Assembly (NCBI RefSeq): GCF_014696925.1
Contig: NZ_JACJQY010000010.1
Coordinates: 62,001 to 126,000, forward strand
Direction of reading: 5' to 3'
Origin: Phormidium tenue FACHB-1050
GTDB lineage: Bacteria > Cyanobacteriota > Cyanobacteriia > Pseudanabaenales > Pseudanabaenaceae
DNA: 64,000 bases
In this document: positions 1 to 64,000 of the stretch, piece after piece
Numbering within the stretch: position 1 is the stretch's first letter
Layout of the letters: every line of letters starts with the position of its first letter
The notes under the pieces: model-generated
The model's input: the letters and a program-made list of their open reading frames with translations, nothing else
What the model was told of the DNA's origin: nothing
The model's database searches: none
Position numbers and translations under genes: made by a program

Positions 1-265
1 CATTGCCAACAATACTTTTGCGAGTTTGAGACTTATCTTTAATTTTCCCTGTTGCCACTCTTGCATCTAAGAGATTTTCTACATCATTCTGTGCATCTCT
101 TAGAATTTCATTCAAATGATTTAAAACTTCAATCCAGCCAATATTAGGATTTATTGCGGATGCAACCCAATCATCCACTTTCTGCTTACTTATTGGCATA
201 TAGTAGATTTTTGGCAATTCTTTTAAAAAACTTGCTTCATCTTTACTAAGAACTATATTTGTCAT
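1..265 (-). CDS. Putative type II restriction endonuclease, 3' part beyond window edge
   Basis: An open frame runs leftward from an ATG at 265 through base 1 without a stop, giving 88 residues that begin MTNIVLSKDEASFLKEL. It starts 4 nt after the stop of the cytosine methyltransferase on the same strand, an operon-like spacing typical of type II R-M systems. The visible part is charged and helical (repeated D, E, K) with no membrane segment. I cannot see a catalytic motif because the PD-(D/E)XK or other core would lie beyond the edge. The endonuclease call rests on position next to the methylase, not on recognised homology. It could instead be another gene carried with the methylase. Confidence 0.5.
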   Translation of the reverse strand, partial: MTNIVLSKDEASFLKELPKIYYMPISKQKVDDWVASAINPNIGWIEVLNHLNEILRDAQNDVENLLDARVATGKIKDKSQTRKSIVGN

Positions 266-269
266 TAAA

Positions 270-1301
270 TCAACCTAAAGTGCCTGTTTTTTCATGGTAG
301 GAAATATGGTTTTCAAAGAGTTTTAGTTGTATAGGCGATCTCGTAGGATAACTTAAAACTTTTTGTTTTTGTAGGGATGCCACTATCTCATTAGCGATCG
401 CTTGTACTACAGGAACCACTATAGAATTACCAAACTGTTTGTATGCTCTTGTATCACTAGTAACGATTTTAAATGTCTCAGGAAATCCCATAAGTCGAGC
501 GCATTCTCTTGGTGTCAATCGACGAGGATTTTTACCTACTTGTGGTATGAGAATTTCTGAGCCATCTTTGTAATATCTTGCGCTTAATGTACGTGATATT
601 CCGTTAATATCAACTAATCCATAGCCAAATCCATTACCTTTAGCACGGTGTTTCTCTGCATAATTTTGTAGATACTTCCAAAGATTATCTGTAAGTGTAT
701 ATTTGTCTTCAACATTAGGTTCCAAGATATCGATAATTTTGGGATTTCTACTTAGTAGAGTTGGAAATCTAAAAGAAATCGGCTCACGAAACCCAACAAT
801 AAATATACGTTCTCGATGTTGTGGTACAAGTGCAGCAGCATCAAAAACTTGATAATAAATATAGTATCCAAGTTCTTCTAAAGTTTCTTTAATTACCGTG
901 AATGTTTTACCACGATCATGACTTACTAGATTTTTAACATTTTCTAATAAAAATGCTTTAGGTCTTTTATCCTTAATTATTCTAGCAACCTCAAAAAATA
1001 GAGTTCCTTGAGTTGGATGTTCAAATCCATGTTCATTACCGAGAGAATTATGTTTACTAACTCCAGCAATACTAAATGGTTGACAAGGAAATCCGCCAAC
1101 TAAAATATCATGATCTGGAATTTGATCTGACATAATTTGCGTTATGTCGCCTTGAGGTTGCTCATCAAAGTTTGCACAATAAGTCAGTTGTGAAAATTTA
1201 TCCCATTCTGAAGAAAAATTACATTTTGCGCCTGCGCTCTCAAAAGCTAGCCGCATTCCACCAATACCAGCAAACAAGTCTATAAATTTAAGACAAGGCA
1301 T
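270..1301 (-). CDS. DNA (cytosine-5-)-methyltransferase (Dcm/type II R-M)
   Basis: This 343-residue protein transfers a methyl group from S-adenosylmethionine to C5 of cytosine in duplex DNA. The class motifs appear in order: motif I FAGIGG at about residues 10-15, motif IV GGFPCQPFS with catalytic Cys73, motif VI ENV at 120-122, motif VIII QHRER at 161-165, a variable target-recognition region at about 185-255, motif IX RRLTPRE at 260-266, and motif X GNSI near 301. Length is normal for a single-specificity enzyme. It is followed after 4 nt by a probable endonuclease gene, so it most likely protects self DNA. The recognition sequence cannot be read from sequence alone. Base composition is more AT-rich than neighbouring housekeeping genes, consistent with recent acquisition. 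Confidence 0.93.
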   Translation of the reverse strand: MPCLKFIDLFAGIGGMRLAFESAGAKCNFSSEWDKFSQLTYCANFDEQPQGDITQIMSDQIPDHDILVGGFPCQPFSIAGVSKHNSLGNEHGFEHPTQGTLFFEVARIIKDKRPKAFLLENVKNLVSHDRGKTFTVIKETLEELGYYIYYQVFDAAALVPQHRERIFIVGFREPISFRFPTLLSRNPKIIDILEPNVEDKYTLTDNLWKYLQNYAEKHRAKGNGFGYGLVDINGISRTLSARYYKDGSEILIPQVGKNPRRLTPRECARLMGFPETFKIVTSDTRAYKQFGNSIVVPVVQAIANEIVASLQKQKVLSYPTRSPIQLKLFENHISYHEKTGTLG

Positions 1302-1355
1302 ATTTGCAAGTCTCGATAAAAATATTATTTCGACATTATATAACTGCCACCAGAC

Positions 1356-1414
1356 TTATAAGGATCAAAAAGAGAGTTAGTGCTTAGCACTAACTCTCTT
1401 TTTGATCCTTATAA
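1356..1414. terminator. Perfect 28-bp palindrome, bidirectional terminator-like
   Basis: The two 28-nt arms are exactly complementary around the loop TTA (1384-1386). Both arms carry A/T-rich tracts at the outer side. It lies between the start of the methylase (1301, minus) and the stop of the ABC permease (1423, minus), so it can end the permease transcript. It is one of the perfect intergenic hairpins that recur through the window. Confidence 0.75.
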
Positions 1415-1422
1415 ATTCAAAA

Positions 1423-2451
1423 CTAATAACGAATCCTCGGATCAATCCAAGCATTGATAATGTCTACGAGAATACTTGCGATCGTGACGATGATTGCAAA
1501 AAATACGACGATTCCCTGTACCACTGGATAATCTCGTCCTGAGATCGCCTCAAATAAGCGATTGGCAAGCCCCGGCCAAGAGAAAGTAACTTCAGTCAAC
1601 ACAGCACCACCCAACATCGAAGCCAGTGTCAAACCTAAAATCGTAATTACGGGGATCATCGCGTTTTTGAGAGCATGGTTAAACAAAATTGCTCTGGGAT
1701 TAAGTCCTCTCGCCTTAGCTGCTTCCACATAGTCCGACTGCAAAGTTTGCCGCAAATTTACCCGCACAATCCGCTCAAAAATGCCGCTAATCACAATTCC
1801 TAAACTCGTCGCAGGCAAAATCAAATATTGAATACTTGTCCAAAAATTTTGCCAATCACCCTTAATCAAGGCATCAATCGTATATAGTCCAAACATCCGT
1901 ACAGGCGGCTCCACACTGGCTGGAAAGCGTGTCCCAATCGGCAACCATCCTAACTGCACTGAGAACACTAATTGCAAGATCATTCCTACCCAAAACAGTG
2001 GCAATGAATAGGTAATAATCCCAAACAATCGACCGCCTACGTCCCATTTTGTATTTGGACGCAAAGCTGCCACAATGCCCACGGTTAGACCAATTACTAA
2101 AGCTACAATCAGCGCATACAGTGCTAATTCGGCAGTAGCGGGGAAAAAGTTTTTAATAATTTGTCCAACGGTTTGCTCACGGGTACTAATCGATTTGCCC
2201 AGATTAAAACGGGACAAATCTTGCATATATTCCCAATATTGTGAAAATAGAGAACCCGTTAGTCCCACCTGTTCACGCAGAGCCACCTTTACTTCTTCAG
2301 GGGCGCGAGGACCTAAAATCGCATCAATGGGATCTCCAGGGGTCGCTCGCATCAACAGAAATACGACTGTGGCGATCGCCCACAACATGATCGGTGCGAG
2401 TAGCAACCGCGCCGTAATGTAATAAAACAGGGCTTTGAGGCGGCTAGACAT
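1423..2451 (-). CDS. ABC transporter permease, DppB/OppB type
   Basis: An inner-membrane permease of the peptide/nickel family (342 aa), one of two permeases that normally form the channel with two ATPases. About six hydrophobic segments are visible, the first at residues 12-35 followed by the family signature RATPGDP near 36-42. The cytoplasmic EAA loop (EAAKARGLNP) lies near 243-252 and docks the ATPase. The C-terminus DPRIRY is typical. The partner permease, ATPases and binding protein are not adjacent, as is common for this gene in cyanobacteria. Substrate is unknown: di/oligopeptide by family, but not certain. Confidence 0.92.
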   Translation of the reverse strand: MSSRLKALFYYITARLLLAPIMLWAIATVVFLLMRATPGDPIDAILGPRAPEEVKVALREQVGLTGSLFSQYWEYMQDLSRFNLGKSISTREQTVGQIIKNFFPATAELALYALIVALVIGLTVGIVAALRPNTKWDVGGRLFGIITYSLPLFWVGMILQLVFSVQLGWLPIGTRFPASVEPPVRMFGLYTIDALIKGDWQNFWTSIQYLILPATSLGIVISGIFERIVRVNLRQTLQSDYVEAAKARGLNPRAILFNHALKNAMIPVITILGLTLASMLGGAVLTEVTFSWPGLANRLFEAISGRDYPVVQGIVVFFAIIVTIASILVDIINAWIDPRIRY

Positions 2452-2509
2452 AAACTGAAGCTTTACTGTACAAGTTTTTTAACTATAGCGCTTTGCGTTC
2501 TAAGCATCC

Positions 2510-2548
2510 AAGAAATAAAAGCATTGCTTGGCAATGCTTTTATTTCTT
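2510..2548. terminator. Perfect 18-bp hairpin after pfkA
   Basis: Two exact 18-nt arms surround the loop TTG (2528-2530). The hairpin directly follows the pfkA stop on the minus strand and is A/T-rich at its base. A TATAGCG sequence lies just outside at 2485, the same outer motif seen beside other palindromes in this window. Confidence 0.75.
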
Positions 2549-3642
2549 TAGGGTAACTGCTCGATTTCTCCCACGTAAGTCCCTAAACCGATCGCCGTGC
2601 GAATTAATGTTCCATGAATATCAACCGCACTATATTGCGCGATCGCGTCGGCAATTGGTACATCGATTACTTCACGATTTACCCAAGCCACCATGCGATC
2701 GTATTTGTCCTGCGCGACTAAATCTACGGCTGCAACCCCAAACGCTGCGCCGAGGATGCGATCAAGTGGTGACGGCGTACTACCGCGCTGCACATGCCCC
2801 AAAACACTGACGCGGCTCTCCATTCCTGTGCGAGTACTGATCTGATCGCCCAGATATTGACCGATGCCACCATAGAGCGTCTGACCAAGACTATTCGTAT
2901 ATTTTACAGGCTCACCTGTGGGGGTTTTTACTGCTTCAGCGACGACCATCGTACTGAAATGAAAGCCACGTAAGGCGCGATTCATCAGGCGATCGCATAC
3001 TTCATCAAGGTTATAGGGAATCTCTGGGATCAAGACAATATGTGCCCCACCTGCAATCCCTGCACTGACAGCAATATGTCCCGCATCCCGTCCCATTACT
3101 TCTAAAATCATCACGCGGCTGTGACTGATGGCGGTATAGGTCAAGCGATCGAGCGCCTCCACAGCTACACTCACCGCCGTATTGAATCCAATTGAGTTTT
3201 CGGTTGCGCCCAAGTCATTATCAATAGTTTTCGGCACGGCTACAAGATTCATCTGCCCCTGTTGGGCAAGACGACGCAGGATTGCTAAGCTCCCATCTCC
3301 ACCAATACCAATTAGTCCATCTAAACCGAGCTTATGATATCCCTCAATCACTTCTTCGGAGCGATCGAGAATTGAGCCATCGGGCATCGGATAGGCAAAG
3401 GGATTGCCCTTATTGACAGTTCCTAAAATTGTGCCGCCATAGCGCAGAATACCTGAAACTTTTTTCATATCCAGTAGCTCTGCTTCCACTGGACGATTCA
3501 TTAATCCTTGAGTTGCGCCTTTAATGCCATAAATCTCTATGTCATAATCACGGGCGCGGCGCACGACAGCTCGAATTACGGCATTCAGTCCGCCACAGTC
3601 ACCACCACTTGTCAAAATACCAATACGCTTAGGCTTTGTCAT
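2548..3642 (-). CDS. pfkA: 6-phosphofructokinase
   Basis: This cytosolic glycolytic enzyme phosphorylates fructose 6-phosphate to fructose 1,6-bisphosphate. Its 364 residues show the nucleotide loop LTSGGDCGGLNA (10-21), the donor-site GGDGS (114-118), the catalytic PKTIDND (137-143), MGRDAGH (183-189) and the substrate loop GHVQRGSTPSPLDR (about 292-305). The donor site combines Gly in GGDGS, as in ATP enzymes, with Lys in PKTIDND, which is usual in pyrophosphate-dependent enzymes. The phosphoryl donor is therefore not fully settled by motif reading, although this Gly/Lys mix is known in the mixed-substrate clade. It is a single gene convergent with nothing; a perfect hairpin follows its stop. 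Confidence 0.93.
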   Translation of the reverse strand: MTKPKRIGILTSGGDCGGLNAVIRAVVRRARDYDIEIYGIKGATQGLMNRPVEAELLDMKKVSGILRYGGTILGTVNKGNPFAYPMPDGSILDRSEEVIEGYHKLGLDGLIGIGGDGSLAILRRLAQQGQMNLVAVPKTIDNDLGATENSIGFNTAVSVAVEALDRLTYTAISHSRVMILEVMGRDAGHIAVSAGIAGGAHIVLIPEIPYNLDEVCDRLMNRALRGFHFSTMVVAEAVKTPTGEPVKYTNSLGQTLYGGIGQYLGDQISTRTGMESRVSVLGHVQRGSTPSPLDRILGAAFGVAAVDLVAQDKYDRMVAWVNREVIDVPIADAIAQYSAVDIHGTLIRTAIGLGTYVGEIEQLP

Positions 3643-3738
3643 AAATCTTGTAATAGTTTCTCAATATTGATCGAGAGTTGAGGCTTGGCGATGCTTTACA
3701 TCGATTAACCTCAACTTCAACCCTGCGATTCTGCTTTG

Positions 3739-3841
3739 ATACCAACACACAAAATGGCGTAGCCATTTTGTGTGTTTAGATCCCTGACTGGGTTTGGTTT
3801 TTAATTTACAAAAGTGTGATGACACTTTTGTAAATTGGTAT
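3739..3841 (-). repeat. Three-hairpin MITE-like element, copy 1
   Basis: A 103-bp element with ends ATACCAA and TTGGTAT. Read leftward it holds the long hairpin (stem AATTTACAAAAGTGT, loop CATC), a short GC/GGG hairpin remnant, and a third hairpin with core AATGGC-TAC-GCCATT. Stem positions differ from the other copies at 14.8, 38.7, 53.4 and 58.0 kb but remain paired within this copy. Confidence 0.85.
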
Positions 3842-3891
3842 GACTTATTATCACGACAAGATCTGTGTCGAGATTTTAAATATTTGTGAAC

Positions 3892-3966
3892 TACACCCTT
3901 CCCAGTGAAGAATTAGCGTTGCGGCGCGAAGCGCCGCAACGCTAATTCTTCACTGGGAAGGGTGTA
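3892..3966. repeat. Perfect 36-bp palindrome with GAA loop
   Basis: Arms 3892-3927 and 3931-3966 are exactly complementary over 36 bp around the loop GAA. The inner part GCGGCGC-GAA-GCGCCGC is the core shared with palindromes at 4101, 5551, 14057 and 54097, while the outer part is unique to this copy. No gene lies between pfkA and 4216. Confidence 0.9.
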
Positions 3967-3987
3967 AGTAGCTAAGAATTAATTACA

Positions 3988-4042
3988 AAGCAAAGCCCGT
4001 AAAGTTGCGCCCCTGCGGGGCGCAACTTTACGGGCTTTGCTT
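3988..4042. repeat. Perfect 26-bp palindrome with TGC loop
   Basis: Arms 3988-4013 and 4017-4042 pair exactly around TGC. Its right flank continues as TCACAGGTACTTAC, the reverse complement of the AAGTACCTGTG arm found next to palindromes at 15.7 and 19.3 kb, so it belongs to that element family. Confidence 0.88.
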
Positions 4043-4100
4043 CACAGGTACTTACGTTTAGCTTTCAGGACAATTACCCGCGAATTATCGGCGAGCAACT

Positions 4101-4153
4101 CAAACTCAAAAGGGAATGGCGGCGCGAAGCGCCGCCATTCCCTTTTGAGTTTG
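4101..4153. repeat. Perfect 25-bp palindrome with GAA loop
   Basis: Arms 4101-4125 and 4129-4153 pair exactly; the inner 11 bp GGCGGCGC core and GAA loop are shared with other copies, the outer 14 bp are copy-specific. It ends 62 bp before the next gene. Confidence 0.88.
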
Positions 4154-4215
4154 ACGGTAAGAAGCGCTGCGACTAGTATGGAATGTAATAATTACTGATA
4201 GGCTCAATAATATCG

Positions 4216-4614
4216 ATGGGAACCAGAGAAATATCAAGAGCATTGCGAAAAGCCTTACTAAAAAACGAACCCATGTCTCTGGCCCTTTATCAAGACAAGC
4301 TAGTAGAACATATTGATGAGTGGTATGAAGAGCTAAATGCTGATCAGGAAAACCTTGCTATTGTAATCACCGCAAGGGATGAAGAGGTGGCTATGGTAAT
4401 GATTGATCAAGATAAAAATATCCATGTGAATGAAGAGGCTAAAGATAAACTGCTGAAAATGTGGACTAAAAACTTCACTAAGAATATGCAGTTCCTGATT
4501 CCTGGGATTGCTGATCACATCAATGAGGGTGTTTTTTCTATAACTGGAATTACAGTTGTGAAAGCGCCTAAGCGTTCAAAGGCGATCGGAATGGGCAAAA
4601 AGTTTAGTACTTAA
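4216..4614 (+). CDS. Conserved-looking hypothetical protein, 132 aa
   Basis: I do not recognise a family. The protein is soluble, with no signal peptide or membrane segment, and reads as mixed alpha/beta: a basic N-terminus (SRALRKALLKN), an acidic middle (DEWYEELNADQEN) and a basic tail rich in K, R and G. The ATG at 4216 is the first start after a palindrome-dense gap of about 570 bp. Codon use and HIP1 content (one GCGATCGG-like site near the end) match neighbours. It precedes a 70-aa unknown gene and a hydroxylase gene on the same strand, so the three may be co-transcribed, but the 73-bp gap leaves this open. Confidence 0.6.
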   Translation: MGTREISRALRKALLKNEPMSLALYQDKLVEHIDEWYEELNADQENLAIVITARDEEVAMVMIDQDKNIHVNEEAKDKLLKMWTKNFTKNMQFLIPGIADHINEGVFSITGITVVKAPKRSKAIGMGKKFST

Positions 4615-4687
4615 GTATTAATATTTGTAGTGTTTTCAGTAGTAAACTTACGCATAGCCAAGCATTTAGCCAAGCATATAAACTCAT

Positions 4688-4900
4688 ATGTATCCTACAG
4701 ATCCTGATTCTAATTCTGAATCTAACAATCAGCGTCCTTCTCTTTTAGTAGAGATTGGTCGTGGTTGGGAATGGGTGGTTTTCTCAGTTAAAGTTTTGAG
4801 CCGTGTAGGTGGTCCAGTTGAGATCGCTAAAACTATTTTAAATTCTCTTAAAATCCTAGCTGCTCGCACATTGAAGCAATGGGGATTTGGAGGTAAGTAA
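4688..4900 (+). CDS. Small hypothetical protein, 70 aa
   Basis: A small protein with a polar, Asn/Ser-rich start (about residues 1-20) and an amphipathic or weakly hydrophobic remainder (LLVEIGRGWEWVVFSVKVL) ending in basic residues. It has no recognised domain. Its stop lies 4 nt before the next ATG (4905), and the ribosome-binding site of that gene (GGAGG, 4889-4893) lies inside its last codons. That close coupling supports translation of both as one unit and supports this being a real gene. Confidence 0.6.
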   Translation: MYPTDPDSNSESNNQRPSLLVEIGRGWEWVVFSVKVLSRVGGPVEIAKTILNSLKILAARTLKQWGFGGK

Positions 4901-4904
4901 ATCC

Positions 4905-5489
4905 ATGTTTAAAAATCCTACAGATTATGAATTTACTCAAACCTTAGAGACAAATTGGGCGGTCATCAGGCAAGAACTAGAACAGATTAACCGCGCAGAT
5001 TTTCTTGATTGGCCAGAAAAGCATCTCTATGGCAAAGGGTGGCAAACTTTTGGCTTATACGCCTTTGGGATGAAACTCAACAAAAATTGCCAAATTTGTC
5101 CAGAAACAACCAAGCTGATCGAGAAAATTCCGAATATGGTCACTGCGGGGTTTTCCTCACTTCTCCCAGATACCCATATTGCTGCTCACACTGGCTATCC
5201 TGATGGAGTTTTACGCTGTCATTTGGGTTTAGTGGGCTGCGATGGATGTAGTTTGAGGGTGGGCGATCAAGTGCAAGATTGGCAAGAGGGAAAGTGTTTA
5301 GTGTTTGATGATACGACTGAGCATGAAGCTTGGAACCGAGGCGATCGCACCAGAGTAGTTTTGCTAATTGACTTCAAAATGACTGATTTGACTACTGACA
5401 CCCAAAAGATAGAAGATGCAGCAACAGCTTCTAGAAAAGGCTTTTGGCAAAACCTCAAGGTATTATTGTCTGGCTCCAAGTCCGAGTAA
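4905..5489 (+). CDS. Aspartyl/asparaginyl beta-hydroxylase family protein
   Basis: A probable Fe(II)/2-oxoglutarate dioxygenase of the Asp/Asn beta-hydroxylase family (194 aa from this start). The conserved C-terminal cupin is visible: HIAAHTGYPDG near 91-101, RCHLGL near 104-109, and HEAWNRGDRTRVVLLIDF near 140-157, which supply the metal-binding histidines and the 2-oxoglutarate-binding arginine. I chose ATG 4905 over an upstream in-frame TTG (4887) because the GGAGG Shine-Dalgarno sequence at 4889-4893 overlaps the TTG but sits 11 nt before the ATG. The last 35 residues are a polar tail outside the fold. The substrate is unknown; bacterial members may act on proteins or small molecules. 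Confidence 0.82.
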   Translation: MFKNPTDYEFTQTLETNWAVIRQELEQINRADFLDWPEKHLYGKGWQTFGLYAFGMKLNKNCQICPETTKLIEKIPNMVTAGFSSLLPDTHIAAHTGYPDGVLRCHLGLVGCDGCSLRVGDQVQDWQEGKCLVFDDTTEHEAWNRGDRTRVVLLIDFKMTDLTTDTQKIEDAATASRKGFWQNLKVLLSGSKSE

Positions 5490-5550
5490 CCAGATCAACA
5501 TTTTCTGTTTTATAGCTGCCGTCGATTGTGTTAGGACAAAAACAAAACCC

Positions 5551-5591
5551 AAGAAGAGAATGGCGGCGCGAAGCGCCGCCATTCTCTTCTT
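5551..5591. repeat. Perfect 19-bp palindrome with GAA loop
   Basis: Arms 5551-5569 and 5573-5591 pair exactly with the shared core GGCGGCGC-GAA-GCGCCGCC. Its right flank reads AAGCAACACTTACATTGCTATA, nearly the same as the right flank of the palindrome at 58142, so the repeat unit is larger than the hairpin and ends in GCTATA. Confidence 0.88.
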
Positions 5592-5737
5592 AAGCAACAC
5601 TTACATTGCTATACCATCTGCTGTAGGTGAGGGTTTTACTGATAAAATTACTTTGTATGGTCAAATTATCGACTAAACCCGCCCTTACTTTTACATGTCA
5701 TTTAGTTTGCGATCTTTATCAATACATTTTATTAATT

Positions 5738-6337
5738 ATGAATGCTTTAGAGTTCTTCCAAAAAAGTGCAGGCAAATGGAAATCGCAACGCACCACACAT
5801 CATCTCGCCTTTCGTCGTGCTGAAAAAGGTGGCTCGGAAATTTATGTTAATCCACTCAACGCTGATGATCCAAAGGTAATCGAAATCTGTCAAATGCATG
5901 AAGTAGAACCAACCACTGCGATCGGCGGAGCCTATGTTAAATGGGATGGAACTATGGCATGGGATAAAGAAGATGGTGAAAGCCACTCAGGCGAAACTGT
6001 CTTTGCACTTGTGCCAGATGATGAGACAGGTCGTAAAGGTAAGCTTCTACGTGAACGCGGCTATGCAGAAATTATGCCTGTGATCGGTCGCTATGAAATC
6101 GATGACGAAGAAGCGTTGGTATTAATCACTGATTATCCATCCATGAGTTCCTATGAGCGTTTCTGGTTTCCTGCTCCCAATGTGCGGATGCGAGCAAGTT
6201 CGGTAAAGCAATTTGGTGGATTTACGCAGGCGACTTTCTGTACTGAAGTACTAATTGGAGAATCTAATAGTACTGAGATATCAGAAGAGAATAGTCCTGT
6301 GGCTCAACCTGCGATCGCTTCAATTTTTGGCTGGTAA
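5738..6337 (+). CDS. cpcS: Phycobiliprotein chromophore lyase, CpcS/CpeS family
   Basis: A lipocalin-like lyase that attaches phycocyanobilin or a related bilin to a cysteine of phycobiliprotein beta subunits and allophycocyanin (199 aa). The N-terminal signature FFQKSAGKWKSQRTTHHLAF at residues 5-24 is characteristic of the family, followed by the barrel strands and the conserved WFxxPNVRMR stretch (FWFPAPNVRMRASS). An upstream in-frame GTG exists at 5627, but the family begins at MNALEFF, so 5738 is chosen. There is no clear Shine-Dalgarno. It stands alone after a GAA-loop palindrome. The subclass (CpcS versus CpeS) and target subunit are not determined here. Confidence 0.87.
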   Translation: MNALEFFQKSAGKWKSQRTTHHLAFRRAEKGGSEIYVNPLNADDPKVIEICQMHEVEPTTAIGGAYVKWDGTMAWDKEDGESHSGETVFALVPDDETGRKGKLLRERGYAEIMPVIGRYEIDDEEALVLITDYPSMSSYERFWFPAPNVRMRASSVKQFGGFTQATFCTEVLIGESNSTEISEENSPVAQPAIASIFGW

Positions 6338-6354
6338 AATTGCCCTCACCCCAA

Positions 6355-6377
6355 CCCCTCTCCCTGCGGGAGAGGGG
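6355..6377. repeat. Short CCCCTCTCCC hairpin repeat
   Basis: A 10-bp perfect stem around TGC, preceded by CCCTCACCCCAA. The same sequence type occurs twice at 57.0-57.1 kb, so it is a dispersed repeat as well as a possible terminator between convergent genes. Confidence 0.7.
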
Positions 6378-6386
6378 CTATAACAC

Positions 6387-7520
6387 CTAGCGAAATGGCG
6401 GAGCGTACATCAAGCCGCCATTTTTCCACAGATCATTTTGTCCGCGTGGTAGTTTGAATGGACTATCTTTGCCAAGATTGCGATCGTAAATTTCGGCATA
6501 GTTGCCAACATGTTTAATCACTCGTGCTGTGAAGTCATTGGCAATTCCCGTATCTTTGCCCAAGCTGCCATCAACTCCTAGAAACCTCCGAATTTCGGCA
6601 TTTTTACTCTGTAATTGCTCGGTAAGATTTGCTGAAGAAATATCCAAATCCTCTGCCTCGATCGCTGCAAAAATAATCCACTTGACAATATCTGACCATT
6701 TCGAGTCTCCATCACCGACCGCAGGCGCTAACGGCTCCTTAGAAATCACAAAATCCAAAACCACATGATTCTCAGGATCAGCGAGTCGAGTACGACGCAC
6801 CACTAGGGCTGAGCGATCTGCCGTAATTGCTGCACAACGTCCTGACTGATAAGCCGCAAAAGTAGCATTCACATCTTCATAAACGACAGGTTTATATGCA
6901 AGGTTCCGCTTACGCATTTGGTCGGCTAAGTTCTGCTCTGTGGTCGTCCCTGTTTGGGCGCAAATATCCGCATCCTTAAGATCAGCGATCGCCTTAATAT
7001 TGCTGTCCTTTCTTACCATCACACCCTGACCGTCATAAAAAACTACGGGCATAAAGGCAAGACGAGAGGCTGTATCTCGGCTTAATGTCCATGTGGTATT
7101 ACGACTTAACACATCGATTTCACCAGACTGTAAAGCTGTAAAACGTTCCTTCGCATTAAGGTTGCGAAACTGCACAGCTTCAGGATTGTCAAATATTGCC
7201 GCCGCGATCGCTCGACAAATATCGACATCTAGCCCTGAATATTTGCCCTCTTTATTGACAAAGCTAAACCCTGGTAACTCGCCACTAACACCACAAACCA
7301 ATTTGCCTCGACTGAGTACATTTTTGAGACGATTGACGCTGCCAACACTGACTTGATTTGGTTCGGGGATTGGCTCACAGGCGGCTAGGGCAAATAAACA
7401 TAAACCTGCTAGTAACAAAGCGATCGCCCGTTGCCAGACTGGGCTATGGATTAACTTATACACAAGTCTTTGCCAAAAATGCCAGAAGCCTTGGCGACGG
7501 TGACGATTTTGATAATGCAT
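6387..7520 (-). CDS. ABC transporter substrate-binding lipoprotein, general amino acid type
   Basis: A periplasmic binding protein (377 aa) of the AapJ/BztA type, which captures polar and charged L-amino acids for an ABC importer. The N-terminus is basic, followed by a hydrophobic stretch ending in LFALAAC, so Cys48 is a likely lipidation site. The mature part has the family signatures GKLVCGVSGELPGFSF and YSGLDVDICRAIAAA, then ALQSGEIDVLSRNTTWTLSRD, all near residues 70-145. No permease or ATPase gene is adjacent. The start at 7520 gives a long basic leader of about 30 residues; a later start is possible. Confidence 0.92.
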   Translation of the reverse strand: MHYQNRHRRQGFWHFWQRLVYKLIHSPVWQRAIALLLAGLCLFALAACEPIPEPNQVSVGSVNRLKNVLSRGKLVCGVSGELPGFSFVNKEGKYSGLDVDICRAIAAAIFDNPEAVQFRNLNAKERFTALQSGEIDVLSRNTTWTLSRDTASRLAFMPVVFYDGQGVMVRKDSNIKAIADLKDADICAQTGTTTEQNLADQMRKRNLAYKPVVYEDVNATFAAYQSGRCAAITADRSALVVRRTRLADPENHVVLDFVISKEPLAPAVGDGDSKWSDIVKWIIFAAIEAEDLDISSANLTEQLQSKNAEIRRFLGVDGSLGKDTGIANDFTARVIKHVGNYAEIYDRNLGKDSPFKLPRGQNDLWKNGGLMYAPPFR

Positions 7521-7975
7521 GAATATTTTTTAGATGCTTTTTTGAAAGCATTATAGCGGCTTGTCCCAAAATCCCAATAATTAAGACTGGCAATATGGCG
7601 AGATTTGAGTTCGCTTACTCTATCAAGCAATTTTCGAGGTGGCGGATTAGTTTGTATAATGAAATTATAAAGCAATTAATCTAAATAATACATTATATTG
7701 TCGGACTGACACGCCATGTGGGTGATTAGCCAGAATTTTTCTGTATAACACCACATATAGGGTGATTAGATCGAAACTTGACTTTCAGCCTATATCCCCT
7801 ATAGTCAAATTAGACAGAAATTTTTCATCTAATACATAGTTATACCAAAACCGATAAGTCCGTTAAGTTTGTCTGTTTTCATCCAAGATTAGGCACTCAA
7901 AAATGATCTGCTTCGTTGTTGAGTTCCGAAAGATTATCAGCGATCGCCAAGACAAATAATTGTTAAGAGATCGAG
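7521..7975. other. AT-rich non-coding stretch
   Basis: Apart from the 7532-7570 repeat, this stretch holds no convincing gene. Two similar runs, ATGTGGGTGATTAG (about 7715) and ATATAGGGTGATTAG (about 7755), form an imperfect direct repeat. One HIP1-like CGATCGCC is present near 7940. Confidence 0.5.
7532..7570 (+). repeat. Direct repeat, left copy (hairpin plus ATAGCGGCTTG)
   Basis: A small hairpin (ATGCTTT / AAAGCAT) followed by TATAGCGGCTTG. A second copy at 9834-9873 has the altered stem TGCCTT / AAGGCA, a compensatory change. The two copies flank the attC-like two-gene segment. Confidence 0.65.
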
Positions 7976-8060
7976 GTATAACACATCATTGGAGCGGACA
8001 ATATTCAAAGATTTTAGTTGAGAGCAAAAGACATTTTGCCGCTCAATTAAGCCGTTATAC
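7976..8060 (+). other. Integron attC-like recombination site 1
   Basis: The outer ends are GTATAAC (7976-7982) and its exact complement GTTATAC (8054-8060). Inside them, after a 6-nt spacer, is TTGGAGCGG (7989-7997), answered by CCGCTCAA (8039-8046) before a 7-nt spacer. The two inner arms pair except for one extra G in the left arm, the unpaired-base signature of integron attC sites. The middle (about 40 nt) is not conserved. The site lies 42 bp before the next gene. Confidence 0.6.
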
Positions 8061-8101
8061 GGCTCACCTCTTTATATTATTCGTGGCTAGAGCTTATATG
8101 T

Positions 8102-8548
8102 ATGAGCGATGAGACAGAAATCTTACTCAGACTGCACGAAGATCAATGGACACATGCTAGGCATTCAGAAGATCAGCGAGCAACTGTTACTAATTTGGTC
8201 ATAACGCTAGCATCAGCAGGAATCGCTTTTATTGCTCAGACAGGGCTAAATCCTACGAAGCTACCAATTACAGTTTTGCTGATTACTCTTGGACTCTACG
8301 GAGCTTTCACATCAGAGAAGTTATCCGAGCGATCTCGATACCATATCATTCGGGCAAGGCTTCTACGTAAGCGGATAGACGAACTGTATCCTGATGCAAA
8401 AATCGAACAACTTAAGGAAGAAGCTGAAAAGTACCACAAGAATAGAGATTCTTTTCTGTATGATTTTAAACTACACTACTTGTGGTTGGCTCTACACTTA
8501 GCTATTTCCCTGACAGGTATTATTCTGACTATCATTGTCCTACGCTAA
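8102..8548 (+). CDS. Small membrane protein of unknown function (cassette-borne?)
   Basis: A 148-residue protein with a polar N-terminus (LLRLHEDQWTHARHSEDQRATVTN, residues about 8-31 in shortened form LLRLHEDQW...), two close hydrophobic segments at about 29-47 and 52-70, a highly charged helical middle (75-120) and a third membrane segment at about 125-147. I do not recognise a named family; the layout of two close membrane helices, a helical cytosolic part and a final helix recalls SLATT-like effectors, but that is only a resemblance. It starts just after one attC-like site and shares its segment with a DUF1016 nuclease gene 193 bp downstream. Confidence 0.65.
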   Translation: MSDETEILLRLHEDQWTHARHSEDQRATVTNLVITLASAGIAFIAQTGLNPTKLPITVLLITLGLYGAFTSEKLSERSRYHIIRARLLRKRIDELYPDAKIEQLKEEAEKYHKNRDSFLYDFKLHYLWLALHLAISLTGIILTIIVLR

Positions 8549-8741
8549 TTTAGGGAATTCGCCACATCTCTGAATTCGTATAATGTGTACGGCAAGCATG
8601 TGCGATCGCTTATGATAACAATTTTGATATAGTGCGATCGCCGATCTTGTCGGGTGCATTAATGAAATGTAACGCGCCTTGTTTTGTTTCAGTTTGAGAT
8701 GCCCTTTACGATACTATTAAAATCCCCAGTGAAAGCACTCA

Positions 8742-9743
8742 ATGACGGAATCCTTGCAGCCTCAATTTGCTGAAGTCCTCACTCTCATCAAAACTGCCCA
8801 GCAAAAGGTCATTGCTACCGCCAACCAAGAACTGATCAAACTATACTGGAGCGTTGGTAAGTACATCAGCGATCGCCTAGCTACAAGCGAATGGGGACAA
8901 AAAACAATCGAGCAGCTTGCAGCCTTTATCCAAAGTCAAGAACCTGGACTGAAAGGATTTGAAAAGCGCAACCTTGAAAGAATGCGACAGTTTTACGAAA
9001 CCTATCCCGATTCGCAAATTACGACCGCACTGCGGACGCAATTGAGTTGGACTCACCATCGGATCATCATGTCACGTTGCAAGACTGAATCCGAGCGGCT
9101 TTTCTATCTTGAACTCGCTGCTACCGAACGTTACAGCACCCGTGAACTTGATCGCCAAATCAATAGTGGCATCTTCGAGCGTACCCGTCTCGCCGATACC
9201 AAACTTTTACAAACGAATCACCCTAAACCACTCGCTGGAATCTTTCGAGATAGTTACGTCCTCGATTTTCTCAACCTACCTTCCAACCACTCCGAAAACG
9301 ATTTAAAAACAGCACTTGTCTCTTGCCTCAAAGAATTTATCCTAGAACTTGGTCGAGACTTCACTTTTCTTGGGGAAGAATATCGCCTACAAGTTGGCAA
9401 TAGTGACTTCTTCATCGATTTGCTCTTTTATCACCGTGAACTTCAAAGTCTTGTTGCCTTTGAACTCAAAATCGATAAATTTCGACCTGAATACCTTGGA
9501 CAACTTGAATTCTATCTCGAAGCCCTTGATCGTGATATCAAAAAACCTCACGAAAATCCAAGCATAGGTGTTCTGCTCTGCCGTGACAAAGACGATGAAG
9601 TTGTCGAATATGCCCTGAGCAGATCTATCAGTCCTACGGTTGTTGCAGAATATGAAATCAAACTTATCCCGAAAGAACTTTTGAGAAGAAAACTGAATGA
9701 GTTCTATGAATTACTTGCAAGTAAAAGCAAAGATGAGCAATAA
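8742..9743 (+). CDS. YhcG/DUF1016 family PD-(D/E)XK nuclease
   Basis: A 333-residue protein with the YhcG layout: an N-terminal helical DUF1016 domain (about 1-165; note LIKLYWSVGKYISDR and LSWTHHRIIM) and a C-terminal PD-(D/E)XK nuclease domain (about 170-325). The nuclease core shows Asp226 in FFIDLLFYHREL, then FELK with Glu241 and Lys243, and the following GQLEFYLEALD helix. The family is linked to restriction-like and mobile-element functions, though the exact substrate is not settled. The stop lies 11 nt before the second attC-like site, exactly where a cassette gene would end. Start ATG 8742 fits family length. Confidence 0.92.
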   Translation: MTESLQPQFAEVLTLIKTAQQKVIATANQELIKLYWSVGKYISDRLATSEWGQKTIEQLAAFIQSQEPGLKGFEKRNLERMRQFYETYPDSQITTALRTQLSWTHHRIIMSRCKTESERLFYLELAATERYSTRELDRQINSGIFERTRLADTKLLQTNHPKPLAGIFRDSYVLDFLNLPSNHSENDLKTALVSCLKEFILELGRDFTFLGEEYRLQVGNSDFFIDLLFYHRELQSLVAFELKIDKFRPEYLGQLEFYLEALDRDIKKPHENPSIGVLLCRDKDDEVVEYALSRSISPTVVAEYEIKLIPKELLRRKLNEFYELLASKSKDEQ

Positions 9744-9753
9744 TTCTGAGTCG

Positions 9754-9836
9754 GTCTAACACTGCGTTGGAGCTAACTTCTCAAAAGTGATATCTAAAAA
9801 TAAAAACTTGAGAGCGTCTCAACTAGACCGTTATAC
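9754..9836 (+). other. Integron attC-like recombination site 2
   Basis: Ends GTCTAAC (9754-9760) and GTTATAC (9830-9836). The inner left arm TTGGAGC (9767-9773) faces CTCAA (9818-9822) with the same extra G as site 1. Spacers are 6 and 7 nt, as in site 1. The site directly follows the DUF1016 stop codon. Confidence 0.55.
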
Positions 9837-9873
9837 TGCCTTTTTTGAAGGCATCATAGCGGCTTGCCAAAAA
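9834..9873 (+). repeat. Direct repeat, right copy
   Basis: Matches 7532-7570 (hairpin then CATAGCGGCTTGCC). The stem differs but remains paired. It overlaps the last bases of attC-like site 2. Confidence 0.65.
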
Positions 9874-9881
9874 TTCTATAA

Positions 9882-9908
9882 AAAAAGACTCGCATCGCGA
9901 GTCTTTTT
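9882..9908. terminator. Bidirectional terminator
   Basis: A perfect GC-containing stem (AAAAGACTCGC / GCGAGTCTTTT) around ATC, with T-runs on both strands. It separates the rightward DUF1016 gene from the leftward cysE gene. Confidence 0.85.
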
Positions 9909-9910
9909 GA

Positions 9911-10684
9911 TTAAATACCACCACCTTCAGAAAATCCTTCATATTCTTGAGGTTGTTCAAAATCAACACGGTCATAAGGTGTCAGATGGCGAGGGCGGAC
10001 ATTTTTGAGCAATTCTGAATCAATCAAATAGTTGTTAACGGGATGTAAAGTATGCGCTTCTGCATGTCTTTCTAACTGTTCTACCCGATTAATCAGCGAT
10101 CTGATGACATCACCTTCAGGATCGGGAACTTGAAAGTGATCGAGAGCCGAAACTTTTACACCATGACGATGCACAATGCGTCCAGGAATACCCACAACGG
10201 TGCAATCGGGAGGAACGCATTTCACAACTACTGAGCCAGCACCAATCCGCGAATTGCTACCAATTTCAATATTGCCTAAAACTTTTGCTCCAGCGCCAAT
10301 AACCACATTATTACCGAGGGTAGGATGACGCTTGCCTGATTGCTTACCAGTACCGCCGAGGGTGACACCTTGATAAATCAAGACATATTCCCCAATGATC
10401 GTAGTTTCGCCAATCACCACGCCCATACCATGATCAATAAATGCACCCATGCCAATTTTTGCACCTGGATGAATCTCGATACCCGTAAAAAATCGCGCCA
10501 TTTGCGAGATCATCCGAGGTAGAACGGGGATGTTTAGCGAATTTAGCCAATGGGCAAAACGATATAACCAAATGGCATGGAGCCCGGGGTAGCATAACAG
10601 CACTTCTAGCCAGTTACGCGCAGCAGGATCGCGCTCAAAAATGATAGCGAAGTCAGATCGCAATGTTTTGATAATATTTTTCAA
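9911..10684 (-). CDS. cysE: Serine O-acetyltransferase
   Basis: CysE acetylates L-serine with acetyl-CoA to give O-acetylserine, the precursor for cysteine. The 257 residues comprise an N-terminal helical domain ([27 protein letters not shown]) and a left-handed beta helix of hexapeptide repeats ([48 protein letters not shown]). The active-site His is in the [12 protein letters not shown] segment and the ligand loop is [11 protein letters not shown]. The long acidic C-terminal tail ([21 protein letters not shown]) is usual in cyanobacteria. It faces a shared terminator on its 3' side. Confidence 0.95.
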
Positions 10685-10783
10685 CGGTTTAAAAACCCTT
10701 TTTTAAATGCTACTGCTGATTTTAAGATCCTAGCGGATATTTTGTATCAAACGTAACTACCCTTTGGAGTGAGTATTTAAGGT

Positions 10784-11419
10784 TTAGCTAAGTTCCAAAA
10801 ATTGTTTGGTATCTTGCCAAATGCTGTCTAAGTCTTTCCCAAGGGCGTGATCGTCGTTTCGTAATTTTAAAGTAACTTGCGATCGCCTTTTTGCAAATTC
10901 CTCACTCAGAGATGCTGGTACAACGTCATCGTAGATACCATGAAAGATAAGCATAGGTAGCGATCGCGTCAAGTTTTCTTCTGAATATTTCTGAGCATCA
11001 ACAAAGAATTGAAATTGTAAATTTACATTACGCTTCAGCCCGTAATGGTAAAACTCACGAATTCCATCCTGTTGCCATTTAGTAACATTTTCTGAGCCTA
11101 AAGCTTTGGCAATGCGATGACTAAAGCCAAAAGCTGGGGCAAGTAAAATTAACTTCTGTACTAATAGGCTTTTCGCCGCAAGCTGCAAGGCTAAAAATCC
11201 ACCGAGGCTAGAACCAAGTACGATGATCGGCTCGTTGTTGTAGAGATAGGTGCGATCGAGATAGTCCAGTTGTTCTGAAAGCGTCACTGTCGAAAAATCT
11301 GTGAGATTGAGATCGGGAACATGCAAAGTTAGTCCCAGTTCAGCAAACTTTTGCTGCATGTATCGGGCTTTGGTGGACTGAGGACTAGAGGCAAAGCCAT
11401 GTAAATAGAGGTAGTTCAT
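10784..11419 (-). CDS. YqiA/YcfP-like alpha/beta-fold esterase
   Basis: A 211-residue alpha/beta hydrolase of the UPF0227/YqiA kind. It shows the oxyanion region YLHGFASSPQS (5-15), the nucleophile elbow GSSLGG (69-74, Ser71), the acid residue in FHGIYDDVVP, and the catalytic His in DDHALGKD near the C-terminus. No signal peptide is seen, so it is cytosolic. Natural substrate is unknown; E. coli YqiA hydrolyses short-chain esters. It is followed by a hairpin and gun4 on the same strand, 50 bp away, so it may be read through from gun4. Confidence 0.85.
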   Translation of the reverse strand: MNYLYLHGFASSPQSTKARYMQQKFAELGLTLHVPDLNLTDFSTVTLSEQLDYLDRTYLYNNEPIIVLGSSLGGFLALQLAAKSLLVQKLILLAPAFGFSHRIAKALGSENVTKWQQDGIREFYHYGLKRNVNLQFQFFVDAQKYSEENLTRSLPMLIFHGIYDDVVPASLSEEFAKRRSQVTLKLRNDDHALGKDLDSIWQDTKQFLELS

Positions 11420-11429
11420 AAAGTTTTAG

Positions 11430-11463
11430 AGTTTTCATTTTGCCTTCAGGCAAAATGAAAACT
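11430..11463. terminator. Hairpin between gun4 and the esterase gene
   Basis: A near-perfect stem (AGTTTTCATTTTGCCT / AGGCAAAATGAAAACT). A related, decayed form occurs at 15.67 kb (TTTTCATTTTTCCTGCAG), so this too is a dispersed hairpin. Confidence 0.75.
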
Positions 11464-11469
11464 GTTATA

Positions 11470-12159
11470 TTACCAAGCAGGATGTGAAAAGATGGCTTGC
11501 ATCGTTTTATTACCGCGCAATTGGTTAGATAGTGGCAAATGTCCCCTTGGAGCATCCAGACTCCAAATAAACTCATTGGGATAACGGGTAAAAGATCCAT
11601 CTTTCTTCCAACCAATCTTTTGCCAAAACTTTTCCCAACCTTTGCCTAGGCTAAGCCAGATTTTACGCTGTACCGAGAAGCCAAACTTACCTTCAGAATA
11701 AACTAGCCAAAGTTGGTTAATCGTTTGTAAGTCACTAATGGGAATCGACTTGGCATCGGTGAAATATAACCAACCTCTCGCCAGAGCTGCTGCACCCGCA
11801 GCCTCACATAATTTTTTGCTAGTAACGCGATCGGCTTCTTCAAAGTCTTGTTTCGCTAACAAAATTTGAATAGGTTGATAGTCGATCGCCTTTTCTGACT
11901 TTAAGGTGACGACACCATCAGGATAATGAATTTGGGCTAGTTCGAGTGCTTTAGGTAAATCGCTTTGCAATAGGGTTTGATGGATTTTGCCATCGATCCA
12001 TGTCACTTCCGTATTCGCCGCTTTGCGGGCTTGAATAAATTCATCTAATATTTGTAAACCTTCTTCTCCAAGGCTAGCTAATTCGGCGATCGCAGGTAAT
12101 TGGTTTGCCTCTTTACCTGAAAACAACTTATCTTTTAATGCAGTTAGTTTTGTATCCAT
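11470..12159 (-). CDS. gun4: Tetrapyrrole-binding regulator Gun4
   Basis: Gun4 binds protoporphyrin IX and Mg-protoporphyrin IX and stimulates the ChlH subunit of magnesium chelatase in chlorophyll synthesis. The 229 residues match the canonical two-part protein: an N-terminal helical-repeat domain (about 1-85) and the GUN4 core (about 90-229) with DYQPIQILLAKQDFEEADRVT, LQTINQLWLVYSEGKFGFSVQRKIW, GWKKDGSFTRYP and the final loop APRGHLPLSNQLRG. Size and domain order match the freestanding cyanobacterial regulator rather than the many GUN4 domains fused to kinases or proteases; one such fusion lies at 44.6 kb. Confidence 0.9.
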   Translation of the reverse strand: MDTKLTALKDKLFSGKEANQLPAIAELASLGEEGLQILDEFIQARKAANTEVTWIDGKIHQTLLQSDLPKALELAQIHYPDGVVTLKSEKAIDYQPIQILLAKQDFEEADRVTSKKLCEAAGAAALARGWLYFTDAKSIPISDLQTINQLWLVYSEGKFGFSVQRKIWLSLGKGWEKFWQKIGWKKDGSFTRYPNEFIWSLDAPRGHLPLSNQLRGNKTMQAIFSHPAW

Positions 12160-12226
12160 CAGAATCTTAAAAATCGCAAAAATCGCACCACTTTGAATTT
12201 ACACCCTTAACTAGCCCAAAGACTTC

Positions 12227-12257
12227 AAAAAGCAGCACCCATAGGGTGCTGCTTTTT
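12227..12257. terminator. Terminator-like hairpin
   Basis: A 14-bp perfect stem (AAAAGCAGCACCC type) around ATA with A/T runs on both sides, located just after the stop of the leftward GERPI-repeat gene. Confidence 0.85.
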
Positions 12258-12271
12258 AAAATTTCAACCAA

Positions 12272-12850
12272 TTAGTCAATGTAGCCCATTAACCCTGCAT
12301 TGTCGATCTCATTAGAAGCAACAGGTCTAGTCTCACCCATTTGGGAGTAAGTTTCGTCAATCACTAGTCCTGAAGAACCAACAGGACGCTCACCTGCGAT
12401 ATAAAACTTATCGACAATCACAAATCCATCTTCAACGATCGGACGCTCGCCCGAAGACATAAATGTGCTAGTTACATGGACACCACCACTCACAATCGGA
12501 CGTTCACCGCCCATCGTGGTGTAGGTGCTGCTAATTGCTAACTTGCTAGCTTCGATCGGACGCTCGCCCGAACTGTTGAAATATTCAACTGCACGAAAGC
12601 CACCATCAATGATGGGGCGATCGCCATAATGCTTAAGGGTTTCAGTCACAGTTAATGAACCTTTATGTGCGATGGATGCCGCGACGGGTTTAGAGTCTTC
12701 TTTCACCGCCAAAGCTGAGATATCCACTGTACCTGTTTTTGCAGTTGTTTCGGCTTCAGTTTTAGCTTTGGTAGGGCGAGAGGACTTTTCTTCAGGCTTG
12801 GTGCTTTCTGGCTTAGTGGTTTCAGCCTTCGTTTCGTTACTTGTACTCAT
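12272..12850 (-). CDS. GERPI-repeat protein of unknown function
   Basis: A 192-residue soluble protein. Residues 1-55 are low-complexity and rich in T, K, E, S and P. From about 65 to 185 there are six repeats with a period near 20 residues; each contains hydrophobic alternation and a G(E/D)RPI or GERPV/ETRPV motif (YGDRPI, SGERPI, GGERPI, SGERPI, AGERPV, GETRPV), often with a preceding Y/F and a following G. This suggests a repeated beta-hairpin or solenoid fold. I do not recognise a named family and infer no function. No signal peptide is visible. A terminator follows it. Confidence 0.75.
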   Translation of the reverse strand: MSTSNETKAETTKPESTKPEEKSSRPTKAKTEAETTAKTGTVDISALAVKEDSKPVAASIAHKGSLTVTETLKHYGDRPIIDGGFRAVEYFNSSGERPIEASKLAISSTYTTMGGERPIVSGGVHVTSTFMSSGERPIVEDGFVIVDKFYIAGERPVGSSGLVIDETYSQMGETRPVASNEIDNAGLMGYID

Positions 12851-13304
12851 GCTTTGCTTTCCTCAAAAATTTTATATTCAAGATATGCTCAAAAACTTTT
12901 AATTGGTAATGACGATTACTAATGCAACCATCGCGATCATTAAAAAAACTTCTAAAGCTGTAGCCTTTCTAGTTAATTCTACAGAAAAAGTTAATACTCT
13001 AAATATTTTGATAAGTCTTTACAACTAATTCAAAAATATAGCTAAATTGATTGATTCAGTCATATAAAGACTTATACCTCTAATTTACTAGCATTATCTA
13101 GGATTTATTACATCTCAAAATACAGTTTATAAAATATGCTAATCTCGCTTAATTCCAATAAAAATACTATATAAAATTTATGCAAACCATAAATACATAA
13201 ATACTCTACGTGCTGTGCTTGATTAAAAAGTTATATCAACACCTGCTTAATGATGTATTTTTGTCTACCTTTCAATCCACTATATCGATCTTGTTTGATT
13301 TTGT
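12851..13304. other. AT-rich non-coding region
   Basis: About 450 bp of strongly AT-rich sequence with no open frame of coding character, no HIP1 site, and no palindrome of the types seen elsewhere. It is likely the upstream region of the leftward GERPI gene plus decayed sequence before the porin remnant. Confidence 0.5.
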
Positions 13305-13994
13305 TTGTGGTTTAGTAAAGCGATCGCCTCTTCGATACTGATTATTGGGAGTGTCGCACATGCAGAGACTTTCGACGCTAACGCAAATTCGCCAAAGCCA
13401 AGTGATGCTGGTTTGAAGAAGGCGATCGTTGAGGATCAAGTCAATGATCAAATTGGCTCACAAGGCTTAAAACAAAACAGCTCTGTGCCAATTGCCCCAT
13501 CAATTGCCTCAACAGAATCAGCTTTAATTCATAAGCTCAATCAAGATCTTCAAGAACTGAAAGATCTTAGTGCTGACAACAAAAATGCTCAAAACGTCAC
13601 ATCCGTTTCTCAGTTAACCGATGTCCGTCCCACAGATTGGGCTTTTACAGCTTTGCAATCTCTAGTTGAGCGCTATGGTTGCATTGCAGGCTATCCTGAT
13701 CGCACCTATCGCGGCAACCAAGCAACTAGTCGCTATGAGTTTGCCGCAGGACTCAATTGAGCCTAACGTCAATTTTTCTAACTCCAATGACAGTGAAAAC
13801 TGACTTCAAAAATCTTAAATCTTAACGATGACAAATCGTTGTCTTCTCAAACTGAGACTCAAAATATTCCTTCAGGTGATCCTAATTCTGTGCCTGTATT
13901 TATCCCACCAGTTGTAGTTCCACCACCAGTTGTAATTCAACCACCGCCACCACCACCTGAGCTTCCACCACCACCACCGCCACAACAAGTTTAG
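13305..13994 (+). pseudogene. Decayed SLH-domain porin (OprB/SomA type)
   Basis: A TTG start at 13305 opens a signal peptide (WFSKAIASSILIIGSVAHA) and then a spacer and an SLH domain: SQLTDVRPTDWAFTALQSLVERYGC, IAGYPDRTYRGNQATSRYEFAAGLN, the typical N-terminus of cyanobacterial outer-membrane porins. A TGA at 13758 ends the frame exactly where the family continues with the second SLH helix and beta barrel. Downstream, other frames hold only fragments, ending in a proline-rich tail (PPPVVIQPPPPPPELPPP) and TAG at 13992. The barrel of about 350 residues is missing. I read this as a pseudogene with a large internal deletion; a truncated secreted SLH peptide of 151 aa could still be made. Confidence 0.72.
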
Positions 13995-14056
13995 AAGCAA
14001 TATTTTCTAAGCAGCTAAGAAATAATCTGCGAACCTAAGTCCCGCACAGCCTATGT

Positions 14057-14111
14057 AAAACCCAAAAGAGTAATGGCGGCGCGAAGCGCCGCCATTACTC
14101 TTTTGGGTTTT
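14057..14111. repeat. Perfect 26-bp palindrome with GAA loop
   Basis: Arms 14057-14082 and 14086-14111 pair exactly. Outer AAAACCCAAAAGAG and core GGCGGCGC-GAA link it to palindromes at 5551 and 54097. It ends 19 bp before the stop of the leftward Uma2 gene. Confidence 0.88.
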
Positions 14112-14129
14112 GGTAGAGAATCTGCTCAG

Positions 14130-14696
14130 TCAAAAATCAATATCACGATAGATTTCAGCGATCGCTAATTCAATATTCACCGACTCTAATAAAATCGACT
14201 GGTCTAAACTATCAAAATCACTGTATGACCAACCCTGTGATTGTTTACTATAGCGTTCTACAAATACTTTGTTTTGACGAATTAAGAGATATTCACAAAA
14301 GCTAGGAATAGAACGATACATCCGAAACTCATCTGTGCGATCGTATTCCTCAGTTGATGGAGAAAGCACTTCCACAATTAAAAGTGGATTTAAAGCTTCA
14401 TCTTTGTGATCGCCATTTAGTTGAGGTCTACCATCAAAAATCATGACATCTGCATACACTCCACAACGATAGTCTGGAATCCAGATCCTGAGTTCACTAT
14501 TAATAACCACGAATTGAGTATTACGCAAAGTGAGATGAAGAAAGGAAAAAATATTGCCCATAACCAAACTGTGGTTAAGTGTTCCGCCAGTCATCGCAAT
14601 AATTTCTCCATCATGGTATTCACATTTTTCGGTGGATGCTTCAGCGATCGCACGATATTCATCAAGACTGTAGCGGCGTTCAGTGGTAGCAATCAT
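14130..14696 (-). CDS. Uma2 family (DUF820) endonuclease-like protein
   Basis: A 188-residue member of the Uma2/DUF820 family, a PD-(D/E)XK nuclease-fold group greatly expanded in cyanobacteria. Visible motifs are the N-terminal YSLDEYRAIAEAS, EYHDGEIIAMTGGT, the Asp-containing PDYRCGVYADVMIF and the LLIVEVLSPSTEEYDRTDEF strand-helix with the conserved Glu and Ser/Pro. The cellular role of the family is not established. It stands alone; a second full copy lies at 17.2 kb and a fragment at 43.5 kb. Confidence 0.9.
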   Translation of the reverse strand: MIATTERRYSLDEYRAIAEASTEKCEYHDGEIIAMTGGTLNHSLVMGNIFSFLHLTLRNTQFVVINSELRIWIPDYRCGVYADVMIFDGRPQLNGDHKDEALNPLLIVEVLSPSTEEYDRTDEFRMYRSIPSFCEYLLIRQNKVFVERYSKQSQGWSYSDFDSLDQSILLESVNIELAIAEIYRDIDF

Positions 14697-14761
14697 GGGG
14701 TTGTACTCTAGCTTTCAAGACCACATTTTTATTGTACTGCGAGGATAAACTAAGGAGCTTA

Positions 14762-14865
14762 ATACCAATTCACAAAAGTGTCGGCACACTTTTGTGAATT
14801 GAAAACTAAACCCAGCAAGGGTTTTAAAAACTAAAAATGGCGTAGCCATTTTTTAGTTTTGGGAT
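14762..14865 (+). repeat. Three-hairpin MITE-like element, copy 2
   Basis: About 104 bp from ATACCAATT to TTTTGGGAT. The first hairpin stem is AATTCACAAAAGTGT with loop CGGC, the second is AAACCC-AGCAA-GGGTTT, the third has core AATGGC-GTA-GCCATT with copy-specific outer bases. Confidence 0.87.
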
Positions 14866-14949
14866 TAAGCCCCTGATCTCACAAGTCTTGCAAAACTGAC
14901 AATCATAGAGTTTAATTTATATAAGAAGCCTCAATCATCAGATTTGTAA

Positions 14950-15666
14950 ATGAAAATATTTGTATATCACACGCCTGAGTTAGTGCCTGCTGAAGGAAAT
15001 CCAGATTGCGCGATCGCTGTTGATATTTTACGAGCCACTACCACGATCGCTACAGCGCTTGCGGCAGGAGCCGAGGGGGTGCAAGTATTCTCTGATATTG
15101 ATGAGTTAATGCGTGTTAGTGAAGCACATCCGCCAGAGTTGCGAATCAGGGTCGGTGAGCGTGGCGGCAAGACTGTAGAGGGTTGTGATTTGGGGAATTC
15201 TCCATTTGACTTTACGCCAGATGTGGTGAAGGGCAAGCGGATTTTTATGAGTACGACTAATGGCACGCGATCGCTGCAAAAAGTCCAAAATGCAAAGAGT
15301 GTTTTGGCTTGCGCGATGATTAACCTTGGTTCAGTGTTGAAATATTTGCGCGAAACTAAGCCTGAAACTGTGTGGATTGTGGGTTCTGGTTGGGAAGGTA
15401 GTTACTCGCTCGAAGATACGACCTGTGCGGGTGCGATCGCGGCTAATCTCGAAGATGAAGCTGATTTTGGTAATGATGAGGCGGTAGCCGCAGCGACTCT
15501 CTATAAAGCTTGGAAGGGAGAGGTTGAGGAATTATTTTATCAAGCTAGCCATGGCAAACGGTTGCTAAAGCTTGACTGCGCTGAGGATATTGCCTACTGT
15601 GCCAAGCTTGATGTTGTTGATGTATTGCCCAAACAATCTAGTGTAGGCTTGCTTGTTGCCGCCTAG
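14950..15666 (+). CDS. comB: 2-phosphosulfolactate phosphatase family protein
   Basis: ComB-family Mg-dependent phosphatase (238 aa), which in methanogens removes phosphate from 2-phosphosulfolactate on the way to coenzyme M. Recognisable segments are [23 protein letters not shown] (about 20-42), [19 protein letters not shown] (about 66-84), [12 protein letters not shown] (about 99-110), and [14 protein letters not shown]. Cyanobacteria lack coenzyme M, so the real substrate here is unknown despite the family name. The TAG stop at 15664 abuts the TATAGCG end of a palindromic element. Confidence 0.92.
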
Positions 15667-15873
15667 TATAGCGATTTTCATTTTTCCTGCAGCAAAATGA
15701 AAACTCAAAATCTTTATTGGGGTTGATTTTTTTGTTTCCAAATGAGTAAGTACCTGTGTAGAATAAATTACTCAAACCCGTAAGATTTCGCCCCACAGGG
15801 GCGAAATCTTACGGGTTTGGGTTTGTAATTGATTATGCCTATCTACTTAAGTACTCATTTGAAAACCGCTATA
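15667..15873. repeat. Composite palindromic element with TATAGCG inverted ends
   Basis: The outer ends TATAGCGATTTTC (15667-15679) and GAAAACCGCTATA (15861-15873) are inverted repeats. Inside, CAAATGAGT (15739) faces ACTCATTTG (15853-15861), and the centre is a perfect 21-bp stem (15774-15794 with 15798-15818) around ACA. It contains the AAGTACCTGTG arm shared with elements at 4.0 and 19.3 kb. This looks like a small non-autonomous mobile element. Confidence 0.8.
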
Positions 15874-15910
15874 GTACTAGAGTGTGTAAGCATTAATTTC
15901 CCTTGTCGCC

Positions 15911-16804
15911 ATGCCACCGTCTCATTGTTCCTCTCTGCTCATGACTCCCTTGGCAAAACAAGTGGCAAATATTACTGGATCTACGGCAAAGCCAGAACGC
16001 CTTACTCCTCCACTGAAATGGGCTGGCGGTAAGCGTTGGCTAGTGCAACATTTGCAGCATACTTGGCAAAAACATAGCGATCACCGTTTGGTAGAGCCAT
16101 TTTGTGGGGGATTGGCGATCGCTTTAGGACTACAACCTCAAAAAGCCTTGTTAAATGACATCAATCCCCATGTAATCAATTTCTATAAATGTTTGCAAAA
16201 AGGCTTAAAACTGGAAATTGAGACTGAAAACATACGTGAGTTTTACTACGCTCAGAGAATAGAATTTAATCGCTTAATCCAATCTGGTGAAGCAGACACA
16301 CCAAAAGCTGCACAACTATTTTATTATCTCAATCGCACGGGCTATAACGGGCTTTGTCGGTTCAATCAGAAAGGAGGTTTTAATGTTCCTTTTGGGAAAT
16401 ATAAAACCATAAATTACAATCCAGATTTCTTGGCATATAAACCCACACTTTCCCAATGGAAATTTACAAATGTAGATTTTGCGAAGATTACCATTACTTC
16501 CAATGATCTAATTTATGCTGATCCTCCCTACGACGTTGAATTTCGGCAATATTCTAAAAATGGCTTTGAATGGTCAGAGCAAGAGCGCTTAGCGAACTGG
16601 CTAGCCAATCAAAGCTGTCCTGCGATCGCATCTAATCAAGCCACTGATCGCATTCTTTCACTCTACAAAGATTTGGGATTTGAATACAAAATTCTCGATG
16701 CGCCAAGGAGAATTAGCTGTAACGGCGATCGCGTCCCTGCCAAAGAAATGCTTGCCTATAAAGGATTTGGGAAGGGATTTGATTGGGAGCTAGAACTATC
16801 ATGA
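15911..16804 (+). CDS. DNA adenine methylase, Dam-like (D12 class)
   Basis: An N6-adenine methyltransferase (297 aa) of the D12 class. It shows PLKWAGGKRW (34-43), the SAM-binding EPFCGG (62-67), the Dam-like NRTGYNGLCRFNQKGGFNVPFG stretch (141-162 approx., cited in part as NRTGYNGLCRFN), and the catalytic DPPY (204-207). The NxxGYNGLCR region resembles enzymes methylating GATC; that specificity is inferred. GATC is the centre of HIP1, so a GATC enzyme would methylate this chromosome densely. The start could be ATG 15911 or an internal ATG at 15941. Its TGA overlaps the ATG of the next gene (ATGA). Confidence 0.92.
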   Translation: MPPSHCSSLLMTPLAKQVANITGSTAKPERLTPPLKWAGGKRWLVQHLQHTWQKHSDHRLVEPFCGGLAIALGLQPQKALLNDINPHVINFYKCLQKGLKLEIETENIREFYYAQRIEFNRLIQSGEADTPKAAQLFYYLNRTGYNGLCRFNQKGGFNVPFGKYKTINYNPDFLAYKPTLSQWKFTNVDFAKITITSNDLIYADPPYDVEFRQYSKNGFEWSEQERLANWLANQSCPAIASNQATDRILSLYKDLGFEYKILDAPRRISCNGDRVPAKEMLAYKGFGKGFDWELELS

Positions 16805-17220
16805 GTCTTCGGAATACGGAAACTGGTGCGGTTTTAGAACAGATGGTATTGCATTCTCTAATTTATGGCGGCTATCTCTATCAGTCACAGCAATACATTG
16901 GCAGTCGCCCAGGGGGAGGAAAACATAAAATTGATGTGGTGGCAAATCGTGGCGATCGCAATGTTTTAATTTCTCTCAAATGGCAACAAGTGGGAGGTAC
17001 TGCCGAGCAAAAAGTTCCCTTTGAAGTAATTTGTTTAATGGATGCAATGGAGCAAAACCCCAATTATCAAAAGGCTTATTTAGTCCTTGGCGGTGAGGGC
17101 TGGACTTTGCGTGATTTCTATATATCGGGAGATTTGCAGCAATATATTCCCTATGGCGATCGCGTGGAGATTGTCACCCTTGAGAGATTTATTATGAAAG
17201 CAAATATGGGGAAACTTTAA
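16801..17220 (+). CDS. Putative restriction endonuclease-like protein paired with the Dam-like methylase
   Basis: A 139-residue protein translationally coupled to the methylase by an ATGA overlap (16801-16804). The sequence GGGKHKIDVVANRGDRNVLISLKWQQVGG (cited in part: KIDVVANRGDRNVLISLKWQ, residues 42-61) looks like a PD-(D/E)XK core, with Asp45 and S-L-K at 58-60 followed by QQ; the usual acidic residue before the Lys is Ser here, and Glu13 could complete the site. The end of the protein is a Rossmann-like strand-helix pattern. Restriction function is inferred from coupling and fold pattern, not from recognised homology. An in-frame ATG six codons upstream is less likely. Confidence 0.62.
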   Translation: MSLRNTETGAVLEQMVLHSLIYGGYLYQSQQYIGSRPGGGKHKIDVVANRGDRNVLISLKWQQVGGTAEQKVPFEVICLMDAMEQNPNYQKAYLVLGGEGWTLRDFYISGDLQQYIPYGDRVEIVTLERFIMKANMGKL

Positions 17221-17225
17221 ATTAA

Positions 17226-17783
17226 TCAAAACACTTCCTGCCATGCAAAAGTCACATCAGGAAAAGCAAGCATTGAAAATGTATCGTTCTGTTCGTAACG
17301 CTGCATCCGTTTATATCCTAATACCGATGGTTGCGAATATCCCTCAATAATTTTTCTGTTCACATCAAACAACCACATCTCAGGAATTCCTGCCGCAGCA
17401 TAAAGTGGGCTTTTGATTTCGCGATCATAGGTGATCGTGCTATCGGCAACTTCAATGATTAGCAAAATATCAACAGGCGTTGGCAAAGAATTTTCATAAA
17501 AATCATTACGAGGTTTAAGAATTGCGAGATCGGGTTGTGGCTCTGAATTGTCAGCTAGACGAATTGGGTTTTGTACTGAAGCTATTATGCGATCGCCCAA
17601 TTTCTTAGTAGAGAGAGTAACCAGACGATTTACACAAGCAGCGTGTTTTCTACCAATTGGGGACATTTCCGTAATTTCTCCGTTAATTAATTCGAGGCGA
17701 TCGCCTTCAGCAAAAACACCAGCTTCATGCATCAGATGATATTGCTCTGTTGTAAATTTGTGTGTAAGTAATTGAACGGGCAT
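17226..17783 (-). CDS. Uma2 family (DUF820) endonuclease-like protein
   Basis: A 185-residue Uma2 protein. Motifs are FTTEQYHLMHEAGVFAEGDRLELINGEI near the N-terminus, SEPQPDLAILKPRNDFY with the conserved PD, LLIIEVADSTITYDREIKSPLYAAAGIPEMWLFDV with the conserved E and the helix, and a C-terminal strand. Only about 35% of positions look shared with the 14.1 kb copy, so these are distinct paralogues. It converges on the Dam-linked nuclease gene with 5 bp between stops. Confidence 0.9.
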   Translation of the reverse strand: MPVQLLTHKFTTEQYHLMHEAGVFAEGDRLELINGEITEMSPIGRKHAACVNRLVTLSTKKLGDRIIASVQNPIRLADNSEPQPDLAILKPRNDFYENSLPTPVDILLIIEVADSTITYDREIKSPLYAAAGIPEMWLFDVNRKIIEGYSQPSVLGYKRMQRYEQNDTFSMLAFPDVTFAWQEVF

Positions 17784-17854
17784 AAAATTTATCTCCTTAA
17801 TTACAAGTACATTTTCGCAATCTATAGTGACTCCCGAAGCGCGGCATTATAGAT

Positions 17855-18487
17855 TTAATTTAGCGAAACCCTAGCTCTATATAATAATTTCTCGCCTTGC
17901 CTATAACCCACATATCGCACGATCGCCATAGCTCCTATTTCGGTCTCATCACTTCCTTCCATTAATTGATGCTGTTGTGGATCATAGGGAACTTCTACAC
18001 CAACGGAACCGATCACCGTAATTCCCCATTTTTGCAAGAGCGCATCAATAGGGCGCAACAATGGCAAGATATTTTTGGCTAGCATATTCGGATTACTTTG
18101 AGCCGCATAGACCGCTGATGGTAATTGCAAAAGTAGAGACTCTAATTGATGAATGGTTTCTCGTTCAAACTGCGATCGCAACTCTTGGGTTTGCTGCTCA
18201 AATTTTTGCTGTAACCGTTGATATTCTTCTCGCAAAGCCGAAACCTCTGAAATTGAGGCTTCTGAATTGCTTGGCTCACTAATAAACTTAGTAATCAGTT
18301 CATTAACTTCAATTTGCAGCACTTCTGCTAACTTCACTAAATCGGTATATTTTAAAGTTGCCGCGTTGCCTTTACGCAGCGTATCGATTGCCCGACGTGA
18401 CATTCCTGTGCGATCACTTAGTGATTGGAAGCTAGTTATACCAGCTAGATTCATCAAGTGACGTAATATTTCAGTGCGATCGTCCAT
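17855..18487 (-). CDS. HTH protein with GrpE-like C-terminal domain
   Basis: From ATG 18487 the protein has 210 residues: an N-terminal Cro/CI-type helix-turn-helix (about 1-62, SFQSLSDRTGMSRRAIDTLRKGN then LVKLAEVLQIEVNELI), a coiled coil (about 75-120, rich in E, Q and R), and a C-terminal beta-rich part (VGVEVPYDPQQHQLMEG, AIVRYVGYRQGEKLLYRARVSL) that resembles the GrpE head domain. An upstream in-frame start at 18553 would translate a palindrome, so it is rejected. DNA-binding plus a GrpE-like fold suggests a regulator tied to the DnaK system, but this is inference. Confidence 0.75.
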   Translation of the reverse strand: MDDRTEILRHLMNLAGITSFQSLSDRTGMSRRAIDTLRKGNAATLKYTDLVKLAEVLQIEVNELITKFISEPSNSEASISEVSALREEYQRLQQKFEQQTQELRSQFERETIHQLESLLLQLPSAVYAAQSNPNMLAKNILPLLRPIDALLQKWGITVIGSVGVEVPYDPQQHQLMEGSDETEIGAMAIVRYVGYRQGEKLLYRARVSLN

Positions 18488-18506
18488 AGCCTGATTTAAT
18501 AAACTA

Positions 18507-18570
18507 ATAAAGAATCCATTTTGTGTGTGGGCGGCTTTGCCGCCCACACACAAAATGATTCTTTATTTTT
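18507..18570. repeat. Long palindrome (29 bp arms, one bulge) with TTT loop
   Basis: The arms (AATAAAGAAT...GGGCGGC) pair throughout except for one extra C in the left arm. It lies between divergent genes, so it is not a simple terminator; it sits in the 5' leader of the HTH gene. Confidence 0.82.
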
Positions 18571-18617
18571 ATTGTACTATCATCATCTTTCTAGCTCTTT
18601 GAATAATTACCTGTTCT

Positions 18618-19274
18618 ATGCCTAATAAACTTGGATTTTGGTTGATTTGGATTTTATTTGGGGTTTATGCATTCATCTTTGCACCGCCTGATAGCCCCGA
18701 CACATTGGCGTTAATCCAAAAGCTGATCGCAGGTGACTGGCAAGGGACAAATGCTTATATTGTGGCGCTATTTAATTTGATGGGCGTTTTTCCCTGCATT
18801 TATGCCTGTATGTTAGCCAGCGATGGACAGGGGCAGAAAATACCAACTTGGTTATTTTCGTTACTCTCATTTTTAGTAGGAGCCTTTGCGCTGTTGCCCT
18901 ACTTTGCTTTGCGTGAGCCAAATCCAACCTTTGTTGGTAAAAAAGGTTGGAATATCAAAATTTTAGATTCGCGTTTTGCAGGTATTGGGATTAGTGCGAT
19001 CGCCCTTTACTTTTTAGTGTACGGATTCGCAAATGGTAATGGGGCTGATTTTATCCAGCAATGGCAAACCAGTCGATTTATTCATGTGATGAGTTTAGAT
19101 TTTTGCATGTTGTCGCTGATGTTCCCTTGGTTGCTTAGTGATGATATGGAAAGACGCGGTATGACTGATGATCGCTTCTTTTCATTTATTGCGCTTATCC
19201 CTCTAATTGGTGCATTAATTTATCTATGTTTGCGATCGCCTTTAATTGAGAGCGAACAAGAGGCAACTGCTTAA
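18618..19274 (+). CDS. Conserved membrane protein, unknown function
   Basis: A 218-residue integral membrane protein with about five to six hydrophobic segments (about 6-22, 46-66, 78-96, 118-136, 153-172, 190-206). I recognise it only as a type of protein common in cyanobacteria and plastid-bearing organisms, with FNLMGVFPCIYACMLASDG as the best-conserved looking stretch. No catalytic motif is visible. It runs divergently from the HTH/GrpE-like gene, with a long palindrome between them. Confidence 0.7.
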   Translation: MPNKLGFWLIWILFGVYAFIFAPPDSPDTLALIQKLIAGDWQGTNAYIVALFNLMGVFPCIYACMLASDGQGQKIPTWLFSLLSFLVGAFALLPYFALREPNPTFVGKKGWNIKILDSRFAGIGISAIALYFLVYGFANGNGADFIQQWQTSRFIHVMSLDFCMLSLMFPWLLSDDMERRGMTDDRFFSFIALIPLIGALIYLCLRSPLIESEQEATA

Positions 19275-19295
19275 GTACCTGTGCAGGATAAATTA

Positions 19296-19334
19296 CCAAA
19301 GGGGGTATGCCTCTGCGAGGCGCACCCCCTTTGG
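19296..19334. repeat. Palindrome with AAGTACCTGTG arm
   Basis: An 18-bp stem (CCAAAGGGGGT...) with two adjacent mismatches around TGC. It is preceded by AAGTACCTGTGCAGGATAAATTAC, of which the first 11 bases match elements at 4.0 and 15.7 kb. Confidence 0.75.
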
Positions 19335-19407
19335 GCTTGTACGGCTATATTATTTGTTTGGAACAGATGGTGTGATAAAGTGCGATCGCTTAGGCAAGGA
19401 AACAATT

Positions 19408-19456
19408 AACCCAAGAGAGAGTTGCGGCACGAAGTGCCGCAACTCTCTCTTAGGTT
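19408..19456. repeat. 23-bp palindrome with GAA loop, one mismatch
   Basis: Core TTGCGGCAC-GAA-GTGCCGCAA with outer AACC(C)AAGAGAGAG. It continues to TTTAGCTATAG on the right, so it has the GCTATA end. The core differs from the GGCGGCGC copies by paired changes. Confidence 0.82.
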
Positions 19457-19612
19457 TAGCTATAGATGTTCAGTAAAATGTCTGATGCTACAAATTGATC
19501 TTTTGAGTTAGGGTTGAGCAAGTTTTTCAGGCTCTGATTGATATATGTCATTGTTACAATTACGATCACAGATCAATTATTTGCCCTCCCGATCCGAGGA
19601 TAAATAAAATTG

Positions 19613-21217
19613 ATGAGCGCAACAAATGAGGCAAATCAGTCACAGGTCAACCTTGTTGCTGCATTCCAAGCTGCACAGGATATTTCACGAGAGTTAAATG
19701 TTGATAAGTTAGTTAGTCTGAGTCTTTCAGCATTACTAGAGTTATCGGACGCACAATCAGGTGTTGTAATTTTAGTTGATGATCAAAAATTTACGATCGC
19801 TGCCATGATTTCTGAGCGATCGCCAAACTTAGAAATCCCTCAGAACCTGACTCTTGCTAGTGCGGATGCTTCTAGTTTACCAATATTAATGGTGCGCCAT
19901 ACCCTCGACAATCGCACAGAAACCATCTGGAATCAAAATAGCCCTGATCCACATTTTGCTGATGATCCCTATTGGTTAACGCATTCTCCACAAGCAGGGC
20001 TATGCATTCCCCTATGCGAGGATGGTGAACTAATAGGAGCAATTTATTTGGAAGATCGGGTCAGCCAAAAACTACTACAGACTGATTACTTACAAGTTTT
20101 ACGATCGCTCTGTCAACAACTAGCTATTTCACTGGTGCGATCGCATGAATTCTCTAATATTAACCAGCACAAAGAATTTGAAGAAGCTTTAAAACGCAGT
20201 AACTCACTTCTGACAGCCCAGCGTGAAGCCTCTGTTGATGGAGTGTTAGCAGTAGATGAGCAAGGACGGATTGTTAGCTATAACAATCGATTTTGTGAAT
20301 TATGGCAAATTCCTGAATCAGTTCTCCAATCTGTGGAGTATGGAGGATTGCTGAGCCTCTTGCAACATCATCTCCAATTGCCTGATGGATTAGTGGAAGC
20401 CCTTGAAAATGCCTATGATTCTCCTGAGAAGTATACTCAACGAGAAATTTATCTTGCCGATCGCCGTGTGATTGATTGCTATTCGGGACAGGTGCATTCT
20501 CCCGATGGGAAGTTTTATGGGATGGTTTGGTACTTTCGTGATGTCACAGAACGTATCTGCATACTTCAAGAACTGCGAGCTGAACAAGAACGTTCTGAGC
20601 GGTTATTGCTGAATATGTTGCCTGAGAAGATTGCCAAAAAACTCAAACATAGCCGCGCCTCAATGGCGGATGGATTTGAAGAGGTATCAGTTCTATTTGC
20701 GGACATTGTGGGCTTTACTGAACTTTCTTGCAATATGTCACCAGTCCAGTTGGTCGGTCTGCTGAACCGCATTTTTTCGATGTTTGATAATTTGTGCGAT
20801 CAATACAAACTCGAAAAGATCAAAACCATTGGTGATGCCTATATGGTGGTGAGTGGATTGCCTGAACCAAGAGCCGATCATGCGGCGGCGATCGCCAATA
20901 TGGCTCTCGATATGCAAAAAGCAATCTCTCAAGTTAAGTCCCGTGAAGGTATCCAAATTTCGATGCGAATTGGCATTAATTCGGGACCAGTCATTGCTGG
21001 TGTGATTGGAACGAAAAAGTTTATTTACGATCTCTGGGGCGATACGGTCAACGTCGCTAGTCGGATGGAGTCCTTGGGAACGCCGAAGTCGATTCAGGTT
21101 ACCGAGGGTACATATTTACGGTTACGCGATCAGTTTAATTTTGAGCAACGTGGTTTGATTCCTGTCAAAGGCAAAGGCGAAATGATGACCTATTGGCTAG
21201 TTGGGAAAGTCAATTAA
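19613..21217 (+). CDS. Adenylate cyclase, class III, with GAF and PAS domains
   Basis: A soluble 534-residue enzyme converting ATP to cAMP. It has an N-terminal GAF domain (about 10-165), a PAS domain (about 195-312; VDGVLAVDEQGRIVSYNNRF), a short coiled linker (RAEQERSERLLLNMLPEKIA) and a C-terminal class III catalytic domain (about 345-530). Metal-binding aspartates are Asp364 in LFADIVGFT and Asp408 in TIGDAY. The base-specifying pair is Lys404 and Asp473 (IYDLWGD), which selects ATP over GTP. The start is ATG 19613 rather than the TTG before it. GAF and PAS imply control by a small ligand or redox/light signal. A CpdA-like phosphodiesterase gene lies 2.5 kb downstream. Confidence 0.95.
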   Translation: MSATNEANQSQVNLVAAFQAAQDISRELNVDKLVSLSLSALLELSDAQSGVVILVDDQKFTIAAMISERSPNLEIPQNLTLASADASSLPILMVRHTLDNRTETIWNQNSPDPHFADDPYWLTHSPQAGLCIPLCEDGELIGAIYLEDRVSQKLLQTDYLQVLRSLCQQLAISLVRSHEFSNINQHKEFEEALKRSNSLLTAQREASVDGVLAVDEQGRIVSYNNRFCELWQIPESVLQSVEYGGLLSLLQHHLQLPDGLVEALENAYDSPEKYTQREIYLADRRVIDCYSGQVHSPDGKFYGMVWYFRDVTERICILQELRAEQERSERLLLNMLPEKIAKKLKHSRASMADGFEEVSVLFADIVGFTELSCNMSPVQLVGLLNRIFSMFDNLCDQYKLEKIKTIGDAYMVVSGLPEPRADHAAAIANMALDMQKAISQVKSREGIQISMRIGINSGPVIAGVIGTKKFIYDLWGDTVNVASRMESLGTPKSIQVTEGTYLRLRDQFNFEQRGLIPVKGKGEMMTYWLVGKVN

Positions 21218-21314
21218 AGTCAGTTTGTTTGATCTCAAAGCTCTGTATGACTTCTATATGAAGAGAGTAATGAAATCTTGCTAGAATGAGATGAGGAAAT
21301 ATTGACATGAGCAT

Positions 21315-22163
21315 ATGAAGTTTATCAGCCCTAAAACTGATTTTGCGTTCAAGAAAATCTTTGGCTCTGAACAAAGCCATGATGTCTTGATCAGTTTTTT
21401 GAATGCAATGATTTACAACGGCGATCGCAGAATCTCGCAATTAGAAATTCTCAATCCTTATTTAACTCCGCGCATCCGAGGTGTTAAGGATACTTATCTT
21501 GATGTCAAAGCCAAGTTGGATAATGGCACAAGCGTAATTATTGAAATGCAAGTATTGAATATCGAAGGATTTGAGAAGCGGATTCTCTACAATGCTGCAA
21601 AAGCTTACTCGATTCAACTTGGTATCGGACAATCTTACTCGCTCCTAAATCCAGTAATTGCGCTTACGATTACTGATTTTGTGATGTTTCCCGAAATAAA
21701 TCAATTGACTTCTCGGTTTATTTTAAAAGAGAAAGACTTTTTGATTGACTATCCCATCTACGATTTGGAACTTGTATTTGTCGAGTTGCCAAAGTTTGAT
21801 AAAGCGCTCATAGAGCTAGAAACCTTGGCGGACAAGTGGTTATATTTCCTCAAACACGCAATCGATTTAGATGTTGTACCAGAAAGTATGAATCTAGTAC
21901 CAGAAATTAAGCAAGCCTTTGAATTTGCGAGAGAAGGAAATCTCTCACCTGAAGAATTAGACGAATTAGAACATCAGGAGTTTTTTATCCAAGATCAACA
22001 TAATGCGATCTTCAAGGCTCTGAAACAAGGCAAAACAGAGGCAAAGCTAGAAATGGCTGCAAAATTGCTGGATCTGCTTGATGATGCTGCCATTAGCCTT
22101 GCGACTGGAATGAGTTTGCCAGAAATAGCGAAATTGAGAAGTATGCGATCGCAAAATCAATAA
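21315..22163 (+). CDS. Rpn/PD-(D/E)XK nuclease family transposase-like protein
   Basis: A 282-residue protein of the Rpn (recombination-promoting nuclease) type. The N-terminus PKTDFAFKKIFG is diagnostic, followed by the core DTYLDVKAKLDNG and VIIEMQ with the catalytic Asp, Glu and Gln, and LYNAAKAYSIQLGIG. The C-terminal third is helical and charged, ending in a KLLDLLDDAAISLATGMSLPEIAKL motif common to the family. It is not flanked by terminal repeats, so it is probably not a mobile element itself. Function in recombination is known for E. coli RpnA only. Confidence 0.82.
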   Translation: MKFISPKTDFAFKKIFGSEQSHDVLISFLNAMIYNGDRRISQLEILNPYLTPRIRGVKDTYLDVKAKLDNGTSVIIEMQVLNIEGFEKRILYNAAKAYSIQLGIGQSYSLLNPVIALTITDFVMFPEINQLTSRFILKEKDFLIDYPIYDLELVFVELPKFDKALIELETLADKWLYFLKHAIDLDVVPESMNLVPEIKQAFEFAREGNLSPEELDELEHQEFFIQDQHNAIFKALKQGKTEAKLEMAAKLLDLLDDAAISLATGMSLPEIAKLRSMRSQNQ

Positions 22164-22182
22164 TTCTTCGTCTTGAGACTGT

Positions 22183-23481
22183 CTAAGGATGCACTAGCCA
22201 TGCTCTTTGAATTGGCTGCACGATCGCCTGTACTAGTGGCGACAACCGCGCAATATCTTGTAAACCTTGCTCCGTCTGGACATTGATCCCTTGTTTATAA
22301 ATGCTATAACCCTTAGTCCGCGCCACCCGAATCCCACAATAGTACTTAGGTTCTAGCCCTTGAGAAATTAGTTTCTCGCGCCAACTTTCGAGACTCTCTT
22401 GTTGCTGAATGTCATCCAAATGCGAAATATCAGTAGCTCGGAATAAATCGCGATCTAAAAAACGGCGGCATAAATCCGCAAGGGTGCGATCGCTACTATC
22501 GCGCCATCGATGCATATGATAGGCAAACACGGTGTCATCAGAGGCGAAATATTCTTCACAGGTAAGCGATTGCGGATCTTGCGTTAGCCAAGCCATTATT
22601 GTGCGATCGCTAAATATTTCTCCCGTAGAAATTAAAATCTTAGCCCTCCGAAAAATCCTTTCTAACAAAAATCTTGCCGCTAGGTTTTTAGGATGGTTGT
22701 ATACCTGCAAATACATAAAGTAGCGCACCGTCAAATAATGCTCGATCGCTACCATTCCCTTGCGCCCAATCACTAAGTTCTGCGAAATTGGATCAAAACG
22801 TAGAGCTAACAAAATACGATCCAGATCCAACTGCCCATATTTAGCACCCGTGAAATAACTATCACGTTCTAGATAATCAAGGCGATCGCAATCGATTTGA
22901 CTAGAAACCAGCTGATAGATTAATGGCACTGCATATTTTTTGGTAAATACCTTTTCTAATTCAGTAATTAAGTCCGTCGAAAAGTTATTGAGAACCTCCG
23001 CAATTTTGCCGAACTTTAATAATCGTAAAGTCCATATTTCATGATTACTCCCAAACACTTCTTCCGATGCATGGCTATAGGCTCCATGCCCAAGATCGTG
23101 GAGCAAAGCCGCAACTAAGACAACTGTCCGATGGATTGTCAGGTAAGGATATTTAGTGGCGATCGCATCAAAGGCGCGACGGGTCAAAGCCATTACACCT
23201 AGAGAATGGGTGAATCGCGAACCCTCAGCCCCATGAAATGTAAAGTAAGCAATATCAAGCTGGCGAATCCGTCTCAAACGCTGGAATTCAGGTGTATCAA
23301 TTAGTTGAATTAGTAGAGACTCTGTGCGATCGTTGCCATCAAGAGTAATCGCGCCATGGATGGGATCGTTATAGGTTCGAGACTTGCCAAATAACATAGA
23401 GTTTAGACGTGCTGTGATACAAATCACATTGCACTGATTACAGATATCATAAGTTAATAAGCAGACATATGATTTTGACAT
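22183..23481 (-). CDS. HD superfamily phosphohydrolase
   Basis: A cytosolic HD-domain hydrolase related to dGTPase/SAMHD1-like enzymes and to YdhJ. Key segments are YNDPIHGAITLDG, TPEFQRLRRIRQLD, RFTHSLGVMALTRRAFDAI, the HD motif LVAALLHDLGHGAYSHASEEVF, and SSQIDCDRLDYLERDSYFTGA with the downstream metal Asp. Full length from 23481 is 432 aa; the first 28 residues (ending at a Met giving MLFGKSRTYNDP, start 23397) are Cys-rich and not family-like, so 23397 is an alternative start. The substrate may be a dNTP, but this is not proven for the subfamily. Confidence 0.85.
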   Translation of the reverse strand: MSKSYVCLLTYDICNQCNVICITARLNSMLFGKSRTYNDPIHGAITLDGNDRTESLLIQLIDTPEFQRLRRIRQLDIAYFTFHGAEGSRFTHSLGVMALTRRAFDAIATKYPYLTIHRTVVLVAALLHDLGHGAYSHASEEVFGSNHEIWTLRLLKFGKIAEVLNNFSTDLITELEKVFTKKYAVPLIYQLVSSQIDCDRLDYLERDSYFTGAKYGQLDLDRILLALRFDPISQNLVIGRKGMVAIEHYLTVRYFMYLQVYNHPKNLAARFLLERIFRRAKILISTGEIFSDRTIMAWLTQDPQSLTCEEYFASDDTVFAYHMHRWRDSSDRTLADLCRRFLDRDLFRATDISHLDDIQQQESLESWREKLISQGLEPKYYCGIRVARTKGYSIYKQGINVQTEQGLQDIARLSPLVQAIVQPIQRAWLVHP

Positions 23482-23683
23482 CTGCTTTTTGCCTTAGTCT
23501 TTTGACAATGTTTCCAACAATTTTCAAAAAACAATGTAAACAGATTCAAAATCCGAGGTTCTGCTCAATGGGCTGAGCGGTTACTGCTTTCTTAGATTCA
23601 TCAAAGTATTCTAGGGAAGTAATAACGTAACAACAGAAATAAATAGTTGCTACTTAAAGCTTATCTACACAAGCCTAGGTAGT

Positions 23684-24508
23684 ATGAAGAATACAATGAA
23701 TTATGGTAGTTTCGTTTCTATTGCACAACTAACTGATATTCATCTATTTGAAGATATCAAACAGTCTCTGGTTGGCATCCAAACAGAAGCCTCTTTTCAA
23801 GAGGTTTTAATTAATGTTAAAAGAACCTTGTCGCAGATTGATTTATTGCTTTTGACAGGGGATTTGACTCAAGATGGTAGCGCCACCTCCTACGATCGCT
23901 TGCGGCGATCGTTGGATAAGTTTGGGATTCATTCCTATTGCTTAGCTGGTAATCATGATGATTTGTCCTTAATGCAAACCCATTTACCTAGCGAATACGT
24001 TCACCTCAGCCGCTCTCTAGATGTTGGTAAATGGCGAATTTTGTTACTTAGCTCGGTTGTCGTTGGCGCAGTACATGGATACTTAGCACCATCAGAATTA
24101 TTATGGCTAGAAGATACTCTTAACGCATATCCTGATCGCCCTACTTTAATCGCCTTTCATCATCCTGCTGTACCACTTGGTTCTAAATGGATGGATGGTA
24201 TTTGTTTGGAAAATCAAGATCAATTCTGGGAAATATGCGATCGCCATCCGCAAATAGAAGTTGTCTTGAATGGACATGCCCATCAAGACTTCGATCAAGT
24301 TTATGAAACCCCCCATAATTCGGTACGTTGTTTAGTTACTCCTTCAACTTGTATTCAGTTTGAGCCACAAAATCCCAATTTCCAAATTGACAGTCAACCG
24401 CCTGGGTTTCGCCATTTACGTTTGTATCCCAACGGTGTAATGGAAACAGAAGTCCATCGTCTCAAAGTTGGCAGTTTCCATCCTGATCTCGCAGCGATCG
24501 GCTATTAA
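23684..24508 (+). CDS. cpdA: CpdA-like 3',5'-cyclic nucleotide phosphodiesterase
   Basis: A calcineurin-like metallophosphoesterase of 274 residues, similar to CpdA, which hydrolyses cAMP to AMP. All five metal-site motifs are present: QLTDIHLF, LLTGDLTQDG, LAGNHDD, IAFHHPAVPLGS, and LNGHAHQDF. The start may be ATG 23684 or ATG 23696 (MNYGSF). There is no signal peptide. Proximity to the adenylate cyclase supports a cAMP role, although the two genes are separated by an Rpn gene and an opposing HD gene. Confidence 0.85.
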   Translation: MKNTMNYGSFVSIAQLTDIHLFEDIKQSLVGIQTEASFQEVLINVKRTLSQIDLLLLTGDLTQDGSATSYDRLRRSLDKFGIHSYCLAGNHDDLSLMQTHLPSEYVHLSRSLDVGKWRILLLSSVVVGAVHGYLAPSELLWLEDTLNAYPDRPTLIAFHHPAVPLGSKWMDGICLENQDQFWEICDRHPQIEVVLNGHAHQDFDQVYETPHNSVRCLVTPSTCIQFEPQNPNFQIDSQPPGFRHLRLYPNGVMETEVHRLKVGSFHPDLAAIGY

Positions 24509-24543
24509 AATTACAACCTAGCGACATCAACTGAATCATTAAC

Positions 24544-24606
24544 AAAACCCAATATTTATGTTGAGAGTGTTGCAAAGCAACACTCTCAACATAAATATTG
24601 GGTTTT
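24544..24606. repeat. Perfect 30-bp palindrome with AAA loop
   Basis: Arms 24544-24573 and 24577-24606 pair exactly, with outer AAAACCCAATATTTAT and inner GAGTGTTGC. It lies between cpdA and proB on the same strand. Confidence 0.9.
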
Positions 24607-24666
24607 ATTTCAGCGCAAAGCACTGTAGGATAAAAAATCGCTAGTTTTTTATCCTACTCTTTACAA

Positions 24667-25800
24667 ATGCAACCGCAGATCATTGTTATTAAAATTGGCA
24701 CGTCTAGCCTTAGTGATCCCGAATCAGGAGATTTACAACTAGCGACGATCGCCAAATTAGTTGAAGCGATCGTGCATCTACGACGGGAGGGGCATAGCGT
24801 TGTCTTAGTTTCTTCAGGTGCGGTGGGAATTGGCTGCGGCCGGCTAGGGCTGAAACAACGTCCCCGCAAAATCTCCAAAAAGCAAGCCGTCGCCGCCGTG
24901 GGACAAGGGCGCTTAATCAGGATTTATGACGACTTTTTTGGCTCTTTGCAACAGCCCGTAGCTCAAGTTTTATTAACACGCGGCAATCTGATTCAGCGAC
25001 AGCATTACATGAATGTCCATGCCACATTCCATGAATTATTGGAAATGGGCGTAGTGCCAATTGTGAATGAGAACGATACGGTTGCCGTGGATGAATTGAA
25101 ATTTGGTGATAATGATACGCTATCGGCTCTGGTAGCCAGTCTAGTCGAGGCTGATTGGTTATTTCTACTAACCGATGTCGATCGCCTTTATTCCGATGAC
25201 CCTCGCCAAAATCCTGAAGCCAAACCGATTGAGTTTGTGGAATATTCAGAACTTCAAGAACTCAGGCAAGCGATCGGTGAGAAGCAAGCATTAGGCGCTC
25301 AAGGTGGTGGTACGCAATGGGGAACTGGCGGCATGACCACGAAACTCGATGCGGCTCGAATTGCTTCGGCAGCAGGAGTTCGCACAGTAATCACCAGAGG
25401 TGCTTTTCCCGATCGCCTGTCAGCGATTCTTCGGGGCGAAAACTTCGGTACACAATTTGCAGCTCAACCAAAAACAGTCAATGCCCGTAAACGCTGGATT
25501 GCCTATGGGATGGTTCCCTTGGGCAAGTTGTTCTTAGATGATGGAGCTGTACAGGCTGTTATTCGCAAAGGGCGATCGCTTTTACCTGCGGGAATTACCC
25601 AAGTAGAAGGTAAGTTTGAGGCAAATGAATCCGTAAGTTTATGCGATCGCGATGGCAAAGAAGTCGCGAGGGGTATTTCTAACTACAGCAGCAGTGATAT
25701 CCTTCGTATTCTTGGTTCTCAATCAGAAGATATTCCTAAGTTACTAGGCTTTGATGGCGAAGAGACAGTAATTCATCGTGACAATTTAGTGAGCCTTTAA
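24667..25800 (+). CDS. proB: Glutamate 5-kinase
   Basis: ProB phosphorylates L-glutamate, the first step of proline synthesis. The 377 residues comprise an amino-acid kinase domain (about 1-260) and a C-terminal PUA domain (about 280-365). Motifs include [17 protein letters not shown] (nucleotide loop), [60 protein letters not shown] in part ([17 protein letters not shown]), and [20 protein letters not shown]. Length is normal. Its stop codon lies inside the left arm of a perfect hairpin. Confidence 0.96.
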
Positions 25801-25838
25801 ATCAAAAAAACGGCTACGCCGTTTTTTTGATTTAAAGG
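25794..25838. terminator. Perfect 21-bp hairpin enclosing the proB stop codon
   Basis: Arms 25794-25814 and 25818-25838 pair exactly around TAC; the left arm contains the TAA at 25798-25800. T-runs follow the inner GC part on both strands, so it should terminate proB. Confidence 0.88.
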
Positions 25839-25862
25839 CAAGCCCTTAGGACTCTGCAATTT

Positions 25863-25923
25863 AATAAGGAACCGATTTTTGATGGCGCGGCTTCGCCGCG
25901 CCATCAAAAATCGGTTCCTTATT
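25863..25923. repeat. Perfect 29-bp palindrome with TTC loop
   Basis: Arms 25863-25891 and 25895-25923 pair exactly. The core GGCGCGGC-TTC-GCCGCGCC recurs in similar forms at 60463, 61922 and 49475. It lies between the convergent proB and CIS tail-terminator genes. Confidence 0.9.
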
Positions 25924-25937
25924 TTACGGTGAAACCC

Positions 25938-27200
25938 TTATGTAATTACTATTTTGGGACTACTGTACCAATTGTACGTTGGACTATCAGGATCATCATC
26001 CACACCCAACTTACTCTCAGCACCATCAATCCGCATCCTTACCAGATACTCACCCGCCTTAATATTCGTAATGGGAATCTCAATGGTGGAGAGAGTACTA
26101 GGCAAAGGAGGACGATCAAATAGATAGACAGATGGACTGTCAGATGTCCATTCATTCAAAGCTAAGACTACTTTCTGTTTCTCCCGTACTAGTACATCTA
26201 ACTGAACTACAATTACCGCCGATCGCAAATTATCTTCGATCTCTTCTAACTGGGTTACAGATACATTCACAATCGTCGGACAAAGCACAAACGGCATCAC
26301 ATTTGAGGCGATCGCATTAGTAATTAACGGTGAAGTGCTACCGATGCGATGGATTACTTGCAAACTCTGTACTCCAGCTTGGATCTGGGGTAAAGCCGTA
26401 TTCTCTAGGGAAAAAACAATTTCACGATCTTGCACGGAAGTAGGACTAATTACTAAATCCCCAACATGGATTTCCACCGTTTGACTTTGGAGATTGCGCC
26501 CACGAATAATCATCACACTTCCGATCACAATCTGCTCAAATCGACTGCCCTGAGCCACAACCTGCTCAATGTAAGGCGATGCAGGAAACGGAGCCAATCC
26601 TGCGGGAGAAGCATCGCGAATTGGCAAGGCTCTCTGGAAGTTTTCCCGACCTTCGACAATCACCAGACAAGCACGGTAGGCGATCGATAATACATAGGGA
26701 ACTTGATAAAATACTGACCAAGCCTTAGATAGATCCTCTAGTGAAATATCTACAGGCACAATATGCACCTGTTGAATCTGATCGGCAAGATCGGAATCAA
26801 CTAAAAATGGAAATGTAGAATCATTGCAAGTAGAACGAATCAGTTCAGGTGTAAGAATTCGCTTATCAACAAGGGTACTTACCACGCTTCCCAAGACTCT
26901 CTGGGGTTGCAGTTCCGCATCATTGCCATAGCAACTCATCATGTAAAAAAGATCGATCGCCACTTGACGATTGAGGGGATTTCCCTTGGTACGATTAGGT
27001 GTGGAATCGTAGTTAGCTAAAGAAGGATTACTGGTTACTTGATACAAGAAAATGTTTACTCCCACTTCTGGAGCACCCGTAGAAATCCCCCCTGGAGGTA
27101 AAGTGGTTGCTCGCGCTCCTTCAATATCCTGCTGAATTACTGCCTGCAATACCCGTTGCAGAGTTGCCGTTACCGTCGCGATCGCTAAATAATTACTCAT
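25938..27200 (-). CDS. Contractile injection system tail-terminator/cap protein (DUF4255, Pvc16-like)
   Basis: A 420-residue protein whose N-terminal about 190 residues match the DUF4255/Pvc16_N type (LPPGG..APEVGVNIFLYQVTSNPSLAN, then NRQVAIDLFYMMSCYGND, PFLVDSDLADQIQQVHIVP). In Pvc/Afp systems this protein caps the far end of the sheath and tube. The C-terminal half has Ig-like beta-sandwich character (VLCPTIVNVSVTQLE, VVQLDVLVREKQKVVLALNEW). ATG 27200 overlaps the end of the response-regulator gene (GATGAGTAA), so the two are coupled. The ORF could begin at a GTG two codons earlier. It is a structural component. Confidence 0.88.
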   Translation of the reverse strand: MSNYLAIATVTATLQRVLQAVIQQDIEGARATTLPPGGISTGAPEVGVNIFLYQVTSNPSLANYDSTPNRTKGNPLNRQVAIDLFYMMSCYGNDAELQPQRVLGSVVSTLVDKRILTPELIRSTCNDSTFPFLVDSDLADQIQQVHIVPVDISLEDLSKAWSVFYQVPYVLSIAYRACLVIVEGRENFQRALPIRDASPAGLAPFPASPYIEQVVAQGSRFEQIVIGSVMIIRGRNLQSQTVEIHVGDLVISPTSVQDREIVFSLENTALPQIQAGVQSLQVIHRIGSTSPLITNAIASNVMPFVLCPTIVNVSVTQLEEIEDNLRSAVIVVQLDVLVREKQKVVLALNEWTSDSPSVYLFDRPPLPSTLSTIEIPITNIKAGEYLVRMRIDGAESKLGVDDDPDSPTYNWYSSPKIVIT

Positions 27201-27891
27201 CTGCACTCACCAAACCTAATTTCAATGCTCTGACGATCGCCTGTGTCCGACTAGCCACACCCAACTTCTCAAATACACTTGTTAGATGTGCCTTAACAGT
27301 GGCGATCGTCACATGCAAATAGCGAGAGATATCTTCGTTAGAGGCTCCCTTAATTAACCAGTTCAGTACCTCCTGTTCGCGATCGGTGAGATGGATAGTG
27401 GAATGCCCCTGTAGCGATCGCCCTGCATAGAAATGAAAAATCCGAAAGAAACTCGTGGCAATATCGGGCGGCAAAAAGATTTCATCATTCATAACTGTCG
27501 AAATTGCCTCATAAAGTTGACTGCCAATGCGATCTTTCGCCACATATCCTCTTGCTCCCAACTGCATCGATCTAAATACTAATTCATCTTCACGATGCGA
27601 TGACAAAATTAAAACCTTGCCATGATAGTCTAACTTTTTAAGATCCATCAATACTTTTAACCCGCTATCTTCGGGTAATTTTAAATCGAGTTTGACATCC
27701 AAAAGAATTAAAGAAGGCTTCTGCTCGACTACTAGTTTCATCGCTTGAACACAAGAAGTTGCTTCTCCGACAATCTTAAACTGAAGATAACAATCATCAC
27801 TATAAAAACTCAGTAATGTATGTAAACCGCGACGGAAATTGGAGTCATCTTCTACCAATAAAACCGATACTATTTGAGCCGTTGTTGTCAT
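27193..27891 (-). CDS. NarL/LuxR-type response regulator, CIS-linked
   Basis: A 232-residue two-domain transcription factor. The receiver (about 8-130) has the acidic pair in VEDDSNFRRG, the phosphoacceptor Asp in LILLDVKLDL, and the switch residues in VLILSSHRED and GYVAKDRIGSQLYEAI. The LuxR-type helix-turn-helix follows (about 165-225; LTDREQEVLNWLIKGASNEDISRYLHVTIATVKAHLTSVFEKLGV cited in part as LTDREQEVLNWLIKG). It is divergent from the sheath gene and translationally overlaps the tail-terminator gene, so it may regulate the CIS. No sensor kinase is nearby. Confidence 0.92.
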   Translation of the reverse strand: MTTTAQIVSVLLVEDDSNFRRGLHTLLSFYSDDCYLQFKIVGEATSCVQAMKLVVEQKPSLILLDVKLDLKLPEDSGLKVLMDLKKLDYHGKVLILSSHREDELVFRSMQLGARGYVAKDRIGSQLYEAISTVMNDEIFLPPDIATSFFRIFHFYAGRSLQGHSTIHLTDREQEVLNWLIKGASNEDISRYLHVTIATVKAHLTSVFEKLGVASRTQAIVRALKLGLVSADE

Positions 27892-27911
27892 AGATCAATT
27901 GTCATAGATCA
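27887..27911 (+). promoter_or_regulatory. 11-bp direct repeat at the regulator start codon
   Basis: GTCATAGATCA occurs at 27887-27897 and again at 27901-27911, a 14-bp period, with the first copy covering the regulator's ATG. It lies in the divergent region between the regulator and the sheath gene. A binding site is possible but unproven; a small palindrome AGACTAAAGTCT follows near 28004. Confidence 0.35.
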
Positions 27912-28079
27912 TTAGCAATTGTTAACAGATTTTTGATGAACTTCTTAGTGATTAAGTCTTAAATCCCAAGAGTTTCCATAAATCTTAACTCTATCTAGAA
28001 GTATAGACTAAAGTCTAATAACCCTTAATTTCGATCATCCCTACTGTATACCTCTATAGACATAGTTAAAGGGTGGCAT

Positions 28080-29789
28080 ATGGCACTAGACTACTTCGCC
28101 CCGGGCGTATACGTCGAAGAGGTTGATAAAGGCAGTCGTCCCATTGAAGGCATCAGCCTCAGTGTGGCAGGCTTTATTGGATTTACTGAAGACGTACGCG
28201 GTGATGCTGATCTGTTTAAGCCGATGATGGTGACATCATGGGATCAGTATCGCGAATACTTTGCAGCTCCTGGTTCTGATGGATACACCGACTTTGATGC
28301 TTACTTACCCTTTGCGGTTAATGGTTGGTTTGTCAATGGTGGTGGACGTTGTTGGGTTACTAGCATTGGTACAAGACTACCTGGCTCTGAACCTCCTGCT
28401 CCCGAAGCAACTGCTCTGCGTATTGGTACATCCAATAACAAGCCAACCTTGATGTTTAACATCAAACCTGCCGATGCTTCCGCCAGCCAGTTGGCTCTCC
28501 CATCAACAGGCGATCGCATCAAAGTCATCATTCAAGAAAGTACTCCTAAGCCATTACCCGAAGATGCTCCTGCCGATGCCGAGCCACCCCTAAATACTGG
28601 TGAATTCTTCAACGTTGTCGTTGTCCAAGGTGGACAAGAGTTGGAGAAATACGAGCATGTCTCGATGAATCCACAGGTAGCTCCTGAAGTTGCTGACTAT
28701 GTAGTAACAGCGATCGCTGATTCCGAATATGTCACTATTGCCGACATCTCCACCAGCGGACAGCCACTCTCTCGTCGTCCTGCTAACGGAGCTTATGAGA
28801 TCGCGCCACCTCCTTACATTTCCACCGTTGATCGCTTTGCGCGTGACTTGCTAGGACAAAGAGATGATCGCACTGGCATTCAAGGCATGTTTGAAATCGA
28901 TGAAACAGCGATGATTGCCTGCCCAGATCTAATGCGTGTTTACGAAGCAGGGTTAATCGACATCGATCAAGTACATGGGGTCATGGAAATGATGCTCAGC
29001 ATGTGCGAAAACTCCTTCCCAGGTCCCGCATTCCGCATGGCAGTCATCGATCCTCCTCCGATCAAGCCATCCAAAGGTATGGAAGCCGTACCACCTGATC
29101 GCCAAAAGCCTCAAGACGTAGCCCAATGGTTGAGCATGTTCAACCGTCGCTCGATGTTTGGCGCACTCTATTACCCTTGGATCAAAGTCGCCAACCCTCG
29201 TAAAGGCGGCAAGCCATCCTACGTTCCACCTTGCGGTCACGTCATGGGTCTATGGTGTCGCACTGACCAGTCTCGCGGTATCTTCAAAGCTCCTGCTAAC
29301 GATACCCCCAGAGGTGTGCTTGGCTTAGCTTACGAAACCAACATGCGCGAGCAAGAAATGCTCAACCCTATCGGTATTAACTGCATTCGTAACTTTGCCA
29401 GCTACAATCGTGGCTTCAAAGTTTGGGGCGCACGCACCTTGGTCGAGCCAGACAACATTCAATGGCGCTACATCAGTGTCCGCCGATTGATTAGCTATAT
29501 CGAGAAATCAATTGAAATTGGGACTCAGTGGGTGGTATTTGAACCCAATGATACCGATCTGTGGGCACGGGTAACTCGCACCGTCAGCAACTTCCTTGAA
29601 GGTCTATGGCGGAATGGTGCATTGTTTGGCGGCGCATCCTCAGAAGCGTTTTACGTCAAATGTGATGCCACACTCAATACCAACGAAACCATGATGATGG
29701 GTCGTTTATATATCGAAGTTGGTATTTGCCCTGTCCGTCCTGCTGAATTTGTGATCTTCCGCGTCAGTCAGTGGTCGCCTAATAGTTAA
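28080..29789 (+). CDS. Contractile injection system tail sheath protein
   Basis: A 569-residue phage-tail-sheath family protein that forms the contractile outer tube. The N-terminus DYFAPGVYVEEVDKGSRPIEG (about 3-22) is the canonical sheath start, used for inter-subunit linking, followed by VAGFIGFTEDVRG. The C-terminal domain holds GVLGLAYETNMREQEMLNPIGINCIRN, VWGARTL, WRYISVRRLISYIEKSIEIGTQWVVFEPND (cited in part) and ends with a strand PAEFVIFRVSQW. A variable insertion occupies about residues 120-260. It heads a rightward set of tube and assembly genes. A short GGAT/AAAGGG region precedes the ATG. Confidence 0.95.
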   Translation: MALDYFAPGVYVEEVDKGSRPIEGISLSVAGFIGFTEDVRGDADLFKPMMVTSWDQYREYFAAPGSDGYTDFDAYLPFAVNGWFVNGGGRCWVTSIGTRLPGSEPPAPEATALRIGTSNNKPTLMFNIKPADASASQLALPSTGDRIKVIIQESTPKPLPEDAPADAEPPLNTGEFFNVVVVQGGQELEKYEHVSMNPQVAPEVADYVVTAIADSEYVTIADISTSGQPLSRRPANGAYEIAPPPYISTVDRFARDLLGQRDDRTGIQGMFEIDETAMIACPDLMRVYEAGLIDIDQVHGVMEMMLSMCENSFPGPAFRMAVIDPPPIKPSKGMEAVPPDRQKPQDVAQWLSMFNRRSMFGALYYPWIKVANPRKGGKPSYVPPCGHVMGLWCRTDQSRGIFKAPANDTPRGVLGLAYETNMREQEMLNPIGINCIRNFASYNRGFKVWGARTLVEPDNIQWRYISVRRLISYIEKSIEIGTQWVVFEPNDTDLWARVTRTVSNFLEGLWRNGALFGGASSEAFYVKCDATLNTNETMMMGRLYIEVGICPVRPAEFVIFRVSQWSPNS

Positions 29790-29797
29790 TGATTTAT

Positions 29798-29826
29798 AAG
29801 AAGAACACCCTACGGGTGTTCTTCTT
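29798..29826. terminator. Hairpin between sheath and first tube gene
   Basis: A 13-bp perfect stem (AAGAAGAACACCC) around TAC with a T-run following. It may partly end the sheath transcript and so set the sheath-to-tube ratio. Confidence 0.8.
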
Positions 29827-29943
29827 AATTGTACTTATCGCTTTTTTAAGATTTGTGCTGTGATTCTTACAGATTTATGGCTTTAGATTTTAAAATAGTT
29901 AACAATCAGCACAGACCTGTAACTCAGATTTCAAGGAGGAAGA

Positions 29944-30417
29944 ATGGCTGAACTTATACCAATTCCTACTAGTCGATACTATGTAGAATTTGATGGACTG
30001 ACTGACAAGTTGATTAAAAGTGTTTCTGAAGTTACCTTTACAGGACAAACCGCAGGACATGAAAAACCTTTAGCCTCAACCAAAGGTGGCAAGACGATTT
30101 GGCAGAGTACATCAGCAGGTTTTGAAGAAAACCCCAATGTCACCATTGAAGTCTATGTCACTGAGGGCGACATGGACTTTTACAACTGGATGCTGGCGAC
30201 TATGCCAAAAAGTGAAGGGGGACAAGGCAAATGGTCTTCCAGCCGTAAAAATGGTTCAATCGTTGCCTACGATAGTGAAGATAACGAAGCAATTCGTTGG
30301 AGTTTAACTAATTGTTGGATTAAGTCTTACAAGGTCAGCGACTTTAACTCTGAAAGTAAAGATCTAGCTGTTGAGACCTTTGAAATTATCGCCGAGCAAA
30401 TCAACCGCGTTAAGTAG
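29944..30417 (+). CDS. CIS inner tube protein (Hcp/gp19-like) 1
   Basis: A 157-residue phage T4 gp19/Hcp-like tube protein, which stacks as hexamers inside the sheath. Typical features are the N-terminal strand SRYYVEFDGLTDKLIKSVSEVTF, the central IEVYVTEGDMDFYNWMLATMP and the final CWIKSYKVSDFNSESKDLAVETFEII. It has a strong Shine-Dalgarno (AAGGAGGAAG just before ATG 29944). It precedes two more tube paralogues; by analogy with Pvc1 it is probably the main tube subunit. Confidence 0.93.
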   Translation: MAELIPIPTSRYYVEFDGLTDKLIKSVSEVTFTGQTAGHEKPLASTKGGKTIWQSTSAGFEENPNVTIEVYVTEGDMDFYNWMLATMPKSEGGQGKWSSSRKNGSIVAYDSEDNEAIRWSLTNCWIKSYKVSDFNSESKDLAVETFEIIAEQINRVK

Positions 30418-30505
30418 AGAAATCTACTGAATTTGTGAATTGGTTTTAAATTTTTTGGTTGTGGTTTTGGTATTGATATAGAACTTAGGATGAGGTTAAT
30501 CAACT

Positions 30506-30979
30506 ATGGCAAAAGGTGAAATTTTAGCCTGCTCTAAATACTACTTTAACCTATCGGGTCTGGATGACTTGGTTGTTAAAAGTGTGAGTGGTATTGCTTC
30601 AACTCTGCAAACCGCAGGGGACAGCAAATCCTATGGAGTATCCAAGAGTGGTAAGTCAGTTATTCAAGCAACTGTCACAGGTACAAGCAACAGTAATATT
30701 ACGGTTGAATTTGTCTGTACCATTGGTGACGATCGCTTGATCAAATGGTACAGCGCATCACATTCCGAACCACTTGGCGGTGGTGGAACTCAAACTAAAG
30801 GTGAGCGCAAAACAGGTACGATCACTCTTTACAATCAAGGTGGCGAAGCTGCGGCAACTTGGGAATTAACTGGGGTGATGCCTTCCAGCTATAAATCGAC
30901 GAAGCTAGAAGCTGGTGCTGAGGGTCTAGCAACCGAGACGATCGAGTTTGTATATGAATCTTTGCATCGCAAAACATAA
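30506..30979 (+). CDS. CIS inner tube protein (gp19-like) 2
   Basis: Also 157 residues and the same fold as tube protein 1, with SKYYFNLSGLDDLVVKSVSG at the N-terminus, EFVCTIGDDRLIKWYSASHSEP in the middle and SSYKSTKLEAGAEGLATETIEFVYE at the end. Identity to tube 1 looks low except at structural positions, so this is an old duplication. It may form part of a heteromeric tube or a section near the baseplate. It lies 88 bp after tube 1. Confidence 0.9.
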   Translation: MAKGEILACSKYYFNLSGLDDLVVKSVSGIASTLQTAGDSKSYGVSKSGKSVIQATVTGTSNSNITVEFVCTIGDDRLIKWYSASHSEPLGGGGTQTKGERKTGTITLYNQGGEAAATWELTGVMPSSYKSTKLEAGAEGLATETIEFVYESLHRKT

Positions 30980-30986
30980 AAGATGT

Positions 30987-31015
30987 GTATGAGTGGTGTT
31001 CTGCGCCACTCATAC
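30987..31015. promoter_or_regulatory. Hairpin between tube 2 and tube 3 genes
   Basis: GTATGAGTGG (30987-30996) pairs with CCACTCATAC (31006-31015) across a 9-nt loop. No T-run follows, so it is more likely an RNA-stability or translation element than a terminator. Confidence 0.55.
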
Positions 31016-31038
31016 TAAATTTCCAAAAGGTGGGTTGT

Positions 31039-31530
31039 ATGTCAGAAGAACCGCAAATTGAATTTTTAACTAGTTCTCGATTTTATGTAGAAATTACTTT
31101 GCAGGGGAGTCTTGAAAAGATTGACGGCTACTTTATGGAATGTAGTGGGCTGTCGCGGAGCCAAGAAGAAATTGAAATTGTCGAAGTAACTCCACAGGTA
31201 TGGGGTAAGAATAGCTCGACAAAAGGCAGGGTTGTGCGTACTAAAATCCCTGGCAACGTTAAAAGTGACAATATTACCCTCAAGCAGGGGCTTAATATTT
31301 CCATGACCATGTGGAATTGGTTAAAAGCAGTTGAGGATGGTAACTGGGCGCAGCAATTCCGAGATGGTGATATCACTATTTATGACCAATCTTCAATAGA
31401 AAAAGCAAGATTCCGATTTAATGGTGCTTGGCCCATACGTTACAAAATTTCTGATTTTAAAGCCGATGGTGGCGAATTTGCTGTTACTGAGGTAGAGTTA
31501 TCGGTTAGAGACTTTTTACGGATTAATTAA
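31039..31530 (+). CDS. CIS tube-type protein (gp19/Pvc5-like) 3
   Basis: A 163-residue gp19-family protein, longer than the other two and more divergent: FLTSSRFYVEITLQGSLEKIDGYFMECSGLSRSQEEIEI, then LKQGLNISMTMWNWLKAVEDG and YKISDFKADGGEFAVTEVELSV (cited as separate short pieces). The position after the main tube genes and the sequence drift fit the tube-initiation role of Pvc5-like proteins, but this is inference. ATG 31039 follows AAAAGGTGGG and is preferred to an upstream start that would translate the hairpin. Confidence 0.9.
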   Translation: MSEEPQIEFLTSSRFYVEITLQGSLEKIDGYFMECSGLSRSQEEIEIVEVTPQVWGKNSSTKGRVVRTKIPGNVKSDNITLKQGLNISMTMWNWLKAVEDGNWAQQFRDGDITIYDQSSIEKARFRFNGAWPIRYKISDFKADGGEFAVTEVELSVRDFLRIN

Positions 31531-31548
31531 CAGATTAATTAAACATCT

Positions 31549-31848
31549 ATGATTCAAACAGAGTTTGAATTTACGTTACCCAAGGGCTATGTAGATGGTG
31601 ATGGGAATCTACATCGTAAAGGTGTAATGCGACTATCAAGGGCGATCGACGAGATTACACCAATGCGAGATCCTCGTGTTAGGAATAATCCTGCTTACGC
31701 AACGGTAATTATTTTGTCTAGGGTAATTACAAAATTAGGTGGGTTAGAAGAGATCAGTTCAATTGTCATCGAAAATTTATTTGCTATTGATCTTAGTTAT
31801 TTGCAAAAGTTTTATCGTCAGATTAATGAACTAGAAGATCCAAATTAG
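31549..31848 (+). CDS. Phage-tail assembly-like small protein
   Basis: A 99-residue protein 18 bp after tube 3. It starts FEFTLPKGYVDGDGNLHRKGVMRL and continues AIDEITPMRDPRVRNNPAYATVIILSRVITKLGGL, then IENLFAIDLSYLQKFYRQIN (cited in short pieces). I recognise this as the small tail-assembly protein found beside tube genes in CIS and contractile-phage clusters, where related proteins act as assembly chaperones. It is soluble. The next gene is on the other strand, so the rightward CIS run ends here. Confidence 0.78.
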   Translation: MIQTEFEFTLPKGYVDGDGNLHRKGVMRLSRAIDEITPMRDPRVRNNPAYATVIILSRVITKLGGLEEISSIVIENLFAIDLSYLQKFYRQINELEDPN

Positions 31849-31871
31849 GAAGTCTTTTGACCGTTACAAAT

Positions 31872-32210
31872 TCATGAGTCCTTGGCTACTTCCTCTAATA
31901 TTTGGTCAAATACCTTTCTCAAAATTAGCTTTTCTGTCGGGAAAATATGGGGAACTTCATCGATCGCATCCAAAGAATTGTTATCTAAAACTAGACAACT
32001 TTCACCATCAGCCATCAGCCATTCCAGTTGGAGGAAGGCTTCGCGATCGCCTAATTCGCTAGTGTATCCTTCCCGAAATTCAAGCTCTATATCGGATGCA
32101 TGACCATCAACAGGAATAAAAGCAGTTAGTTTAGCGTGATAACGAAGATTAAAATCTACGGCATATCCGAGCCTGATTAAGACTTGTTCTAACAATGAAT
32201 AAGTAAGCAT
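31872..32210 (-). CDS. Hypothetical acidic protein, 112 aa
   Basis: A small acidic soluble protein I cannot assign. It reads as mixed alpha/beta with an N-terminal helix (MLTYSLLEQVLIRLGYAVDF), a strand region (LTAFIPVDG...DIELEFREGY) and a C-terminal helix (LRKVFDQILEEVAKDS). Its composition recalls immunity or adaptor proteins, and its place between the CIS run and the STAND gene makes that a possibility only. It runs leftward, convergent with the tail-assembly gene (23-bp gap). Confidence 0.5.
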   Translation of the reverse strand: MLTYSLLEQVLIRLGYAVDFNLRYHAKLTAFIPVDGHASDIELEFREGYTSELGDREAFLQLEWLMADGESCLVLDNNSLDAIDEVPHIFPTEKLILRKVFDQILEEVAKDS

Positions 32211-32309
32211 ATTATGATCCTAAACTGGTAGGGACTCCATCGACCCAATCTTCGGGATCACTATTATATCTTGGTGATCGCTTTCTTATAGCGCGTTGCG
32301 CTCAAACCC

Positions 32310-32366
32310 GAACCAAGAATTTTGTAAAAGTGTTGCGAAGCAACACTTTTACAAAATTCTTGGTTC
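32310..32366. repeat. Perfect 27-bp palindrome with GAA loop
   Basis: Arms 32310-32336 and 32340-32366 pair exactly. The inner GTGTTGC-GAA-GCAACAC is shared with 24544 (GTGTTGC-AAA-GCAACAC). It is preceded by TATAGCGCGTTGCG, the outer motif also seen before the 2.5 kb hairpin. Confidence 0.9.
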
Positions 32367-32387
32367 CTTTGATCGGTAATTGCTGTA

Positions 32388-35300
32388 TTACAGATCAACT
32401 GCTCCTAATGCCTTAAGTGTAGATTTTTGAGCATCCGTCAATCCCTTGATCCTAGTAATATTCATATCTTCATAGGGCTTAGGGATTTTCAATAATTTGA
32501 GACTTTTGCCAGATTGCACATCCCACAGCCTATTTACTCCATCCTCACTTCCATTAGCTAAAATCTGTCCATCATCACTAAAAATCACATCACCCATATA
32601 GCCAATATCTAATTTTCCTTCTAAATTGTTGAGATATTGATGAGTCTGCAAACACAAGAGCTTTACCTCAGCGGCATATCCTCCAAAGGCTAGGATCGGT
32701 ATCTGGGGATTTAAGGCTATTGTCCAGACTGGGAATTGGCTGAGGATCGTTCTTTCACAGGAGCCTGTTTCCAGATTCCAGAACTTAATCGAGCGATCCA
32801 TACTACCGCTAATCAATATGCCATCTTGACAAAAAGCTAGACTTTCGACGCGATCGCTATGTTCTGCAAAAGTGAATAGACATTCATGCGATCGCAAATC
32901 CCAAATTTTAATCATGCCATCCCAACTACCACTAGCAAGGATTTCAACCTTGGGATGGATCGCTAGAGTTTGAACAGGACTATGATGACCGCACAAAGTA
33001 TATAAGCATTTTGAAGTTGGGAGATGCCAAAGTTTGATAGTTTGGTCACCACTTCCAGAAGCTAAGATTTCACCATTGGCAGTAAAAGCAACAAATCTCA
33101 CCCAAGCGGAATGACCTTGGAGGATTTGCGAACAGGTTCCATTTTTGACATTAAAGAGCTTGATGGTATGGTCATAATTGCCACAGGCAAAGGTTTTCTG
33201 GTCGGGGCTAAAGGCAACTTGCATCACTCCAGACGTACCAAGATCGAAATTTCTCAAACATTTTGCATTCTGAACATCCCAAACCCTCACGCTTTGTTCT
33301 TCATAGCTAAAGGAAAAGAGAAGCTTGTTGTCAGGACTAAAGGCTACAGGTTTAGTAGCTTTATGATATCCCTGAATCGTTCTAATACATTGACCTGTAT
33401 CTACATCCCACAACTTCACAATCCGATCATCACTACCACTAACTAAAGTTCTAGCATCTGGACTAAAGGCAACTGACCAAATGCGATTTTTATGTCCGTA
33501 CAGGGTTCTAATTAATTCGCCTGTACTTACTGACCAAAGCTTTACCGTTTCGTCATCACCCGCACTCGCCAGCATTTGTCCATCGGCACTAAAAGCAATC
33601 GACCAAATCTGTTTTTGATGTCCTGCGATCGCTTTCACGATTTTGCCAGTATGAATATCCCAAATCTTGATAAGGCTATCTTCCCCAGCGCTGGCAAGCT
33701 GTCCATCGGCGCGATCGCTCTGCGGCGCAAAGGCAACAGAGTAGACAGCATTAGTATCGACGATTGTGCGTAAACATTTTCCCGTTTGGACGCTCCATAG
33801 TTTAATAGTGTGATCCAAGCTGCAACTAGCAACCATTTGTCCATCTGGACTAAAGGCAACCGATCTCACGATCTGCTCATGTCCCTCTAAGGTCGTCACG
33901 CATTTGCCCGTTGCGACTTCGGTGAGTTTGACTGTGCGATCGCCACCACCACTTGCCATCAGTAGATCGTCTGGACTAAAGGCAATACTGGCTACCCCAA
34001 GCGCATGGGCTTCGATCTCAAGTAAACATGCTCCTGTATTCACATTCCATAACTTCACCATGCGATCAAGACCTCCACTAGCAAGCATTTGCCCATCCTT
34101 GCTAAATGCTAGAGAAAATATAAATTCACTATGAGCAGGAGTTTTAAGCAGTTGACTGCCATCAGCAACTCGCCAGAGGTAAATCCAGCCCCTTACGTCG
34201 CTAGTTGCTAAAATCTTGCCATCGGGACTGAAGGCTGTCGCTATCACACTACTAAAAGTCACTCTAAAAGCCGATCTGGCAAGATCGCAGTTAGTAAAGT
34301 TAACTTGAGGAAGTTCCACTTCTCTGAGATCAGCCTGCCAAATGGATAAATTAGAGAAGTCGTAACCAGTCAGATCAATATTTAGGCAACAGAGCAGATT
34401 AAGAAGATTGCCGCCTGCATATCCCTGCTTCGGTGTCGTTTCCGCTTTCAGTCTAATGAGTGCCTCGGCGATCGCTTGATAGCCCACTTTATCCGCGATG
34501 GGCTGAAGGATAAAACGAATTTGAGCATCGCGAATATAGTCTTTTGCTGTGGCTTCGATGAGGGCGTGACTATGGAGTAGATTTATCTTCTGTTCAACGA
34601 AGTTAATCTCCTGATAGATCTGGTCAATGAATTGATAATTGACATATTCCATCACTACGGGCTGCAAAGTAAACCCAGTAGACGTAACTTCGATTAGCGA
34701 TCGCTTTTTCAATAATTCCAGAGTTACAATCAGTTTCTGCTTTGATGCGATCGACAGCAAATTTTCTTTTAGGGCGATCGCGGATATTGGCTCACGGGCA
34801 ATCGCTAGCCAGTACATGACTTCTTGCTCAGCTTCCGATAATCTCAAAAACTGACGTTGGAGCAGATCTTGAATATCTCCAAAAGTCAGTCCACCCTCTC
34901 GCATTAATGTCAACATTTGCTCGACATCACCGCCTAGTAAATCGCGAATTCCTGCGGCAACAATTTTCAGGGCTAGGGGATTTCCTGCGTAGTGCGTAAT
35001 TATTTCTTCCCATTCCGCAGTAGTTGCCGATAGAGCATCTTGCTCAAATATTTGTAGTCCATCCTGTTGAGACAGACCTGATAAATGTAACGATCGCACT
35101 GAGCTTCCCATCAAGCGTGATAACTCTGGCGGCGCTTCGCGACTGGTAACAACCAAACAGCTTTGATGGTTACTTTCCCCGATATATCTAACCAAATCAC
35201 CATAGCCTTCATACCCTGTGCGATAGTAGTTTCTATTTGTTCTACTTATGGATAAATCGTAATCGTTTAGAATTGATTCCCAATTATCCAGTACTAGCAA

Positions 35301-35852
35301 ACAGCGTCGTGTTTGTAGATAGCGCATGAGCAGGTCAAGCTGTGCAGTTAAATTATCAGGTAATTCAAGTGGTTGAGGATGGGAGAGAAATTGTAGAATA
35401 TCAGTCAGAATGCTCTCGCAAGATGGAGCATTGCGTAGCGATCGCCAGATTGTAAACTCAAATTCTCCTTTTAATTGATGGGCAAGTTGTGATGCTAGAG
35501 AAGTTTTGCCCATACCGCCCATGCCCAAAATGGTGACAATTTGACAGCGCTCCTCCATTACCAAATGTTCTAGCTGCTGTAGTTCAGCAGTACGACCTAA
35601 GAAATTACTAATTTGCTGCACCTCCTTTAAATCAACTTGTGGAGTTCGTGCGATCGCCTCTTGCCAATCTATACCCAAAAATTGACAAAGCTGGATGAAG
35701 GTATCTTGACGAATGTCATCCCCTTGAAAGAACCGTTTAGCAACACCAATTGATCCCGCTTTTTCTAATACTTGGCTAGCAGTCTGAGACAGTCCAAGCT
35801 GACGTAATTTATCCTTGAGTATTTGCTGTCCTCGTTTAGACGCTTTTGCCAT
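32388..35852 (-). CDS. STAND NTPase (NB-ARC) with 14 WD40 repeats
   Basis: A 1154-residue signal-transducing NTPase. The N-terminal about 60 residues form a helical domain of the kind that precedes NB-ARC in cyanobacteria. The NB-ARC domain (about 75-330) has the P-loop GMGGMGKTSLA, Walker B in RCLLVLDNWES, and the GNPLALKIVAAGI motif. A helical arm follows (about 330-470), then a short pentapeptide-like stretch (LNIDLTGYDFSNLSIWQADL). From about 530 to 1125 I count 14 WD40 repeats (repeats such as VAFSPDGQ...LWDV), enough for two seven-blade propellers. Such proteins sense a ligand through the propellers and oligomerise on ATP binding. It is next to, but oppositely oriented from, the CIS genes. 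Confidence 0.93.
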   Translation of the reverse strand: MAKASKRGQQILKDKLRQLGLSQTASQVLEKAGSIGVAKRFFQGDDIRQDTFIQLCQFLGIDWQEAIARTPQVDLKEVQQISNFLGRTAELQQLEHLVMEERCQIVTILGMGGMGKTSLASQLAHQLKGEFEFTIWRSLRNAPSCESILTDILQFLSHPQPLELPDNLTAQLDLLMRYLQTRRCLLVLDNWESILNDYDLSISRTNRNYYRTGYEGYGDLVRYIGESNHQSCLVVTSREAPPELSRLMGSSVRSLHLSGLSQQDGLQIFEQDALSATTAEWEEIITHYAGNPLALKIVAAGIRDLLGGDVEQMLTLMREGGLTFGDIQDLLQRQFLRLSEAEQEVMYWLAIAREPISAIALKENLLSIASKQKLIVTLELLKKRSLIEVTSTGFTLQPVVMEYVNYQFIDQIYQEINFVEQKINLLHSHALIEATAKDYIRDAQIRFILQPIADKVGYQAIAEALIRLKAETTPKQGYAGGNLLNLLCCLNIDLTGYDFSNLSIWQADLREVELPQVNFTNCDLARSAFRVTFSSVIATAFSPDGKILATSDVRGWIYLWRVADGSQLLKTPAHSEFIFSLAFSKDGQMLASGGLDRMVKLWNVNTGACLLEIEAHALGVASIAFSPDDLLMASGGGDRTVKLTEVATGKCVTTLEGHEQIVRSVAFSPDGQMVASCSLDHTIKLWSVQTGKCLRTIVDTNAVYSVAFAPQSDRADGQLASAGEDSLIKIWDIHTGKIVKAIAGHQKQIWSIAFSADGQMLASAGDDETVKLWSVSTGELIRTLYGHKNRIWSVAFSPDARTLVSGSDDRIVKLWDVDTGQCIRTIQGYHKATKPVAFSPDNKLLFSFSYEEQSVRVWDVQNAKCLRNFDLGTSGVMQVAFSPDQKTFACGNYDHTIKLFNVKNGTCSQILQGHSAWVRFVAFTANGEILASGSGDQTIKLWHLPTSKCLYTLCGHHSPVQTLAIHPKVEILASGSWDGMIKIWDLRSHECLFTFAEHSDRVESLAFCQDGILISGSMDRSIKFWNLETGSCERTILSQFPVWTIALNPQIPILAFGGYAAEVKLLCLQTHQYLNNLEGKLDIGYMGDVIFSDDGQILANGSEDGVNRLWDVQSGKSLKLLKIPKPYEDMNITRIKGLTDAQKSTLKALGAVDL

Positions 35853-35873
35853 ATTTTTTTGCCATAGTTCTAA

Positions 35874-35898
35874 AGGGCTAGCACTCTTTGCTAGCCCT
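35874..35898. promoter_or_regulatory. Hairpin in the divergent region
   Basis: AGGGCTAGC (35874-35882) pairs with GCTAGCCCT (35890-35898). It lies about 20 bp upstream of the STAND gene start, in its 5' leader, where a terminator-type hairpin could attenuate expression. Confidence 0.5.
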
Positions 35899-36041
35899 AT
35901 TTTACAGATCGAAGTAATCGCGATCGCAAAATACCGATCCTATTCACGATTCTGCAACTGATCCTAAGAGTGAGTCTTTCGCCCAAGTTAGCTCTGGCAT
36001 CCTATTAGTCAAGCGTTATTTATAGCTAACTGGAGTTAGAC

Positions 36042-36227
36042 ATGAACAAGAATTTTTGGCTCAAAGGTTTTCAAGTAAAAGCGATCGTCCTCTCGCTGTC
36101 GTTAGCTTTACCAGTTATAGTCATGGCACAAACCTATAGCGATCGCCGAGTCAATGCCTATACTCCCGAAATACCTACATACTCCTACTCAATCGCCGAC
36201 TTAGCCAATGCGCTGCGCTGGCATTGA
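36042..36227 (+). CDS. Small exported peptide, 61 aa
   Basis: The ATG at 36042 follows CTGGAG with 8-nt spacing. The N-terminus is basic then strongly hydrophobic (VKAIVLSLSLALPVIVMAQ, residues 12-30) with a good signal-peptidase site after VMA, leaving a 31-residue mature peptide rich in Tyr, Ser and Pro. I do not recognise a family. It could be the remaining front end of a longer exported protein. It lies 50 bp upstream of a serine hydrolase gene. Confidence 0.45.
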   Translation: MNKNFWLKGFQVKAIVLSLSLALPVIVMAQTYSDRRVNAYTPEIPTYSYSIADLANALRWH

Positions 36228-36276
36228 TGACTGACTTAACAATGTGGTATTCAGTAACTCAAAATATATCCATAAA

Positions 36277-37479
36277 ATGTTTATAAAAAAATGGCAACTG
36301 GTTTCTAGTCTTGTAGTTTTGCTACTGGCCGCATCAGGGTTTTGCTGGTGGAAACTTTATCTCTATCCCAAGCAGACTTTATTTCAGACAGGGAAAATAG
36401 CTGAGAATTTCCGCTCTATGGAAAATATCTTTCCTAGTAGACCGATCGCAAAATCTACTAATCCCTACAAACTGCAAGAAAATATTCGCGAATTAAATGT
36501 TTCCTACAAATTTGGTGGCAAAAACCATGCAATGCCCGATTTGCTCGATCGCACTTTCACCACTGGTATTTTAGTCGTTAAAAATGATGCGATCGTCTAT
36601 GAGCAATATTTTCGCGGTAACTCAGCGAGTGCTCGAAATACCTCTTGGTCGATAGCAAAATCATTTATATCAGCACTAGTTGGTATTGCGATCGCTGAAG
36701 GCAAAATCAATAGTGTCAACGATCCGATCACGAAATATGTGCCCGAATTGATTAATTCTGGCTATAACAACGTTCCCATTAAGCACATTCTCCAAATGTC
36801 TTCAGGCGTTCGCTTTGACGAAGGTTATTCCAATCCTACGTCTGATATTAATGAACTTCTGCCTAAGTTGTTTCTGTATGCTCGTCCGATGGATCGAGCC
36901 ATATTTGATTTCCCATCAGACAAAGCCTCTGGCAAAGACTTGAACTATATGAGTTTAGATTCTCATGTTTTGGGATTATTGCTCAGACGGGTCACGGGGA
37001 GAAATATCGCCGATTACTTTCAAGAAAAGCTATGGCAGCCTATCGGAGCCGAATTTGATGCTTCTTGGTTAACTGATTTGTACGGTACTGAAGTTACTTT
37101 TTGTGGTCTTAATGCGACTTTACGCGACTATGCCAAATTTGGATTGCTCTATCTCCATGAAGGTAATCTTAATGGCAAACAGATTATTCCCCAAAGTTGG
37201 ATCAAAGAGTCTGTTTTACCCGATCGCCCAGATCTGCAAGCAGGGGCTACTGATTTTAACGAATATGCTGGCTTTGGCTATCAATATCAATGGTGGATTC
37301 CACCTCATCCTAATACCGATGGAGAGTTTGTCGCACTAGGTCATCGCGGACAGTTTCTCTACATTAATCCCAAACATCAAGTGGTAATAGTTAAAACTAG
37401 CGCCGCAGAGGAGTCTTTAACTAGTGAGATAAGGTTGGAAACAATTGCACTCTTACGGGCGATCGTGAATTCTCTCTAA
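36277..37479 (+). CDS. Serine hydrolase, beta-lactamase class C/NylB-like
   Basis: A membrane-anchored 400-residue hydrolase of the class C beta-lactamase/6-aminohexanoate-dimer hydrolase family. An N-terminal hydrophobic anchor (about 8-26) is followed by the catalytic domain with the SxxK motif in WSIAKSF, a YxxLD-type motif in LNYMSLDSHVLG, and HRG (LGHRGQFLYI) in place of KTG. HRG is usual for esterase- or amidase-type members rather than penicillin hydrolases. ATG 36277 is preferred to a GTG at 36244. The last 62 bp of this gene are duplicated at 38828-38889. Confidence 0.9.
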   Translation: MFIKKWQLVSSLVVLLLAASGFCWWKLYLYPKQTLFQTGKIAENFRSMENIFPSRPIAKSTNPYKLQENIRELNVSYKFGGKNHAMPDLLDRTFTTGILVVKNDAIVYEQYFRGNSASARNTSWSIAKSFISALVGIAIAEGKINSVNDPITKYVPELINSGYNNVPIKHILQMSSGVRFDEGYSNPTSDINELLPKLFLYARPMDRAIFDFPSDKASGKDLNYMSLDSHVLGLLLRRVTGRNIADYFQEKLWQPIGAEFDASWLTDLYGTEVTFCGLNATLRDYAKFGLLYLHEGNLNGKQIIPQSWIKESVLPDRPDLQAGATDFNEYAGFGYQYQWWIPPHPNTDGEFVALGHRGQFLYINPKHQVVIVKTSAAEESLTSEIRLETIALLRAIVNSL

Positions 37480-37647
37480 TTGCTTATTAAACAAGCGTTG
37501 TTTATAGTGGACTCGCAAACAGTCTATCTATCGATGACTGATGTTTAGAGTAAGTAAAAAGCTTTCAAGCAGTTTTATATCATTAAAAAGTACCTCGACA
37601 AATCTATAGATTGGCATTATTCATAAACATTATTGGAGGAAATATCC

Positions 37648-38691
37648 ATGCAAATTGAAAGAGAAGATTTGGATTGGGCGGTTGACGAAGATTTGATTGA
37701 TGCAAATGCGGCTGAGCGTCTCTGGCAGGCTTTGCTGGTAAGGAAACAGCATGTACCAAAATTTGATTTTGCGAATGTGGCTTACTACTTTGGCGCACTC
37801 ATCGTCATTTTTGGGATGTTTTTCTTCCTGACCCTTGCTTGGGAATCGCTAGGTGGAAAGGGGATATTCGCCCTATCTTGCATCTATATACTAATTTTTA
37901 CTATGACTGGACGATATTTGTGGTTCGATCGCGGGCTAAAAGTTCCTGGAGGTTTGCTCACAACTATTGCTGTATGTATGGTTCCACTAGCAATTTATGG
38001 CTTTCAGAGAATGACAGGCATCTGGCCTAATGGAGACCCTGGCAACTTTCGCAACTACCATATGTGGGTAAAAGCCAGTTGGTTTTACATGGAATTAGGC
38101 ACAATTGTTTCTGGTGCGCTGGCTCTTTGGTGGATTCGCTTTCCCTTCCTAACATTGCCGATCGCTTACTCACTATGGTACATGTCAATGGATTTGACAC
38201 CATTGATTTTCGGTAAAAATGAATTTGCTTGGAATGAGCGATGTCTAGTTTCTTTCTGGTTTGGCATTGCCACTATCGTCATTGCTTTTTTCATTGATCG
38301 GCGCATCCGTCGCAGTCAGGGTGACTTTGCTTTTTGGCTGTACTTGTCTGGACTGATGGCTTTTTGGGGAGGCTTAACGTTGATGAATGCTGGGGGCGAA
38401 TGGGAACGCTTTCTCTACTTCCTCATCAATCTGTTCTTGATTCTACTCTCTGTTGTGCTGAGAAGGCGCGTATTTGTCATCTTCGGTGCTATGGGTGTTA
38501 TTGGTTATCTGGGTCATCTTGCTTATACAGTATTTAGTAATTCACTACTGTTTCCGATCGTGCTTTCTTTTATCGGTGTTTTAATAATTTTTGCTGGGGT
38601 GCAATACAAAAAAAATTATCCAACTTGGGAATTGTGGTTACAACGTGTTCTTCCTGCATCGTTGCTACAACTCTTACCAAAGGATATTTGA
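37648..38691 (+). CDS. Polytopic membrane protein, DUF2157-like
   Basis: A 347-residue membrane protein with a soluble N-terminal helical part (about 1-40; EDLDWAVDEDLIDANAAERLWQALL, typical of the DUF2157 leader), then about nine to ten hydrophobic segments from residue 45 to 325. A good ribosome-binding site TTGGAGGAA lies 7 nt before ATG 37648, which rules out the upstream TTG. The role of the family is unknown. It is flanked on the left by the serine hydrolase and on the right by a MITE-like element and a duplicated hydrolase end, so it may have arrived by insertion. Confidence 0.78.
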   Translation: MQIEREDLDWAVDEDLIDANAAERLWQALLVRKQHVPKFDFANVAYYFGALIVIFGMFFFLTLAWESLGGKGIFALSCIYILIFTMTGRYLWFDRGLKVPGGLLTTIAVCMVPLAIYGFQRMTGIWPNGDPGNFRNYHMWVKASWFYMELGTIVSGALALWWIRFPFLTLPIAYSLWYMSMDLTPLIFGKNEFAWNERCLVSFWFGIATIVIAFFIDRRIRRSQGDFAFWLYLSGLMAFWGGLTLMNAGGEWERFLYFLINLFLILLSVVLRRRVFVIFGAMGVIGYLGHLAYTVFSNSLLFPIVLSFIGVLIIFAGVQYKKNYPTWELWLQRVLPASLLQLLPKDI

Positions 38692-38726
38692 ACCTAAAAT
38701 AAAGAGAGTGGCAGAGAAACTATTAA

Positions 38727-38828
38727 TACCAAAGTACAAAATGGCGTAGCCATTTTGTACTTTAAAAACCCTTACTGGGTTTGGTTTTTAATTTCCAAAA
38801 GTGTTGCCACACTTTTGGAAATTGGTAT
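38727..38828 (-). repeat. Three-hairpin MITE-like element, copy 3
   Basis: A 102-bp element from ATACCAA to TTGGTAT. Its long hairpin stem (read leftward) is AATTTCCAAAAGTGT with loop GGCA, the outer hairpin is AAGTACAAAATGGC-TAC. It ends exactly at the start of the duplicated hydrolase segment. Confidence 0.88.
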
Positions 38829-38889
38829 AACTAGTGAGATAAGGTTGGAAATAATTGCACTTCTACGGGCGATCGCGAATTCTCTCTAA
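38828..38889 (+). pseudogene. Duplicated 3' end of the serine hydrolase gene
   Basis: The 62 bp from 38828 to 38889 match 37418-37479 with four substitutions, including the stop codon. They would encode LTSEIRLE, then IALLRAI and NSL, the end of the hydrolase. No other part of the gene is present, and the segment starts at the exact end of MITE copy 3. This is either the remains of a tandem hydrolase copy or a duplication made when the intervening DNA arrived. Confidence 0.85.
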
Positions 38890-38958
38890 AGTTCTACTTT
38901 GACGTGAGAAATTCAGGAACTATTCTATAGCAATGTAAGTTTTGCATTGCTTTACAAC

Positions 38959-41334
38959 TTAAATTTTCTGAATTGGTGCGATTTTAGGATCGATGATCTT
39001 TTTGCCTTGACCAGCGAAGGCGACGGCTAGATACATCTTGTCCCCAGTACCAAGCAAATTTGAGACTTGACCTTCGCCAAACTTATCATGCATCACGCGA
39101 TCGCCTACTTGCCAATCAATACGGGGCTTGGGTTTGACGGCATTTACCTTTACAGGGGGAGCAGATCTGAGCGAACCTTTAACGCTGGTGGCTTCGGCGC
39201 GTTGACTTGCCTTACTGATAAATTTATCAATGCCATGTCCTGTCAAGTATTCCTTCGGTAATTCGGCTAGGAATTGGGAAGGAATCGCATATTCATATTT
39301 TCCATAGGTACGGCGGGATTGTGCATGGCTAAGGAATAGTTTCTCTTCGGCACGGGTGATGCCCACATACATGAGGCGGCGTTCTTCTTCCAATGCCATT
39401 GGGTCGTGTAGGGAGCGAAAGCTTGGAAATAAATTTTGTTCTAAACCCACTAGAAATACGACGGGAAATTCTAGTCCCTTAGCAGCATGAAGAGTCATTA
39501 GGGTAACTTTATCTTCGGTACTGTCACTCTCATCATGACTAGAAACAAGAGCAGCTCTCTCTAGGAATGAACTAAGAGAAGCATCTTCCTGATCTTCAGC
39601 AAATTGTACGGCGGAATTGTAAAGTTCTTTTAAGTTCTCAATGCGTTCGTTAGCTTCATCATTTCCTTGTGCTTCCAGTTCATTGATATAGCCAGAATCA
39701 GCTAAAACCCCCTGAATTATATCTGCCGCAGGAGTAATGCTAACTTTGGCTTGCCATTTTTGTATCAATTCAACAAATGAAAGAACACCCCTAGCAGATC
39801 GTCCTGCCAAAGTCTTAACTGTTGATTCATCTTTGATAATTTCCCAAATTGGAACACCAAGTTGTTGTGCTGCATCTTGAAGTTTGTCAAGAGTCGCTTT
39901 GCCAATGCTACGTTTGGGGACATTAATGATTCGCATCAAACTAAGAGTGTCGGATGCATTTGATAGTAAGCGTAGATAGGCGAGAGTATCTTTTATCTCT
40001 TTGCGATCATAGAAACGTAAGCCCCCGATTAATCTATATGGAATATTCCAGCGCATTAGCATATCTTCAAAAGGACGAGATTGCACGTTTGTGCGATAGA
40101 GAATCGCACAATGTCCAAAAGTGGCGCTGGGAGTTTTGGACTTGATGCGGCGAATTTGCTCGATTACAAATTGAGCTTCATCATCGCCATTATCAGCTCG
40201 GAATAATTCAATCAAATCACCATCGGGTTTAGTCGCCTTTAGAACTTTATCAATACGCTGTGAGTTATGGTCGATCAGTTGATTAGCTACTTCGAGAATA
40301 TTGGCAACAGAACGATAGTTCTCTTCCAGTTTGATCATTGTGCCTGTATGAGCATCGGGTAAGCGATCACCAAAAGCTTCTTGAAACTCCATCAATATCG
40401 TAAAGTCTGCCGAGCGGAAACTATAAATTGATTGATCAGCATCCCCGACTACAAAAATAGAACGCTCTTCCCAGTTTGGCTTAGAATTATTAGTGGCTAG
40501 CAAACGAATCAAGTCATATTGAGTGCGATTGGTATCTTGATATTCATCAACGAGAATATGTTTAAAGCGATCATGCCATTTACTTAGAATTTCAGGGTTT
40601 TGCTGAAATAAACGCACTGGCAAAAAGATTAAATCATCAAAATCGAGGGCATTATTGGTGGCGAGCTGATTTTGATAGAGGTTATAAACTTGTGCGATCG
40701 TTCGTTTGCGATAGGAAGAATCATCGCTCTGTTTTTCGTATTCCTCTGGAGTCCAGCCTTTGTTTTTGGCATTGCCGATCGCAAAGCGCACGGACTTTGG
40801 CTCAAACTTCTTTTCATCTAAATTTAGTTGATTAATGACAATATCTTTGACTAAGGATTGTGCATCAGAGTCATCGAAAATCGAGAAATTTTTTGCCCAG
40901 CTTCTACCATTTTGATCTTTATACTTATCAATATCAAGGCGTAAAATTCGACAGCACATACTATGGAAAGTCCCCATCCATAGCCCATCTTGAGCAAAGC
41001 TATTGATATATTGCTTATAAACTTTTTTACGGAGCTTATCCTGTTCCCAATCACTAATTTCACTTAAAGCCTTACCTAATTCTCTTTGGGCGACTTCTTG
41101 GGTTAACAAAGATTGAATTCGCTCATTCATTTCCTTGCCAGCTTTATTTGTAAAGGTAACTGCAAGGATTTGCTCAGGGGCGACACCATGATTGAGCATT
41201 AGGTTGGCGATGCGGTAAGTTAATGTCCTTGTTTTCCCTGAGCCTGCGCCTGCGACTACGAGCATTGGACCATGCAGATGGCTTGCGGCTTTTTGTTGAG
41301 CGGGGTTGAGATGATGCAAAAAATTGGAACTCAT
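38959..41334 (-). CDS. pcrA: ATP-dependent DNA helicase PcrA/UvrD type
   Basis: A 791-residue superfamily 1A 3'-5' helicase for repair and replication restart. Motifs in order: Q-motif LNPAQQKAA, Walker A AGAGSGKTRTL, AVTFTNKAGKEM, LDFDDLIFL, Walker B LVDEYQDTN, VVGDADQSIYSFRSAD, LEENYRS, LMTLHAAKGLEFPVVFL, YVGITRAEEKLFLS. The C-terminal tail (WQVGDRVMHDKFGEGQVSNL) is the Tudor-like domain that binds RNA polymerase in PcrA/UvrD. Length is normal. It follows an AT-rich gap on its 3' side. Confidence 0.95.
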   Translation of the reverse strand: MSSNFLHHLNPAQQKAASHLHGPMLVVAGAGSGKTRTLTYRIANLMLNHGVAPEQILAVTFTNKAGKEMNERIQSLLTQEVAQRELGKALSEISDWEQDKLRKKVYKQYINSFAQDGLWMGTFHSMCCRILRLDIDKYKDQNGRSWAKNFSIFDDSDAQSLVKDIVINQLNLDEKKFEPKSVRFAIGNAKNKGWTPEEYEKQSDDSSYRKRTIAQVYNLYQNQLATNNALDFDDLIFLPVRLFQQNPEILSKWHDRFKHILVDEYQDTNRTQYDLIRLLATNNSKPNWEERSIFVVGDADQSIYSFRSADFTILMEFQEAFGDRLPDAHTGTMIKLEENYRSVANILEVANQLIDHNSQRIDKVLKATKPDGDLIELFRADNGDDEAQFVIEQIRRIKSKTPSATFGHCAILYRTNVQSRPFEDMLMRWNIPYRLIGGLRFYDRKEIKDTLAYLRLLSNASDTLSLMRIINVPKRSIGKATLDKLQDAAQQLGVPIWEIIKDESTVKTLAGRSARGVLSFVELIQKWQAKVSITPAADIIQGVLADSGYINELEAQGNDEANERIENLKELYNSAVQFAEDQEDASLSSFLERAALVSSHDESDSTEDKVTLMTLHAAKGLEFPVVFLVGLEQNLFPSFRSLHDPMALEEERRLMYVGITRAEEKLFLSHAQSRRTYGKYEYAIPSQFLAELPKEYLTGHGIDKFISKASQRAEATSVKGSLRSAPPVKVNAVKPKPRIDWQVGDRVMHDKFGEGQVSNLLGTGDKMYLAVAFAGQGKKIIDPKIAPIQKI

Positions 41335-41471
41335 GGGCGCAGGAGGGAGAAACTTAGGTAGACTCTAATACAGTATGCCAAAAATGTTTACTTGTGATCT
41401 TTTGAGATGCTTGGCGCTAAGCTCTAAGCATCTCAAAAGAGCCGTCAATTTCTAAACTTAATGATTAGCCA

Positions 41472-42923
41472 GTGGATATTTACTGCACACGCCCCCATTG
41501 TACAAAGCCGTTAAATTCTTTCGCTGACCTTGATAGTGGCAATACACTTAAAACGATCACGCAAAAATTCTGTACGGCTTGCGGAATGCCCTTACTGCTT
41601 GGTGGACGCTATATCGTCGAACGTCCGATCGCTCAAGGTGGTTTTGGTGCAACGTTTTTGGCACGGGATCGCTATACCCCAGCGATGAAACGTTGCGTGG
41701 TGAAGTTATTGCAACCTGTAGGGTTGACTAGTTCGCAGATGGTGATCGCCAAGCAAATGTTTGAGCGGGAAGCCACGGTTTTAGAAGATTTGGGGACGCA
41801 TCCACAAATCCCTGATTTACTTGCCTATTTTGAGGTGCAGTCAGGACAGGATGAATTTTTTTATTTAGTGCAGGAATTTGTCGATGGCTTTACCCTAGAG
41901 CAAATTGTCGAGCAGCATGGGGCGATCGCGGAGGCGGATGTCTTAGAAATTATGCAAAGCCTGTTACCTGTCTTGACATTTATTCACGACAAAGGCTCGA
42001 TCCATCGCGATATCAAACCTGCGAATATCATGGTACGCAAGTCTGATCAAACTTACTTTTTGCTGGATTTTGGTGCAGTCAAGCAAGTTGCAGGTGCAGT
42101 CCAAGGACAAAAGTCCACAGGTATCTTTACCCCCGGCTATGGCGCACCTGAGCAAATGCGCGGCGATACGGTGTTTCCTGCGACGGATCTCTATGCCTTT
42201 GCCGTGACTTGTCTCTTTTTGCTATCGGGTAAGGAGCCAGAGGAATTATTTGATGTGAGCCACAACAAATGGCAATGGGATCAGTTTGTGAAGCTCAGTC
42301 CTAGCCTGAATAGTGTTTTACTTAAAATGTTAGAGACGGCTCCTAGCGATCGCTTCAACTCGGCGGCAAGTGTAAGCCAAGCCCTCAGTTCTAAAATAGC
42401 GGTGATAGCACCAACACCAGCAAAGCCCACTCACCAAACGAGTATCCAAGTTCCTGTGCCGATCGCTTCGCCCAATGCGATTAATGCGCCATCCGTCCCC
42501 AAAGTTCCGTCCAAATCTCCAAAATCGCAAAGAACACCTTGGTTGCTATCTACGCCGATTCCCAAACAGTTCATTGCTGCTTTTTTGTTGGGTGTGGAAG
42601 CGATGTTGCTATGGCAAGTAAGTACAACCGTTGGCATTACGGCGATCGGCTCTCCTGCAAATTTAGTTGTTTTTGCTGCATTCTTGCTGGGTGTTGTTCT
42701 ACTGAGGATTAGTTCTGTTCTGGATAATAAAGATCTATTTGTATTCGTAAACTTAATCAGTTTCGCCGCAGTTTGGGTAGGACAAGTCTTTGCAAAAACT
42801 ATTTTTCAGAACTTGCCACAATGGATAGATATTATTCAATATTGTGGAGTTGCTGGCTTTAGTGCGATCGCTCTGATGGCAGCCTTTCGCCTCATCTTCC
42901 AATTACTCTACTCGTTGCTGTGA
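41472..42923 (+). CDS. Serine/threonine protein kinase with N-terminal zinc ribbon
   Basis: A 483-residue membrane-anchored Hanks-type kinase. A CxxxxC...CxxC ribbon (YCTRPHCTKPLN ... FCTACGMPL, residues 4-40) precedes the kinase domain (about 45-320) with the glycine loop IAQGGFGATFLARD, VVKLLQP, catalytic loop IHRDIKPANIM, DFGAVKQV and the APEQMRGD activation segment. A proline/serine-rich linker (about 330-370) leads to four hydrophobic segments at 375-475. The start is GTG 41472, which gives the family's usual beginning. The C-terminal membrane part has no recognised sensor domain. Confidence 0.94.
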   Translation: MDIYCTRPHCTKPLNSFADLDSGNTLKTITQKFCTACGMPLLLGGRYIVERPIAQGGFGATFLARDRYTPAMKRCVVKLLQPVGLTSSQMVIAKQMFEREATVLEDLGTHPQIPDLLAYFEVQSGQDEFFYLVQEFVDGFTLEQIVEQHGAIAEADVLEIMQSLLPVLTFIHDKGSIHRDIKPANIMVRKSDQTYFLLDFGAVKQVAGAVQGQKSTGIFTPGYGAPEQMRGDTVFPATDLYAFAVTCLFLLSGKEPEELFDVSHNKWQWDQFVKLSPSLNSVLLKMLETAPSDRFNSAASVSQALSSKIAVIAPTPAKPTHQTSIQVPVPIASPNAINAPSVPKVPSKSPKSQRTPWLLSTPIPKQFIAAFLLGVEAMLLWQVSTTVGITAIGSPANLVVFAAFLLGVVLLRISSVLDNKDLFVFVNLISFAAVWVGQVFAKTIFQNLPQWIDIIQYCGVAGFSAIALMAAFRLIFQLLYSLL

Positions 42924-43023
42924 GCCGCCTATAATCGATCTCACCAATGAGCAGTTTAGGGCTTTGAGAAAATCTAGACATGCTATAGTATCGAGAATGT
43001 TGAAAAAATTGGGGATGAAAATA

Positions 43024-43482
43024 ATGTTGACAAAATTGAAAACTAAAAAAGGCTCTGTAAGGATTTTCGGTCTATTTGTTTTGAGTACTCTTGCTGCTAC
43101 AGCTTGTAGTTTTAACGTGTCTACAGCGACGCTAGAGAATATCAAAATGTGTGTTGAAAAGCCAGAAAATCAGACATGCGCCAGTGATACCGTGCAATTT
43201 GACACAGCTACACCCAAAATATTTGCCACCGCCGATCTGAAATTTGCACCTGAAGGAACAAAGGTGAAAATTGATTGGAAATATTTAGGAGGGGATACGG
43301 CTAAAACAACTGATATCGCTAGTATAGATTTGGTAACAGAATCTGATACGAATTTTGTTTCTTCCAATCTAAATGCTCCTTCAAATGGATTTCCTGAGGG
43401 TAATTACGAGGTTGTGATTTCCCTAGGTACAGACAATTCAAAGCCAATCAGCAAAAAATTTTCCATCTCCAAGTCTCAGTAA
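43024..43482 (+). CDS. Putative lipoprotein
   Basis: From ATG 43024 the protein has 152 residues: a basic start, a hydrophobic stretch and LAATAC with Cys28 as a plausible lipidation site. The mature part is beta-rich, with EGTKVKIDWKYLGGD and EGNYEVVISLGTDNSKPISKKFSI, like an Ig-type domain; I cannot assign a family. GGGG at 43010 gives a suitable ribosome-binding site for this start. Upstream in-frame starts at 42964 and 42997 would break the signal peptide. It follows the kinase gene by 100 bp on the same strand. Confidence 0.65.
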   Translation: MLTKLKTKKGSVRIFGLFVLSTLAATACSFNVSTATLENIKMCVEKPENQTCASDTVQFDTATPKIFATADLKFAPEGTKVKIDWKYLGGDTAKTTDIASIDLVTESDTNFVSSNLNAPSNGFPEGNYEVVISLGTDNSKPISKKFSISKSQ

Positions 43483-43521
43483 TTGACTGGGAGCAATCTG
43501 GCTTGCTGTAAATCCCAAAAG

Positions 43522-43743
43522 ATGTATGTGGCGCATCTCAGTGATAACTTGAAGGTTACACAAGCGAAGATGCAGGAATATCAAGATAATGGCGCAAGGC
43601 TTGGCTGGTTGATTAATCGCAAAGATCGAGAAGTGGAAGTTTATCGCATTGAGAAGCCTAAAGAAGTTTTACAAAATCCGAGTTCTCTTTCTGGGGAAGA
43701 TGTTTTACCTGAGTTTGTTTTGAGTCTTGCTGAAATTTGGTAA
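43522..43743 (+). pseudogene. C-terminal fragment of a Uma2 family gene
   Basis: The encoded residues SDNLKVTQAKMQEYQDNGARLGWLINRKDREVEVYRI (given in pieces) and SLSGEDVLPEFVLSLAEIW are the end of a Uma2/DUF820 protein of the type that has a GARLGWLI motif. About 110 N-terminal residues, including the conserved nuclease residues, are missing. It begins 40 bp after the lipoprotein stop. It is not a copy of either full Uma2 gene in the window. Confidence 0.75.
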
Positions 43744-43787
43744 TAACCCAATAGCCAGTGGCGCACGCGCCACTGGCTATTGGGTTA
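43744..43787. repeat. Perfect 21-bp palindrome
   Basis: TAACCCAATAGCCAGTGGCGC and its complement around AC. The right flank GGCTGCATGGGTACTTATCAAATG (first 20 bases shown by motif GGGTACTTATCAAATG) is a variant of the AAGTACCTGTG / CAAATGAGT arms at 15.7 kb. Confidence 0.85.
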
Positions 43788-43861
43788 GGCTGCATGGGTA
43801 CTTATCAAATGTGAGAAAATAATGCATAATTGCTAGAAATATGCAGTCTAGAGGTAGGTCA

Positions 43862-44260
43862 ATGCCAGAGCTAAATTGGGGTGATCAGGAACTGTGGATC
43901 GTGACCGCTAGTGATCCCATCGTCGAAGAACAACAAACAGGACAAAAAGCTGTTGTAAACCGAGATTTTAATCCCTATAGCCCTTCAAAAGCTACGGTGT
44001 CGGTTAAACAACTGAAAGAAAGTCGCGTAAAGGCAGAAAAATTGGCGGGAGAGATGTCTCAGTTTGTGCAGGTAGTAAGCAAGATACTTGCAACGGTGGA
44101 GCAAGAGGTAGAGCCACAGGCGGGATTGCAATTAGATGAAATTACCCTGTCAGTAGAAATTAGCGGCGAGGGCGAAATTAAGCTGCTGGGTACAGGGGGT
44201 AAGTTGGGTGGCAAAGGGGCGATCGAGTTAAAATTTAAGAGGATTGAGCCATCTAAATAA
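43862..44260 (+). CDS. Trypco1/Pepco-like domain protein (CU044_2847 family)
   Basis: A 132-residue soluble protein. The C-terminal half contains the family pattern: a helix (QFVQVVSKILATVEQEVEP), DEITLSVEISGEGEIKLLG, then GGKLGGKGAIELKFKR (cited in short pieces), the small beta-hairpin module called Trypsin-co-occurring domain 1 or Pepco-like. Such proteins occur beside caspase, trypsin or STAND genes and are thought to couple effectors to sensors. Here it lies 290 bp upstream of a caspase-GUN4 gene on the same strand. ATG 43862 has AGGTAGG just upstream. Confidence 0.75.
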   Translation: MPELNWGDQELWIVTASDPIVEEQQTGQKAVVNRDFNPYSPSKATVSVKQLKESRVKAEKLAGEMSQFVQVVSKILATVEQEVEPQAGLQLDEITLSVEISGEGEIKLLGTGGKLGGKGAIELKFKRIEPSK

Positions 44261-44520
44261 TGGGTAAAAAGAATCATGAAAAATCAATTGCCCCAATGAC
44301 GATCGCTAATCTGACTCTTAATACTTTGATTGCTGAGTTAGGAGTTTAATGCCAGAGGGTGATCATGCTGGTGCATCAGCTTCAATTACCAAATATTAGC
44401 GATCGCCAAAAGGTTGATGTATTGGCTGAGTTAAATGCTTCTATAATTCATTTGCAGTCTCATTGTGACGACGATTTACAGGATCTGATTGCGGATGAGT
44501 TGGAAAGTATTATTCCTTGA
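44260..44520 (+). other. Two tiny overlapping reading frames, possibly a decayed effector-associated gene
   Basis: A 29-codon frame starts at 44260, overlapping the stop of the previous gene by one base, and ends at 44349. A 51-codon frame (44365-44520) follows; it is acidic at its end (DDDLQDLIADELESIIP). A shift of frame between them would join them into one peptide of about 85 residues, so this may be one damaged small gene lying between the Pepco-like and caspase genes. I recognise no family. Confidence 0.3.
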
Positions 44521-44552
44521 ATCACATTTTTAGAAAGAGTTTGTAGTCAGCT

Positions 44553-46145
44553 ATGGCGAGAAATTGTGCGGTAATTGTCGGAATCAATGACTATGATGAG
44601 ATTTCACCTCTGAAGTATGCCAAAAGCGATGCTGAGAGGATGCGTAATTTTTTCATGCAAGATTTAGGCGTTAGTCATGACGATCTGTACTTTTTTACCG
44701 ATGACTCGCCGCGCAATGCTCAGGGGCGCAAGACTCAGCCGACCTATGGGACGCTCAAGTCTTTTTTAGGCGATCGCTTTGCCGACCCTTTTCTATCGGC
44801 AGGGGATACGCTGTGGTTTTACTTTAGTGGTCATGGGATGCCCTGTGAGGGGCGCGATTATCTTTTGCCTAGTGATGGTAATCCGCGTTCTATTCCCGAT
44901 CTGGCGATTCCGATTGGTTTTGTGACGGAACGCTTGCGGCGGAGTGGGGCGGATAATGTGGTGATGTTGATTGATGCTTGTCGCAGTGATGGCGCAAAGA
45001 ATGCGGGTATGGGCATCGGTGAGGAGAAGCAGCAGGGGGTAATTACGTTCTTTTCTTGCAGTCCATCACAGGTTTCCTATGAGATTGATGAGATTGGGCA
45101 AGGGGCGTTTACGAATGTGTTGTTGGAGGCGTTGCGGATTCAGGGTGAGGGAAATTGTGCGACGGTGGAGAGGTTTGCTAATTATTTGAAGGATCGTGTG
45201 CCGCAAGTGACGCAAAAATACAAGCAGTATAGGCAAGTTCCTTATGTGAAAATCGAACCTGAAACCAAGTTGCATTATCTTCTGTTGCCGAAGTTTGCCA
45301 ATCTCACCGATATTGCGACATTGCGAGAAGATGCGCTCCATGCCGAAATTGAAGAGGATTTTAATTTGGCTTTTCAGTTATGGATGCGGGTAAATGTGGC
45401 TTCTGGTGGAACGGATATGAAGGCGATTAATGCTTTGATACGGGTGGGTAATAAGCGATCTTCTTCAAGTCCTCAGCTAAGGGAAGCAGTTAGTTCTAGT
45501 GGTAGTAAAACTCCTTCATCTCCGCAAGTTTCACCTCCTGCTGTGCCTAAAGAGTTTCAGAGAGAAGTTATTGGCAGAAAAACTCCGCCAGTGTCACCAG
45601 TGCCAGAGGTCAAGAAAAATTCTGTGGAATTGGTGAGTGCGAAGGGAATCGACTATCGCGAGTTAGAGAAATTGCTGAAGGCAAAGGAATGGCGCAAAGC
45701 GGATGAACTGACAGCTAAATTGATGTGTCAGGTTGCTAATCGCGAAAAAGAGGGTTGGCTAGATACGGAGCATATTGAGGCTTTTCCTTGCGAAGACTTG
45801 CGAACGATTGATCAGTTATGGGTGCATTACAGCAGTAGCAAATTTGGTTTTAGTATTCAGAAAAAACTCTGGCTAGAGTGCGGCGGCGAGATTGGGAAAT
45901 ATGATTATGAGGTGTGGAAAAAATTTGCGGCAAAAGTTGGTTGGTATCATCCTCAAAAAAATGACTGGAGGACGTATACTGAATTTATGAATGATACTAA
46001 AAATGCCCAAAACTCTCTCCCAGCAAGCCTCCCGAGACTATTTTCGTTCGGTGGTGATGGTGGATTTTCGAGATTATTTTTGATTGTCAGGTATGGAGGT
46101 ATTTTCTCTTCTCTCGCGCAGAGACTTGTGAAGTGTAAACCATAA
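44553..46145 (+). CDS. Caspase-like protease fused to a GUN4 domain
   Basis: A 530-residue fusion. Residues 1-250 are a C14-type caspase (orthocaspase/metacaspase) fold: VIVGINDYDEISPLKYAKSDAERM, catalytic His94 in FSGHG and catalytic Cys143 in LIDACRSD. A Ser/Pro-rich linker spans about 310-365. Residues about 370-500 are a GUN4 domain (DYRELEKLLKAKEWRKADELT, IDQLWVHYSSSKFGFSIQKKLW, GWYHPQKNDW), the tetrapyrrole-binding fold. The last 35 residues are hydrophobic and basic, seen at the ends of other GUN4 fusions. A natural reading is a protease whose activity responds to a tetrapyrrole or similar ligand; that is inference. Confidence 0.93.
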   Translation: MARNCAVIVGINDYDEISPLKYAKSDAERMRNFFMQDLGVSHDDLYFFTDDSPRNAQGRKTQPTYGTLKSFLGDRFADPFLSAGDTLWFYFSGHGMPCEGRDYLLPSDGNPRSIPDLAIPIGFVTERLRRSGADNVVMLIDACRSDGAKNAGMGIGEEKQQGVITFFSCSPSQVSYEIDEIGQGAFTNVLLEALRIQGEGNCATVERFANYLKDRVPQVTQKYKQYRQVPYVKIEPETKLHYLLLPKFANLTDIATLREDALHAEIEEDFNLAFQLWMRVNVASGGTDMKAINALIRVGNKRSSSSPQLREAVSSSGSKTPSSPQVSPPAVPKEFQREVIGRKTPPVSPVPEVKKNSVELVSAKGIDYRELEKLLKAKEWRKADELTAKLMCQVANREKEGWLDTEHIEAFPCEDLRTIDQLWVHYSSSKFGFSIQKKLWLECGGEIGKYDYEVWKKFAAKVGWYHPQKNDWRTYTEFMNDTKNAQNSLPASLPRLFSFGGDGGFSRLFLIVRYGGIFSSLAQRLVKCKP

Positions 46146-46216
46146 AGCTTTCACACCTCTATAAAGATTTGTAAATCGACAATTTTCTACAGCATAATCA
46201 GCATCCTAGCATTTCG

Positions 46217-47014
46217 TTACCTGTCACCAGCCTCATCCCCATCACCATCGTCTTTTTCCGAAAATTTCTGGCAAGCCACCTTGGGATCATAACAATTTGC
46301 CATTACAAATTTTTCAGCAACTTTACGAATTTCCTCATCAGGTTTGTCCCACTCATCCCATAACGACCTCTGCCTTCGGCAACTCTTTCCTGTCTTGCCC
46401 TTAATCTTTAAATTTGCCAATAACTTCGTACCCCAATAATTTCGCTTCTCAGGTTTCGGCTTCGGCTTATATTTCTGGCAAAATTTGCGATACTTCGCTG
46501 CACAGATCTCCAACATCGCACCCAACATCAAAAACGCAGGATGCCATTGCGTCAAACCATCATCGGTTAAACGGTCATAGGTTCCATAATTGCTATAGTC
46601 ATAAAAAAATCCCAATTGCATCCCCGCCGCCTTCGGATTCGCATGGATATATCGCAACGTATTCAAAGCCCGTTGCATATCCGTATTCGCAAACCCCGTA
46701 CTGTGATATCGCTTCTCCCAGAAATGCCCCGTCCGATTCATCATCTGGTTAAAACACATTGCCGTAAACCAGTTCAACCAATGCATAATCTTAGGTAAAT
46801 CCTCTGGTTGAGCAGGTTCTATCAAATAATGGATATGGTTGCTCATAATGCACAGGGCATAGAGTTTAAACCCAAATTTGTCTTTGCATTTTTGAATGGA
46901 AAAGAGCAACACCTCTCGACATTCATCCCGAATCAATCGAAATTCGCGATTATTACACCGCACCGTAACGTGATAGCAATAGCCAGTTTTGAATTCGCGT
47001 GGTTTTCGAGTCAT
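46217..47014 (-). CDS. REP-associated tyrosine transposase (RAYT, Y1 transposase)
   Basis: A 265-residue single-strand DNA transposase of the HUH/IS200-like Y1 superfamily. It shows CYHVTVRCNNREF near the start, the HUH metal motif in MSNHIHYLIEP (His60 and His62), GHFWEKRYHSTGF, and the helix with the likely nucleophile Tyr in LRYIHANPKAAG (about Tyr122). The C-terminal half is basic (KPKPKPEKRNYWGTK). ATG 47014 is chosen because upstream starts would translate a REP palindrome. The GTAG-footed inverted repeats at 47036 and 47169 lie just upstream and are its probable substrates. Confidence 0.92.
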   Translation of the reverse strand: MTRKPREFKTGYCYHVTVRCNNREFRLIRDECREVLLFSIQKCKDKFGFKLYALCIMSNHIHYLIEPAQPEDLPKIMHWLNWFTAMCFNQMMNRTGHFWEKRYHSTGFANTDMQRALNTLRYIHANPKAAGMQLGFFYDYSNYGTYDRLTDDGLTQWHPAFLMLGAMLEICAAKYRKFCQKYKPKPKPEKRNYWGTKLLANLKIKGKTGKSCRRQRSLWDEWDKPDEEIRKVAEKFVMANCYDPKVACQKFSEKDDGDGDEAGDR

Positions 47015-47035
47015 GGTTTTATTTCCATGATTCCC

Positions 47036-47104
47036 GTAGGGGCAGAGCATTCCCGTCACAATCTATAAATTCTGCAATTATCTCAAATTGGGAATGCTCT
47101 GCCC
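47036..47104. repeat. REP-like inverted repeat 1 with GTAG foot
   Basis: GTAGGGGCAGAGCATTCCC (47036-47054) and GGGAATGCTCTGCCC (47090-47104) flank a 35-nt AT-rich middle. The GTAG tetranucleotide directly before the stem is the mark of REP elements used by RAYTs. Confidence 0.8.
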
Positions 47105-47168
47105 TGAACCTCCAACATTCACCGACAATCCCCAAACCGCAGGGATAGGCGATCTATAAAAGCAAAAA

Positions 47169-47239
47169 GGGTAGAGCATTTGCGAATGAAAATTGCGGTG
47201 GAGAGTTGCGAGATAATGGCGCAAATGCTCTACCCCTAC
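47169..47239. repeat. REP-like inverted repeat 2 with GTAG foot
   Basis: GGGTAGAGCATTTGCG (47169-47184) and CGCAAATGCTCTACCCCTAC (47220-47239); read leftward the second starts GTAGGGGTAGAGCATT, matching repeat 1 with paired stem changes. Confidence 0.8.
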
Positions 47240-47289
47240 ATTTATTATGTTTGCTAGAATTACCACCAAAATAAACTTTTTTCTTCCCC

Positions 47290-47628
47290 ATGATCGATCG
47301 CCTCGAATTCCCACTTGCCAAAGCACAATATCTGCTTAGCTATAGCGGCGAACAAGGCAAAGGTGGCGATAAAAGCCGATTTTGGCAAAATGTGATGGGA
47401 TATGACAACCCCGAAGCGATCCGTGACACAATTTTGCAAAAAATTGCACCATCAGACTTAATATTTCAACGTCAAGACGCTTATGGAGATAGATATACAG
47501 CAATTGTTTCGTTAATTGATCAGCGTGAGCAATCAAGGGAAATCCTTACTGCTTGGATTGTACTGAAAGGCGAAAACATTGCTAGATTTGTAACAGCAGT
47601 ACCACAACGCAGCAGGAGGCAAAAATGA
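47290..47628 (+). CDS. DUF6883-type small protein
   Basis: A 112-residue protein beginning IDRLEFPLAKAQYLLSYSGEQGKGGDKSRFWQN (cited in part) and ending with a strand-rich LTAWIVLKGENIARFVTAVP. This resembles the DUF6883 family, which is commonly encoded with DUF4926 proteins in cyanobacteria. Its TGA overlaps the ATG of the next gene (ATGA at 47625-47628), so the two are co-translated. The arrangement suggests a toxin-antitoxin-like pair, but neither activity is shown. Confidence 0.8.
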   Translation: MIDRLEFPLAKAQYLLSYSGEQGKGGDKSRFWQNVMGYDNPEAIRDTILQKIAPSDLIFQRQDAYGDRYTAIVSLIDQREQSREILTAWIVLKGENIARFVTAVPQRSRRQK

Positions 47629-48059
47629 GTAAGTTTCAAATGTTTGATTCCGTTACCCTAAATCAAGACATTCAACTTCACGATGGAGGAATTGCCCCAC
47701 AAGGAACTGATGGTGCGATCGTGGAAATATTTGAAGATGGCGAAGCCTACCTAGTCGAACTATTTGGCGGATGGTTAAAGTTAACGACTGAAGGCGAAAT
47801 GATCGAAGCATTTGAAGACGATCCCGAAGCATTTCGTGAAACCCTAGATGTAGAAACAATCTATCCTCATCAAATAAATCTAGTAAATGCTCATCAACAA
47901 ATTGACAAACAGAAAGTAAAGCAACAACTTTTAGAATTACTAGAACTACTTCCAGAAGAATCGATTCTGCAAATTAAAGACTTCACCGAATTTCTTTGCT
48001 ATAAGCAAAAACAATCTACATCAGAAGTTCCCAAAAATGACAAGCTCTTAACTCTATGA
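47625..48059 (+). CDS. DUF4926 protein with DUF2281-like tail
   Basis: A 144-residue protein. The N-terminal about 60 residues have the DUF4926 pattern (MFDSVTLNQDIQLHDGG, GAIVEIFEDGEAYLVELFGG). The C-terminal part has a helix (VKQQLLELLELLPEESILQIKDFTEFLCYKQKQ in pieces) like the DUF2281 antitoxin-type helix. It could be the antitoxin of the DUF6883 partner; that is inference. A degraded second copy of its EILGGW region lies at 48233. Confidence 0.8.
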   Translation: MSKFQMFDSVTLNQDIQLHDGGIAPQGTDGAIVEIFEDGEAYLVELFGGWLKLTTEGEMIEAFEDDPEAFRETLDVETIYPHQINLVNAHQQIDKQKVKQQLLELLELLPEESILQIKDFTEFLCYKQKQSTSEVPKNDKLLTL

Positions 48060-48122
48060 AAATTTATTTTATCTTTTAGCTAGAATAACAACCATCATGA
48101 AAGCTACTAGCACGACAGGACA

Positions 48123-48184
48123 ACCATGGGGGGATTGCCCCTACCTCAATAATTTAGATTTTTGTAGGGGCTGTGCCCCCGTGC
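48123..48184. repeat. Inverted pair of GTAG-footed REP-like hairpins
   Basis: GGGGGGATTGCCCCTAC on the left and GTAGGGGCTGTGCCCCC on the right face each other. Each is a small hairpin with GTAG at its base, and together they form a BIME-like pair. It is 1.1 kb from the RAYT. Confidence 0.7.
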
Positions 48185-48232
48185 CAGCCCTAGACTTAGA
48201 TGATCGTAGAATTCTATCCACGTAACATCAGT

Positions 48233-48280
48233 TACCTAGTAGAAATATTGGGTGGATGGTTCAAAGTCAACCTAGGTTAG
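48233..48280 (+). pseudogene. Remnant of a DUF4926 gene
   Basis: The frame from 48233 reads YLVEILGGWFKVNLG then stop, matching the YLVELFGGWLK segment of the DUF4926 gene above. Nothing else of the gene remains. Confidence 0.6.
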
Positions 48281-48302
48281 TGCTTTCAGCCATCCCCCGA
48301 TC

Positions 48303-49286
48303 TTAATACAAGCGATCTAGAACGTAATTGGTTAAACCAATCAGAGATTGCTTAGGTGCAGAAGATGGCAACCACTCGATCGCAGTTAGCGCCGACTTGA
48401 CATGACTCTTCGCAAGGTCACGCGATCGCGAAATACCTTCACTTTTATTCACTAGTTCTAGAGCCTTATCGAGATCATCCACTTCACTAAACTCTCTCTC
48501 GATTAAGCCGCGCAACTGTGGATATTCCTCTATCGCAAATAACACTGGCGCTGTCAAATTACCTTGCTTGAGGTCAGAGCCAGCAGGCTTACCCAAAGTC
48601 TCAGTGGAACTAGTGAAATCAAGAATGTCATCAACAACTTGAAAAGCAATGCCAAAATGCTTGCCAAAGTTAAATAATTGCTCAGCCTGTACCTGACTAA
48701 CACCGCTCAACACCCCCGCCGCCTTAGCACTACCCGCCATCAGCGAAGCCGTCTTATAAAAACTTTTCTCTAGATAATCCTCTAAGGTCAAACCGCTATC
48801 AAATGCAGTCAAGCTCTGCCGAATTTCACCCTCAGCAAAATCAGTGATCACCTTTGACAAAAGCTTCACGACTTCCAGATGATCCAAATTGGCAAGATAC
48901 CAAGATGCTTGAGCAAACAGAAAGTCTCCTGCTAATACCGCAATGCGATTACCAAAACTGCTATTCACAGTTGGCATACCGCGCCGTAGATCAGCCGAGT
49001 CAATCACATCGTCATGCACCAAACTTGCAGTGTGGATCATTTCCGTGATCTCCGCAAGGCGGCGATGGCGTGAGGTGATATCGCGATCGCTCATGGTCGC
49101 CCGTGAAGCCAATAAGACCAGAGCGGGGCGCATACTCTTGCCCTTAGCCTCAAACAAATGCTCAGCAGCAGCATACAAAATTGGATGTCTTGCCCCAACC
49201 AACTGCTTCAGATTATCCGTGAGCATACGCAAGTCATCTTTGACTGGTGCAAAAAGTTCGGTGACAGAAGTAGTTGGAAGGCTCAT
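48303..49286 (-). CDS. sds: Solanesyl/polyprenyl diphosphate synthase
   Basis: A trans-prenyltransferase (327 aa) that builds the C45 side chain of plastoquinone from IPP. The two Asp-rich motifs are LVHDDVIDSADLRRG (first) and FQVVDDILDFT (second). The fifth residue before the first motif is small, consistent with long-chain products, and FGNRIAVLAGDFLFAQA is typical of plant and cyanobacterial solanesyl synthases. The C-terminus ends YVLDRLY. It starts at ATG 49286 and stands alone. Confidence 0.93.
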   Translation of the reverse strand: MSLPTTSVTELFAPVKDDLRMLTDNLKQLVGARHPILYAAAEHLFEAKGKSMRPALVLLASRATMSDRDITSRHRRLAEITEMIHTASLVHDDVIDSADLRRGMPTVNSSFGNRIAVLAGDFLFAQASWYLANLDHLEVVKLLSKVITDFAEGEIRQSLTAFDSGLTLEDYLEKSFYKTASLMAGSAKAAGVLSGVSQVQAEQLFNFGKHFGIAFQVVDDILDFTSSTETLGKPAGSDLKQGNLTAPVLFAIEEYPQLRGLIEREFSEVDDLDKALELVNKSEGISRSRDLAKSHVKSALTAIEWLPSSAPKQSLIGLTNYVLDRLY

Positions 49287-49474
49287 GCGAATAAACCAGT
49301 ATTAAATATTAAATCAATTTTTACATATCTTCATATATTGTATGAGTAATGTTGTAAGAGTTAAAGCCCGACTTAGCTGGTTTTTGTGGTCATCATCATT
49401 CAAACGACTGCAAACGGCTGATACTCTGTACCTACTACTCCTTTAGCCAGAAATTTTTTGGCGATCGTTATAGA

Positions 49475-49525
49475 AGAACCGTTTTTTGGTGGCGCAGCTA
49501 AGCCGCACCACCAAAAAACGGTTCT
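49475..49525. repeat. 24-bp palindrome with TAA loop, two mismatches
   Basis: AGAACCGTTTTTTGGTGG arms with two mismatches near the loop. Its outer AGAACCG... resembles the palindrome at 25863 (AGGAACCGATTTTTGATGG). This is the only structure seen in the 49287-49623 gap between divergent sds and rpaA. Confidence 0.75.
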
Positions 49526-49623
49526 CGATTTTAGGTACTGCTTCACCTTTACTCGTTATGTATCGCAATGATATATATTATTTAACAAATCGTAATCCAA
49601 TCGTATAGATGGAACTTTGACTA

Positions 49624-50367
49624 ATGATGCCTAGGCTGCTCTTGATCGATGATGATCCGATAATCTCTGAAATGGTGACGCTGAACCTCGAACATGCTGG
49701 CTATCAAGTCAGTCAAGCGAGTGATGGTATCAAAGGACAAGCACTTGCCATTCAGTTGATGCCTGACATGATCATCCTTGACTTGATGCTGCCTAGAGTA
49801 GATGGGTTTACTGTCTGTCAAAGATTGCGCCGTGATGAACGGACTAAAGAAATTCCTGTAATGATGCTTACCGCGATGGGGCAAACCCAAGATAAGGTTG
49901 AGGGATTTAATGCTGGTGCAGATGACTATCTGACTAAGCCCTTTGAGCTGGAAGAGATGCTAGCGCGAGTACGTGCTTTACTGCGCCGTACAAATCGGAT
50001 TATTGACACTGCTAAGCATGGTGAAATTTTAATTTTTGGTTCATTGACGCTTGTCCCTGAGCGCTTTGAGGCGATTTGGTTTAATAAAACTGTCAAGTTA
50101 ACTCATTTAGAGTTTGAACTATTACATTGTTTGTTACAGCGTCATGGTCAAACAGTATCACCTAGCGAAATTCTCAAAGAAGTCTGGGGCTATGAACCCG
50201 ATGATGATATCGAGACTATCCGTGTGCATATTCGCCATCTACGCACCAAGTTAGAACCAGATCCTCGCCATCCTAAATATATCAAAACCGTATATGGTGC
50301 TGGCTATTGCTTAGAGCTTCCCAAAGATGAGGATAACCATCAAGACGAAGGGGCGATCGCTGAATAA
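49624..50367 (+). CDS. rpaA: OmpR-type response regulator RpaA
   Basis: RpaA is the master regulator of circadian output and of dusk gene expression in cyanobacteria. The receiver (about 4-120) has DDD near 8-10, phosphoacceptor Asp in [16 protein letters not shown] and Lys in [10 protein letters not shown]. The winged-helix domain (about 140-235) contains [19 protein letters not shown] and [33 protein letters not shown] (in pieces), which match RpaA closely. Two adjacent Met codons (49624, 49627) are possible starts. It is followed by a tandem hairpin array and then glgA on the same strand. Confidence 0.93.
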
Positions 50368-50467
50368 ACTAAAAAGACCTTGTTTTACAAGTTCTTTTTG
50401 GCAAGAAATTATACGCAATAAGACAAAGTAAGGGCAATTCATGAATTGCCCTTACTTTTAGATACAA

Positions 50468-50813
50468 CGAGCATCAAAAGAAACTCCACAGAGTGGAGTT
50501 TCTTTTATTGATCTCTCAAGTCACGCTTGTAAAAATTACTGATGTAGCGATCGCCATACCAATAAAAAAGAGACCCGCGCAGCAAGTCTCTTTTTTATGT
50601 ACAAAGTGCCTCTTGAAAAAATTGCTGCTGTAGCGATCGCCCCACCAACAAAAAGAAATCCCACGGAGTGGGATTTCTTTTTGTTGGTGGGGCGACGCTT
50701 GTAAAAATTGCTGCTGTAGCGATCGCACTAATTATCAAGAGAGACCTCACGGAGTGGGGTCTCTCTTTTAACTTTCAAGCGACGCTTGTAAAAATTACTG
50801 CTGTAGCGATCGC
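50468..50813 (+). repeat. Four-unit 86-bp tandem array of hairpins upstream of glgA
   Basis: Four units (ends at 50554, 50640, 50726, 50813; length 86-87 bp) share the tail CGACGCTTGTAAAAATT(A/G)CTGCTGTAGCGATCGC, of which 16-20 bp pieces are visible in each unit, ending in HIP1. The front of each unit is a different hairpin: stems such as AAAAGAAACTCC, AAAAAAGAGAC, CCACCAACAAAAAGAAATCC and AAGAGAGACC, each with its own complement. The spacer is conserved while the stems diverge in a paired way. Confidence 0.88.
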
Positions 50814-50866
50814 TATATGCCTGAAAATAATTTAGATAGCCTGACATAACGAGTAATGATCAACAA

Positions 50867-52243
50867 ATGAAAATTTTATTTGCGGCGGCTGAAGTTGCAC
50901 CTCTTGCCAAAGTTGGTGGCATGGGCGATGTGGTGGGTGCGCTCCCGCCGATTCTCAAGAAGATGGGACATGACGTGCGGATCATCATGCCTTACTACGG
51001 CGTAATCCCAGACAAGCTCAAGGAAAACCCTGAATGGAAATGGAAAGGCTATGCCATGTTTCAGGAGTTTGATATTTTTGAAACCGTATTACCAGGTACA
51101 GATGTCCCCTTGTACTTAATGGGGCATGGATCATTTATTCCTGCTCGCGTTTACGGTGGTGAAGATGAAGATTGGCGGTTTACCATGTTTGCCAATGCCG
51201 TCGCCGAATTTGCATGGAACTATTGGAAGCCTAATATTATTCACTGTCATGACTGGCATACAGGCATGATTCCTGTGTGGATGCACCAAGTTTCTGACAT
51301 TGGCACAGTATTCACGATTCATAACCTAGCTTACCAAGGTCCTTGGAAATGGTTCCTCGATAAAATTACTTGGACTCCTTGGTATATGGATGCCCATAAC
51401 ACGATGGCAGCAGGTATCAAGTATGCCGATCGCGTAAATACAGTATCTCCAACTTATGCTCAACAAATCTGTACACCTATCTATGGGGAAGGGCTAGAGG
51501 GCTTGCTTTCCTTCTTGAAGCCTTGGGGAATTTTAAACGGTATCGATACGGAATTAGAAAACCCTGCTACCGATACCGCCTTGGTACAAAACTACTCTGT
51601 TGAAACCCTTGACGATCGCATGGCAAATAAGATTGCTTTGCAAAAAGAACTAGGTTTAACCGTAAACCCTGCAACTTTCTTAATCGGCATGGTCGGTCGT
51701 TTAGTGGAGCAGAAAGGTATTGATTTACTGCTGCAAACCCTTGAACGTTTCCTAGCATATACAGATGCTCAGTTTGTGGTTTTGGGAACAGGCGATCGCT
51801 ATTACGAATCGCAACTATGGCAAATTGCCGCCCGTTACCCAGGTCGCATGTCAGCTCAAATTTTGTTTAACATAGCGCTTTCCCATCGTGTTTATGCTGG
51901 GTCGGATGCCTTTTTGATGCCAAGTCGTTTTGAACCATGTGGACTGAGTCAATTGATCGCAATGCGCTATGGTTGTGTGCCAATTGTCCGTCGTACTGGT
52001 GGACTGGTGGATACGGTGTCTTTTCATGATCCAATTGGTCAGACAGGTACAGGCTTTAGTTTTGATCGTTATGAGCCTTTGGATATGTACACCTGCATGG
52101 TACGTGCGTGGGAAAGCTATCGCTATACCGATGCATGGCGCTTGTTACAACAACGCGGTATGAACAATGACTTCAGTTGGCAAACATCCGCCGAGAAGTA
52201 TGTGCAACTATATCGCTCGATTCCTGGTTTAGATAAAGCCTAG
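50867..52243 (+). CDS. glgA: Glycogen synthase, ADP-glucose dependent
   Basis: A 458-residue GT5 glycosyltransferase that adds glucose from ADP-glucose to glycogen. The N-terminal KVGGMGDVVG motif (15-24) binds ADP-glucose, IHCHDWHTGMIPVW, TIHNLAYQG and NTVSPTYAQQI follow, and the C-terminal domain has GRLVEQKGIDLL and the catalytic E-x7-E segment FEPCGLSQLIAMRYG. The shorter length and C-terminus (about 460 aa) match a cyanobacterial GlgA isoform. Its stop codon is inside the arm of a hairpin. Confidence 0.96.
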   Translation: MKILFAAAEVAPLAKVGGMGDVVGALPPILKKMGHDVRIIMPYYGVIPDKLKENPEWKWKGYAMFQEFDIFETVLPGTDVPLYLMGHGSFIPARVYGGEDEDWRFTMFANAVAEFAWNYWKPNIIHCHDWHTGMIPVWMHQVSDIGTVFTIHNLAYQGPWKWFLDKITWTPWYMDAHNTMAAGIKYADRVNTVSPTYAQQICTPIYGEGLEGLLSFLKPWGILNGIDTELENPATDTALVQNYSVETLDDRMANKIALQKELGLTVNPATFLIGMVGRLVEQKGIDLLLQTLERFLAYTDAQFVVLGTGDRYYESQLWQIAARYPGRMSAQILFNIALSHRVYAGSDAFLMPSRFEPCGLSQLIAMRYGCVPIVRRTGGLVDTVSFHDPIGQTGTGFSFDRYEPLDMYTCMVRAWESYRYTDAWRLLQQRGMNNDFSWQTSAEKYVQLYRSIPGLDKA

Positions 52244-52287
52244 ATAAATAGGGGGGCGCTTAGCGCCCCCCCTATTTATCTAGGCTT
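52236..52287. terminator. Hairpin enclosing the glgA stop codon
   Basis: AAGCCTAGATAAATA... pairs with ...TATTTATCTAGGCTT with one bulged C near the loop (TTA). The left arm includes the TAG stop at 52241-52243. Confidence 0.88.
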
Positions 52288-52357
52288 GCAAATCTCTCAA
52301 AGCCCTGTGAGAATTACATCTAATTAAATTTAATCGCTCTTTCAGGCTACCTAATCA

Positions 52358-53242
52358 ATGCGTCAGTTTCCTACTATTCTTATTCCTCCAGAAGTGCAGC
52401 GCATTGCTCAGTCTAAGCCTGTTGCACCCAAGCTAAGTATGACCTTGCCAAGGTTACCTTCCAATCAACAGCCCACGCCGATTCAAATTCAAGAAGCGAT
52501 CGCCTTGAGCTTTGGTTTGATTGTCCTAGTAGCAATAGTAACCGCCGTCGCCAAAGAGTTAGGAATAATGATGTTGATCGTGGGAACGGTCGCAATTGTC
52601 TTGAGAATTAGATATCAGTTTCTCACTTACAAAAAACGATATCAAAACCATCAAAATCATCTGCAAAACTATTTCGCAAAGCTAGAAGCTTATTCCCGCG
52701 AAGAGGTTAGTTATCAGCAACAATTAGCGATCGCCCATGCGCCTGAACGTATCCTTGAGTTTCGCCATCAGCAATTTCAGAAGTTCTTTGCTAAGATTCC
52801 AACCGTCGAAAATGCGATCGCCCTAACCAAAAGTAGTAATCCTACGGATCGTGATCAATCGGCTATTTATGGTTTTGGAAAGACCCTTCAACAGTATTTA
52901 TCGGGAACTCTCTATCAAGGTGTCAAGATTTATATACCTAGCATTGATCATGATTGGGTTCCTGCTTTGACCTATATCGATCCTGCGTTGAATGTACATA
53001 TTGCGATCGAGATTATTGCAGATTCAGAAAGTGCGGCAAATCTAATGCAAAAGGATCTTAGCGATCGCTTTTTAGTAGATTCAGGCTGGATCATGATCAA
53101 GTTCTCGCAAAAGCAAATCTTGCAAAACTCAGTCCAATGTTGCAAGGAATTTGCCAAATTACTCGATCGCTTAAGTCTTGATCCATCTGTCTTACCCAAC
53201 TTTGAGTCTATTCCTGATTTAGTCCCTACCAGAAGCAATTGA
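52358..53242 (+). CDS. Membrane-linked protein with nuclease-like C-terminal domain
   Basis: A 294-residue protein with two hydrophobic stretches (about 47-65 and 68-84) forming a membrane hairpin, a coiled-coil linker (about 90-130) and a C-terminal domain (about 170-280) containing HDWVPALTYIDPALNVHIAIEI and DRFLVDSGWIMIKFSQKQI (in pieces). That pattern (an Asp in a strand, IEI, then GW-IKF-QI) resembles DUF559/Vsr-like PD-(D/E)XK folds. The family is not recognised with certainty. It follows glgA by 115 bp on the same strand. Confidence 0.55.
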   Translation: MRQFPTILIPPEVQRIAQSKPVAPKLSMTLPRLPSNQQPTPIQIQEAIALSFGLIVLVAIVTAVAKELGIMMLIVGTVAIVLRIRYQFLTYKKRYQNHQNHLQNYFAKLEAYSREEVSYQQQLAIAHAPERILEFRHQQFQKFFAKIPTVENAIALTKSSNPTDRDQSAIYGFGKTLQQYLSGTLYQGVKIYIPSIDHDWVPALTYIDPALNVHIAIEIIADSESAANLMQKDLSDRFLVDSGWIMIKFSQKQILQNSVQCCKEFAKLLDRLSLDPSVLPNFESIPDLVPTRSN

Positions 53243-53355
53243 GGGATTTGCTGAGCTGTGGGGGCAAAATCCTAAAATTGGATTTATAGTCAGAATTGCT
53301 ACAGCGATCGCGGGTTAATAGGGTTTATTGTTGGCAAATGCTAAGATCAGCGACT

Positions 53356-53457
53356 ATACGAATTCACGAAAGTGTTGCCACACTTGTGTGAATCAAAAAA
53401 CAAATCCAGTAAGGGTTCTTAAATTAAGAAATAGCGTAGCCATTCTTAATTTGGTAT
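53356..53457 (+). repeat. Three-hairpin MITE-like element, copy 4 (decayed)
   Basis: About 102 bp from ATACGAA to TTGGTAT. The stems have several mismatches (AATTCACGAAAGTGT against ACTTGTGTGAAT), the only copy with visible decay. Confidence 0.8.
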
Positions 53458-53507
53458 TACAAGCTGATAAATCTTCGTTTTGTAGGTTTTATGTGAGGGT
53501 CTTGCCC

Positions 53508-53930
53508 GTGAATGCTGCTGAACAAGCTAGAAATGTCGAAGTAGCGACCAAAATCGCCACGATTGTCAATTTGTTTAAAGCTATTTACCCTGCTGCACGC
53601 TCTGATTTGAAACCTTGGCTAAATAATTCCGATACACGCAGATTACTCGATCCAGACTCGATTGATGTCGGCTTTCATTTCCCAGGGGTAAGCTGGCGGC
53701 TCAAGGTTCGCAGCATTCTCTTCCAAATTCGACTATATGAAGATCCTGTGGATGGAGATTTGCGAGCGATCGGGATCGAAGCAAGTGGACATGACTATAA
53801 AGGCGAATGCTGGCGCTTCTCGACAGTAGATAACTGGCAGTTTTTTGGCGATAAGATGCCAATGGAAGATGGAATTGAAAACCTACGCGAGTTTAGTCGC
53901 CAAACTCTAGAAGTATTTAATCGTAAATAA
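53508..53930 (+). CDS. Conserved hypothetical protein, 140 aa
   Basis: From GTG 53508 (preceded by GAGGG) the protein is soluble and mixed alpha/beta: a helical start (AEQARNVEVATKIATIVNLFKAIYPAARSDLKPWL in pieces), strands SIDVGFHFPGVSWRLKVRSILFQIRLYED and a tail with GIENLREFSRQTLEVF. No family recognised. The ORF can be read further upstream only by translating MITE copy 4, so the GTG start is preferred. It may be a small enzyme or adaptor; its role is unknown. Confidence 0.6.
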   Translation: MNAAEQARNVEVATKIATIVNLFKAIYPAARSDLKPWLNNSDTRRLLDPDSIDVGFHFPGVSWRLKVRSILFQIRLYEDPVDGDLRAIGIEASGHDYKGECWRFSTVDNWQFFGDKMPMEDGIENLREFSRQTLEVFNRK

Positions 53931-53938
53931 TGTGAGTG

Positions 53939-54037
53939 TATATAGCGTTTATCAGTCTAGTGAAGTACGGGTTTGTTTCCCCGCCTTCGGCGGGGAAACA
54001 AACCTATGTACCTCGTTTGCTTGAAAAGCGCTATATA
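53939..54037. repeat. Palindromic element with TATATAGCG ends
   Basis: Outer ends TATATAGCG (53939-53947) and CGCTATATA (54029-54037), with a perfect 16-bp GGTTTGTTTCCCCGCC stem and TTC loop in the middle. Confidence 0.82.
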
Positions 54038-54089
54038 GGCTTTTCAAAGTTGCTGGGGGTAGCTGACGACGTTTCTCTTCGGAGGTAGA

Positions 54090-54164
54090 TATAGCTAAAC
54101 CCAAGTAGTGAGAGGCGGCGCGAAGCGCCGCCTCTCACTACTTGGGTTTTGATTTGTGGCTATA
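54090..54164. repeat. Palindromic element with TATAGC ends and GAA loop
   Basis: Outer TATAGC (54090-54095) and GCTATA (54159-54164). The inner stem (54097-54121 with 54125-54149) is a perfect 25 bp with the GGCGGCGC-GAA-GCGCCGCC core. It ends 5 bp from the MFS gene. Confidence 0.88.
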
Positions 54165-54169
54165 GCTTT

Positions 54170-55567
54170 TTATGATTCGACTAATTGACGGGCAATGTAC
54201 CAAGTGAGAATCCCCGTTGCGATCGCGATCGCACTTAGCGCAAAAATTACCTTCTGCAATCCAAAATAGGACTCAGCGATACCTGCTACTGATAAAGGCA
54301 AACTGAGGGCAATATTTACGGCATTATTCTGTAAGCCAAAGACTTTGCCACGTACATCTTCAGGGGTTTCTTCTTGGATCACCGTCTGCATCGGAATTAC
54401 ACATAAACCCGCAAAAATGCCAGTACCCGCGATCGCAATTAGTCCCAAACCAAAGCGATCGCTAAAAACCGCCAACATCCCTAAAAATACTGACATCCCA
54501 AGAGAGCCAATTAAAGAAAGCATTTGACGGCTACAGCGATCGCCCAGTTTTGCGACAATTCCTGCACCTATCGCCATCCCCAAACTTGCTACAGCTAATA
54601 AAAATCCAAACTGTTCTGATTTAATTTCAGGCATTACCTCGGCTAAACGCACAGCTAATACTGTCAAAGCGGCAATGATCGAAAAAGTGCAAATTAATTG
54701 GATCAGAGCTGATAGTGAAGTCTTCTTATGATTGAGATATTGCAAGCCTTCTTTGATGTCATTCCAAAGGTGAAAACTATCACGGTGTAAGTCTTCTTTG
54801 GTTTCACCTGTTTTCAATAAAATTAAAATAATCCCTGCGAGTAAATAACTGCCACCCACAAGGATTTCTTGACCGACATTGTGCCAGAGATGATCGGATA
54901 GGGCTAAGAGTGGTTCACCAAGGGCAAATCCTAAAATCAACGCCGCCATAATCGTGGTTGTGTAGAGAGAATTGGCTGCTAGTAATTTGGGCTTCTCCAC
55001 GACAAGGGCGATCGCTGACTGTTCGGCGGGAGTAAAAAACTGCGTAAAGGTTGAGACAAGAAAAGTAATGCACAATAAACCCCAAAAGCCTGTTGGTGCG
55101 CCCCAAGGCAACACACTATTTTTAGTAACCCAGAGTAAGAGGGGAATGCTGAGAACTAAGACTCCTCGCAGAATATTGGAACTAACTAAAACTGTTTTTT
55201 TATTCCAGCGATCGATATATACCCCAGCGATCGATCCAAATAAAATCGCAGGAATGGTAAATGACACCATGACTGCGGAGACCCAACCACTAATTGTTTC
55301 GCCCTCTTGCTGAAATTGGGTAGAAACGATCGCAATCACGAGTACTAAAAAAATCTTATCGGCAATCTGCGAAAAGACCTGTCCGCTCCACAGCGATAAA
55401 AAATTAGGATTGCGAAGCACAGATTTAGAATCGGTAGGTAAATCTGGTGTTTCTAGGGTTTCGCCATTTAAGATTTCGCCATTGCCATTATTAATGTGAA
55501 GATCTGCGTGATGATGATCGGGTGGTTCTGGCAGATTGGGTGTAGGTGGATCGAATAAATGGGTCAT
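54170..55567 (-). CDS. MFS transporter (efflux type)
   Basis: A 465-residue major facilitator with a polar N-terminal tail of about 50 residues and about twelve hydrophobic segments. Family signs are the N-terminal NPNFLSLWSGQVFSQIADKIFLV, the A-motif GVYIDRWNKKTVL and LGDRCSRQMLSLIGS, and a central loop with LHRDSFHLWNDIKEGL. The pattern matches MFS_3-type exporters of drugs or metals; substrate is unknown. Its ATG overlaps recO's stop by 4 bp, so the two are in one operon with recO upstream. Confidence 0.92.
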   Translation of the reverse strand: MTHLFDPPTPNLPEPPDHHHADLHINNGNGEILNGETLETPDLPTDSKSVLRNPNFLSLWSGQVFSQIADKIFLVLVIAIVSTQFQQEGETISGWVSAVMVSFTIPAILFGSIAGVYIDRWNKKTVLVSSNILRGVLVLSIPLLLWVTKNSVLPWGAPTGFWGLLCITFLVSTFTQFFTPAEQSAIALVVEKPKLLAANSLYTTTIMAALILGFALGEPLLALSDHLWHNVGQEILVGGSYLLAGIILILLKTGETKEDLHRDSFHLWNDIKEGLQYLNHKKTSLSALIQLICTFSIIAALTVLAVRLAEVMPEIKSEQFGFLLAVASLGMAIGAGIVAKLGDRCSRQMLSLIGSLGMSVFLGMLAVFSDRFGLGLIAIAGTGIFAGLCVIPMQTVIQEETPEDVRGKVFGLQNNAVNIALSLPLSVAGIAESYFGLQKVIFALSAIAIATGILTWYIARQLVES

Positions 55568-56400
55568 ATATTAAAAAAACAGGTGTCAATCAGAGCCGAA
55601 GACTGGATTGGTCTATCAAAATGATACTGTGCATAGGCTCGTAACAATCTTTCAACTGCAAGCCAATCTGTTGTATGCGTTTCTAAAATATTATCTGCTA
55701 AATCAGTCTGTGCAAGTTCTTGCATAGCAAGAAGTTCAGATGCATTGAGGTAGTGACTAATGCGATTATACATAGCATCACTAATGCTTAGCTCAGGGCG
55801 ATCGCCGTTCGGATTACCGTCATTCGCAAGATCGGTTATTTCGAGATTGATGACTCCGCCGCCAACTATGCTAAATCCTGCTTTCCATTTTGGCTGGTGG
55901 CGATTGGCAACCACTGGGCTTTGGCTAATGCAGCAACTATGCACTTGTGGCGCAAATCCTGCGATCGCCAATAGGTGATAGATCCCATGATTCAAATGAG
56001 CCAAAACATTTTGATTTTCAGCTTCCTGAATACGATTTAGATGCTCGATTAGTACTAAAAAAAGTTCTTCCTGTGGTTGAGCGGATAATGCTTGCATGAG
56101 GGCAAGTTCTGACAAATATTGAGCTGCCGTGAGCTTAGCTAGAGTTTTACCTAAACCGACAAAAGACTGTAACACTTCCGCATTTTTAATCCGATCCATA
56201 TTGCGTCCTGCGGAAATCTGCAAATCATTAACCACAAATAAGCCCGATCGCCCTGCCATTGGTGAGCGATGTTTTCTCGCTCCTGCGGCTACGGCTCTGA
56301 TCAATCCATGCTCCTTGGTGAGGATCGTCAGCAGGCGATCGTTTTCACCTAAGGGCATACCCTTAAGATTGATTCCTGTGGCGCGATATTCTTTAGGCAA
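55564..56400 (-). CDS. recO: DNA repair protein RecO
   Basis: RecO helps load RecA on SSB-coated DNA in recombinational repair. The 278 residues show the N-terminal OB fold (RATGINLKGMPLGENDRLLTILTKEHGLIRAVAAGARK in pieces), SPMAGRSGLFVVNDLQIS, then the helical domain with LHLA-like LLAIAGFAPQVHSC. The zinc-binding cysteines of the C-terminal domain are reduced to CC in HSCCIS, as in other cyanobacterial RecO. It overlaps the MFS gene by 4 bp. Confidence 0.93.
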   Translation of the reverse strand: MPKEYRATGINLKGMPLGENDRLLTILTKEHGLIRAVAAGARKHRSPMAGRSGLFVVNDLQISAGRNMDRIKNAEVLQSFVGLGKTLAKLTAAQYLSELALMQALSAQPQEELFLVLIEHLNRIQEAENQNVLAHLNHGIYHLLAIAGFAPQVHSCCISQSPVVANRHQPKWKAGFSIVGGGVINLEITDLANDGNPNGDRPELSISDAMYNRISHYLNASELLAMQELAQTDLADNILETHTTDWLAVERLLRAYAQYHFDRPIQSSALIDTCFFNI

Positions 56401-56491
56401 TTTAAGACTCTTGGATAGGTAAATGGACTAAAATAGCGATCGTCAATTGTTTTTTAGCAAATAAGCTACTTTAAACCTTTCTATTGCCACA

Positions 56492-57001
56492 ATGAATCCT
56501 GCCAATCGCGATTTGAGTTCGGTTTTAAGCCGAATTACTAATAAGTTACAACAAGATCAAGTTGTTAGTGACACCCTACAAAAGCTTAGGGAACAGCTTA
56601 ATGTTGATCGCGTGGTTTTGTATTACTTCTACACGCAATGGAAGGGACAAGTAACCTTTGAGGCAATCAGCGATCATAGATACTCGATCATTGGTTCAAC
56701 GGGGGCTGATGATTGTTTCAATTTAGAATATGCAGCGCTTTATTTGGCGGGACGTATCCATGCTATTGATGATATTGAGCAGGCTCCTATCAGTGATTGT
56801 CATCGAGATTTTTTGCGGGAGATGCAAGTGCGATCGAATTTAGTTGCACCTGTATTAACTAATGAAAAATTATGGGGGTTAGTAGTTGCTCATCATTGTC
56901 AGGATTGTAAGATCTGGCAAAACTCAGATATTGACTCAATCTGCCAACATTCTAATTATTTGGCTTCTGCTTCTTCAATTAATGCTTCACAAGCTAACTA
57001 A
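56492..57001 (+). CDS. Stand-alone DXCF-type cyanobacteriochrome GAF protein
   Basis: A 169-residue protein that is only a GAF domain. It contains the chromophore Cys-His pair (SDCHRDFL, Cys103-His104) and, 28 residues earlier, DDCF (residues 73-76, Cys75), the DXCF second-cysteine motif. The 28-residue spacing is the same as in the DXCF photoreceptor TePixJ (Cys494 and Cys522). LWGLVVAHHC follows, as in bilin-binding GAFs. DXCF receptors typically sense violet/blue versus green/orange light. No output domain is present, so a partner protein is expected. It runs divergently from recO; the intergenic gap is 91 bp. Confidence 0.87.
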   Translation: MNPANRDLSSVLSRITNKLQQDQVVSDTLQKLREQLNVDRVVLYYFYTQWKGQVTFEAISDHRYSIIGSTGADDCFNLEYAALYLAGRIHAIDDIEQAPISDCHRDFLREMQVRSNLVAPVLTNEKLWGLVVAHHCQDCKIWQNSDIDSICQHSNYLASASSINASQAN

Positions 57002-57002
57002 A

Positions 57003-57105
57003 CCCCTCACCCCTAGCCCCTCTCCCGCAGGAGAGGGGAACAAGAAAATAATAAATAGTTTTTTCTCCCCTTCTCCTGCGGGAGAAGGGGTTGGGGGATG
57101 AGGGC
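57003..57105. repeat. Inverted pair of CCCCTCTCC/CCCCTTCTCC hairpins
   Basis: A left hairpin (CCCCTCTCCCGCAGGAGAGGGG) and a right hairpin (CCCCTTCTCCTGCGGGAGAAGGGG) in opposite orientation about 30 bp apart, flanked by CACCCCTAGCC and GGGGTTGGGG. A single copy of the same repeat follows cpcS at 6355. Confidence 0.75.
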
Positions 57106-57147
57106 AGCTTTTCTTTCGGCGTAAGCCGTGCTAAAAAATCTAGTTCT

Positions 57148-57975
57148 TTACTTTACTGCGAAGCCCTTATTTTTTTCTAGAACGAATCGATAGGCTTGAA
57201 ATCCTGTAAAGTTTGCTCTCTTCTCCGAATTAGGAAGCGCACTGGCTACATGCTCAAAGGGAGATAGATGAGCTGGCTTAGAAGTTAAAAGGCGATCGTG
57301 CAGTTTCACATCATCGGTGAGGCTCCGCACCCCATCGTGATTGAGGTAACTAACCCTCGCACAGCGTCCTACCGCTACTTTGACCAATTCATTAATATCG
57401 CTAATTTCATCAATATCTTCTTGTTTAATTAATGGTAAGTGCCATTCACCTGCGCCTAGTTGTTGGGGTTGACTAGCATCATAGGCAGCTTTCATCTTAT
57501 GAGCTAAGGATTGAATTTCAGGCTGTGCATCAGGATGACAGCGCTGTTCAAAAAAGTTTTGATATTCGGTTCCTGAACAAATTACCGTAATTGTGGAAAA
57601 GGGTTCCAAAAGTCGGTTGACTACTTGTTTGTGAATACCAATATGCACTAGTTGCTTAGCGTGATGGATAGCGTCATTTTTAGCTGATTTCCATACCTCC
57701 GCCGCCGCTTGCATCTCATCTTCTGTAACTTCGGTTTGCGCCGACATTCCCTTTTGGTTTTTCCCCCAATGTAATGGATAGACTTCTTGGCTCTCGACAA
57801 GTTTGATCATTTTCTCAACGGGAATAGCGCGACTGCTGCTGCTATTTTTGCTGAGCATTCGATGGGTCATGAATTCTGAGTGAATCATGCGATGGTAAGT
57901 TAACACAAAAGTCGTTAGGCGATCGCCTGTTAAGTTAACGCTATCAGCGATGATGGCGGCTTGGGGTTGAAACAT
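57148..57975 (-). CDS. thyX: ThyX-like FAD-dependent thymidylate synthase
   Basis: A 275-residue protein with ThyX characters. The signature RHR-x-N-x-S-x-R loop appears as THRMLSKNSSSSRAIP (about 38-53), a divergent form with Thr for the first Arg. Other matches are HRMIHSEFM, and a C-terminal HLSPFEHVASA/FVLEKNKGFA region. ThyX methylates dUMP with methylene-tetrahydrofolate and FAD. It stands alone leftward of a MITE-like repeat. The divergent loop leaves some doubt about activity. Confidence 0.85.
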   Translation of the reverse strand: MFQPQAAIIADSVNLTGDRLTTFVLTYHRMIHSEFMTHRMLSKNSSSSRAIPVEKMIKLVESQEVYPLHWGKNQKGMSAQTEVTEDEMQAAAEVWKSAKNDAIHHAKQLVHIGIHKQVVNRLLEPFSTITVICSGTEYQNFFEQRCHPDAQPEIQSLAHKMKAAYDASQPQQLGAGEWHLPLIKQEDIDEISDINELVKVAVGRCARVSYLNHDGVRSLTDDVKLHDRLLTSKPAHLSPFEHVASALPNSEKRANFTGFQAYRFVLEKNKGFAVK

Positions 57976-57999
57976 GATGCTTGATTCTTAATTCGTATA

Positions 58000-58102
58000 G
58001 TACCAATCCACAAAAGTGTCGTTACACTTTTGTGGATTAAAAACCAAACCCCGTAAGGGTTTTAGAGGCATAAAATGGCTATACCATTTTATGCCTCGGT
58101 AT
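58000..58102 (+). repeat. Three-hairpin MITE-like element, copy 5
   Basis: About 103 bp from TACCAATCC to CGGTAT. Its long stem is AATCCACAAAAGTGT with loop CGTT, its third hairpin core is ATGGC-TAT-ACCAT. Base changes on one arm are matched on the other. Confidence 0.87.
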
Positions 58103-58141
58103 AAGATTGTAGTCTAGTATTCTCCAGTCTGCATCAAGCCC

Positions 58142-58184
58142 CAAAAGATAAGTGGCAGCGCAAAGCGCCGCCACTTATCTTTTG
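58142..58184. repeat. 19-bp palindrome, GGCGGCGC family, one mismatch
   Basis: CAAAAGATAAGTGGCAGCGC against GCGCCGCCACTTATCTTTTG with one mismatch and loop AAA. The right flank AAGCAAAACTTACATTGCTATA matches that of the palindrome at 5551. Confidence 0.85.
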
Positions 58185-58205
58185 TCCCAAGCAAAACTTA
58201 CATTG

Positions 58206-58418
58206 CTATAGCAGTCCTATATCATTTGTGTTCTTTTGTTTGTGGAAGGACACCCCGTCGGGGTGTCCTTCCACAAACCATTTAGGATTGCTATATTTGC
58301 TCAAGTTTTTGGCGAAATATTCTTTGTTACATTTTGTATCGTAATTAATCAATTCTATCATCTCATTCAATAAATCAATCACGCCACTGTCACAGTAAGC
58401 TTCCAAGGATAAATACAA
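58206..58418 (-). other. Doubtful 70-codon frame running into a palindrome
   Basis: A leftward frame from ATG 58418 encodes about 48 residues of plausible helical protein (LLNEMIELINYDTKCNKEYF) before it enters the palindromic element and ends. It may be the front part of a gene cut by that element. No family recognised. Apart from this and the repeats, 57976-58691 is AT-rich and without genes. Confidence 0.25.
58207..58295. repeat. Element with TATAGCAGTCCT ends and GGGGTGTCC hairpin
   Basis: Ends TATAGCAGTCCTA and TAGGATTGCTATA. The inner stem TTGTGGAAGGACACCCC pairs with GGGGTGTCCTTCCACAA around GTC-type loop. Its left end overlaps the GCTATA end of the previous palindrome. Confidence 0.85.
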
Positions 58419-58691
58419 AGTTTAGTCAGTAGCTTCATTTCATATTTAAAGACAATTTAATTGAAACATAAAGATTACAAAGTCTTTAATTTTATTTATC
58501 TCTTAACACAAGTTATTTGTATCACTACAAATAATATTTAATTTCTGAAAGTATATTGAAAACTTATACCTTTGGGCGGACGAATAAAATTTGCTAATAG
58601 TGCATACTAAGCCTGTTAGGAAATAAAGCATAAATTAAATTTGTTTTTATGCTAACCAAATAATTCATTAATACAAACAAGGTCATTAATT

Positions 58692-58949
58692 ATGAGTTTA
58701 CAAGAAAGAGCTAAGGCTGCTGCCAAAAATATTGAAGGCAAGGTTGAAGAAGCTGTTGGTAATATCACTGGCGATCCTGAAAGACAGGCTTCAGGGCAAG
58801 CAAAGCAAGTTGAAGCTGAAGTTAGAAATGTATCTGAAGATGTCAAAGACAAAGCTAAAGATGTTGCCAATATTGTCCAAGAAAAGGCTAAAGATGTTGC
58901 TGATGCTGTAAAGGCTAAGGCTAGAGATGCTAAGAATGCTATTGACTAA
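58692..58949 (+). CDS. CsbD family stress-response protein
   Basis: A small 85-residue, highly charged, hydrophilic helical protein of the CsbD family: AKAAAKNIEGKVEEAVGNITGDPERQASGQAKQVEAE (in pieces) is the family core, followed by KDKAKDVANIVQEKAKDVADAVKAKA heptad-like repeats like LEA-type proteins. CsbD is part of the general stress regulon in other bacteria; function is unknown. It is preceded by about 270 bp of AT-rich sequence without genes, and followed by a second CsbD gene. Confidence 0.87.
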   Translation: MSLQERAKAAAKNIEGKVEEAVGNITGDPERQASGQAKQVEAEVRNVSEDVKDKAKDVANIVQEKAKDVADAVKAKARDAKNAID

Positions 58950-59117
58950 AATTTAATTATCTAAATAAATAGTCTTAAAGAATTTGATGGTTTAATCCAA
59001 ATAAACTATCAAAAAACTAAATTTAACTTTCAATATCTAGAAATAAATTTAGCCTTTACAAGCTTTTTTTAGCTAATAAAATTTTAGCCTTCCAATTTTT
59101 TAAAGGTTAATCAGAGA

Positions 59118-59609
59118 ATGAAAATGATTTCACGATTTTATCGAGCATTAATGACTATTGGTTTAGTTTCTTTCTTCTCATTCGCCTTAGTTTTAGGACT
59201 TGCGGTTGAGAATAGTTCCGCAGCACAGTCATTCAATCAGATAGTTGATTCTTCCCATGCACCGATCGCCATAATGGAAAGAGTTAAATCAACAGCCAAA
59301 GATCTTGAAGGTAAAACTCAAGAAGCGATCGGTAATGTCACAGGTGATGCCGAAAATCAAATTATTGGTAAAGCAAAGCAAGCTGAAGCGGCTTCTCGGA
59401 AAGTGACTGAAAATATCAAGGAAGGTGTGAGGTTGCCAGAACGAGTGAAAGCAAATGTCGAAAATCTGGAAGGAAAAACCCAAGAAGCCTTTGGTAATTT
59501 GACAGGCGATCGCCAAGATCAGATTGTTGGCAAAGCCAAGCAAGTAGAGTCAAAGACTCGCAATTTGATGGAAGATGCGAAAGACAAAGTTAAAGGAATG
59601 TTGAAATAA
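59118..59609 (+). CDS. Exported protein with two CsbD domains
   Basis: A 163-residue protein with a signal peptide (IGLVSFFSFALVLGLAVENSSAAQ) and two tandem CsbD modules: MERVKSTAKDLEGKTQEAIGNVTGDAENQIIGKAKQAEA (about 55-95) and LPERVKANVENLEGKTQEAFGNLTGDRQDQIVGKAKQVE (about 110-150). The duplication is clear from the paired LEGKTQEA(I/F)GN motifs. Export distinguishes it from the cytosolic CsbD gene 170 bp upstream. It ends with DKVKGMLK. Confidence 0.87.
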   Translation: MKMISRFYRALMTIGLVSFFSFALVLGLAVENSSAAQSFNQIVDSSHAPIAIMERVKSTAKDLEGKTQEAIGNVTGDAENQIIGKAKQAEAASRKVTENIKEGVRLPERVKANVENLEGKTQEAFGNLTGDRQDQIVGKAKQVESKTRNLMEDAKDKVKGMLK

Positions 59610-59643
59610 GTTTTTTGTTGAGAAATCTGTAGGATGGAATGAT

Positions 59644-59889
59644 ATGAATTTTATTTGGTTTATTTTGATCGGCTTAGCTGCTGGTTGGCTTGCAGGGCAA
59701 CTGGTAAAAGGGACTAGCTTTGGCTTAATTGGAGACATCATTGTTGGTGTCATCGGTGCATTGCTTGGTGGATTCCTATTTAGCACTTTTGGTCTATCTA
59801 CGGGTGGCGGACTGCTCGGCAGTTTAATCGTTGCCACAATTGGCGCTGTTGTCCTTCTGTTTGGGCTTCGCCTGATCAAGTCAGCATAA
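59644..59889 (+). CDS. GlsB/YeaQ/YmgE family membrane protein
   Basis: An 81-residue protein with three predicted helices: an N-terminal FIWFILIGLAAGWLAGQLVKG, a middle IIVGVIGALLGGFLF, and a C-terminal GSLIVATIGAVVLLFGLRLI. The GAxAGWLAGxxxKG opening is the YeaQ/YmgE signature. These small membrane proteins are stress-linked and of unknown function. It is 34 bp after the double-CsbD gene, probably in one unit. Confidence 0.92.
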   Translation: MNFIWFILIGLAAGWLAGQLVKGTSFGLIGDIIVGVIGALLGGFLFSTFGLSTGGGLLGSLIVATIGAVVLLFGLRLIKSA

Positions 59890-59990
59890 TCTTCTGCAAT
59901 CTAATCGAGAACTAATTTTTGTGACGCAAGCCATAAAAATTAGTTCTATTCCGCAATGTCTAACCAATTATTAAGAGTTCTATTAAAATC

Positions 59991-60455
59991 ATGTCTGACG
60001 AAAGAGATCAAGAAATTACTAGAAAAGTTACATCTCGTTCCAATACTCCTGCGAATGGGTACAGTGTTTCTGAAGAACGTACAACCAAAGTTAGCAATGA
60101 TGGAAGTTCCAGTGCTGTAATTGTTGTTGTTTTACTTTTCTTAGCTATAGGTGGAGGCGCGATCGCCTATTTCCTTAACAATCGCCCTGCGCCAACGCCA
60201 GTCTTAATACCAAGTGCTGTTGATACTGTAAAAGAAAACAAATCCACAATTATCGAACGGAACAACACCACTATCAGAGAGGTAAGTCCTGCATCACCTC
60301 AACCAACCCCCACAGTTGAGATTAATATTCCTGCGGCAACTGTCCAGCCTCAACCTGTAGCACCAGCTCCAGCCGTAACAGTGACCGCGACTCCTACCCC
60401 AGTTGCGACTCCAAAGGCTGCAACTCCTACCCCAACGACTGCTCCCAATAATTAG
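59991..60455 (+). CDS. Single-pass membrane protein with proline-threonine tail
   Basis: A 154-residue protein with a charged N-terminus (about 1-40), one hydrophobic anchor (VIVVVLLFLAIGGGAIAYFL, about 43-62) and a low-complexity tail rich in P, T, V and A (PTPVATPKAATPTPTTAP). The tail is likely periplasmic. Compositional bias suggests a structural or secreted-spacer role; no domain recognised. It is the last gene of the CsbD/YeaQ cluster on the plus strand, ending at a double terminator. Confidence 0.65.
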   Translation: MSDERDQEITRKVTSRSNTPANGYSVSEERTTKVSNDGSSSAVIVVVLLFLAIGGGAIAYFLNNRPAPTPVLIPSAVDTVKENKSTIIERNNTTIREVSPASPQPTPTVEINIPAATVQPQPVAPAPAVTVTATPTPVATPKAATPTPTTAPNN

Positions 60456-60462
60456 TTGACAA

Positions 60463-60505
60463 AATAAATAGTGATGCGCGGCTTTGCCGCGCATCACTAT
60501 TTATT
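60463..60505. terminator. Perfect 20-bp palindrome with TTT loop
   Basis: Arms 60463-60482 and 60486-60505, with core GCGCGGC-TTT-GCCGCGC as at 61922. It is the first of two hairpins closing the plus-strand cluster. Confidence 0.88.
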
Positions 60506-60513
60506 GCAACAAG

Positions 60514-60542
60514 AAAGAAGCCGCGCAATGCGCGGCTTCTTT
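60514..60542 (+). terminator. Intrinsic terminator, plus strand
   Basis: AAAGAAGCCGCGC pairs with GCGCGGCTTCTTT around AAT, followed by a T-run. It lies immediately 3' of the leftward cobI stop and may also end that transcript. Confidence 0.88.
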
Positions 60543-60544
60543 TT

Positions 60545-61270
60545 TTATTGGGGATTTGTTTGACTGGGAATCATCACGATCGCCCAATAGGGGACTTCAT
60601 CAGCAACGACTGAGGCGATCGCTTTAATTGTTTGATTGGGCATCGTGGCGCGTTCAATATATAAAGCCCGAGAAAATAATCCTAATTCTTCTAAAACAGC
60701 TTTTACTTTTGCGAAATGTCTACCTAATTTGATAATAATCGCTGCATCGGCAACGGCTAGGCGATCGCGTAGAATATCTGCTTCTAAAGTGGCGGGCATA
60801 ATACTTAATACATCATTACGGAAAGTCAGGGGCGCACCCAGCATCGCCGCACTGGCAAAAGTGGAAGATATTCCCGGAACTACTTCTGTATGAAATCTAG
60901 TCGCAAGGCGATTAAATATATACATAAATGAGCCGTAAAGCATGGGATCACCTTCACAAAGTACCGCCACATCACGACCTGCTTCTAAATGTTCCGCAAT
61001 TTTTTCTGCCCCAATGTCGTAATAGGGTTGGGAAGATCGTTCCACACTAAAGGGAAGTGGCATTGGTACTTCTATTTGCTCAGGACGAATAAAATCAGCG
61101 ACGATCGCCCTTGCTAAAACTTTGCCACTTTCCATTGTGGGATAGGCAATCACAGGAACGGAAGTCAAAATACGATGAGCCTTAATGGTTAATAACTCTG
61201 GATCACCAGGACCAATTCCTAAACCATAAAGACTTCCTTTTTTGACAATTACTTCTTCAACTGTGTTCAT
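60545..61270 (-). CDS. cobI: Precorrin-2 C20-methyltransferase
   Basis: A 241-residue SAM-dependent tetrapyrrole methylase of the cobalamin pathway. It has the N-terminal GIGPGDPELLTIKAHRIL (16-33), the central AVLCEGDPMLYGSFMYIF, EVVPGISSTFASAAMLGAPL, and the C-terminal AIIIKLGRHFAKV. These match CobI/CbiL rather than other methylases. Its ATG overlaps the cobH stop by 4 bp, giving a coupled pair. Confidence 0.93.
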   Translation of the reverse strand: MNTVEEVIVKKGSLYGLGIGPGDPELLTIKAHRILTSVPVIAYPTMESGKVLARAIVADFIRPEQIEVPMPLPFSVERSSQPYYDIGAEKIAEHLEAGRDVAVLCEGDPMLYGSFMYIFNRLATRFHTEVVPGISSTFASAAMLGAPLTFRNDVLSIMPATLEADILRDRLAVADAAIIIKLGRHFAKVKAVLEELGLFSRALYIERATMPNQTIKAIASVVADEVPYWAIVMIPSQTNPQ

Positions 61271-61896
61271 AGCTCATTCTCCATCGCTAATGCATTCAAG
61301 GCTGCGGCTGCCATTGCGCTCCCTCCGCGCCGACCATGAATAGTCAAAAAGGGAACACCACGGCTATTTTCAGCCAAAGCCGCCTTTGATTCGATCGCAC
61401 CGACAAAACCAACAGGGAATCCTAGTATAACGGCTGGTTTGGGCAAACCTTGATCAAGTAGCTCTAAGAGACGAAATAGGGCTGTGGGTGCATTACCGAT
61501 CGCAATGATCGATCCCTCAATATGCGATCGCCATAGTTCGATGGCGGCGGCTGATCGCGTATTGCCAATTTGTTGAGCCAGTTCTGCTACTTCAGGCTCA
61601 TTCAAAGTACAAATCACAGGATTATTGGCTGGCAAACGCTTGCGGGTAACTCCATTGGCAACCATTTGCGCGTCACAGAGGATCTTTGCGCCATTTTTCA
61701 AGGCTGCCCTGCCAATTTTCACCACATCTTCAGAATAAGCAAGATCGCTGACAATATCCGTCATGCCACAGGCATGAATTAAGCGCACTGCGACTACTTC
61801 TAAGTCTGGTGGCAAGATCGATAAGTTTGCCTCGGCGCGAATGGTGGCAAAGGATTTTTGATAAATGGCGTTGCCATCACGGATATAGTCAAGCAT
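61267..61896 (-). CDS. cobH: Precorrin-8X methylmutase
   Basis: CobH/CbiC (209 aa) shifts the C11 methyl of precorrin-8X to C12 to give hydrogenobyrinate or cobyrinate. Matching segments are IRAEANLSILPPDLEVVAVRLIHACG (in part), VKIGRAALKNGAKILCDAQMVANGV, and AVILGFPVGFVGAIESK with GGSAMAAAALNAL. The catalytic His43-type region is HACGM. It is the upstream gene of the pair, with a palindrome before its start. Confidence 0.93.
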   Translation of the reverse strand: MLDYIRDGNAIYQKSFATIRAEANLSILPPDLEVVAVRLIHACGMTDIVSDLAYSEDVVKIGRAALKNGAKILCDAQMVANGVTRKRLPANNPVICTLNEPEVAELAQQIGNTRSAAAIELWRSHIEGSIIAIGNAPTALFRLLELLDQGLPKPAVILGFPVGFVGAIESKAALAENSRGVPFLTIHGRRGGSAMAAAALNALAMENEL

Positions 61897-61921
61897 GAAA
61901 TTGATTAAGGGGATCTTAATG

Positions 61922-61958
61922 ATAAACCGTAGCGCGGCTTTGCCGCGCTACGGTTTAT
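61922..61958. repeat. Perfect 17-bp palindrome with TTT loop
   Basis: ATAAACCGTAGCGCGGC and its complement, core GCGCGGC-TTT-GCCGCGC. Confidence 0.85.
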
Positions 61959-61960
61959 AT

Positions 61961-61987
61961 TGTGCCGCCCGCTAGGTGGGCGGTACA
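61961..61987. repeat. Small hairpin next to the palindrome
   Basis: TGT(G)CCGCCC and GGGCGG(T)ACA around GCTAGGT. It lies just before the SIMPL gene stop. Confidence 0.65.
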
Positions 61988-61992
61988 ACAAT

Positions 61993-62727
61993 TTAATAAG
62001 TAATTTGCAAAGTGACCGCAGCTTCGACTTTCTGCTCACCTCCTAAAATGGGGACAGAGCTAGCCGCCGCATCCTTAGCAAATGTAGCCCGTGGCTGTGA
62101 AACTGGATAGGCGATCGCCGAATCACTAATGTTAATCGTCTTAATGGTTTTTGGGGTAAAACCTAAGGCACTTAACACCGTATTTGACTGAGTTTGAGCA
62201 TCTTTAATCGCATCTTGAAGCGCGAGTTGCTTGGCAGCATTTAATTCAACATCACTGGCAATAAAGCTAATCTGCTCAATTTGATTTGCCCCTGAATTCA
62301 CCGCAGCATCAAGGACTGCACCCGCTTGATCGAGAGCCACCAAGAAACTGACACTAGTTTGTCCCGTGAAACCATCTTGGCGTTGGCGATTATTTTCATA
62401 GACATACTTGGGACTGAGTTGAACGCTGGTAGTCTGCAACTTCTCGACATTTAACTGTTGTAAGCGCGAAACGATGCTATTAGCTTGACGAGCAACTTCT
62501 TCTTGAACAGCGATCGCGGTTTTTCCTTCCACATTTACTCCTAACTGAATACGAGCCTTAGTGGTTTTGACGGAGCGCTCACCGCGTCCTGTAACCGTGA
62601 TAACCCGCTCATTTTTGACTTCAGAATATTTTGCGGAAGTTTCTTGCGCTTTGGCGGCAGGGGCGATCGCCGCCACCGAGGGAATACAAAAAGCAAGACT
62701 GAGAACGAATGTAGTTAAGTGACGCAT
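61993..62727 (-). CDS. SIMPL domain protein (DUF541), exported
   Basis: A 244-residue secreted protein. A signal peptide (FVLSLAFCIPSVAAIAPAAKA) leads the SIMPL/DUF541 domain with RVITVTGRGERSVKTTKARIQLGVNVEGKTA (in pieces), then LQTTSVQLSPKYVYENNR and FVALDQAGAVLDAAVNSGANQIEQISFIASD, and AALQLAL-type helices. SIMPL proteins are periplasmic, form octamers, and have been linked to oxidative-stress and toxin-signalling roles, but a defined reaction is lacking. It is convergent with nothing nearby and stands alone. Confidence 0.9.
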   Translation of the reverse strand: MRHLTTFVLSLAFCIPSVAAIAPAAKAQETSAKYSEVKNERVITVTGRGERSVKTTKARIQLGVNVEGKTAIAVQEEVARQANSIVSRLQQLNVEKLQTTSVQLSPKYVYENNRQRQDGFTGQTSVSFLVALDQAGAVLDAAVNSGANQIEQISFIASDVELNAAKQLALQDAIKDAQTQSNTVLSALGFTPKTIKTINISDSAIAYPVSQPRATFAKDAAASSVPILGGEQKVEAAVTLQITY

Positions 62728-62861
62728 ATGATTAAATCCTTACGAACCTTTATTTCATGATATTTTTATTTCTTCTGTTTTGAAGATATCACCTGAATTA
62801 AATAGGATTCAGCACGGTTTCATTTTCAGCAACGACAATATGCTAGGTTCCCAATCTAAGG

Positions 62862-62890
62862 AGTAGTACGCGGCGAAGCCGCGTACTACT
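62862..62890. terminator. Perfect 13-bp palindrome overlapping a stop codon
   Basis: AGTAGTACGCGGC and its complement around GAA. The right arm reaches into the stop (62889-62891) of the leftward metallophosphoesterase gene. Confidence 0.85.
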
Positions 62891-64000
62891 AAATCTTGAT
62901 ATCGCGGCGGGTAATCCGCCCATTGGGAGCGTCAATATAGCGCGGCAACGTACTTTGATCGACAACTTTCAGCGTATCCATATCGTAAGTTGTGTAAATC
63001 GTTTCGGAAGTTTCCAACTTAATATCGATTACAGTCACAGTGCGATTTGGGGCTAGATCGCCACTTAGTAAGCGCCGAGGTCCGTCGCCCAATACTCCCG
63101 TGTGTAGCAGTTCCAACTTGCCCTTGTGAGCAGGATAGTAAGCGTGATGATGTCCACTGATGTAGGTATGCACATTATATTTTTCTAACAAGGATCTTAG
63201 GCGATCGGCTTCATTCAAATAATTTCCACCTGTTTCTCTGCCCCTAGCAACGGCATAAAGTGGTAAATGCCCGATCGCCATCCTTAGTTTTGCCTTCTGG
63301 GCAACTTCACTAGCCAGACTTTTTTCGACCCATTGCAATTGTTCTGTGGGAATCGTGGCGGTGGAAGCATCCCAAACTAAACAAAAAATATCATCCTGCT
63401 GGAAAGTGTAGTAAAAGGGAAATTCTGCGCGATCAACAAAGTTTAAATTTGGATTATGTTTAGGATCGTTCCAATATTTCTTGGCAGCATTGCGATCGCG
63501 TTCAAAGGAGAACTTGCCATTGTAAACAGAACCAGATCCATCATGATTGCCAATTGTAAAACCAAATGGCAGTTTCGCCTTGCGAATAGGTGCACCAATA
63601 TACTTCTCAAAGCCTTGCCACATCGCTGCAATTTCACCATCGTTCAGATCATTGCTTTGTCCAGCCACCATATCTCCACCACATAAAACTAGGTCAGGTT
63701 CCCAATCTGGTAGAAAGGCGATCGCCTGTTTAACCTGATCAATATAATCCGTGGAACCATAGGCACTATTGAGGTCACTAATCACCACAATTCGCATGTC
63801 ACCTCGCGTAGGTGCATATAAACCTTTAGGAGCAGGATTAGACGATCGCTTGACAGCTACTGTAGATTTGGCTGGTTTGGGATTATTGGTTATGGGGGCT
63901 TGGGGATCTGGAGGGGAGTTCGCTTCAGGCTGACGGCTCAAGATTCCTGAAAAAGCAGCACCGCCTAAGCCGCCACCAATTGCCAATCCGCCTAATATCA
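62889..64000 (-). CDS. Metallophosphoesterase, 5' end beyond window edge
   Basis: A calcineurin-like phosphoesterase whose frame is still open at base 64000; at least 370 codons are visible. The start is beyond the window; the visible N-terminus is glycine-rich and hydrophobic (ILGGLAIGGGLGGAAF), the end of a signal or anchor, followed by a Pro/Lys linker. Metal motifs are IVVISDLNSAYGS (Asn replacing the usual His), VLCGGDMVAG, FTIGNHDGSG, MAIGHLPLY, and ISGHHHAYYPAH. It is probably an exported phosphatase. Its stop lies in the arm of a palindrome. Confidence 0.9.
   Translation of the reverse strand, partial: ILGGLAIGGGLGGAAFSGILSRQPEANSPPDPQAPITNNPKPAKSTVAVKRSSNPAPKGLYAPTRGDMRIVVISDLNSAYGSTDYIDQVKQAIAFLPDWEPDLVLCGGDMVAGQSNDLNDGEIAAMWQGFEKYIGAPIRKAKLPFGFTIGNHDGSGSVYNGKFSFERDRNAAKKYWNDPKHNPNLNFVDRAEFPFYYTFQQDDIFCLVWDASTATIPTEQLQWVEKSLASEVAQKAKLRMAIGHLPLYAVARGRETGGNYLNEADRLRSLLEKYNVHTYISGHHHAYYPAHKGKLELLHTGVLGDGPRRLLSGDLAPNRTVTVIDIKLETSETIYTTYDMDTLKVVDQSTLPRYIDAPNGRITRRDIKI

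Follow-up and report, generated by a model that had tools for sequence, protein, structure and literature searches.

Does a pair of overlapping genes, encoding a Dam-like methylase and a small nuclease-like protein, form a working restriction-modification system for GATC, and does it account for the frequency of the GATC-containing word HIP1 in the genome around it? The pair lies in a genome assigned to Pseudanabaena through almost identical relatives that carry that name (G000; 5.63 Mb, 89 contigs) and was analysed within a stretch of 64 kb, hereafter the window. The initial annotation had proposed a Dam-like methylase coupled to a nuclease-like gene, and this was borne out, as both open reading frames are present, each matches a family profile, and the two share the ATGA at 16801–16804. 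We put the probability that they constitute an active, compact Type II restriction-modification system for GATC at roughly 0.8, and the direct basis for this reading consists of the gene coupling, the two protein families, the nuclease fold, the association with Dam genes across phyla, the strong selection on the nuclease and, in cyanophages, its exchange with nucleases of the MutH/Sau3AI type. The locus comprises the following features:

14950 to 15666, forward strand: upstream neighbour comB, 2-phosphosulfolactate phosphatase (PF04029), which marks the same locus in other Pseudanabaena
15911 to 16804, forward strand: Dam-family (D12/alpha) adenine DNA methyltransferase, 297 aa (profile matches)
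16520 to 16531, forward strand: catalytic DPPY motif of the methylase, aligned to the DPPY of E. coli Dam
16801 to 16804, forward strand: ATGA overlap of methylase stop and nuclease start (sequence)
16801 to 17220, forward strand: PDDEXK_11 nuclease, 139 aa, predicted GATC restriction endonuclease (PF20472; structure model; PD-(D/E)XK fold)
17226 to 17783, reverse strand: convergent downstream neighbour, a Uma2/COG4636 putative endonuclease, regarded as separate from the pair

The methylase matched both PF02086 (E = 9.4e-43, 147.2 bits, cut-off 22) and TIGR00571 (E = 1.8e-55, 188.5 bits, cut-off 114.85), and its nearest solved relatives were E. coli Dam and DpnII methylase 1. Nine positions of E. 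coli Dam were compared (9, 119, 120, 122, 123, 124, 134, 137 and 138), which we take to include DNA-contacting or recognition-region residues; eight of them are common to the window methylase, with K9, Y119, N120, L122, R124, P134 and Y138 kept and R137 replaced by lysine. On the curated model scores, the DPPY motif and the recognition-region residues, the protein belongs to the Dam family of adenine methyltransferases, and the Dam-model scores, the solved relatives and the kept positions make GATC its expected target. The start of the methylase is uncertain, since for most homologues from other genera the alignment begins near residue 31. An identity as an orphan DmtA does not apply, since the nuclease gene overlaps the methylase gene. 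For the nuclease, the open reading frame list also holds a longer alternative from a TTG at 16783, and the ATG at 16801 was preferred because homologues align from there; the resulting ATGA overlap suggests translational coupling of the two genes.

Several further elements were seen around the pair. Two Uma2/COG4636 putative endonuclease genes flank it, at 14133–14696 and 17226–17783 (both on the reverse strand), the latter beginning 5 bases past the nuclease stop. Between comB and the methylase, at about 15735–15865, a strong inverted repeat with further inverted ends was noticed by eye, possibly a small mobile element or a terminator. Elsewhere in the same genome (L030, contig C23), a second D12 methylase is followed by an HNH protein that PADLOC assigns as a Type II restriction enzyme.

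The nuclease matched PF20472 (PDDEXK_11; E = 2.3e-10, 40.8 bits, cut-off 23.7), and its structure model, built from 26 aligned relatives (pLDDT 90.5, pTM 0.86), was found by Foldseek and VIA-align matches to have the PD-(D/E)XK, restriction-endonuclease-like fold. Matches to the model included the restriction enzymes BstEII (Z 9.0), EcoT38I (8.1), BamHI (8.0) and PspGI (7.6), and also AF1548 (10.2) and XisH-type proteins (9.4–9.7); these values for a predicted model are middling, and the fold by itself would not give the function. A sequence search of solved structures with the nuclease alone returned no match, and with a profile only weak, unconvincing ones; PADLOC and NCBIfam contained no model matching the nuclease, and no relative of it was found on plasmids. 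The residues of the putative active site are encoded as follows:

16837 to 16839, forward strand: E13 codon, first helix, invariant in the 26 aligned nucleases
16933 to 16935, forward strand: D45 codon, invariant Asp of the PD motif
16972 to 16980, forward strand: S58-L59-K60, with Ser at the usual acidic position and an invariant Lys (alignment)
17023 to 17025, forward strand: E75 codon (K60+15), proposed relocated catalytic Glu in helix 68–85 (motif counts; helix from the model)

Of the canonical residues, D45 and K60 are present and the acidic residue before the lysine is Ser, a substitution that the initial annotation had pointed out correctly and had thought might leave the enzyme inactive. 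The comparison of catalytic stretches from 93 open reading frames, which gave 51 distinct sequences after merging identical motif stretches (L027, having no catalytic motif, was left out), argues against inactivity: a Glu at Lys+15 was found in 32 of 32 distinct Ser-x-Lys nucleases and in none of the 19 Glu-x-Lys ones (17 called by script, and L049 and L050 by eye from the alignment). In the model, E75 sits on the helix that follows the catalytic strand, and the missing acidic residue appears to have been relocated there. As the Glu is found in every Ser-x-Lys member, the Ser would be the sign of a relocated Glu and not of a dead enzyme, and the contrast between the two forms may reflect a single evolutionary switch. 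Such relocation has known precedents among PD-(D/E)XK nucleases, which likewise have the carboxylate shifted away from its usual site near the lysine (PMC551604). The present case differs from these in that the canonical Glu-x-Lys and the relocated Ser-x-Lys...Glu forms occur within one small family.

Over ten Pseudanabaena loci, the nuclease had a median omega of 0.028, compared with 0.071 in the methylase core and 0.036 in the adjacent comB, at similar dS; with 21 nuclease and 20 methylase sequences, the values were 0.028 and 0.095, respectively. The nuclease is thus constrained at least as much as its housekeeping neighbour, and such strong purifying selection suggests that it is probably not dead. 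Restriction enzymes are not usually more conserved than their methylases, as this one is, and the pattern would be equally consistent with a housekeeping function. We regard it as highly improbable that the nuclease is catalytically dead and assists the methylase by binding DNA or by regulation: the Ser at the usual acidic position would be expected of such a protein, but the invariance of E13, D45 and K60, the Glu at K+15 in every Ser-x-Lys member, the relocated-Glu precedents (PMC551604) and the low omega all speak against it. An active restriction enzyme remains the preferred reading of the nuclease.

Its genomic associations point the same way. PDDEXK_11 was detected in 21 of 244 genomes of the phylum, four of these matches (G094, G132, G184 and G188) spanning only 20 profile positions, and in 20 of the 21 it lies less than 1 kb from a Dam-type match, in several gene orders and with a largest gap of about 0.9 kb (G039); in the exception, G013, the two matches are on different short contigs. 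Outside Pseudanabaena, relatives with 38–60% identity were found in Parcubacteria, Dojkabacteria, Armatimonadetes, Obscuribacterales, Binataceae, Thermoplasmata, Bacteroidota, Thermus and others, and of 11 related loci there, 9 have a methylase gene immediately upstream in the same orientation (frameshifted in one, L025). Of the 11 phylum genomes that have a close methylase, eight are without the nuclease, as would be expected where a restriction enzyme has been lost and its methylase kept.

Within Pseudanabaena, an intact nuclease open reading frame is present in 21 of 26 genomes, beside a full methylase in 20 and at a contig edge in the other (G269), and apart from that truncated case no intact nuclease without a methylase was found in the 26. 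In three genomes (G258, G264 and G266) the nuclease is reduced to a 3' remnant, next to which a different Dam-family gene lies in the opposite orientation, and G269 has in addition a contig (C125) with such a remnant and this different kind of gene. At L020, L024 and L026, a newcomer Dam-family methylase and a protein of 430–434 aa replace the old pair downstream of comB, so that the 2-phosphosulfolactate phosphatase gene adjoins the replaced locus as well; the newcomer protein is a DUF6996/6997 restriction enzyme, of Type II according to PADLOC (REase_II PDLC03513; tested on L024). Two genomes, G253 and G259, have neither gene of the pair and no TIGR00571 match.

From this evidence we infer the following mode of action. 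The methylase would be made first, and the nuclease would probably be translated by coupling through the ATGA. The Dam-type methylase would place an N6-methyl group on GATC, including the GATC inside every HIP1, and the 139-aa nuclease would cut only unmarked GATC, e.g. in incoming phage or transformed DNA, and so serve in defence. Its metal site would consist of E13, D45, K60 and the relocated E75, the last replacing the residue just before the lysine.

The best evidence for specificity towards GATC is offered, in our analysis, by cyanophages. By tblastn, the nuclease was found in 39 phage records (37–39% identity), where it is annotated as hypothetical; all 39 belong to T4-like cyanophages (ACG-2014b, ACG-2014g, S-RIM12, S-RIM50), and the Ser-x-Lys...Glu motif is present in those of the nuclease records that were read. 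A Dam gene lies directly upstream in all 39, and the methylase and nuclease genes are thus adjacent and co-inherited in the 20 phylum genomes, across the 26 Pseudanabaena genomes and in every phage record. The phage Dam lineage, defined as at least 60% identity to P0004, is present in 64 records, in which the next gene encodes PDDEXK_11 in 39 and a MutH-like protein of 197 aa in 24, while in the 64th, S-CAM7, the MutH-like gene is 32 kb off. Aligned with E. coli MutH by hhalign, the 197-aa protein gave 163 columns at 27% identity with a probability of 94.6, and its structure model (pLDDT 88.9) matched MutH with Z 14.7 and Sau3AI with 12.3, the next family being MvaI with 6.0. A PDB profile search with the phage MutH-like alignment gave no match, one phage record already annotates the gene as MutH, and it is the fold search, made with a predicted model, that we consider decisive for the likeness to MutH and Sau3AI.

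The two nuclease types appear to have been exchanged repeatedly. The methylases of S-RIM50 and S-RIM8 are 96.7% identical and their nucleases are different, and on the phage methylase tree the types interleave, and its well-supported branches require at least three changes. GATC is the site of both MutH and Sau3AI, and it can be argued from the exchange with nucleases of this type behind one Dam lineage that the PDDEXK_11 enzyme would act at GATC as well; carrying this from phage to window crosses a step of 37–39% identity, to a nuclease next to a different Dam lineage. The restriction-modification role at GATC raised by the initial annotation is the most likely one.

The same interchangeability would be expected if the nuclease were an analogue of MutH that nicks hemi- or unmethylated GATC for strand marking in mismatch repair and takes no part in restriction. 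An omega as low as that of a housekeeping gene and the retention of the nuclease in 21 of 26 Pseudanabaena genomes would also suit such a role, which we nevertheless consider quite improbable in view of the patchy spread across phyla, the replacement in three Pseudanabaena genomes by another methylase (at the named loci together with the PADLOC-assigned Type II restriction enzyme) and its absence from 8 of the 11 phylum genomes in which a close methylase occurs. We retain the reading as a restriction-modification system.

The phages that carry the cassettes are short of GATC. TGATCA was counted 49, 44, 21, 4 and 45 times in five phages with PDDEXK_11 and 4, 5, 23 and 7 times in four with the MutH-type nuclease, and 73, 94, 54 and 90 times in syn9, S-PM2, P-SSM4 and S-SM2, of which S-PM2 is annotated with its own Dam gene and is not a Dam-free control; AGATCA, on both strands, occurred 10–92 times in the nine cassette phages and 182–230 times in four others. 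This shortage could also be caused by host restriction. Among metagenomic loci, 76 of 80 with a MutH-like gene had no close Dam directly upstream, and MutH-like genes are therefore not always in such a cassette; for the phage-type Ser-x-Lys nuclease, 3 of 10 loci lacked a Dam gene directly upstream, two of these having it downstream. In a separate observation, AGCT was absent from nine cyanophage stretches of 5–10 kb (L107–L115), in each of which 10–17 were expected.

In the phylum-wide Dam-type search, none of the listed family f20 genomes (1.6–3.0 Mb, presumed picocyanobacteria) gave a match. The host chromosome could be a target for a phage nuclease that cuts GATC lacking methylation. Chloroviruses are thought to cut the DNA of hosts or rivals with enzymes of their own, their own DNA being methylated or cleared of sites. 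According to PMC7253447, giant viruses carry GATC systems, and host DNA is not degraded in the case of melbournevirus-type viruses. The systems given there (melbournevirus; CviAI of PBCV-1) resemble the cyanophage cassette in pairing a virus-encoded GATC methylase with a restriction enzyme, and differ from it in that the cassette belongs to T4-like bacteriophages and has two unrelated nucleases exchanged behind one methylase lineage (PMC7253447). We tentatively propose, at somewhat short of even odds, that the Ser-x-Lys...Glu branch of PDDEXK_11 comprises undescribed minimal GATC nucleases of about 140 aa, that it travels as a cassette of two genes between bacteria, an archaeon and T4-like cyanophages, being exchanged in the phages with the MutH/Sau3AI type, and that the phages use it against the unmethylated marine Synechococcus chromosome or rival phages, with their own DNA methylated or cleared of GATC.

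When compared to known systems, the locus is most likely an active GATC pair of a familiar kind, in which the nuclease belongs to a minimal family not described before and has its catalytic Glu relocated. It shares with MboI, DpnII and Sau3AI a Dam-family methylase beside a PD-(D/E)XK nuclease, with GATC as the predicted site, whereas the window nuclease belongs to a separate family (PDDEXK_11, 139 aa) and has no sequence similarity to solved restriction enzymes. E. coli MutH shares its fold with the phage alternative (Z 14.7), and the window nuclease is not MutH-like in sequence. Like DmtA, the window methylase is a cyanobacterial methylase of alpha type with GATC as the predicted target; Elhai 2015 (PMC4390886) predicted GATC restriction enzymes in ten genomes and counted clearly nonfunctional ones in six. 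Beyond that, the present analysis names the partner, proposes an explanation for its active site and identifies relatives in phages. In the literature covered, of which subscription papers and REBASE were not part, nothing was recognised on the function of PDDEXK_11 or on a cyanophage Dam-nuclease cassette.

A function can thus be proposed for an unnamed nuclease family (phrog_6124, 'unknown function') of cyanobacteria, candidate-phyla bacteria and marine cyanophages, its target site being predictable because two unrelated nucleases replace one another behind a single methylase. The cyanophage cassettes, the most interesting lead outside the window, suggest that cyanophages carry restriction-modification systems of their own. 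For Pseudanabaena genetics, the prediction is that plasmids should bear Dam methylation.

The genome is indeed full of HIP1, as the initial annotation had stated, with 9209 sites in G000 (60 for the reversed word) and 104 in the window (0.88 expected). Within the two genes a word search located the following:

16115 to 17163, no strand: five HIP1 sites (16115, 16622, 16725, 16952 and 17156)

The further suggestion that the pair could explain this abundance did not hold, and the speculation can be replaced by a tested negative. HIP1 density was 1.25–1.87 per kb (median 1.60) in the 20 Pseudanabaena genomes with the pair, 1.50, 1.47 and 1.64 in those with the replaced locus (G258, G264 and G266) and 1.49 in the mixed G269. 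The two genomes without the pair (1.85 in G253, 1.79 in G259) lie high within the range of the pair genomes, and the idea that the pair gives rise to HIP1 was rejected. Twelve genomes from other genera of the family, in which the search gave no relative of the nuclease, had densities from 0.07 to 1.88. Outside HIP1, the observed/expected ratio of GATC, in samples of 218–464 kb per genome, was 1.00 and 0.99 in two genomes with the pair, 0.99 in one with the replaced locus and 1.03 and 1.06 in those without the pair; the first two values therefore bear no trace of self-restriction. HIP1 does not require the pair, and the pair has no visible effect on GATC, in a correlative comparison uncorrected for kinship and with two pair-less genomes. 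The richness of the genome in GCGATCGC is not accounted for by the pair, and the abundance of HIP1 is better regarded as a genomic property in its own right, which the methylase would mark incidentally.

The lack of GATC avoidance in the host would also fit a Type II pair for a site other than plain GATC, longer or degenerate and containing GAT or GATC. D12 methylases include enzymes with other sites; we consider this unlikely, however, as the recognition-region positions of E. coli Dam are kept in the window methylase, and the phage version is interchangeable with nucleases of the MutH/Sau3AI type in carriers that are short of GATC. Plain GATC is thus kept as the predicted site of the pair. 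In the samples of G000, G253, G257, G259 and G266, CCGG and GGCC were extremely avoided (observed/expected 0.02–0.12) and GATC was not, and many six-base palindromes were avoided as well.

Follow-up and report, generated by a model that had tools for sequence, protein, structure and literature searches.

Cyanobacteriochromes (CBCRs) are usually regarded as sensory units connected to an output, and the output-less BLUF protein PixD is known to signal through a partner protein, PixE. In the CBCR TePixJ, two cysteines hold the chromophore: C494 bonds C10 of the bilin and C522 bonds its A ring (PMC6955287). For the DXCF subfamily, a blue-absorbing dark state formed through the C10 thioether and isomerization of phycocyanobilin (PCB) to phycoviolobilin (PVB) are expected, while the Trp motif WXDXXL marks the extended red/green (XRG) CBCRs (PMC11284453). 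The term "stand-alone GAF" has been used for PHY-less GAF domains from or within larger proteins (PMC6798134, PMC6696110). Our literature search for output-less or stand-alone CBCRs, outside which many subscription papers lay, returned no description of a family; the output-less family reported here appears undescribed as such in searchable papers, the part already known being that Alr3356 of Anabaena PCC 7120 is a CBCR.

We investigated one gene in a 64,000-nt stretch of DNA from Phormidium tenue FACHB-1050 (the window; Table 1). Its product contains five cysteines, and the only domain above the Pfam cut-off was a GAF domain (PF01590, E = 1.3e-17) at residues 22–156, after which 13 residues remain before the stop. 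No kinase, GGDEF or MCP output of the kind found in multidomain CBCRs is present in the same polypeptide, and this bears out the original prediction that the protein has no output domain.

Table 1. Coordinates of the gene, its motifs and adjacent features in the window.
Feature	Position	Strand	Remark
Stand-alone DXCF cyanobacteriochrome-type GAF protein	56492..57001	+	169 aa; coordinates include the stop codon
DXCF motif D73-D74-C75-F76	56708..56719	+	Equivalent of TePixJ C494; C10 linkage expected
C75 codon (second cysteine)	56714-56716	+	Inside the DXCF motif
C103 (canonical bilin-attachment Cys, predicted) and H104	56798..56803	+	Equivalent of TePixJ C522/H523
Family-specific C-terminal tail, residues 160-169	56969..56998	+	At this point, multidomain CBCRs run on into the signalling helix
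recO, divergently transcribed neighbour	55564..56400	-	Context, not part of the system
Dispersed palindromic repeat just 3' of the stop codon	57010..57096	.	Context, not part of the gene

Sequence, profile and fold comparisons all pointed to CBCR GAF domains. The nearest solved chains by sequence were two of them, miRFP670nano (2.1e-23) and TePixJ (5.7e-23), and CBCR GAFs also ranked first when a profile was made from 52 orthologs (6oap, 3.5e-38; RcaE, 6.7e-34; TePixJ, 1.1e-33). An AlphaFold model built from the ortholog alignment (mean pLDDT 84) matched miRFP670nano with TM scores of 0.81/0.90 and the blue state of TePixJ (4glq) with 0.76/0.86 (rmsd 1.6), so that bilin-binding CBCR GAFs are the closest relatives in fold; the protein has no PHY domain. 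Together, these comparisons uphold the earlier assignment of the protein as a DXCF CBCR GAF.

The cysteine motifs were examined in an alignment of 102 stand-alone orthologs reaching down to ~43% identity. A canonical Cys followed by His lies on the bilin-attachment helix (C103-H104), and a second Cys lies in a D-X-C-F motif 28 residues before it. The DDCF motif was correctly placed at residues 73–76 by the original prediction, whereas its SDCH motif, given as 102–104, had slipped by one residue: the motif reads S101-D102-C103-H104, with C103 as the canonical Cys. The spacing itself had been rightly equated with that of TePixJ, as C75 to C103 and C494 to C522 are both 28. All 102 orthologs keep this spacing as well as C75, F76, C103, H104, R40, Y44, W50, G71, Y80, A81, Y84, R88, L127, W128 and G129, and D73 is kept in 92. 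Pairwise dN/dS values against close relatives were 0.12–0.23, which, together with the invariance of both cysteines and of their spacing, argues that the pair did not arise by chance. Where XRG CBCRs have Trp, every ortholog has Gly (G71), and a second Cys is present, indicating a DXCF rather than a red/green type. Two further positions were compared: residue 107, the counterpart of the TePixJ pocket residue Q526, is Phe (F107) in 98 of the 102 orthologs, and Tyr occupies position 45 in 98 of the 102 stand-alone proteins versus none of 30 GAFs from multidomain proteins.

The C-terminal end is likewise shared. Stand-alone orthologs read roughly L-A-x-A-P-S-I around I163 (kept in 91 of 102), and every one of the 102 aligned sequences reaches its stop 1–14 residues (most often 3) past this position, whereas in multidomain relatives the chain carries on as QLAIAIQQA... 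and enters the signalling helix. For the stand-alone family, the point at which the protein ends is a conserved feature in its own right.

We then surveyed the distribution of the family. In the P. tenue genome itself, the next best of 27 matches was a GAF within a 942-aa frame (39% identity, 4.5e-35), whose product carries PAS, HisKA and HATPase domains. Close matches were found in 21 of 31 good genomes of the same taxonomic family and, at a threshold of 1e-38 or better, in 129 of 390 sampled Cyanobacteriia genomes. The stand-alone gene is present in 126 of these 390 genomes (G056, G003 and G004 were excluded because their sole match lies in a long protein), usually as one copy, with two copies in this sample only in G177 (C5). 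Named genomes with the gene are those of Pseudanabaena, uncultured cyanobacteria and Chlorogloea purpurea. The matches fell on two sides of a score gap: those at 1.1e-43 or better were all in frames of 136–288 aa, and the weaker ones among those listed (6e-41 and above) were all in frames of at least 656 aa. Beyond the class, none of 38 genomes from the phylum, non-photosynthetic and other sister lineages included, had a member; the phages and viral contigs searched contained no relatives, and the plasmids searched gave distant matches only, of which two fall under genes annotated as multidomain. A tree was built from 51 stand-alone orthologs and 30 multidomain-protein GAFs, the majority of which came from the same genome; in it, the stand-alone proteins formed one clade with a long stem and a support of 100/100. 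The closest multidomain GAFs were those of GAF-GAF-kinases, although with a support of only 80/76. The P. tenue gene is one representative of a monophyletic family that never carries an output and usually has one copy per genome, not an oddity of one strain.

The neighboring gene is recO, as stated in the original prediction (TIGR00613, 5.8e-25), and the same adjacency occurred at nine other loci, all from Pseudanabaena or Pseudanabaena-like genomes. In an Anabaena-like family the gene order is ndhH, GAF and Methyltransf_28, and ndhH lies next upstream on the same strand at nine ortholog loci. Clustering of the neighbors at ~90 loci yielded genus- or family-level linkages only, with no partner common across families and no operon partner. 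Apart from the final tens of bases in some members of the genus, upstream footprinting revealed no conserved regulatory element, and a promoter scan upstream of the P. tenue gene gave nothing.

Downstream, the palindromic repeat has arms of 41 nt; the genome contains ~23 occurrences of its core and none of the same core read backwards. It is followed by a convergent gene (57148-57975) for a ThyX-like protein, possibly a divergent ThyX, which scored 48.6 bits against an NCBIfam cut-off of 87.9 bits and was above that of Pfam. A frameshift or truncation of the GAF gene was considered and rejected, since the orthologs end alike and the 3' side consists of the dispersed palindrome and this convergent gene. 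Farther on (58692-59609), two small CsbD-like stress-type proteins are encoded side by side, with repeated 'LEGKTQEAIGNVTGD'-like units recognized by eye.

With four bilin reductases and two heme oxygenases encoded in the genome, bilin is available. Two of the four reductase genes overlap in tandem elsewhere in the genome (L157:2205-3690, C25) and are PebA/PebB-like by position. Another locus (L156, C64:10000-20000) combines two response regulators and a sensor kinase whose GAF is of the CBCR type with several adjacent genes: a bilin reductase, a phycobiliprotein-like gene, a phycobiliprotein beta/alpha pair and a HEAT-repeat lyase-like gene. Judged by eye, the region resembles a chromatic acclimation cluster of the RcaE/F/C type.

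One member of the family has probably been encountered before. In Anabaena PCC 7120, alr3355 is ndhH (PMC8147232) and, given that ndhH precedes the gene on the same strand at nine ortholog loci, Alr3356 is very probably, by synteny, an ortholog of the P. tenue protein. The alr3356 gene, annotated as "similar to phytochrome", was upregulated 3.94-fold on FurA depletion, and FurA bound its promoter in vitro in an EMSA; the authors call Alr3356 a CBCR, citing Ma et al. 2012, and nblA, a phycobilisome-degradation gene, is in the same list of FurA-repressed targets (PMC4788461). For the group to which Alr3356 would belong, our data show the single clade and the nine loci with ndhH upstream; the P. 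tenue locus itself adjoins recO. The FurA link comes from one organism and would extend to the P. tenue gene through synteny and orthology. The study of Ma et al. reportedly covered seven DXCF GAFs of Nostoc, which were blue-absorbing with dark states near 420 nm; going by the citation, Alr3356 was presumably among them.

Based on these results, we consider it fairly probable that the P. tenue protein is a soluble single-domain DXCF CBCR that signals in trans via a separate partner protein. From its sequence and its relatives, we infer bilin binding, colors, a partner and a physiological role as follows. The apoprotein would attach PCB at C103, as in the DXCF subfamily, and the PCB would probably be wholly or partly isomerized to PVB. 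In the dark, an additional bond between C75 and C10 of the bilin would produce a blue-absorbing state. Illumination with blue light would flip the 15,16 bond and release C75, whereupon a green- or teal-absorbing state would form. As Q526 of TePixJ is replaced by Phe in the family, the color and the formation of PVB may differ from those of TePixJ. Most likely, a separate protein would dock on the GAF and read its photostate, with no covalent coiled coil. Such reading by a separate protein is suggested by the absence of a kinase, cyclase or MCP and by a signalling helix that is cut at one common point in all orthologs; signalling in trans is thus argued from the missing output domain and from conservation, not from a named partner. 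With the Anabaena ortholog repressed by FurA, the sensor would probably be produced under iron shortage or oxidative stress, and the photoreceptor role is perhaps tied to iron or redox state. A fuller proposal, which we advance tentatively and with less confidence than signalling in trans itself, is that this old, usually single-copy, output-less DXCF family acts as a diffusible blue/green switch that binds a widely conserved partner only in one photostate, with its expression set by FurA and iron, as a bilin counterpart of PixD.

The original prediction had left a choice between a soluble light-sensor subunit and a bilin sink. The former stands as the best reading, and the latter is unlikely. 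As a bilin carrier, sink or isomerase, the protein would bind PCB, perhaps make PVB, and buffer or shield free bilin, for example during phycobilisome turnover, with its light reactions being incidental. An output-less single domain with no signalling neighbors would be in keeping with such a task, as would the repression by FurA that the Anabaena ortholog has in common with nblA (PMC4788461), but attachment of the bilin to the canonical Cys would be irreversible, making the protein a poor carrier, and the gene is single, with no amplification. The DXCF cysteine weighs further against a sink: in this subfamily it forms the light-dependent C10 bond, for which storage has no need, and it is invariant in every one of the 102 orthologs. 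Slightly less likely still is a redox or iron/thiol sensor, in which a dual-Cys GAF with bilin or haem would report thiol redox or iron status instead of light color. The control of the Anabaena ortholog by FurA (PMC4788461) fits this idea, and an additional Cys, C136, is conserved in 96 of the 102 orthologs; however, C136 also occurs in 27 of the 30 GAFs from multidomain proteins, so that it is not special to the stand-alone family, and the pocket signature is fully CBCR-like. It is very improbable that the gene is a decayed CBCR, the drifting remnant of a multidomain sensor kinase whose output domain has been lost, for although the nearest multidomain GAFs do belong to GAF-HisKA/HATPase kinases, an independent recent truncation would be needed in each lineage, and this is contradicted by the single clade (100/100) on its long stem, by purifying selection (dN/dS 0.12–0.23), by the invariant motif and by a C-terminal end conserved over many families.

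The occurrence of a strictly conserved output-less family in about one-third of the sampled genomes suggests that a shared downstream partner has probably been missed. A natural protein of this small size allows a direct test of trans signalling by CBCRs and could serve as a scaffold for blue/green optogenetic binders made of a single domain.

Among known systems, the DXCF CBCRs of the TePixJ and Tlr0924/SesA types resemble the P. tenue protein in the GAF fold, the DXCF Cys, the canonical Cys-His with its spacing of 28, and the pocket Asp, His and Asn, but their GAFs sit in larger proteins with an output module, which is absent here; TePixJ also differs in having Q526 where the stand-alone family has Phe, and Y45 is particular to the latter. 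The GAF-GAF-kinases with a DXCF GAF (L151, L152, L153) have G71, D73, C75, F76, A81 and F107 in common with the family, yet they are multidomain and lack both Y45 and the cut C-terminus. The case of miRFP670nano demonstrates that a lone CBCR GAF of similar size folds and binds bilin (PMC6336887), although it is a fluorescent tag engineered from one CBCR GAF and not a natural stand-alone gene. PixD (Slr1694-type) is similar in being a small photoreceptor without an output, a functional analogy only, as its chromophore is a flavin and its fold is different. Alr3356, in turn, shares its gene order with the nine ortholog loci, ndhH and then the gene on the same strand making it the likely ortholog by synteny, and it has itself been described as a cyanobacteriochrome (PMC4788461).
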